From a virus, in IMG/VR virus record IMGVR_UViG_3300021085_000268, positions 1-21,257 of that record: DNA of 21,257 bases, one strand, 5' to 3'. The translations under genes were made by a program, and so were the position numbers. This document shows, piece after piece, positions 1 to 21,257 of this stretch. A model generated the notes under the pieces. That model did no database searches. It was not told where the DNA came from and saw only the letters and a program-made list of their open reading frames with translations. How positions within the stretch are numbered: position 1 is the first letter of the stretch; each line of letters begins with the position of its first letter.

Positions 1-354
1 CCATACATCTGTGAGACCGATAACCGACCTCACCGATACTTCATGGACTTCGTCATCAAGTACAAGTCTGGACGTGTTGTACTGGTAGAAGTCAAACCCC
101 ACAAACAAACCCTACGTCCCGAGCGCAAACAGGGAAAGACCCGTCGCACTCTATTAAACGAGGGTATGACCTACATCAAGAACCAGTCCAAGTGGAAGGC
201 CGCGTCCGAATACGCGAAGGATAGAGGGTACCACTTCGAGATATGGACTGAGAAAGAACTCACCGCTATGGGTATCATGCCCAAGTCAACACAACGTATG
301 CGTACCAAGAAACCGTTAAAGAAATTACCTCCTTTCAGAAAGAAGAGAAAATAA
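1..354 (+). CDS. 4: Head completion nuclease gp4-like (5'-truncated by window)
   Basis: The frame is open from base 1, so the gene starts outside the window; 117 residues are visible. Asp16 of the visible part (MDF), a short beta-hairpin (KYKSGRVVLVEVK) and Glu30-Val-Lys32 form a PD-(D/E)xK nuclease core like that of TnsA and of T4 gp4. In T4, gp4 (about 150 residues) acts late in head completion, before tail joining. The C-terminus is very basic (KKPLKKLPPFRKKRK), which fits DNA contact. The place ahead of further virion genes agrees with T4 order, where gene 4 precedes baseplate genes. The M at position 43 is an internal methionine, because the nuclease fold needs the residues before it. 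Confidence 0.75.
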   Translation, partial: PYICETDNRPHRYFMDFVIKYKSGRVVLVEVKPHKQTLRPERKQGKTRRTLLNEGMTYIKNQSKWKAASEYAKDRGYHFEIWTEKELTAMGIMPKSTQRMRTKKPLKKLPPFRKKRK

Positions 355-356
355 CG

Positions 357-364
357 TATAAATA
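357..364 (+). promoter_or_regulatory. T4-type late promoter
   Basis: An exact TATAAATA octamer, the T4 late -10 element read by the sliding-clamp/gp33/gp55-type polymerase. Transcription should start about six bases after it, near 370, giving a leader of roughly 22 bases before the ATG at 392. It lies just after the gp4 stop codon. Confidence 0.8.
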
Positions 365-391
365 GAAGTACGAATTTTAACGGATACTTCG

Positions 392-982
392 ATGTCTAAC
401 ATATTTCAAAGATTAGAACTACAAGCGTTCCGTGCTGGTATTACACCGCGCACGAAAGAGTCCCGTGATTGGTTTCGTAAGAAGATCAAGAACATGCGTA
501 GTATCAAACGTGAAGCATTGATGAAAGAAGACCCGTTGAAGCAAACGAGTCAAGAGATCGTCGGTGGTATGTACATGTTCTTCTACGATCCTAAACATAA
601 GGATACGCTACCGTACTACGACACATTTCCATTGGTCATTGTAGTGGGTCCAGCAGAAGGTGGGTTCTATGGGTTGAACCTACACTATCTACCTCCTATC
701 TTACGCGCCAAGATGTTGGATGCGTTGATGGACATTACATCGAACACTAAATTCAATGACTCTACACGATTCAAGATGTCGTATGAGTTGTTGGTCAAGT
801 CAAGCAAGTTGAAGTACTTTCAACCATGTTTCAAGCACTACCTGAACGAACATGTAAAGAGTAAGTTCTCTATGGTCCCAGCACCAGAGTGGGAGATTGC
901 TACATTCTTACCGACCGCAGACTTCCGTAAGGCAAACTCTAAGAAAGTATACTACGACTCCAAGAAAATGATAGGCGATTAA
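392..982 (+). CDS. Conserved T4-like virion-cluster protein, role unassigned
   Basis: 196 residues. The N-terminus is basic and helical (RTKESRDWFRKKIKNM). A central conserved-looking block reads MYMFFYDPKHKDTLPYYD, then FPLVIVVG and GLNLHYLPP, the last being very typical of a protein found beside gp4 in marine T4-like phages. It does not resemble T4 gp53, the baseplate wedge protein that follows gene 4 in T4. A relation to the DNA end-protector gp2, whose gene neighbours gene 4 in T4, is possible but I cannot confirm it. It is the first gene after a late promoter and ends 3 bases before the next gene, so it is probably a late virion or virion-assembly protein. Confidence 0.6.
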   Translation: MSNIFQRLELQAFRAGITPRTKESRDWFRKKIKNMRSIKREALMKEDPLKQTSQEIVGGMYMFFYDPKHKDTLPYYDTFPLVIVVGPAEGGFYGLNLHYLPPILRAKMLDALMDITSNTKFNDSTRFKMSYELLVKSSKLKYFQPCFKHYLNEHVKSKFSMVPAPEWEIATFLPTADFRKANSKKVYYDSKKMIGD

Positions 983-985
983 CAG

Positions 986-1708
986 ATGGCTGGAATAGAA
1001 GATTTAAAAGGTAAACTTATATCCAAGAATGGTATGGCGATGTCCAACCAGTATTCTGTGGAAATGCCCTCTGAGGTAGGAAGTGGTCTAGATGGTGGTG
1101 TTAAAACTAAACTCAAAGGGATGTCGGGTACTACTGCTAATCTATTGTGCAAAAGTGTCTCCATGCCTGGTAAACAGATTACTACCTTAGATCGTCAGAT
1201 AGGTATCTTCAGTGAGAAGGTCGTTAACGGGTTTGCAGTAGATGATGTCACAATGACTTTCTACGCATTGAACGACTATGGCGCAAAGAAGTATTTCGAC
1301 ACGTGGCGTTCTGCTATGTTAGGTGAGTACGCTGTACCTAAAGAAGAACCGAACGAAGAGGAAGAGGGAGAACCTAAACCTCCTAAACCAACTCCTCTAC
1401 CCAAAGGTACCGTCGGATACAAAGACGATTACGTTGCTCCGATAAAGATACATCAACTGAGAAAGCCTATTGCTAGGGTAGGATTCGACGTAGGACCTTT
1501 TAGTATAGACTTTGATCTATTAGGTGCATCCATATACAGCGTAGAGTTGGTGGACGCATTCCCAACCACAATTACTAGCATCGAACTGACCAATGAAGCG
1601 GATGGTTTGGTGGAGATTAGTGTAACATTCTCCTACACTAACTGGAGAGTCATCAAAGACGAACGAGGATTAGGAGAATTAAAACTGAGTTTGGGTTCAA
1701 TATTTTAA
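986..1708 (+). CDS. Tail-tube-fold protein (baseplate tube initiator/cap, gp48/gp54-like)
   Basis: 240 residues. Stretches such as LCKSVSMPGKQI, FAVDDVTMTFYALNDYGAKK and the C-terminal AFPTTITSIELTNEADGLVEISVTF match the pattern of gp19-type tail-tube folds: a 'SVSMPG' strand early and a 'VELVDAFPTTI...YTNW' block late. T4 gp19 is 163 residues and forms the tube; longer relatives (gp48, gp54) cap the baseplate and start the tube, so a baseplate initiator is favoured by length. Residues about 117-140 form an acidic, proline-rich insertion (EEPNEEEEGEPKPPKPTP) between the two halves. The gene starts 3 bases after the previous stop. Confidence 0.6.
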   Translation: MAGIEDLKGKLISKNGMAMSNQYSVEMPSEVGSGLDGGVKTKLKGMSGTTANLLCKSVSMPGKQITTLDRQIGIFSEKVVNGFAVDDVTMTFYALNDYGAKKYFDTWRSAMLGEYAVPKEEPNEEEEGEPKPPKPTPLPKGTVGYKDDYVAPIKIHQLRKPIARVGFDVGPFSIDFDLLGASIYSVELVDAFPTTITSIELTNEADGLVEISVTFSYTNWRVIKDERGLGELKLSLGSIF

Positions 1709-1724
1709 ATTATAGGATTACATA

Positions 1725-2432
1725 ATGGCATTACCAAAGTTAAACGCATCACCAACATATGAATTAAACGTACCATCTACAGGACAACTAGTTACTTTCA
1801 GACCCTTCCTAGTGAAGGAACAAAAGAATCTATTGATTGCGATAGAGACACAAGAGAGACGCGACATGATGCGAGCTGTTGTGAGAACTATTGAGTCGTG
1901 TGTAGAAGAGAAAATGAAGGACCTGACTATTTTCGACGTGGACTATATGTTCACGAAGATACGTGCAAAGTCTGTCGGGGAAACAGCAACACTGATTATC
2001 CCATGTGAAGAATGTAATCAAGGTTCGGAAGTACCGATAGAACTAGAAAGGATTATGCTACAGGGTGAAGTGGTTGATGATAAACTCATTGAGTTGACAG
2101 ACGACATCTCTGTACAGATGAGGTACCCAACCTACGCAGATTTTATGGACAATGATAAGTTGTTCAAGGACAATTCTTTAACTGAGACTATTTTGGAAAT
2201 GGTGATGACTTGTATAGAGTCAATCAACACCCCAGAAGAGAAATTCTCTACAAAAGATGAGCCACGAGAAGAGTTGGTCGACTTTGTAGAATCTATGTCA
2301 GCCGAACAGTTTGAAAGGGTGACAGAGTTTGTGAATGGAATACCAACAATAAAACAAGAAGCGGACTTTGTGTGTGACCATTGCGGTCATCACAATGATC
2401 GTGTACTAAAAGGAATGGACGATTTTTTTTAA
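1725..2432 (+). CDS. 26: Baseplate hub assembly protein, gp26-like (T4_baseplate family)
   Basis: 235 residues starting MALPKLNASPTYELNVPSTG, the usual opening of the T4_baseplate family (gp26-like) in marine T4-like phages. The block YMFTKIRAKSVGE is also typical. Two CxxC pairs (Cys94/Cys97 and Cys217/Cys220) make a likely zinc site. In T4, gp26 helps assemble the baseplate hub and is encoded just before gene 51. A good ribosome site (AGGA) precedes the ATG at 1725. The gene ends Phe-Phe-stop inside a run of eight Ts, with an open -1 frame running on to 2614. The arrangement recalls tail-assembly chaperones made in short and frameshifted long forms. Confidence 0.75.
   Translation: MALPKLNASPTYELNVPSTGQLVTFRPFLVKEQKNLLIAIETQERRDMMRAVVRTIESCVEEKMKDLTIFDVDYMFTKIRAKSVGETATLIIPCEECNQGSEVPIELERIMLQGEVVDDKLIELTDDISVQMRYPTYADFMDNDKLFKDNSLTETILEMVMTCIESINTPEEKFSTKDEPREELVDFVESMSAEQFERVTEFVNGIPTIKQEADFVCDHCGHHNDRVLKGMDDFF
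2423..2430 (+). promoter_or_regulatory. Candidate -1 frameshift slippery site
   Basis: Eight consecutive Ts directly before the TAA of the gp26-like gene. In the reading frame they read gaT TTT TTT TAA, which contains the slippery heptamer T-TTT-TTT. A -1 slip moves the ribosome from the stop into an open frame that continues to 2612-2614. Polymerase slippage on the T run could do the same. Confidence 0.5.
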
Positions 2433-2614
2433 TAAATCTCTCCCATGATAACTTGGCAAACTACTATCAAGTTAACTTCCAACTAATGAACAATTATAGT
2501 TACTCATTAGATGAAGTGGAAAGTATGTTGCCTTGGGAGAGAGAGATTTACTTGAGTATGTTAATCGACGATATTAAAGAAAAAAACGAGAGAGCAAAAC
2601 AACAACAAGGTTAA
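2429..2614 (+). CDS. -1 frame extension of gp26-like protein (chaperone long form)
   Basis: After a -1 slip the frame encodes about 61 more residues: it begins LINLSHDNLANYYQVNF, continues MNNYSYSLDEVESMLPWERE and ends KEKNERAKQQQG-stop three bases before the next ATG. The composition is protein-like, with an amphipathic helix and a charged tail. The only in-frame ATG (2486) has no clear ribosome site, so separate translation looks weak. The position, between a gp26-like gene and a tape-measure candidate, is where lambda-like phages place the frameshifted gpGT extension and where T4 places gene 51. Translation by frameshift is inferred, not shown. Confidence 0.55.
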   Translation, partial: LINLSHDNLANYYQVNFQLMNNYSYSLDEVESMLPWEREIYLSMLIDDIKEKNERAKQQQG

Positions 2615-2617
2615 ACC

Positions 2618-4228
2618 ATGGCACTTTCAACACTAGCAGATACTTTAAGATCACAGAATACGCAACTGGTCAACATCAATGATGGTATCAGTAATATTGA
2701 TGCGTCTTTCTCTAAGTGGTTTGTTGCACAAGAACAAGCAAGACTAGAAGACCTAGAACGTGAACGAGATAACGCGGCTGCTTCCGGTGCCGGTGGTTCT
2801 GCTGGTGGTGCAACTGGATCCGGTGGTGGCGGTGGCGGTGGTGGTCGTTCCGGTGGTATGTTCGCTGGGATGGGTGCTGCATTAGGTTTAGGTAGAATGA
2901 GTGGGGGTCTTGCGAAGGCAGGTATCTTCGGTCTTACTCAGATGATGTCCGAAACTCTAGGTAGTGCCATCACAGAAATGACTGGGGATAGTGACCTAGG
3001 TGCCGCAGCCGCGAATGCTGCTAAGTTCGGTGGTATAGGTGCATTGTTCGGTAAGAGGTTTGCAGTACTGGGTGCGGTTGCTGGTGCATTTGCTACTCCA
3101 GAAAACATAGAGATGTTAGGGGAAATTGGAGATACTCTAGGACAGAAAGGAAAGGAAGTAAAGGACGCAATTGCTGGATTGGGTATAGCATTACCATCGT
3201 TATCAGATGTTTACAAAACACTTGCAGATGGTAGTAATGAAATACTAAGTGGTATCAATTCATTACTCAAGGGTGACGTTCAAGGTATGGCTGAAAACGT
3301 AACTGGGTTTGCGGCAGCTGGTGGTATTGCTAATGCGGCGAATTTAAAATTGAATAAGAAACTGGCGGCAAACCGACCTCCGCCTACCAACCCAGCATCA
3401 TCAATGACTAAACAGGAAAGAATAGCAGCTAACAATAAGACTGCCAGTGGATTGAGTAAAAAGAAACTGGATGCACTTGCAAAGAAAGGTATCACTGTAG
3501 ATAAAGGTGGAATGAAACAGAACGGTAAGTTCATGTCGGCCGACAAGATGGATGATGCGTTGAAGAGTGTCAAGGCACCTTCTTCCGGTCAAGCAAAAGG
3601 GTTATCAGCTGCACTGGCAAAGTACAAGAACTTTGGTAAGTTTATGAAATTGCCTATAGTAGGTCAACTCGCGTCTGTCGGTACTATTGGATTAGTATTA
3701 GCAAACGATGACTTATCCAACAAAGAAAAAGCAGCGGAAATCGCTGGAGCACTTGGTGGTATCGGTGGCGGTACTCTTGGTGCACTTGCAGGGGCGACAC
3801 TAGGTACAGCTCTGCTGCCTCTTGGAGGTACAGCGGTTGGTGGATTAGTAGGTGGTATATTAGGTGGGTTCTCAGGGGATTACTTAGCGAAAAACATTGC
3901 AGAGTGGATGATAGATGGTGGCGGTGAACTCGTCGATACCATAAAAGATATCACCGGAATGGGTGGTGGTGGTACTAGTACTGTTGCTGGTGGTAGTGGT
4001 GGTTTAACTGGTGCACCGCCTGCAATGAAGATGCCAACCGCAACTGGTGCTCAGATTAAAGACGGTACTACACAGTCACAGGCACTCGCTGGATTGGGTG
4101 GTGGTACAACCGTGGTTGCTCCACAATCATCTAATGTTTCCAATTCAAGTAGTAACACAAGTTTGGTATCAAGCGCACTCACGTCAGCGGATAGCTACGA
4201 CCAACTATCGGGTACCAGAACAGCATAA
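2618..4228 (+). CDS. Glycine-rich structural protein, tape-measure candidate (gp29-like position)
   Basis: 536 residues. Residues 1-55 are an alpha-helical, charged N-terminus (TLADTLRSQNTQLVNIND, then QEQARLEDLERERDN). A Gly/Ser linker with a run of glycines follows at about 55-80, then Gly/Ala-rich hydrophobic segments that could be membrane-active or buried helices (for example around LGGIGGGTLGALAGATLG), and a Ser/Thr-rich tail. Length is close to T4 gp29 (590), the tape measure made from the hub. Following a chaperone gene with a possible frameshift is the classic tape-measure location. No enzymatic motif is visible. Family membership is not established by sequence. Confidence 0.5.
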   Translation: MALSTLADTLRSQNTQLVNINDGISNIDASFSKWFVAQEQARLEDLERERDNAAASGAGGSAGGATGSGGGGGGGGRSGGMFAGMGAALGLGRMSGGLAKAGIFGLTQMMSETLGSAITEMTGDSDLGAAAANAAKFGGIGALFGKRFAVLGAVAGAFATPENIEMLGEIGDTLGQKGKEVKDAIAGLGIALPSLSDVYKTLADGSNEILSGINSLLKGDVQGMAENVTGFAAAGGIANAANLKLNKKLAANRPPPTNPASSMTKQERIAANNKTASGLSKKKLDALAKKGITVDKGGMKQNGKFMSADKMDDALKSVKAPSSGQAKGLSAALAKYKNFGKFMKLPIVGQLASVGTIGLVLANDDLSNKEKAAEIAGALGGIGGGTLGALAGATLGTALLPLGGTAVGGLVGGILGGFSGDYLAKNIAEWMIDGGGELVDTIKDITGMGGGGTSTVAGGSGGLTGAPPAMKMPTATGAQIKDGTTQSQALAGLGGGTTVVAPQSSNVSNSSSNTSLVSSALTSADSYDQLSGTRTA

Positions 4229-4231
4229 AAA

Positions 4232-4251
4232 AAGGGGACCGAAGTCCCCTT
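4232..4251 (-). terminator. Intrinsic terminator at the end of gene 32
   Basis: An eight-base-pair stem (AAGGGGAC/GTCCCCTT) with a four-base loop. Read on the minus strand the loop is the stable C(UUCG)G tetraloop and the stem is followed by seven Ts, the form of a strong Rho-independent terminator for gp32 transcription. Read on the plus strand it is followed by TTAAAACT and would be weak. It separates the convergent structural and gp32 units. Confidence 0.85.
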
Positions 4252-4274
4252 AAAACTATCAACTACAATATATT

Positions 4275-5219
4275 CTATTCTTCTGCAGCCATCTGTGCGA
4301 AGTAAGATAGAGTATCGTCTGCGGCTGCGACAGCAGCAACCGGAGCAGGAGCAGCTGCAACAATAGTAGGTTCAGAAGAAGTGTCCCAAGGTGGAGCCTC
4401 TTCCGCACTTGCAAGTGCCTCGTTCTTAATAGTAGAACCAGCGCCAGTCGCAAGACCTAGTACGGTCTCCAACTTCTGCTTCAACTCATCATAAGTCTTG
4501 AACCACTTAGCATCATGTGCGTTAGGATAGTCCGGTACTATGAATTCGTTCAAGTCATACAATGTATTGTACACTGCTTCAAGTTGTGTCTCATCAGCAC
4601 CCAAGAACTGAGAAGGTGACTTAAAGTCTGACTTGTCATAGTTACGGTATCCAGCAACGTTACGAATCTTCAGTTCGAAGTCCGCACCACCCCAGAAATC
4701 AAAAGGATTGACCGGAGTCTCGCCTGGGAATTCTGGTTGCATCTGGTCCATGATCTTATCAAAGATCTTCTTACCGAACTCATAGATGAATGACTTACCA
4801 TTATTGGAAGGGTTTGCAGGGTCGTTAATAACTTGAATGTTAGTAACGTAGTGTAGACGACGCTTCTGGCGACGTGCAGTTTCTTTGTCTTCTTCGATGC
4901 CTGAGTTCCACAGACGCGAGTTCAACTCACCCAGTGGGTCATTCTGACCTAGGGTAGTCAATGAACGTTCGATGTACCATTGTCCGGTCGGACCTTTGAA
5001 TGCGTGGTCCCAGTAGCGAACCCACGGTAGGTCTTGACCTTCAGTAGCAGGAAGAAAACGAATCACGGCGTAACCATTACCTTGTTCATCAACGGTAGGT
5101 TTCCACTTGCGGTCGTCTTGGTATTTGTTGGTGTTAGATACTTGACCGGATGCTTCGGTAGCAGCGGTTACAAGCTTTGAGATGTCCATAGATTTGGACT
5201 TTAGATTTGCAAAAGACAT
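4275..5219 (-). CDS. 32: Single-stranded DNA-binding protein gp32
   Basis: 314 residues (T4: 301). It coats ssDNA during replication, recombination and repair and recruits replisome partners. Recognisable parts are an N-terminal basic segment (MSFANLKSKSMDISKL) for cooperative binding, the core strand set with WVRYWDHAFKGPTGQWYIERS, the aromatic and basic YEFGKKIFDK and NPFDFWGGADFELKIR blocks, and an acidic C-terminal tail (ADDTLSYFAQMAAEE) used for protein contacts. The zinc-binding cysteines of T4 gp32 are missing; only the histidine of that region is kept. A strong ribosome site (AAGGAA) precedes the ATG. It is driven by its own late promoter and leader and ends at a terminator. Confidence 0.95.
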   Translation of the reverse strand: MSFANLKSKSMDISKLVTAATEASGQVSNTNKYQDDRKWKPTVDEQGNGYAVIRFLPATEGQDLPWVRYWDHAFKGPTGQWYIERSLTTLGQNDPLGELNSRLWNSGIEEDKETARRQKRRLHYVTNIQVINDPANPSNNGKSFIYEFGKKIFDKIMDQMQPEFPGETPVNPFDFWGGADFELKIRNVAGYRNYDKSDFKSPSQFLGADETQLEAVYNTLYDLNEFIVPDYPNAHDAKWFKTYDELKQKLETVLGLATGAGSTIKNEALASAEEAPPWDTSSEPTIVAAAPAPVAAVAAADDTLSYFAQMAAEE

Positions 5220-5277
5220 AATATTTCCTTAAATATAAACTTAAATATAAACAATGTATGAGATCACCCATAAGGGT
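5220..5277 (-). promoter_or_regulatory. gp32 mRNA leader with 5' hairpin and tandem A/U repeats
   Basis: From the start site predicted by the late promoter, the message begins with a small hairpin (ACCC-UUAU-GGGU), followed by an unstructured A/U-rich stretch holding a perfect tandem 12-base repeat (UUUAUAUUUAAG twice) that ends in the AAGGAA ribosome site. T4 gp32 represses its own translation by binding a 5' structured element and then spreading along a U/A-rich leader with UUAAA-like repeats. The arrangement here fits the same autogenous control; this is inferred. Confidence 0.55.
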
Positions 5278-5282
5278 ATAGC

Positions 5283-5290
5283 TATTTATA
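5283..5290 (-). promoter_or_regulatory. T4-type late promoter for gene 32
   Basis: Exact TATAAATA on the minus strand, overlapping the last codons and stop of the gp33 gene. The expected start is near 5277, giving a 58-base leader for gp32. It lets gp32 be made separately from the upstream gp33 operon. Confidence 0.75.
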
Positions 5291-5522
5291 CGTCTAGTGT
5301 ATTCTGTTTTGGCAGAAAATTCAACTGACGTGCCTCACTCTCTAGATGTTCAACTATCGTGGGAGACAGATACTTCTTGATATCTTCCAGTTCTAGTCCG
5401 TTCTTCTCACAGAGATGCACAATGGAATCCATGTATGACATCCTGTGTTGGAACACGAAACTCTCTATCATAGCCGAGAATGATTTTTTGGTTAGGAACT
5501 TCTCTTCAGTCTTCTCATCCAT
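5286..5522 (-). CDS. 33: Late transcription coactivator gp33
   Basis: 78 residues (T4: 112). gp33 bridges the sliding clamp and host RNA polymerase beta-flap to activate late promoters. The helical core MSYMDSIVHLCEKNGLELED followed by IKKYLSPTIVEHLESEARQLNFL matches the family pattern (a 'YxxAxxxxCExNxxExE' helix, then 'LSPxIxxxLExEAxxLNFL'). The polar C-terminal tail PKQNTLDV corresponds to the clamp-binding end of T4 gp33, although its hydrophobic motif is less clear here. It overlaps the upstream gene by 8 bases and lies immediately upstream of gp32; T4 also clusters genes 33, 59 and 32. Its presence agrees with the TATAAATA promoters found in this window. Confidence 0.8.
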   Translation of the reverse strand: MDEKTEEKFLTKKSFSAMIESFVFQHRMSYMDSIVHLCEKNGLELEDIKKYLSPTIVEHLESEARQLNFLPKQNTLDV

Positions 5523-5778
5523 TGATTACCTCAATCGCTTTGACATTATCAACACGGAAAGACCGCCATGATTGTTTGTCGATTGCGAATGCGCGAATCA
5601 CAGATTTGTTAACTGAGAATTCATCCACTACTGCAACTTTGGACTCAGACAATTCAGGCATATAGTCAGTCTGGAGAGTGCACGGCATGATGCGTTCCTC
5701 ACCGTTGACTTTACTAAATGTTACCTGAAGCACATTGTCCCGTAGTTGACTAATGATACTATCATAATTAAAAGACAT
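5515..5778 (-). CDS. WYL_2-family (DUF2693) SH3-like phage protein
   Basis: 87 residues. The ATG at 5778 is chosen over an upstream one at 5847 because it directly follows a near-perfect ribosome site (AAGGAGGAAT). The sequence alternates short strands: NVLQVTFSKVNGEERIMPCTL, then SWRSFRVDNVKAIEV. This is the pattern of the small phage WYL_2 family, which has an Sm/SH3-like barrel and no proven function. It overlaps the start of gp33 by 8 bases, so the two are probably co-translated. Confidence 0.65.
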   Translation of the reverse strand: MSFNYDSIISQLRDNVLQVTFSKVNGEERIMPCTLQTDYMPELSESKVAVVDEFSVNKSVIRAFAIDKQSWRSFRVDNVKAIEVING

Positions 5779-5788
5779 AGATTCCTCC

Positions 5789-6091
5789 TTAGAATCGTTC
5801 AAATTCAGCGTCCTCCACTGGTTCCAGATTAGCCTTCTCTTCTTCACTAGGTGAGTGAATCAACTGAAGGAATTCTTCATTACCATCAAGAACTGCGATA
5901 GTGTGTTCAAACGCATCAAGGGTTGCAAGTACTGCAATCTTGTCAGCATTCTCTTCGTCTAGCTCAGCATACTCTTTAACAAAAGTATCGAGAGTGTCAA
6001 GATAGGCGAACCGCATATATTCTCGAGCGATAAGCTCCACATCATTACGTGGATATTGACCTAAGTCAATTAGGTTGGTTACTTCGGACAT
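5789..6091 (-). CDS. Hypothetical acidic helical protein
   Basis: 100 residues from the ATG at 6091 (MSEVTNLIDLGQYPRNDVEL). That start overlaps the upstream stop (TAATG) and has GAGGA about nine bases away; the ATG at 6100 has no space for a ribosome site. The protein is mostly helical and strongly acidic, with the C-terminal part EEEKANLEPVEDAEFERF. I do not recognise a family. It sits between a small basic protein and the WYL_2 gene in a continuous operon leading to gp33. Confidence 0.65.
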   Translation of the reverse strand: MSEVTNLIDLGQYPRNDVELIAREYMRFAYLDTLDTFVKEYAELDEENADKIAVLATLDAFEHTIAVLDGNEEFLQLIHSPSEEEKANLEPVEDAEFERF

Positions 6092-6315
6092 TAATTCCAT
6101 TCCTCGTTTTGGGTTGATTGACGTGAATCGGAGAAGAGATTGTTAACGAACTTATCTTCATCTCCCCAACGTACGTCAGATTTATAGTCTTGACGATCAA
6201 GACCTACTACTTCGTTCGCTAGACGTTGATTTGACTTGCGAACCTTACTACGCTTCTGAATCTTGAGTGCTGCCGCACGAACCATTGCGTAACGTACTTC
6301 TTTACTTACTGCCAT
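6091..6315 (-). CDS. Hypothetical small basic protein
   Basis: 74 residues with a basic N-terminal half (RAAALKIQKRSKVRKSNQRL) that could bind nucleic acid and an acidic C-terminus. No family recognised. A consensus promoter ends one base before the ATG, so transcripts from it would begin inside the first codons. They would be able to use only a later start such as the in-frame ATG at 6285, while read-through from upstream could use the ATG at 6315. Confidence 0.6.
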   Translation of the reverse strand: MAVSKEVRYAMVRAAALKIQKRSKVRKSNQRLANEVVGLDRQDYKSDVRWGDEDKFVNNLFSDSRQSTQNEEWN

Positions 6316-6316
6316 A

Positions 6317-6345
6317 ATTATACCTTATATGTAGGGGGTTGTCAA
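6317..6345 (-). promoter_or_regulatory. Sigma-70 promoter (consensus)
   Basis: TTGACA at 6345-6340, a 17-base spacer and TATAAT at 6322-6317: a perfect consensus. It shares the 'agccc' just before -35 with the promoter at 8026. Unlike the others it has no leader: the -10 is one base from the ATG at 6315. Confidence 0.75.
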
Positions 6346-6348
6346 GGG

Positions 6349-6504
6349 CTAGAATCCATTATTTGGATACAGTTCATCTTTGGTCAACTGACCGCGTTTC
6401 TTTGACTCCTTCTTACGGTCGACGTGGGTAGAGGCGCGATTGAATCGCCTCGCATACTTCGCGACCGGATTCGACCGCTTGGTAGATTTCTTTTTCGTTG
6501 TCAT
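6349..6504 (-). CDS. Small basic phage protein (DUF7230-like)
   Basis: 51 residues from the ATG at 6504 (MTTKKKSTKRSNPVAKYARR), continuing FNRASTHVDRKKESKKR. The 'NPVAKxxxxFNxAxxHVDRKKxSKR' pattern is very common in a short basic phage protein family of unknown role (DUF7230-like). The first 92 bases overlap, in another frame, the end of the metalloprotease-like gene at 6413. The recognisable family pattern is the reason for calling it despite the overlap. Confidence 0.65.
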   Translation of the reverse strand: MTTKKKSTKRSNPVAKYARRFNRASTHVDRKKESKKRGQLTKDELYPNNGF

Positions 6505-6904
6505 ATGCCTCGTTCTCCCATGGCTGGTCATTGTAATTTAGATTCTGATATTCTTCACCGTCAAATATCCACTGGTAAGAGAAGATCCCTTCTTGCAAAC
6601 ATAACCCAGTGTGTATCAAACGACCTGTCAAAATCTGGACCGCATGTACCATCTCATGAGCAATGTTGATCTTCATTTGTTCTTCGTCTACTCTTTCACC
6701 GTCGAAGACTTTCGCAATAGAGATATCGACTTGGTCTTCATCCCCATCAACTAGTCCAGCAAACTTACCCAAGTCTTCTACAAACTCAAGTTCGACATGG
6801 CCAGGTAGATTAGATATCCCTAGTACCTCTGCCACCTTATGTACATAGGTGGACATCTCGTAACTAGGGGATTCAGAAACATCAACATTTGCTGCATACT
6901 TCAT
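6413..6904 (-). CDS. HExxH metalloprotease-like protein
   Basis: 163 residues. His83-Glu-Met-Val-His87, in the helix IAHEMVHAVQILTGRL, is a zinc-metalloprotease signature, and a downstream acidic segment PWENEAYDNEKEI could supply the third ligand or shape the site. The same layout (HExxH, a variable loop, PWExEA) appears in the gene at 9040, so the two are related. The substrate is unknown. It begins directly next to the MazG-like gene (stop 6905) and shares the same operon. Activity as a protease is inferred from the motif only; many SprT-like phage proteins are untested. Confidence 0.7.
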   Translation of the reverse strand: MKYAANVDVSESPSYEMSTYVHKVAEVLGISNLPGHVELEFVEDLGKFAGLVDGDEDQVDISIAKVFDGERVDEEQMKINIAHEMVHAVQILTGRLIHTGLCLQEGIFSYQWIFDGEEYQNLNYNDQPWENEAYDNEKEIYQAVESGREVCEAIQSRLYPRRP

Positions 6905-7210
6905 TTAGTTCTCCGACCTAACACTAGCGTCATAATTTTCATCACTGTCATAATCAAACAGATTAGACCAGACACGAAGTTTGAATAACTTCTCTGTCCG
7001 TGCGTCTTCTACTGCACTGTACGATACCACTTCCCATTGCTGTAACAACTCAATCATACAGACAAGGTCACCGACCTCTTTAGCAAGTAGGTCTAGGTTG
7101 TGTTGGTCCTGACCGAATCGTTTTACCTTCGATACTCTTTGAATGACTTCAGCACATTCTTCTTGTAGAATGGTGAGTAGTTCAGTACAGCTGTCATTAT
7201 GTTTCAGCAT
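6905..7210 (-). CDS. MazG-like nucleotide pyrophosphohydrolase
   Basis: 101 residues. The motif EECAE at 17-21 followed by KEVGDL (Glu45, Asp48) is the EExxE...ExxD metal-binding arrangement of all-alpha NTP pyrophosphatases (MazG/dUTPase superfamily). Such phage enzymes hydrolyse nucleoside triphosphates to monophosphates and are thought to tune nucleotide pools or alarmones. The C-terminal third is acidic and beyond the catalytic core. The ATG at 7210 overlaps the previous gene's stop by one base (TAATG), implying translational coupling. Confidence 0.65.
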   Translation of the reverse strand: MLKHNDSCTELLTILQEECAEVIQRVSKVKRFGQDQHNLDLLAKEVGDLVCMIELLQQWEVVSYSAVEDARTEKLFKLRVWSNLFDYDSDENYDASVRSEN

Positions 7211-7530
7211 TAATATTCTACTCTATCATGGAAAGGAACCGCACCAGAGAACTCGCCTCCAGTAATTTCACGGACCTTCCTACCAAAACGACTGTCTGAA
7301 GTAGAGACGAACGTACCACCCATCATCGGTCGTTCTGCACCTAGATAAGTTGGACGTACGAAACAGGTTCCGCGTACATAACCTTTTACCAACTCAACCG
7401 CAGGGCGACCTACAGTTGGTTCGAAAGGACCATCGACGTTCACTACAGTCACCTCAGTGAATCGTGAACTCATACCGCCAGCAGAACTGTCACGACCGTC
7501 TGCTCGATAAATGTGTGCAATCATACCCAT
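7210..7530 (-). CDS. Hypothetical protein
   Basis: 106 residues, beta-rich and Gly-rich (RADGRDSSAGGMSSRF, then VTVVNVDGPFEPTVGRP). No family recognised and no motif seen. AGGA lies nine bases before the ATG at 7530. It is coupled to the MazG-like gene by a one-base overlap. Confidence 0.65.
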   Translation of the reverse strand: MGMIAHIYRADGRDSSAGGMSSRFTEVTVVNVDGPFEPTVGRPAVELVKGYVRGTCFVRPTYLGAERPMMGGTFVSTSDSRFGRKVREITGGEFSGAVPFHDRVEY

Positions 7531-7540
7531 AATATTATTC

Positions 7541-7735
7541 CTAGTGAAAAGTTGCTTGTTGAACTTCGAGTTCTTGTTCGATAAGATTCATCATCTCATC
7601 ATTACTCAGACCCATCGAAGAAAGAGTTGCGATAGCAGTTGATGAATCAATGATGTCATCAAGAAAAGAATCCATCACATCACGAACTGCCTCACCTACT
7701 TCGCCTTTAGTAAACCACGATACAGTATCAATCAT
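7541..7735 (-). CDS. Hypothetical small acidic protein
   Basis: 64 residues, predicted largely helical (VRDVMDSFLDDIIDSS, then DEMMNLIEQELEV). It overlaps the upstream gene by four bases (ATGA), the usual sign of coupling. Function unknown. Confidence 0.6.
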   Translation of the reverse strand: MIDTVSWFTKGEVGEAVRDVMDSFLDDIIDSSTAIATLSSMGLSNDEMMNLIEQELEVQQATFH

Positions 7736-7965
7736 TTTGGTGTTACTACCTTATTGTTCTTGAACTCAACACCTTCAGGCGGTAACAACTTACCGAGCAA
7801 CCAGAAGTCTTCGGCCTGCAACTTAGCAACGTCATTAGAGTAACCTTCTTGAACGAAGTCGGGACCTAACTCGTTGTAGTTGTTTAGGAACGCAACTGCA
7901 TCAGCGACGTTATCGAAAGTCTGTGCGTCGTGATGGTTAGACATTTTGGGTTTTGCGTAGAACAT
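7732..7965 (-). CDS. Hypothetical protein, first gene of its operon
   Basis: 77 residues (MFYAKPKMSNHHDAQTFDN), with a helical part VADAVAFLNNYNELG. The ATG at 7965 follows the GAGAGAGA-type purine run found after most promoters here, so it is preferred to the second methionine. Function unknown. Confidence 0.6.
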   Translation of the reverse strand: MFYAKPKMSNHHDAQTFDNVADAVAFLNNYNELGPDFVQEGYSNDVAKLQAEDFWLLGKLLPPEGVEFKNNKVVTPK

Positions 7966-7997
7966 AATTTATCTCTCTCTCATTAGTTTATGTAGCC

Positions 7998-8026
7998 ATT
8001 GTACCTGTTTTTGAAACATTTGTCAA
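7998..8026 (-). promoter_or_regulatory. Sigma-70 promoter
   Basis: TTGACA at 8026-8021, 17-base spacer, TACAAT at 8003-7998, followed by a leader GGCTACATAAACTAATGAG ending in a GAGAGA run before the ATG at 7965. Confidence 0.75.
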
Positions 8027-8035
8027 GGGCTTTGC

Positions 8036-8197
8036 TTAATCTTTTTTAACTTTTCCGTGTAAATATTCACGTTTCAGAAACCACTTGTACTTGGCGAAAT
8101 ATTCCTTCGCCTTGTAGTCTGGGCGTTTGCCTGTGTAGGTCTCGACCTCATCACAGTGTGTAAACCACATTTCGTTACACCACATTCTAAAATTCAT
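8036..8197 (-). CDS. Hypothetical small basic/aromatic protein
   Basis: 53 residues from the ATG at 8197 (MNFRMWCNEMWFTHCDEVET), continuing YTGKRPDYKAKEYFAKYKWF. This start follows the upstream stop by one base with a GGTGG stretch before it; a longer version beginning at 8236 would overlap the upstream gene. It is rich in Trp, Tyr and Lys. I do not know its function. Confidence 0.6.
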   Translation of the reverse strand: MNFRMWCNEMWFTHCDEVETYTGKRPDYKAKEYFAKYKWFLKREYLHGKVKKD

Positions 8198-8198
8198 A

Positions 8199-8582
8199 TT
8201 ACGCCACCAACTGGTAAGGTTTGTTGAACTGACCAACGTTGATGTCGATGTAGTGACTTCTGTGGAAGTAGTCAGTCATGCTGTCGTCTTCACAGAAGAA
8301 GTCGGGTCCTTCCATCGCAGCCTTTAACTCAGTCAAGAACGCAACGACTTTTTCGTCGTCGTAGTTCTCAGCAATCCAGTAAGGGTTGACCTGAATGTAA
8401 TCACGAGGTCCGTACTCACTGACAGGCAACGCTCCGATGATATCAAGAGCACCGCTCTTAATGTTACAGACCAAGCTGCTGTGATGACGAATGGCAAGAG
8501 TACCTTTCATGTTGTACTTCTTGAGGACTGCTTTGATCGCAGGGGTTAACTTCTTTTTATCTTCTTGACTTACATATGCCAT
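8199..8582 (-). CDS. Conserved phage protein of unknown function
   Basis: 127 residues opening MAYVSQEDKKKLTPAIKAVL, then KKYNMKGTLAIRHHSSLVCN. This opening, followed by a segment ending DSMTDYFHRSHYIDINVGQF and NKPYQLVA, is a pattern I know from many phage and mobile-element proteins, all uncharacterised. It is preceded by its own consensus promoter and a leader with a GAGAGAGA run. Confidence 0.75.
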   Translation of the reverse strand: MAYVSQEDKKKLTPAIKAVLKKYNMKGTLAIRHHSSLVCNIKSGALDIIGALPVSEYGPRDYIQVNPYWIAENYDDEKVVAFLTELKAAMEGPDFFCEDDSMTDYFHRSHYIDINVGQFNKPYQLVA

Positions 8583-8616
8583 AACAATTTTCTCTCTCTC
8601 ATCAATTTATGTAGCT

Positions 8617-8644
8617 ATTATACCAAATTCTGAATAATAGTCAA
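8617..8644 (-). promoter_or_regulatory. Sigma-70 promoter with extended -10
   Basis: TTGACT at 8644-8639, 16-base spacer ending TTTGG, TATAAT at 8622-8617 (TGGTATAAT, an extended -10). The leader AGCTACATAAATTGATGAG and a GAGAGA run are the best example of the repeated leader. Confidence 0.85.
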
Positions 8645-8655
8645 CACTTTTTTAG

Positions 8656-8838
8656 CTATTTCTTAGACCGATTTGATATAAGGGTATTCCAAAAAGTTCT
8701 TAACCAACCACCCTCTTCCCACATCAATGGGATGTGCTCTCCCAGTTCTTTCTCTTCTTCCATGTGTAGGTTGACATATAACAACAAAGAAAGAAACCCA
8801 AACAAACCAAAACCGATTATATCGTATATCTGTTCCAT
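8656..8838 (-). CDS. Small single-pass membrane protein
   Basis: 60 residues from the ATG at 8838, which overlaps the upstream stop (TAATG). Residues about 5-24 (DIIGFGLFGFLSLLLYVNLH) are a transmembrane helix; the rest is polar with an acidic stretch (MEEEKELGEHIP). Function unknown. It is coupled to a secreted protein, so the two may work together at the envelope. Confidence 0.65.
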   Translation of the reverse strand: MEQIYDIIGFGLFGFLSLLLYVNLHMEEEKELGEHIPLMWEEGGWLRTFWNTLISNRSKK

Positions 8839-9038
8839 TACTTCACCCACACATGATTGTAGATTTCCGGAAGATTCTCACACGAGTAGTTGTCTTCTGG
8901 TGCGAAGTTAATAACTTCGACACACTCCTGACTGGAGTTACTGACATGTACATCTGGCATATCCAGAACACTAGTCATTGCATCTGCATAGACCACAAAA
9001 ACCAAGACCGCTGCTATCAATAGTACTAATTCTTTCAT
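8838..9038 (-). CDS. Small exported or membrane-anchored protein
   Basis: 66 residues. A hydrophobic N-terminus (MKELVLLIAAVLVFVVYADA) looks like a signal peptide or anchor. The outer part has two cysteines (SSQECVEV and NYSCENLPEIYNHVWVK) that could form a disulphide in the periplasm. The 'ECVEVIN...CENLP.xYNHVWV' pattern is one I associate with an uncharacterised T4-like phage family. It begins one base after the stop of the metalloprotease-like gene. Confidence 0.65.
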   Translation of the reverse strand: MKELVLLIAAVLVFVVYADAMTSVLDMPDVHVSNSSQECVEVINFAPEDNYSCENLPEIYNHVWVK

Positions 9039-9039
9039 C

Positions 9040-9456
9040 TTATTTCACCCAATTGTTGTTGTACAATTCTTCTTCGAGACGGTATGCCTCTTTCTCCCAA
9101 GGAGCATTCTCATACTTGTAGTCACGAGGTTTGCGACCCTTCCATGAACCAGACCAGCCACACAACTCACCACGGAGATACTGTTTAGCGTGAACCAGTT
9201 CGTGCGCAAGAGTCTGCATCATAGACTCCATAGTCATGGGTTCACCGGAACTAGTTCTTGCTATATCGATCTCAGCGTGGGTTCTTTGGTCTCCCCAGCA
9301 GAGACCCTGAGACTCATCCATAAGTCTAGTAGAGAATCTCACGATGATAGTCTTACTGTAAAGTCTATGAATACCAAGTTCTTTGGCGACACCATTGATG
9401 AACTCGTGAACCTTCTTCTTGTTCTTGATTCGACCTTTAATAATTACTGGATTCAT
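9040..9456 (-). CDS. HExxH metalloprotease-like protein
   Basis: 138 residues. His85-Glu-Leu-Val-His89 (TLAHELVHAKQYLRGEL) is a zinc-protease signature, followed by WSGSWKGRKPRDYKYENAPW and EKEAYRLEEEL. The HExxH, loop and PWExEA order matches the gene at 6413, so they are probably paralogues. This one has a compact catalytic part without the acidic N-terminal half of its relative. Substrate unknown. Confidence 0.7.
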   Translation of the reverse strand: MNPVIIKGRIKNKKKVHEFINGVAKELGIHRLYSKTIIVRFSTRLMDESQGLCWGDQRTHAEIDIARTSSGEPMTMESMMQTLAHELVHAKQYLRGELCGWSGSWKGRKPRDYKYENAPWEKEAYRLEEELYNNNWVK

Positions 9457-9484
9457 ACTTAATCTCTCATCTCATTAGGTAGCT

Positions 9485-9513
9485 ATTATCTCATACTTGT
9501 TTTCAAAACACAA
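9485..9513 (-). promoter_or_regulatory. Sigma-70-like promoter, weaker
   Basis: TTGTGT at 9513-9508, 17-base spacer, GATAAT at 9490-9485, then AGCTACCTAATGAGATGAGAG. The -35 region 'GCCCTTGTGTTTT' is shared with the promoter at 11327. The spacer holds an imperfect palindrome (GTTTTGAAAAC). Confidence 0.6.
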
Positions 9514-9552
9514 GGGCATTCTTATACTGATTTGGCATAAGAACCATCCTTT

Positions 9553-10185
9553 TTATGCAGACATCTTAATTGGAGCACGTGCCACTGCTCGTAACCATGC
9601 TTCCGGAGATTTGATAATGGGTGGGGATACCCGTAATTTTGCAGCGCGGAAAGTCTTCTTGAGACCCTTGGATTCGACCTGACCAATGAACCTAGAGACT
9701 AATCGAAGAACTACTGCACGGAACTTGTGGTCGTGGTTTCTAAACCCAGCAGAATGTGCGAGTTCGTGGAGCAAAACATACTTGTTGCAACCACCTGTCG
9801 GGGAGACAGCAATCCAACTTCCGTAAGAACAACCAGCGAGTCGACCACGACCCTTCATGTCACGCATCATCTGTACAGTGACTTTACTGCTTCCCATGAA
9901 ACCTTCTGATACTAGTTGCGCCCACAACTTAGACTTGCATACTCTGTCAACGAACTTCTGACATTCTTTAAGAGTCATTGCTTCCATTACATTAGGAAAC
10001 TCTTTTTCAAACTTCCACTCTGCACGGTACGTCTTCTTCTTCTCAGAATCTCTCCACTTACGGAAGTCAGACTTTTTGACAGCATACTCGTAGTATCTGT
10101 ATGCTAGATCCTCATCCATACCGAACTCAAGAAGTGCAGAATTGTAATAATGTTTGTAATTTTCGTACCAGACTCTGTAACTCAT
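9553..10185 (-). CDS. SprT/WLM-like zinc metalloprotease
   Basis: 210 residues. His140-Glu-Leu-Ala-His144 (VLLHELAHSAGFRNHDHKF) with further histidines at 151 and 153 gives the HExxH plus downstream His arrangement of SprT-like and WLM-type metalloproteases; the host relatives act on DNA-protein crosslinks or ribosome-linked proteins. The N-terminal 70 residues are charged and helical (RKWRDSEKKKTYRAEWKFEK). A C-terminal basic region follows. It is a single-gene unit between two promoters. Its role in infection is not known. Confidence 0.7.
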   Translation of the reverse strand: MSYRVWYENYKHYYNSALLEFGMDEDLAYRYYEYAVKKSDFRKWRDSEKKKTYRAEWKFEKEFPNVMEAMTLKECQKFVDRVCKSKLWAQLVSEGFMGSSKVTVQMMRDMKGRGRLAGCSYGSWIAVSPTGGCNKYVLLHELAHSAGFRNHDHKFRAVVLRLVSRFIGQVESKGLKKTFRAAKLRVSPPIIKSPEAWLRAVARAPIKMSA

Positions 10186-10212
10186 AATTTAATCTCTCAA
10201 TTCAATACAGCT

Positions 10213-10240
10213 ATTGTACCACACTGGGGGATGGTGTCAA
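10213..10240 (-). promoter_or_regulatory. Sigma-70 promoter
   Basis: TTGACA at 10240-10235, 16-base spacer ending in TGTGG, TACAAT at 10218-10213, leader AGCTGTATTGAATTGAGAG. The -35 lies over the end of the upstream lysine-rich gene, whose stop is at 10237-10239. Confidence 0.75.
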
Positions 10241-10581
10241 GTCTTTTTTCGTTTGACCGTAGTCTTTTTCTTGACCGTAGTCTTCTTCTTGGTCACGGTA
10301 GGTTTCTTTGCGACAGTTTTACGCGGCTTCTTTTTGGGTTTGGGTGCAGTTTTCTTCGGCACATCGAATTCCTTTCGAAGGAACTCGTTCACAGACAGAC
10401 CGCACTCTCTCAAGACCTTTTGAAAACGTTTGATGTCTTCCATCCACCAACCATGTGGAGTCTCAAGATACTGACCATAATGGTTCATCACCTCTTCGCT
10501 CAGACGGTTACACTCTTCAGTGTCCTTGTCGTAAAGGTACCGGACCTTTCGGTCATAATTCAGTTTGACGATTTTAGGCAT
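10237..10581 (-). CDS. Protein with lysine/threonine-rich histone-like tail
   Basis: 114 residues. The first 70 are globular and acidic (EECNRLSEEVMNHYGQYLE, then GWWMEDIKRFQKVLRECGLS). The last 40 are a low-complexity basic tail made of Lys, Thr, Pro and Val (PKPKKKPRKTVAKKP, then KKTTVKKKTTVKRKKT), like bacterial histone H1-type or AlgP-type tails. The DNA for the tail contains matching direct repeats. Nucleic-acid binding is likely; specific function is unknown. GGGAGAGA precedes the ATG. Confidence 0.65.
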   Translation of the reverse strand: MPKIVKLNYDRKVRYLYDKDTEECNRLSEEVMNHYGQYLETPHGWWMEDIKRFQKVLRECGLSVNEFLRKEFDVPKKTAPKPKKKPRKTVAKKPTVTKKKTTVKKKTTVKRKKT

Positions 10582-10590
10582 TGTCTCTCC

Positions 10591-10812
10591 CTAGATTAGT
10601 TTGTAGACTTTCTTCATGGTGTACTCACGAGCAGCTGCGAACGGTGCCTCGAACCAATCTGAAGAACCCATCACTTGAGGAGCAATACCATACTTCAAAT
10701 ATGCATTGACCAACTCAGCAACGTTGTTCGATTCGCACACTGGGCGCATCTCGTGTTCATCGTAAAGACGAATCTCAGAACCGTCTTCGGTACAGGAAAT
10801 ATAATCAATCAT
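10591..10812 (-). CDS. Hypothetical protein
   Basis: 73 residues (MIDYISCTEDGSEIRLYDEH). No family recognised. It overlaps the upstream gene by four bases, part of a coupled run of genes from 11263 to 10237. Confidence 0.6.
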   Translation of the reverse strand: MIDYISCTEDGSEIRLYDEHEMRPVCESNNVAELVNAYLKYGIAPQVMGSSDWFEAPFAAAREYTMKKVYKLI

Positions 10813-11021
10813 GCGACTTCTCCAAAAAAGATTCCAATAGGTGAACCGTTAGGACTACGATATCCACACTCGCGAATTTCATTGACTGGGATTTCCTGAC
10901 GGTAACCGTCTTCCCATTTTATCTCAACACTGTCGCGACCAATTTGACGGTCGATTAGACCGTACGAGATAGGATACATGGCACCCCAGTTACCTTCAAC
11001 TTTTTGACCAATCAGATTCAT
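10809..11021 (-). CDS. Hypothetical beta-rich protein
   Basis: 70 residues with alternating strands (SVEIKWEDGYRQEIPVNEI) suggesting a small barrel. No family recognised. Four-base overlaps join it to both neighbours. Confidence 0.6.
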   Translation of the reverse strand: MNLIGQKVEGNWGAMYPISYGLIDRQIGRDSVEIKWEDGYRQEIPVNEIRECGYRSPNGSPIGIFFGEVA

Positions 11022-11263
11022 GCGGCTTCTCCAATAAATGCATAACGAGGATTCTTACAAAACATTCCGACTTCGTCGAAACCCATCAAACAGAAACCAA
11101 GTCTTGGGTCGGTACCTGCCTCATACTCAACGAGTTCGTAACCAGAACGGAACGTACGAACGTCTTTGATGTCTACGGGAATAACTTCGAGATCGTACTC
11201 TTCCTGTGTGAGGAAGACGGCATCTTCGTTCGCTTCGGTGTTGTCTGTCCAGTTCTCATTACT
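11018..11263 (-). CDS. Hypothetical acidic protein
   Basis: 81 residues from the ATG at 11263 (MSNENWTDNTEANEDAVFLT), which follows an AGAGAGAG ribosome site; the upstream in-frame start at 11287 lies inside the promoter leader. No family recognised. First gene of a four-gene coupled operon. Confidence 0.6.
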   Translation of the reverse strand, partial: SNENWTDNTEANEDAVFLTQEEYDLEVIPVDIKDVRTFRSGYELVEYEAGTDPRLGFCLMGFDEVGMFCKNPRYAFIGEAA

Positions 11264-11298
11264 CATAATTAACTCTCTCTTTATCAATTTATGTAGCT

Positions 11299-11327
11299 AT
11301 TATAGCATAATATGAGATAAAACACAA
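11299..11327 (-). promoter_or_regulatory. Sigma-70 promoter
   Basis: TTGTGT at 11327-11322, 17-base spacer, TATAAT at 11304-11299, leader AGCTACATAAATTGATAAAG then GAGAG. It is upstream of the operon starting at 11263. Confidence 0.75.
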
Positions 11328-11479
11328 GGGCGTTAGCCAAAATAAATGAGGTATTTTTAGACCGATTTGGAATAAGGATATAACTTTTTCGTATAAGGAA
11401 GGAAAAAAAGAGAGGAGTCGTCCACGTACCTGTCAGTCGGAATCTTCGAAAGACGGTCTCCCCTTTGAAACTAATGCTT

Positions 11480-11587
11480 TTAAAAGATGTAGGGTTCAAC
11501 GGGATGGCCGTTGGCGAGCATGATGCCAGAGTAAATGAAACCCCAGATGACAAGTTGACCAAAAACAAACTCCGTTAACTGACCCAT
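11480..11587 (-). CDS. Small membrane protein
   Basis: 35 residues from the ATG at 11587, beginning MGQLTEFVFGQLVIWGFIYS and ending MLANGHPVEPYIF. One hydrophobic helix fills most of it. It starts two bases after the stop of the upstream gene and has GAAGAG at a suitable distance inside that gene, so translational coupling is likely. The stretch from 11328 to 11479 below it holds no convincing gene. Confidence 0.5.
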   Translation of the reverse strand: MGQLTEFVFGQLVIWGFIYSGIMLANGHPVEPYIF

Positions 11588-11589
11588 TA

Positions 11590-11970
11590 TCAATACTCTT
11601 CTTCATAATCTTCGTCAGAATAGTCAAACATATTCTCAATATTATCGATAGTCATAGTCTGCGGATTTAGCGAGACAAACTTCTCAGTCATTTCAGAAAT
11701 AGTATCGATGGCCACCTGAAAAAAGTCACCTTCGTATACACCATCGTACAAACGACCAGTGGTATAGGGTCGAACGTAGTCTGCAAGCTGCTTGTCAATC
11801 ACACTGTGATGTCGCAAGAAGTTCAATGCGCCTGACGTGTTGTTACACATTCCATTGTTGTAGAAGTCGTAACGTAGTCTGTAAGCGGCACGAACCATCT
11901 CGCCAGCAAGGGTATCACATTTACCTTGAGAAGGTACCAGTTGGTCAAACAAGGTTTCTATATCAGTCAT
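11590..11970 (-). CDS. Conserved phage protein of unknown function
   Basis: 126 residues. The opening LFDQLVPSQGKCDTLAGEMV followed by RAAYRLRYDFYNNGMCNNTSG is a pattern widely seen in phage proteins of unknown role (a 'LVPxxGxxxTxxGExxRAxxRLxxxxYNNG' motif). The C-terminal end is highly acidic (FDYSDEDYEEEY). It is driven by a promoter containing a palindrome. Confidence 0.7.
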   Translation of the reverse strand: MTDIETLFDQLVPSQGKCDTLAGEMVRAAYRLRYDFYNNGMCNNTSGALNFLRHHSVIDKQLADYVRPYTTGRLYDGVYEGDFFQVAIDTISEMTEKFVSLNPQTMTIDNIENMFDYSDEDYEEEY

Positions 11971-11999
11971 AATCTATCTCTATCTCAATTTGTTTAGCC

Positions 12000-12029
12000 A
12001 TTGTAACACATGTTTCTATAACGTGTCAA
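12000..12029 (-). promoter_or_regulatory. Sigma-70 promoter with palindromic operator
   Basis: TTGACA at 12029-12024, 18-base spacer, TACAAT at 12005-12000. The end of -35 and the spacer form the imperfect dyad ACACGTT-ATAG-AAACATGT, shared with promoters at 16424 and 17311. The flank 'ATTTAGCATAATG' before -35 is also shared with 17311. Confidence 0.75.
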
Positions 12030-12043
12030 GACATTATGCTAAA

Positions 12044-12766
12044 TTATTTTATAGCGATAGCACCTACGAAGAGATGATTCTGCCAGAAGGGTTGGATCTT
12101 AGTTGCATCAAATCCAGCAGTCATGCAAAGAGAGTGCAGTTCATTCCACGTAGAGCACTTCATCATTGAACGCAATTCACGTTCCTTAGATAACAGGTCC
12201 TCTGCTTCGAAGTTCTTAGACTTGTGATCGTAGAACTGAAACGTCATGATTTCCTGAAGACGAGCATCTCTCGCCATAGTCTTCTCTGCGAAAATGAACG
12301 CACCCCCTTTGTTTAAACCAGCATAGATCTTCTTCACCAAGTCACGTCGTGAACGTGGTGGCATGAACTGTAGAGTGAATAGGGAGGTAACAAGAGAGCA
12401 GTTCGCGAATATTGCGTTACGCACATCCATGTTGTGGAAGTCCACATCACCCAGACCTTCAGAATCAATCTGTTTGTGTCGAGTGTTCATGTCGTCAACA
12501 AACCCTTCTGCATACTCGATACCGGAGTAATGTGCCAGAGGAGCGAATCGATTGTTCTGTTTCATCATCTCATAGATAGTCTTACCCGTCGAACAACCAA
12601 TGTCAACAACGTCGGTTAAGTCTTCCACAAAGTATTCGGACAACTTAATCACATCGTGATGTAGGTTGCTGTATCCACGGATAGAGTTCTCGATATGGTT
12701 ATCGAATCCTTCTTCACGGTGAGCAAAACTAAAATCTGGTTTGTGGTAACTTTCTCTATCTTTCAT
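12044..12766 (-). CDS. cmoA: CmoA-like carboxy-S-adenosylmethionine synthase
   Basis: 240 residues, near the 247 of E. coli CmoA. CmoA converts SAM and prephenate into carboxy-SAM (Cx-SAM), used in the host by CmoB for tRNA wobble uridine. Matching blocks in order are SIRGYSN (29-34), the SAM loop DIGCSTG (55-61), DVRNAIFANCSLV, FTLQFMPP (130-137), KIYAGLNKGGAFIFAEK (146-162), KERELRSMM, AGF (217-219) and the end FWQNHLFVGAIAIK. In the KERELR region the Arg expected to hold the Cx-SAM carboxylate aligns one residue off, so product identity is open. It overlaps the cytosine methyltransferase by 11 bases. No CmoB gene is present in this window. A generic SAM methyltransferase is the main alternative. 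Confidence 0.75.
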   Translation of the reverse strand: MKDRESYHKPDFSFAHREEGFDNHIENSIRGYSNLHHDVIKLSEYFVEDLTDVVDIGCSTGKTIYEMMKQNNRFAPLAHYSGIEYAEGFVDDMNTRHKQIDSEGLGDVDFHNMDVRNAIFANCSLVTSLFTLQFMPPRSRRDLVKKIYAGLNKGGAFIFAEKTMARDARLQEIMTFQFYDHKSKNFEAEDLLSKERELRSMMKCSTWNELHSLCMTAGFDATKIQPFWQNHLFVGAIAIK

Positions 12767-13904
12767 TGTACACCTTCAATACGTTTTCATAGACCGACTC
12801 AGCAATCTGTTTCATCATCAATGGTGGGACCATACGACCAATACGTTCTGCCTTCTGGTTCCATTTGCCCGTCAGTTTAAAGTCATCGGGAAGAGACATT
12901 ATACGCTTTAATTCCCCTAGTGTCAACTTTCTTGGTTCACTCCAGTGGAATGCACCAGCAGTTGTGTCCCCATTACCCATTGCAGTGAGAGTAGGTGCAG
13001 GCGCTTCGAGAGACACCCGTTTCAGATTGAAGTGATGACCCTTCGGATGATAGTCACCACCAGTCAAAACTTTATCAGGAAAGGTTGGCATTAGGGATCC
13101 AGTGTCTTTCCAGTATGCAGTTCTCTCAAACTTCTCAGTCAGATACTCGACCTCTTCGTTGTCGTACTCTAGACCGACCAAAACATCCTTGAGTGGAATC
13201 GAAGTTCTCGCTGGTTCTGGAAACAAGTGATTCATGGTCAAGAAGTTTAGACCCACTTCATCCGCAACGTCTTGGCGTACTGCAATAAAGATGACACGGC
13301 TGCGAGTCTGTGACACACCATAGTAACGAGAGTCCATGACTTCGGACACCACCTCGTACCCAATGTTCTCGAACTCATTGAGGATACGGTTGTAGTACTC
13401 TTTTGCCTCACCGATAGTAAGACCCTTTACGTTCTCTGCAATGATGACCTTGGGTTGAATCTCGTTAGCAACACGTAGGAACTCAAAGAACAAGTCTTCG
13501 ATGTTCTCTACAATCTTACCATCACTGTAGGACTTAGTCTGTCCCCACCCGTCAGAGTGTTTACCGTCAGATGAATGAGACAGTTTACCAGCGACCGAAA
13601 ATGCAGAGCACGGAGGCGAACCATCAAGGATATCCAACTCACCCTTCTCCAGACCGACGAGGTCCAGAAAATCTTGACCCGTGAGTTCTTTGATATCATT
13701 AGGGACAATAGGGGTGTCTGGATAGTTTTCTTTGTAGGTGACCCGTGCCTCTTCGACAAACTCATTGATGGCTAGAATGTCTGCGCCTGCAAGACGGTAC
13801 CCAGTGGAAGACCCACCACCCCCTGCGAACGTAGAAACTACTTTAAACTTTTTCTGGGATGCCGCATCATAGACATCTTGCAGATTGTACGGATTGTAAC
13901 TCAT
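12756..13904 (-). CDS. C5-cytosine DNA methyltransferase with altered motif X
   Basis: 382 residues with all main C5-methyltransferase motifs: I (STFAGGGGSSTGYRLAG, 24-40), IV with catalytic Cys99 (DGSPPCSAFS), VI (ENV, 157-159), VIII (QTRSRVIFI, from 199), a target-recognition region at about 211-325, IX (LTLGELKRIMSLPDDF) and X. It transfers a one-carbon or related group from a SAM cofactor to cytosine C5 in DNA. Motif X normally reads IGNAVPP or similar; here it is IGRMVPP, so the conserved Asn is Arg357. That residue lies by the cofactor. With the overlapping CmoA-like gene this suggests Cx-SAM as cofactor and a carboxymethyl product. Ordinary self-methylation against restriction is the simpler alternative. 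Confidence 0.92.
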   Translation of the reverse strand: MSYNPYNLQDVYDAASQKKFKVVSTFAGGGGSSTGYRLAGADILAINEFVEEARVTYKENYPDTPIVPNDIKELTGQDFLDLVGLEKGELDILDGSPPCSAFSVAGKLSHSSDGKHSDGWGQTKSYSDGKIVENIEDLFFEFLRVANEIQPKVIIAENVKGLTIGEAKEYYNRILNEFENIGYEVVSEVMDSRYYGVSQTRSRVIFIAVRQDVADEVGLNFLTMNHLFPEPARTSIPLKDVLVGLEYDNEEVEYLTEKFERTAYWKDTGSLMPTFPDKVLTGGDYHPKGHHFNLKRVSLEAPAPTLTAMGNGDTTAGAFHWSEPRKLTLGELKRIMSLPDDFKLTGKWNQKAERIGRMVPPLMMKQIAESVYENVLKVYNER

Positions 13905-13929
13905 AATATACCTTCACTTGTTAATAGAC

Positions 13930-13958
13930 ATTATACATTATATAGCATTGTCTGTCAA
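13930..13958 (-). promoter_or_regulatory. Sigma-70 promoter (perfect consensus) for the methyltransferase pair
   Basis: TTGACA at 13958-13953, 17-base spacer, TATAAT at 13935-13930. The -35 overlaps the stop codon of the upstream AsnB-like gene, so the methyltransferase and CmoA-like genes can be made apart from it. The leader differs from the usual one and gives GAAGG shortly before the ATG. Confidence 0.85.
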
Positions 13959-14764
13959 GTGATAAACTCGATTAGATCATTTTGCCCAGCACTATCTTTC
14001 CAGTCTCGAACTACATCCATAATGCGTGTTCGACGGTATGGATTTATTTCTGGATCTTGCAATAAGTTTTCAAAGTAATCAGGAATGCCTGCGATGAGTT
14101 GAAGATTCTCATGACCTCGCATCTTCAATTCACGAAACTCAGGGAAAGTATCGTAGAGAGGTTTTTTCTTGCACATGTATTTGTGGTCATACTGCATTGC
14201 CCAGTCACGCATTTTGTCCTCTAGGTATGGCGCAATGAGTTTAATCCCACGTTCTTCGGTTAGTTGTTCGAGTTGACGGACACCAGCAGGATTGTCAGAT
14301 GCGAAATACTTGTTTCTAAAACCATCGAACAACTCTTTGGTGTCACTGAAGTGCATGTGGCACTTCTTGGATGATCCCCACCAACCATCTGCCGCAACAC
14401 CTGAGAGCACCTCATCCTCTTGAATGTATGGCATCATGTGTAGGAAAGGAAAGGTGCACTCAACCTGTGTCTTCTTTATACAGTGGTAGTTATTGACCAG
14501 AGTGAAGAAGTCTTCTTTGAGGTTATCAACCGGAACGTCAATCGCAGTGAAGTCCCACCCGAAGTGTTCCGCAGCAATACGTGCACCGATACTGTCAGAC
14601 GTTTCTTTACCATCAACATAGAATGAGTAACAGGACAGTTTCTTATCAAGACGATGTGCAGAGAACGCAAGACTCAAACTATCCGCTCCAGCAGACAAAA
14701 AACAGCCTACCCTGTTAGAGGTAGACTGTCTGTCTATAATGTCAGTTAGTATCGTGTCGATCAT
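13955..14764 (-). CDS. Asparagine-synthetase-like PP-loop ATPase (no glutaminase domain)
   Basis: 269 residues. The PP-loop FLSAGADS (22-29) that binds ATP and the later block VLSGVAADGWWG (119-130) match the C-terminal synthetase domain of asparagine synthetase B, where the SGGxDS and SGxGxDExFGG motifs sit in the same order. Such domains adenylate a carboxylate, then replace AMP with ammonia or another amine. The N-terminal glutaminase domain of AsnB is absent, so nitrogen must come from free ammonia, another amine or a partner. It lies nine bases after the helicase stop and 50 bases before the methyltransferase. This context suggests it could act on a carboxylated DNA base, but a nucleotide, tRNA or small-molecule substrate is also possible. 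Confidence 0.8.
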   Translation of the reverse strand: MIDTILTDIIDRQSTSNRVGCFLSAGADSLSLAFSAHRLDKKLSCYSFYVDGKETSDSIGARIAAEHFGWDFTAIDVPVDNLKEDFFTLVNNYHCIKKTQVECTFPFLHMMPYIQEDEVLSGVAADGWWGSSKKCHMHFSDTKELFDGFRNKYFASDNPAGVRQLEQLTEERGIKLIAPYLEDKMRDWAMQYDHKYMCKKKPLYDTFPEFRELKMRGHENLQLIAGIPDYFENLLQDPEINPYRRTRIMDVVRDWKDSAGQNDLIEFIT

Positions 14765-14773
14765 AAGTATAGA

Positions 14774-16360
14774 TTATACCACACGTAGGACGGGTTGTAC
14801 AGACTGTTCTTCACCAAAAGTGTAACCACACTCTGGACAAGTCAATACATCACTCTCTAATAGACGAAGGTTGCGTTCGTCTTCTTCGACAGAGTTATAC
14901 TGTTCACGTATCTCATCGAACGCCTTGTTCCACATAACGTTGTCTGGTGCAAAGAACTTGAATGACAAATCATCTAATAGGTCCGCACGATCCTTGTATG
15001 AAAGATTCGGTTGCATAAAGTAGTTTAAGTAACCAAACACGCCTTTGTCCTTATTGAACTTAAGCACATTTTTATTTAGAAGTAATCGCATCAAACGACC
15101 AATCTGCTGTTCACTTACACCGGATACAAAAGACATCTTGAATCCTTTCTGAGGATTACGGAACTTTCTTGTACTAGTTCGCAGCATAACTCCGCATGAG
15201 AGGTTGTTAATACTCATACCAACTTTCGCCTTCTGCTTAACTAACAAGATGGCAGGTAATTCTTTGTCGTCTGCTATAAGTTTCTTAGCATCAGCAGATG
15301 ACTTGAGATTTCTAATCGGAGATAAGGTAGATCGCGAATACTCTCGATTACCATCACACGTCATCTCAACAATCGCACCCTTACCTTCCTGAGGCCAATA
15401 ATCTTTGTGTGCATTCTTCATCATGAGCTCTTGAAAAATGGAAAGGGTACGATCAGTTCGCCATTGTTCATCGGTAGCGTTACTGTTAGCAGCCCAGACT
15501 ACCATACTGCGCTTCAATCCAGTCACGTGTCGTTTCCAGTAAATCTCCTCTAATTGTGTTTCTAACAATGCGCGTACTGTATCTTCATTCAGTGCATCGA
15601 AGGTAGACAATTCCTTATATGGAGAAACAAATCCTGTCAATGATGACTTCTCTTGAGCATTCGCAACTACGTCAAACTTCAACGTACCTCTAGGTTGAAG
15701 ATCTACATAGTCTTCAGTTAATTTAAAGTTATCACATTGGTGTAAAAGTTCAGCTGAGGCAGTTGCAGTCAAACCGAACAAATATGGGGATGATTGCGCA
15801 AATTCTTCATTGAAGATGTATGCAGATGCAGCGTAGTGACCAATCTTAGAACCTTTATCTATCTCATAGTTCTGAGAACATGATGTCAACCAAGTGTGAG
15901 CTTCATCTACGAAAATTGCACACTTATCATAACCAACCATTGATAGATAGCGAGCAAAACGCTTTTTTGCAGTTACGTACATGTATTGATGTGTCGTGAG
16001 GATGATTGTCGGATTACAAGGTGAACCGTGTTCCTCAATGTCTTCAAATAATGTATTGAGTTGCTCTTTACTCGTACCAACCGCATCAACGACATCAAAG
16101 ATTGATTCTAGACGACGACGAGCGTTCATGAACTCATCCATATCGGGGATTTCGGTCAATGGAAAAGAAATGACAAACAATTGCACACCCTGCTTGATGA
16201 GCTCCGGAACAAAGCTGTTTGCTACTGAGAAAGTCTTACCAGTAGACATTTTCGCGTTTATAATATTCATCACATTCAAAGGTAATGAGGTTGGGTCTGC
16301 CTTAAGTAAAGGCATAACCTGATCTACTATAGACTGGTTTGGTGGCGTATAAAATTTCAT
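14774..16360 (-). CDS. DEAH-box SF2 helicase/ATPase
   Basis: 528 residues. Walker A is AKMSTGKTF (36-44, Lys42), motif II is VDEAHTW (DEAH at 152-155), and motif III is LTATAS. A C-terminal helicase lobe carries a Q/R-rich stretch SGVSEQQIGRLMRLL (motif VI-like). The end holds CPECGYTF (508-515), a single CxxC zinc-like pair. It is an NTP-driven DNA or RNA translocase of the type found in several T4-like phages; T4 UvsW and restriction-type helicases belong to the same superfamily. Its own palindrome-bearing promoter starts the operon that runs into the AsnB-like gene. Confidence 0.85.
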   Translation of the reverse strand: MKFYTPPNQSIVDQVMPLLKADPTSLPLNVMNIINAKMSTGKTFSVANSFVPELIKQGVQLFVISFPLTEIPDMDEFMNARRRLESIFDVVDAVGTSKEQLNTLFEDIEEHGSPCNPTIILTTHQYMYVTAKKRFARYLSMVGYDKCAIFVDEAHTWLTSCSQNYEIDKGSKIGHYAASAYIFNEEFAQSSPYLFGLTATASAELLHQCDNFKLTEDYVDLQPRGTLKFDVVANAQEKSSLTGFVSPYKELSTFDALNEDTVRALLETQLEEIYWKRHVTGLKRSMVVWAANSNATDEQWRTDRTLSIFQELMMKNAHKDYWPQEGKGAIVEMTCDGNREYSRSTLSPIRNLKSSADAKKLIADDKELPAILLVKQKAKVGMSINNLSCGVMLRTSTRKFRNPQKGFKMSFVSGVSEQQIGRLMRLLLNKNVLKFNKDKGVFGYLNYFMQPNLSYKDRADLLDDLSFKFFAPDNVMWNKAFDEIREQYNSVEEDERNLRLLESDVLTCPECGYTFGEEQSVQPVLRVV

Positions 16361-16394
16361 AACAAATAATCTCTCACTATTAATTTATGTAGCT

Positions 16395-16424
16395 ATAGTA
16401 ACACACGTTTCTATAACATGTCAA
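16395..16424 (-). promoter_or_regulatory. Sigma-70-like promoter with palindromic operator
   Basis: TTGACA at 16424-16419, 18-base spacer, TACTAT at 16400-16395 (a weak -10), leader AGCTACATAAATTAATAG then GTGAGAG. The spacer dyad ACATGTT-ATAG-AAACGTGT resembles those at 12029 and 17311. Confidence 0.65.
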
Positions 16425-16669
16425 CTGTTTTGCTCAACTATTTTAGCAATATCTTTCTTGTTTAACTTACGGAACTTACGACGGGACACAGACCACGACT
16501 TCTTAGGTGCTTTGAACATCTGTATCCGTCCGGTTGAACTGGCGACATAACCCATGAGGTCAGTCCCCTTGGTGATGTAGGTGTGGTTAGGAATAGGTTC
16601 CCCATTCCAGTCGGTTATCTCTTCGCGCCACAGGAAGTGACACGCTTCTTCAAGACTAAGCGTACTCAT
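16421..16669 (-). CDS. Hypothetical protein with basic C-terminus
   Basis: 82 residues (MSTLSLEEACHFLWREEITD), with a basic region KAPKKSWSVSRRKFRKLNKK. No family recognised. It overlaps the upstream gene by 14 bases. Its end overlaps the helicase promoter. Confidence 0.6.
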   Translation of the reverse strand: MSTLSLEEACHFLWREEITDWNGEPIPNHTYITKGTDLMGYVASSTGRIQMFKAPKKSWSVSRRKFRKLNKKDIAKIVEQNS

Positions 16670-16868
16670 ATTTGTCTCCGTAGATTTCGGCCATCACTGC
16701 ATCAACTTCTTGTGCAGTAAGAGTATCATCAACGACGATGCAATCGACATCACCATTGAGTAACAAGAACTCCATTTTGGTGGTGAAGATGTCCTTGGTT
16801 CGATTGTAGTAGTAGACGAAGGTGTTCTCAGTCTTGTTTTTGTAAACGGTCATAGGTAAGTCAGTCAT
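16656..16868 (-). CDS. Hypothetical protein
   Basis: 70 residues from the ATG at 16868, one base past the upstream stop with GGAG well placed; the longer reading from 16886 would overlap that gene. Contains VYKNKTENTFVYYYNRTKDI. No family recognised. Confidence 0.6.
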   Translation of the reverse strand: MTDLPMTVYKNKTENTFVYYYNRTKDIFTTKMEFLLLNGDVDCIVVDDTLTAQEVDAVMAEIYGDKYEYA

Positions 16869-16869
16869 A

Positions 16870-17250
16870 TTAAAACTCCATCGCAAGTTGTTGTCCAGCA
16901 GAAAGGTTGATGACTTTCATCATCTTCATCATGTTACTATTAAGATAGTGACGGTCCATTGGATTAGGACCAGTAGCAATGCTGTAGTAGTCAGCATTTG
17001 TCAGTGGATCACTCGTAGGTAGGTCACGGTGAACAAACATCACCTCACCTTCTTGAACACCTTTACCATTTGTAAACTGAATGGTCTCACCGACTTCAGC
17101 GAAGTCAGAACAGTTAGTGAACTCACGTGCAGTAGAAACATGCAAGGCAGATGGGTTTGGATACGACTCCATGTGATCATATGCGTCTTGGTAAGTCTCG
17201 AACGGACCTGCCGCTCTCATGTTTTTGTAGTTCTTCATAACGTAGTACAT
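16870..17250 (-). CDS. Hypothetical protein
   Basis: 126 residues from the ATG at 17250 (MYYVMKNYKNMRAAGPFETY), just after a GAGAGAG ribosome site; a TTG two codons earlier is not needed. Contains AGPFETYQDAYDHMES and a C-terminal Met-rich segment (NSNMMKMMKVINL). I do not recognise a family. Confidence 0.65.
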   Translation of the reverse strand: MYYVMKNYKNMRAAGPFETYQDAYDHMESYPNPSALHVSTAREFTNCSDFAEVGETIQFTNGKGVQEGEVMFVHRDLPTSDPLTNADYYSIATGPNPMDRHYLNSNMMKMMKVINLSAGQQLAMEF

Positions 17251-17281
17251 AATCAACTCTCTCTATCAATTCAATGTAAGC

Positions 17282-17311
17282 ATTATACCACATGTTTTTA
17301 CAACATGTCAA
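17282..17311 (-). promoter_or_regulatory. Sigma-70 promoter with near-perfect palindrome
   Basis: TTGACA at 17311-17306, 18-base spacer ending TGTGG, TATAAT at 17287-17282. ACATGTT-GTAAA-AACATGT overlaps the -35 and spacer: the best copy of the shared dyad, a likely repressor or activator site. Confidence 0.8.
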
Positions 17312-17329
17312 GGCATTATGCTAAATTAA

Positions 17330-17575
17330 TTACCAAACCTGATCGCCAGTGGTACGGAATCGCAAAAGGGGACGTAACTCTTGACCCAACTCACGAGTAG
17401 TCATGTTGTCTGCACCACACAAACATTGTTGGCTGCTATGAAAGTCACGGAAAAACTGTTCATCAAGATCTGACTCAACACAGTCTTCAAGACTCCAGTC
17501 TGCAAACAAATCGTCTAGCATCATCTGGTTCTCTTCGCTCATGTACCGTGTGTGGGAGGCGTATTGCAGTTCCAT
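17330..17575 (-). CDS. Hypothetical acidic protein
   Basis: 81 residues (MELQYASHTRYMSEENQMML), acidic in the middle (DWSLEDCVESDLDEQF), with a single CxC (QQCLCG) near residue 52. No family recognised. It follows its own promoter; a GGAAATAG sequence lies just before the ATG. Confidence 0.6.
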   Translation of the reverse strand: MELQYASHTRYMSEENQMMLDDLFADWSLEDCVESDLDEQFFRDFHSSQQCLCGADNMTTRELGQELRPLLRFRTTGDQVW

Positions 17576-17609
17576 CTCTATTTCCTTATTAACTCGACTT
17601 TATGTAGCT

Positions 17610-17637
17610 ATTATACCAAAATTTAAAAGAAAGTCAA
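17610..17637 (-). promoter_or_regulatory. Sigma-70 promoter with extended -10
   Basis: TTGACT at 17637-17632, 16-base spacer ending TTTGG, TATAAT at 17615-17610, leader AGCTACATAAAGTCGAG. Nearly the same -35 to leader layout as the promoter at 8644. Confidence 0.8.
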
Positions 17638-17668
17638 CACTTAAGCGTGACTAATTTTAGGTAATAAG

Positions 17669-18103
17669 TCACATTGCCATTAGGGTGTCTACTAAGTTCA
17701 TTAGTACTGCTGTACCTGATATGGAACTCCCTATCATGATTGCTTTGTCATTCCAGCAATGACCAACATAAACCCATGCGGTAGCAGCAGACGCATAACA
17801 TACCTGTCCTAGGATACTGAACCCTGCACTCATAGTAAACACTCCAACCACACCAAGTACAGTTGCACCCCACTTGACATAACTATCAATGGTACCCGTT
17901 GGTGTTGCTGGTTTCAAGTCCTCGACTTCTAGTTGAAGTTCTTCCATCTCTTGTTTGAGACGTTTACGTTCAACGTTGAGTTCCATCGCAAGTCTCCCTG
18001 CTCTGGACATAGTACTACCGGCAAACTCCTCCTTTACCTCCGGACTAATTTGACTCTCGACCTTTGCTACACGCTGGTCTTCTTCGGTGGAACTTATACT
18101 CAT
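17669..18103 (-). CDS. Coiled-coil membrane protein
   Basis: 144 residues. Residues about 30-65 form a charged coiled coil (AMELNVERKRLKQEMEELQ), then hydrophobic segments follow (VKWGATVLGVVGVFTMSAGF, SILGQVCYASAATAWVYVG, IMIGSSISGTAVLMNLV), likely three membrane helices. A holin-like role is conceivable but lysis genes are not adjacent. It abuts the upstream gene with a one-base overlap. Confidence 0.65.
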   Translation of the reverse strand: MSISSTEEDQRVAKVESQISPEVKEEFAGSTMSRAGRLAMELNVERKRLKQEMEELQLEVEDLKPATPTGTIDSYVKWGATVLGVVGVFTMSAGFSILGQVCYASAATAWVYVGHCWNDKAIMIGSSISGTAVLMNLVDTLMAM

Positions 18104-18399
18104 TATCTTCTCATAGACGCGAGGTCTTTCATCTGTTGTTCATCAATGACGGGGATAGCATTGGATTTGTGCATGGTACCGATACCCTTGACTAGGGTTC
18201 CGGTGTAGTTCATTCTCTCTTTCTTTTCGGTACTGAAGGTACCAGAATCATGAGACTTATAAACTGGAGTTTCCCTTCGGTAGGGTTCGGCCGTGACTTC
18301 CATAGGTTGGAATCTGGGGGTGGGTTTCTTCTTGGTAGACCAAGCGTTGTACTTCTTCTTTCTACCAGTGGGGGTATGTCGCATGGAACCGTGGATCAT
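18103..18399 (-). CDS. Conserved basic phage protein of unknown function
   Basis: 98 residues from the ATG at 18399 (MIHGSMRHTPTGRKKKYNAW). The opening RHTPTGRKKK and the end YTGTLVKGIGTMHKSNAIPV with DLASMRR are a recognisable pattern of a T4-like phage family without known role. The stretch is unstructured-looking and basic, with Thr, Pro and Lys. An earlier TTG at 18411 is in frame, but the ATG fits better. Confidence 0.65.
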   Translation of the reverse strand: MIHGSMRHTPTGRKKKYNAWSTKKKPTPRFQPMEVTAEPYRRETPVYKSHDSGTFSTEKKERMNYTGTLVKGIGTMHKSNAIPVIDEQQMKDLASMRR

Positions 18400-18437
18400 A
18401 ATAAGTCTCAATTTGTTTCATAAAATATACAATGTAC

Positions 18438-18467
18438 ATTATACGACACACTCTAGGGTGCTGTCAA
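18438..18467 (-). promoter_or_regulatory. Sigma-70 promoter
   Basis: TTGACA at 18467-18462, 18-base spacer, TATAAT at 18443-18438. The leader lacks AGCTACATAAATTGA but contains CAAATTGAGAC. It overlaps the end of the small reading frame at 18453. Confidence 0.7.
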
Positions 18468-18593
18468 GTGTACAATCTTCTTGCATTCATTAAATCGTCG
18501 GATACTCGTAAGTACACCGAACAGGTCATCGTCCGCCTTCTGAGCAAATCCCAACCAAAGTATTAATAAGATACGAAGTACCCAAAGACTTAT
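18453..18593 (-). CDS. Candidate 46-residue membrane protein without ATG/GTG start
   Basis: The only open frame in the 122-base space between the promoter at 18467 and the gene at 18590. It reads (I)SLWVLRILLILWLGFA, then QKADDDLFGVLTSIRRFNEC and KKIVHLTAP: a membrane helix followed by a polar, basic tail, which is protein-like. The frame overlaps the upstream stop as GAAATAAG. No ATG, GTG or good TTG starts it; an ATA (18593) or a -1 shift from the upstream gene would be needed. It may also be a sequence error. Confidence 0.35.
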   Translation of the reverse strand: MSLWVLRILLILWLGFAQKADDDLFGVLTSIRRFNECKKIVHLTAP

Positions 18594-19138
18594 TTCTCTA
18601 GGAACCACTTAGGAACCTCACGATTGGTCCACTTGGCAAAATACTTTTTCTCTTCACGGTAGTACTTGCGGTACCCTTCGGTAACGACAGTCTCCTTGCA
18701 GTAGTCAGGCATACACTGAGGCATGACAGTCTCTCGGCTAAACTGATTGATGTTGCGTGGAGAGAACCACAGAAGTCCGGACAACTTCTCATAGGTAGCA
18801 TGGACACGACTGTATCGGTGGGTGTACTCTTTTGCACACGCAACGAAGTGATCGTACAACCATCGGTAGTTTTCATTGGTCTCGCGACACCAGATAGCAG
18901 ATGGGTGGTTCTTATGTGCAACCTTGTACAAGAGATTCTCACGTGCTTCGCCTTCGACTATATAATGGTCTACCATCCGTTTTCCGGACTTGGAAGGGCG
19001 ACGCTCAACCGTACCGTCAAGGACACGATGTGCAGTCGATAGTAGCTGACCGTATTCGGTAACCATCTTGACTACGTGTTTGTCGCACATCATCTGTGCA
19101 GAAATGACTGGATCGTCGTCTAATCTAAAAATATTCAT
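18590..19138 (-). CDS. Conserved phage protein (MNIFxLDxDP family), unknown function
   Basis: 182 residues. The opening MNIFRLDDDPVISAQMMCDK followed by HVVKMVTEYGQLLSTAHRVL is very typical of a family widespread in T4-like and marine phages. Other conserved parts are HPSAIWCRETNENYRWLYDHF, MPDYCK and AKWTNREVPKWF. No enzymatic assignment can be proved; annotation in databases varies. It is a single gene with its own consensus promoter. Confidence 0.75.
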   Translation of the reverse strand: MNIFRLDDDPVISAQMMCDKHVVKMVTEYGQLLSTAHRVLDGTVERRPSKSGKRMVDHYIVEGEARENLLYKVAHKNHPSAIWCRETNENYRWLYDHFVACAKEYTHRYSRVHATYEKLSGLLWFSPRNINQFSRETVMPQCMPDYCKETVVTEGYRKYYREEKKYFAKWTNREVPKWFLEK

Positions 19139-19165
19139 ATAGTATCTCCCCTATTGAGTTAAGAT

Positions 19166-19194
19166 ATTATATACGAATAATCGGCATCTGTCAA
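19166..19194 (-). promoter_or_regulatory. Sigma-70 promoter (perfect consensus)
   Basis: TTGACA at 19194-19189, 17-base spacer, TATAAT at 19171-19166. The -35 overlaps the stop codon of the C93-like peptidase gene. A GGGGAGA ribosome site follows before the ATG at 19138. Confidence 0.8.
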
Positions 19195-19637
19195 CCTTTT
19201 TTAGAAATTAATTTCATTCTCTGTATTAGCGACGATTTCGACATCTTGACGATCACAAGTAACGGGTCATACATCCACAGATACTTCTTATGTCCTGCTC
19301 TCTCCAGCACTTCCCACGGTACAAACCTCTTGGACCAATTGTCAATGTATAGGTTTCCCACCCGTAGAACCACATGGCCTTCACCTTTCTTGGTGATGAC
19401 CCTTCGCAGTTGTGCTTGCATGGTGATGACATTAATCCAGAAGTTGATCATAGATTTACCACTCATCAACCACAATAGAGTCAATGCGTAATCCTCACAG
19501 TCTCCCTCGTACGGGGGTTCCTTCATAATGACCCATCGGTCAAACCCATGTTGGTCACTATCATATACATACTTCCACGTCTCGTTCAAGTGAGCGACGT
19601 GCTCTTCCTTGTTTAATAAGTCTAACATATTTTTCAT
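19191..19637 (-). CDS. Transglutaminase-like cysteine peptidase (C93/BTLCP-like)
   Basis: 148 residues. Cys47 (EGDCEDYALTLLWLM), His88 (GEGHVVLRVGN) and Asp99 (YIDN) form the Cys-His-Asp order of bacterial transglutaminase-like cysteine peptidases (family C93). Host members process periplasmic adhesins; a phage member could cut a cell-surface or virion protein. The N-terminal 40 residues lead straight into the domain, with no clear signal peptide. It lies behind a T4 late promoter, so it is probably a late protein. Confidence 0.7.
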   Translation of the reverse strand: MKNMLDLLNKEEHVAHLNETWKYVYDSDQHGFDRWVIMKEPPYEGDCEDYALTLLWLMSGKSMINFWINVITMQAQLRRVITKKGEGHVVLRVGNLYIDNWSKRFVPWEVLERAGHKKYLWMYDPLLVIVKMSKSSLIQRMKLISKKG

Positions 19638-19658
19638 CCATTGAATAATACTATTTTT

Positions 19659-19666
19659 TATTTATA
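19659..19666 (-). promoter_or_regulatory. T4-type late promoter (divergent, minus)
   Basis: Exact TATAAATA on the minus strand, with a predicted start near 19653 and a 16-base leader before the ATG at 19637. A ribosome site is poor (GG just before the ATG). It lies 16 bases from the plus-strand copy. Confidence 0.7.
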
Positions 19667-19682
19667 TTAAGAGTGAAAAGAG

Positions 19683-19690
19683 TATAAATA
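19683..19690 (+). promoter_or_regulatory. T4-type late promoter (divergent, plus)
   Basis: Exact TATAAATA five bases before the ATG at 19696. The predicted first base of the message coincides with the A of that ATG, so the first gene may be translated without a leader. Confidence 0.7.
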
Positions 19691-19695
19691 ACCAT

Positions 19696-19947
19696 ATGAA
19701 AGAACTATTTGATTTCGGTTTCACCGCAGTAGACGAATCAGAACTTGATGCTGTTCAGCAGTTAGAGTCTGCATCTGATGCTGTCGATGAAACCCAAACA
19801 CGACTTGATGACTTGTACAATGCGATACAACCACTCTTGACTAACCTCAAGATGAACCCTGAGAAGGAGTACATACTGTGGCCAAACCGTTTGGACAAGA
19901 TTGAGGAATTCGAAACACACATTCAAAACATCTATAAGGGATCCTAA
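19696..19947 (+). CDS. Small conserved acidic helical protein
   Basis: 83 residues (MKELFDFGFTAVDESELDAV), with LDDLYNAIQPLLTNLKMNP and EKEYILWPNRLDKIEEFETH. The 'FDFGFTAV' opening and 'NPEKxYIxWPNRLDKIEEF' end are a pattern I recall from marine T4-like phage proteins of unknown role. No ribosome site is visible and the message is predicted to begin at the ATG. It is followed three bases later by the next gene. Confidence 0.65.
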   Translation: MKELFDFGFTAVDESELDAVQQLESASDAVDETQTRLDDLYNAIQPLLTNLKMNPEKEYILWPNRLDKIEEFETHIQNIYKGS

Positions 19948-19950
19948 CCA

Positions 19951-20796
19951 ATGTTTTTTAATACGAAAGGCGAAACCATCTTATCCGATGGAAACACATA
20001 CAAAAACGTAACTGGTACTACTAAGAATGAAATTGCATCTGCAATGAATTCACACTTAAAAACAGTTACTAACGACAAGGGAAAATATCTGCGTCACTCA
20101 AACTCAGATGTCAATATGTCTGAAGAGATGCTGTCACGCGGAGCAATGTTTGCAAATGCACTAACATCTCAAGGATATAAGAATATCTTATTTGTTGGTC
20201 ATTTCAATGACGGACAGACTCACTGGATGTTAGATAAGTTTGCTGGAAGGTTTATTGATGTACTTCCACCAGAGCGTTCACACATGCATTGTTTTCCAGA
20301 CATGAACATAGTCGCACAAGCAATACCACTAGTAATGAACGTATATGGCTATGAAGTTGACTTTACAGTAGCACGACCTCCAGAGGCAAAACATAAAGGT
20401 TCTATGACAGAATTGTATTATCAATTTGATGTACAAGGAAAGTCTCTAGAGAGTTCTCATCAATACAAACACGGACAGACCTCTTGGACTCTAGAAGGCG
20501 AACACGAGAAATTCGACGCAGTCGTATTCCTTGGTGTACCTATGCAAGACCAAGGAGTTGGTTTCGAAGAAGATCAAGTCCGTGAGATATTTGCACCTAT
20601 GTGCACACCAGAATTTGATATGGTTGACATTTACTACGGTGCACCTTCCGCAGTTAAATGGTTTAATGGTGAAGAAAAAGATAGTAAGACAATGGTCGAC
20701 ACCGCATTTGCCCTAAGAAGTTTATGGGACAGTGAAATGTCAGAAGGCCGCCCGGAAGAATGCGACATCATGCACAGCATGGTTAAAGTATTCTAA
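19951..20796 (+). CDS. Hypothetical late protein
   Basis: 281 residues. I do not recognise a family. It reads as a mixed alpha/beta protein: NALTSQGYKNILFVGHFNDG and KFDAVVFLGVPMQDQGVGF are hydrophobic strands followed by loops, as in nucleotide- or substrate-binding folds, but no nucleotide motif is present. AAGGGATCC gives a good ribosome site. It shares the late promoter at 19683 and ends at a strong terminator. Confidence 0.6.
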   Translation: MFFNTKGETILSDGNTYKNVTGTTKNEIASAMNSHLKTVTNDKGKYLRHSNSDVNMSEEMLSRGAMFANALTSQGYKNILFVGHFNDGQTHWMLDKFAGRFIDVLPPERSHMHCFPDMNIVAQAIPLVMNVYGYEVDFTVARPPEAKHKGSMTELYYQFDVQGKSLESSHQYKHGQTSWTLEGEHEKFDAVVFLGVPMQDQGVGFEEDQVREIFAPMCTPEFDMVDIYYGAPSAVKWFNGEEKDSKTMVDTAFALRSLWDSEMSEGRPEECDIMHSMVKVF

Positions 20797-20824
20797 GGAA
20801 CTTACCCGACAGTAAGAAACGAAG

Positions 20825-20849
20825 AAGGGACCGAAAGGTCCCTTTTTTT
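20825..20849 (+). terminator. Intrinsic terminator
   Basis: An eight-pair stem (AAGGGACC/GGTCCCTT) with a GAAA tetraloop, then a T run. A strong plus-strand terminator for the 19696-20796 unit. Its T run overlaps the end of the convergent gene at 20848. Confidence 0.9.
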
Positions 20850-20994
20850 ATATCCAGTAAAGTATCAATCCGAAGATTACACACCATATTAACACGTTGG
20901 GCCTATACCCCCATACGATTTTAAAGTCAATTGCAGTGTGTGCCACAAACTCTTTTACTGTTTGTATGCAATCCAATAGAAACTCTTTAATCAT
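20848..20994 (-). CDS. Small single-pass membrane protein
   Basis: 48 residues from the ATG at 20994: MIKEFLLDCIQTVKEFVAHT, then AIDFKIVWGYRPN, and a membrane helix VLIWCVIFGLILYWI at the C-terminus. It overlaps the upstream gene's stop by eight bases, typical of coupled phage genes. The reading frame is clean across its length. Function unknown. Confidence 0.6.
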   Translation of the reverse strand: MIKEFLLDCIQTVKEFVAHTAIDFKIVWGYRPNVLIWCVIFGLILYWI

Positions 20995-21247
20995 CGATTA
21001 CCGACCCCACTTCGACAGATGCATTTTCGGGAAGAATAAATTTAATCCCTGCGTGATTGTGATGTATTACAAATTTAGTATTGCTAAACTCTCTAAAGAA
21101 GAACGACCAGATAGGTCTCCAGTTACTCGCTAGACGATGTACGTTCAGAGCAGACCTGTTAGACTTTATGAAGTTGTCCGTGAAACTATCTATAGTCATA
21201 TCGAACATTGCGTCGAATCCATACAGATGGACTTCAGTTGCTTTCAT
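20987..21247 (-). CDS. Conserved phage protein, probably C-terminal part
   Basis: 86 residues visible from a methionine at 21247, but the frame stays open to the window edge so the gene may be longer. VHLYGFDAMFDMTIDSFTDN, SNRSALNVHRL and NWRPIWSFFFREFSNTKFVI form a pattern seen at the end of an uncharacterised T4-like phage protein, which makes the extension likely. No catalytic motif can be named. Confidence 0.55.
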   Translation of the reverse strand: MKATEVHLYGFDAMFDMTIDSFTDNFIKSNRSALNVHRLASNWRPIWSFFFREFSNTKFVIHHNHAGIKFILPENASVEVGSVIDD

Positions 21248-21257
21248 TACACGACAT

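What the first reader, a model, noticed from the sequence alone, without database searches (positions are those of the whole stretch)
12044..14764. Possible new DNA hypermodification pathway: CmoA-like, C5-methyltransferase and AsnB-like enzymes side by side
Three genes in a row on the minus strand encode a CmoA-family enzyme (family product: carboxy-SAM), a full C5-cytosine methyltransferase overlapping it by 11 bases, and a stand-alone asparagine-synthetase ATPase. Read as a pathway: Cx-SAM is made, the methyltransferase moves carboxymethyl to cytosine C5 in DNA giving 5-carboxymethylcytosine, then the AsnB-like enzyme adenylates the carboxylate and forms an amide with ammonia or another amine. 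Each step fits the known chemistry of its family, and no CmoB partner is present in the window to use Cx-SAM on tRNA. This would be a polymer-level route to a modified cytosine protecting phage DNA from host nucleases. The chain is inference.
Basis: partly seen in the sequence, partly recalled or inferred. Interest (0 to 1): 0.95.

Follow-up and report, generated by a model that had tools for sequence, protein, structure and literature searches.

The report
Phage carboxymethyl-cytosine DNA modification genes
A T4-like phage fragment carries three genes that very probably hang a carboxymethyl group on cytosines in its DNA and cap it with an amine; a relative's version of this pathway was published in December 2025, but this phage carries a ligase of a different type from that of its closest sisters.

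Summary
The proposed pathway is right in outline but not new: Yang et al. (Nat Commun 2025, PMC12783734) showed it biochemically for homologues in Synechococcus phage S-B43 (CmoA makes Cx-SAM, CmoX makes 5-carboxymethylcytosine, CmoY ligates glycine). The window's CmoX best matches their crystal structure 8YF3 (3.1e-153) and keeps the catalytic Cys and the Arg that binds the Cx-SAM carboxylate. The trio is linked across IMG/VR: 77 of 80 loci found with CmoA and 71 of 79 found with CmoY also carry CmoX. No CmoB occurs in nine relatives. Beyond the paper's main text: the window's CmoY lies in a separate 28-member clade lacking Tyr56 and Lys60 (0/28; outside 53/53 and 46/53). In sister phages with 97-98% identical CmoX, CmoY is only 33% identical; the sequence break falls at the CmoY stop codon, which overlaps a perfect promoter. 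So the ligase gene was swapped as a unit, and the amine attached here is unknown. Nothing was tested at the bench.

The parts
12044..12766 (-). CmoA-like Cx-SAM synthase (240 aa), third gene of the unit
   Evidence: 54% identical to S-B43 CmoA, which was shown to make Cx-SAM (PMC12783734)
12756..13904 (-). CmoX, DNA cytosine C5-carboxymethyltransferase (382 aa)
   Evidence: best PDB match 8YF3 (S-B43 CmoX with Cx-SAM), 3.1e-153
12834..12836 (-). codon of CmoX Arg357, equivalent of S-B43 Arg350 (HhaI Asn304), which contacts the Cx-SAM carboxylate
   Evidence: alignment; R in 152 of 155 aligned sequences; role from PMC12783734
13608..13610 (-). codon of CmoX catalytic Cys99 (SPPC motif, equivalent of S-B43 Cys98)
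13955..14764 (-). CmoY-type ATP-dependent amide ligase (269 aa, AsnB synthetase domain without glutaminase)
   Evidence: AF2 model mean pLDDT 92.4; closest solved folds beta-lactam synthetase with product/AMP/PPi (1mc1, E 2.6e-10) and asparagine synthetases
14585..14599 (-). CmoY residues 56-60 (Ser56, Gly60) where other CmoY proteins have Tyr56 and Lys60: mark of a separate ligase clade
   Evidence: tree
13930..13958 (-). perfect sigma70-type promoter TTGACA-17-TATAAT, overlapping the CmoY stop codon, probably driving CmoX-CmoA (inferred)
   Evidence: 12 of 12 matches; kept in sister loci with an unrelated CmoY
12898..12926 (-). second perfect promoter-like site inside CmoX, upstream of CmoA; conserved but also protein-coding, so weaker evidence
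14774..16360 (-). 528 aa ATPase/helicase-like gene directly upstream of CmoY; a neighbour, role in the pathway not indicated
   Evidence: (weak)

Best explanation
The three genes are a CmoA-CmoX-CmoY DNA hypermodification unit. CmoA converts SAM and prephenate to carboxy-SAM. CmoX transfers the carboxymethyl group to C5 of cytosine at a short motif in the phage's replicated DNA. CmoY adenylates the carboxylate with ATP and joins it to a small amine, capping the base so that host restriction enzymes no longer recognise it. Shown by others for homologues: each of the three activities, and HhaI resistance of carboxymethylated DNA. Inferred here from sequence: that the window's enzymes do the same. 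Unknown: the target motif (the recognition domain differs from S-B43's) and the amine (the ligase is of a different clade from S-B43's).
For: Published biochemistry and the 8YF3 crystal structure for the S-B43 homologues. CmoX: 64% identity; Phe26, Glu48, Phe49, Asp70, Cys99 and Arg357 match the residues named for S-B43 CmoX. Arg at this position in 152 of 155 sequences; two of the three exceptions (Methylophilales phage Melnitz-3, Leu; Flavobacterium phage FPSV-S2, Met) belong to phages with no CmoA match in their whole records. Linkage: CmoX present in 77 of 80 loci fetched with CmoA and 71 of 79 fetched with CmoY. No CmoB (PF08003) in 9 relatives of 54-214 kb, while control genomes rang. 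CmoY: AF2 model with pLDDT above 90 over nearly all of residues 1-210, beta-lactam/asparagine synthetase fold; PP-loop Ser24/Asp28/Ser29, Asp126 and Lys200 conserved. The syntenic phage C48C1 lacks the trio in the stretch compared, as expected of an accessory unit.
Against: No chemistry was measured on this phage. The CmoA-like protein scores below NCBI's CmoA equivalog cut-off, and E. coli Arg199, which binds the Cx-SAM carboxylate (PMC3663124), aligns with Glu195 by MAFFT or Arg196 by phmmer; the active S-B43 CmoA has Glu/Lys there, so this is not fatal. CmoX residues 221-280 are only 25-35% identical to S-B43, so the GC motif cannot be carried over. GC dinucleotides are low (0.73 of expected, against 0.85 in C48C1), but Melnitz without CmoA is also low (0.77), so this decides nothing.
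Confidence: 0.88

Rival explanations
1. A narrower version of the best explanation: the ligase attaches glycine exactly as in S-B43, and the residue changes in its clade are neutral or compensated.
For: 44% identity to S-B43 CmoY, E about 2e-61, comparable to the 1e-56 threshold Yang et al. used for their ligase clusters; Lys200, Asp126, Cys95, Lys97, Lys98, Glu102, His218, Asn220 shared.
Against: The window's 28-row clade (SH-aLRT 100) has neither Tyr56 (53/53 outside) nor Lys60 (46/53 outside), has lost the Arg four residues after Lys200 in 27 of 28, and has fixed Ala225 and Pro228.
Confidence: 0.5
2. The C5-methyltransferase is an ordinary SAM-dependent enzyme making 5-methylcytosine, and the CmoA-like gene serves tRNA or another use.
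For: Generic HMMs name it a DNA methylase.
Against: Arg replaces the motif X Asn; S-B43 CmoX with the same Arg accepts only Cx-SAM. No CmoB in relatives. Tight linkage to CmoA and CmoY.
Confidence: 0.05
3. The AsnB-like gene is unrelated to DNA modification (for example amino acid or surface metabolism) and sits there by chance.
For: A sizeable share of CmoX+CmoA loci have no detectable CmoY nearby (37 of 179 loci show only CmoX then CmoA; contigs of 70 and 144 kb have none).
Against: 71 of 79 loci found with CmoY alone have CmoX near it, in several gene orders; S-B43 CmoY acts on 5cxmC DNA.
Confidence: 0.05

Closest known systems
CmoA-CmoX-CmoY system of Synechococcus phage S-B43 (Yang et al. 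2025, PMC12783734)
   Same: All three proteins are homologous (54%, 64%, 44% identity); catalytic and Cx-SAM-binding residues of CmoX conserved; genes adjacent and co-oriented; no CmoB.
   Different: Gene order CmoY-CmoX-CmoA instead of CmoA-CmoY-CmoX; recognition domain of CmoX diverged; CmoY of a different clade lacking Tyr56/Lys60; a promoter between CmoY and CmoX.
Synechococcus phage S-CRM01 CmoA-CmoX pair
   Same: CmoA 53%, CmoX 62% identical and adjacent.
   Different: No CmoY detected in the 24.7 kb stretch examined.
Engineered M.MpeI N374K carboxymethyltransferase
   Same: Basic residue in place of the motif X Asn allows use of Cx-SAM (as cited in PMC12783734).
   Different: Engineered Lys in a CG-specific enzyme; here a natural Arg.
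Beta-lactam synthetase / asparagine synthetase B
   Same: Fold and ATP-pyrophosphatase catalytic residues of the ligase.
   Different: No N-terminal glutaminase domain; the carboxylate substrate is inferred to be modified DNA.

Membership tests
CmoX (DNA cytosine C5-carboxymethyltransferase) | C5-MTase fold with SPPC catalytic motif | tested here: met
   SPPC, Cys99
CmoX (DNA cytosine C5-carboxymethyltransferase) | Arg in place of the motif X Asn (S-B43 Arg350) | tested here: met
   Arg357
CmoX (DNA cytosine C5-carboxymethyltransferase) | Adenine/ribose contacts Phe25, Glu47, Phe48, Asp69 | tested here: met
   F26, E48, F49, D70 in the window
CmoX (DNA cytosine C5-carboxymethyltransferase) | 5cxmC formation from Cx-SAM | not testable with these tools
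   needs enzyme assay / LC-MS
CmoA (Cx-SAM synthase) | Homology over the whole length to CmoA and SAM-binding residues | tested here: met
   Tyr39, Asp62, Gly64, Ser66, Phe137 equivalents kept (Asn90 and Asn132 are not, nor in S-B43 CmoA)
CmoA (Cx-SAM synthase) | Arg199 binding the carboxylate | tested here: inconclusive
   aligned to Glu195 (MAFFT) or Arg196 (phmmer); active S-B43 CmoA has Glu/Lys there
CmoA (Cx-SAM synthase) | NCBI equivalog cut-off TIGR00740 (193.3 bits), a model of cellular CmoA | tested here: not met
   106.7 bits; described here as a phage CmoA-like protein, not as cellular CmoA
CmoY (5cxmC amide ligase) | Single AsnB synthetase domain next to CmoX and CmoA | tested here: met
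CmoY (5cxmC amide ligase) | Residues shared by the S-B43 (glycine) clade and most other CmoY, Tyr56 and Lys60 | tested here: not met
   Ser56 and Gly60 in the window; that these residues bind glycine is an inference, the paper's supplementary figure could not be read. So it is filed as CmoY-type, not as a glycine ligase
CmoA/CmoB tRNA cmo5U pathway | CmoB present | tested here: not met
   none in 9 relatives; the window itself is a fragment

The most novel reading that the evidence does not exclude
The carboxymethyl handle is conserved while the capping ligase is exchanged between sister phages by gene-sized recombination at a conserved promoter, so that nearly identical phages carry chemically different DNA. 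The window's ligase clade would attach an amine other than glycine, giving a DNA base not yet described.
Probability: 0.4. Interest if true: 0.65.

Novelty: new member of a known kind. Interest (0 to 1): 0.42.

Why it matters
It extends a very recently described DNA modification to another T4-like phage lineage and shows that its last step is modular. If swapped ligases add different amines, phages could change the outer chemistry of their DNA by exchanging one gene, which would bear directly on how they escape restriction systems. The sister set (almost identical CmoX, unrelated ligases) is a natural comparison for finding what decides the amine, and the ligases could be used to attach chosen groups to DNA.

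Tried and rejected
Adenine carboxymethylation in Alexandravirus AD1 (CmoA and CmoY near a gene annotated 'DNA methyltransferase' that does not align as a C5 enzyme): rejected, because a C5-MTase with the Arg is encoded elsewhere in that genome and is interrupted by an intein. An unknown 266 aa gene in the CmoY slot of 22 loci as a divergent ligase: rejected, no match to the CmoY profile; it looks like a GT-A glycosyltransferase, but the model is weak (pLDDT 59.6; fold matches E about 1e-4). GC-dinucleotide depletion as evidence for the target motif: indecisive. The paper's supplement on the glycine pocket could not be read with these tools, and no coordinates of the AF2 model were available to place residues 56 and 60. 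Literature on beta-lactam synthetase or asparagine synthetase pocket residues was not found in the library.

Full report
Observation. Transcribed leftwards on the minus strand they run CmoY-like (14764-13955), C5-MTase (13904-12756), CmoA-like (12766-12044), with an 11-base overlap between the last two. Families: PF00733 1.5e-12, PF00145 3.9e-53, phrog_4752 9.9e-57. The surroundings are those of a T4-like phage: head closure, DNA end protector, tail tube, baseplate hub, gp32-like SSB. The nearest phage record by DNA is Phage C48C1, family Kyanoviridae. The window is a 21,257-base IMG/VR record.

The pathway is published. Yang et al., Nat Commun 2025 Dec 7, PMC12783734, showed for Synechococcus phage S-B43 that CmoA makes Cx-SAM, that CmoX makes 5-carboxymethylcytosine at GC motifs using a C5-MTase fold whose motif X Asn is replaced by Arg350, and that CmoY, an AsnB homologue, ligates glycine; the phage's DNA contains the glycyl base.

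The window belongs to this system. Its CmoX best matches the S-B43 crystal structure 8YF3 (3.1e-153; next best HaeIII 1.7e-20). All named contacts are kept: F26, E48, F49, D70, C99 and R357. The Arg is present in 152 of 155 sequences. The exceptions are Melnitz-3 (Leu) and Flavobacterium FPSV-S2 (Met), phages without any CmoA match in the phage collection, and Staphylococcus vB-SscS-F1 (Gly), which does have CmoA and CmoY and is unexplained. Linkage was measured from two independent queries: 77 of 80 loci fetched with CmoA and 71 of 79 fetched with CmoY also carry CmoX. Several contigs are near-duplicates, and the misses include contigs that end there; one CmoY locus without CmoX beside it (L172) has CmoA and a C5-MTase elsewhere on the contig. 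CmoB is absent from nine relatives of 54-214 kb, including S-B43 and S-CRM01.

CmoA. Most SAM-binding residues of E. coli CmoA are kept, but Arg199, the residue reported to bind the carboxylate (PMC3663124), is not securely aligned (Glu195 or Arg196). S-B43 CmoA, about ten times faster than E. coli CmoA (kcat 2.33 against 0.23 per second), shows the same pattern.

CmoY. The AF2 model is confident (pLDDT 92.4) and closest to beta-lactam synthetase with product, AMP and PPi (1mc1, E 2.6e-10) and asparagine synthetases. It has no glutaminase domain, so a free amine rather than glutamine-derived ammonia is expected (inference). In a tree of 85 ligases the window falls in a 28-row clade (SH-aLRT 100) apart from S-B43's 13-row clade. 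Tyr56 is invariant outside the clade (53 of 53) and Lys60 nearly so (46 of 53); inside the clade neither occurs in any of 28 rows, and the window has Ser and Gly. Four divergent rows (two phage ligases and two glutaminase-bearing enzymes) were left out of this count and also lack them. The Arg four residues after the catalytic Lys200 is Tyr204 in the window and kept in only 1 of 28; Ala225 and Pro228 are fixed in all 28 where others mostly have Ser and Asp. Residues 56-60 start the helix after the second strand, at the edge of the sheet where PP-loop enzymes have their active site (secondary structure; the placement is inference). A different amine is therefore plausible but not shown.

Ligase swap. 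Sister loci L021, L022, L023, L028, L030, L031 and L033 share CmoX at 97-98% and CmoA at 92-97% with the window, and in L021 and L030 many flanking genes are 77-99% identical, yet their CmoY is 33% identical and lies in another clade. Nucleotide identity falls from about 0.9 to about 0.5 at window 13,950, the CmoY stop codon, which overlaps a perfect TTGACA-17-TATAAT promoter. L006 shows the complementary pattern: CmoY 94% (about 0.92 in DNA, over CmoY only), CmoX 89%, CmoA 70%. A 137 kb sister contig (L030) has no second CmoY. The ligase gene was exchanged as a unit while CmoX and CmoA stayed. Phage C48C1 has the flanks without the trio in the stretch compared.

Other contexts. Serine hydroxymethyltransferase, which makes glycine, lies beside CmoX/CmoY in L057, L059, L060, L062, L063 and L066; suggestive of amine supply, but one small group of related contigs. 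A glycosyltransferase-like gene fills the CmoY slot in 22 loci. Serine hydroxymethyltransferase is not mentioned in the paper's main text, and glycosylation only in general terms (the supplement could not be read).

Verdict. A real, correctly read gene set; a new member of a known system, with a ligase of a distinct clade acquired by recombination. The most novel reading left open is that this clade attaches another amine.

Noticed in passing
L184:487-2616 (Dickeya phage vB_DsoM_AD1, NC_048054.1 29986-32115): CmoX of Alexandravirus AD1 (motif X ERLGRI, with the Arg) carries an intein inserted at the catalytic SPPC cysteine; intein C-terminal and Hint domains match. A ParB-like gene lies just upstream.
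   Followed up: partly
L057, L059, L060, L062, L063, L066, one to three genes upstream of CmoX: Serine hydroxymethyltransferase gene beside CmoX/CmoY, which could supply glycine for the ligase.
   Followed up: partly
L038:4008-4802 and 21 further loci, directly upstream of CmoX: Conserved 266 aa gene without Pfam match, probably a GT-A glycosyltransferase, in the slot where CmoY sits elsewhere.
   Followed up: partly
L003:7461-8468 (Staphylococcus phage vB-SscS-F1): CmoA and CmoY next to a C5-MTase whose motif X has Gly instead of Arg; how it would bind Cx-SAM is unclear.
   Followed up: no
L115, L116, L117, L121 (contigs of 26-77 kb): CmoY and CmoX without any CmoA on the contig; Cx-SAM may come from the host, or CmoA lies outside the fragment.
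   Followed up: partly
L177:6876-9172, L178:4060-6356: Two CmoX copies in tandem in one cluster, perhaps two target motifs.
   Followed up: no
L018:4995-5645 (Moraxella phage Mcat8): CmoX with the Arg followed by a small methyltransferase-fold gene that the window's CmoA does not detect; possibly a very divergent CmoA.
   Followed up: no
L021:314-1879: 521 aa gene with an HNH endonuclease domain directly upstream of the different CmoY in the sister phages; the window has a different, helicase-like gene there.
   Followed up: no
L014:7496-8008 and related loci, directly upstream of CmoY: Cytidylyltransferase-like gene (PF01467) next to ligases of the window's clade in several contigs; could be linked to the amine or be an unrelated NAD enzyme.
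   Followed up: no
window 19194, 18467, 17311, 13958, 12926, 6345 (minus strand): Six perfect TTGACA-(16-18)-TATAAT promoters, all on the minus strand.
   Followed up: partly
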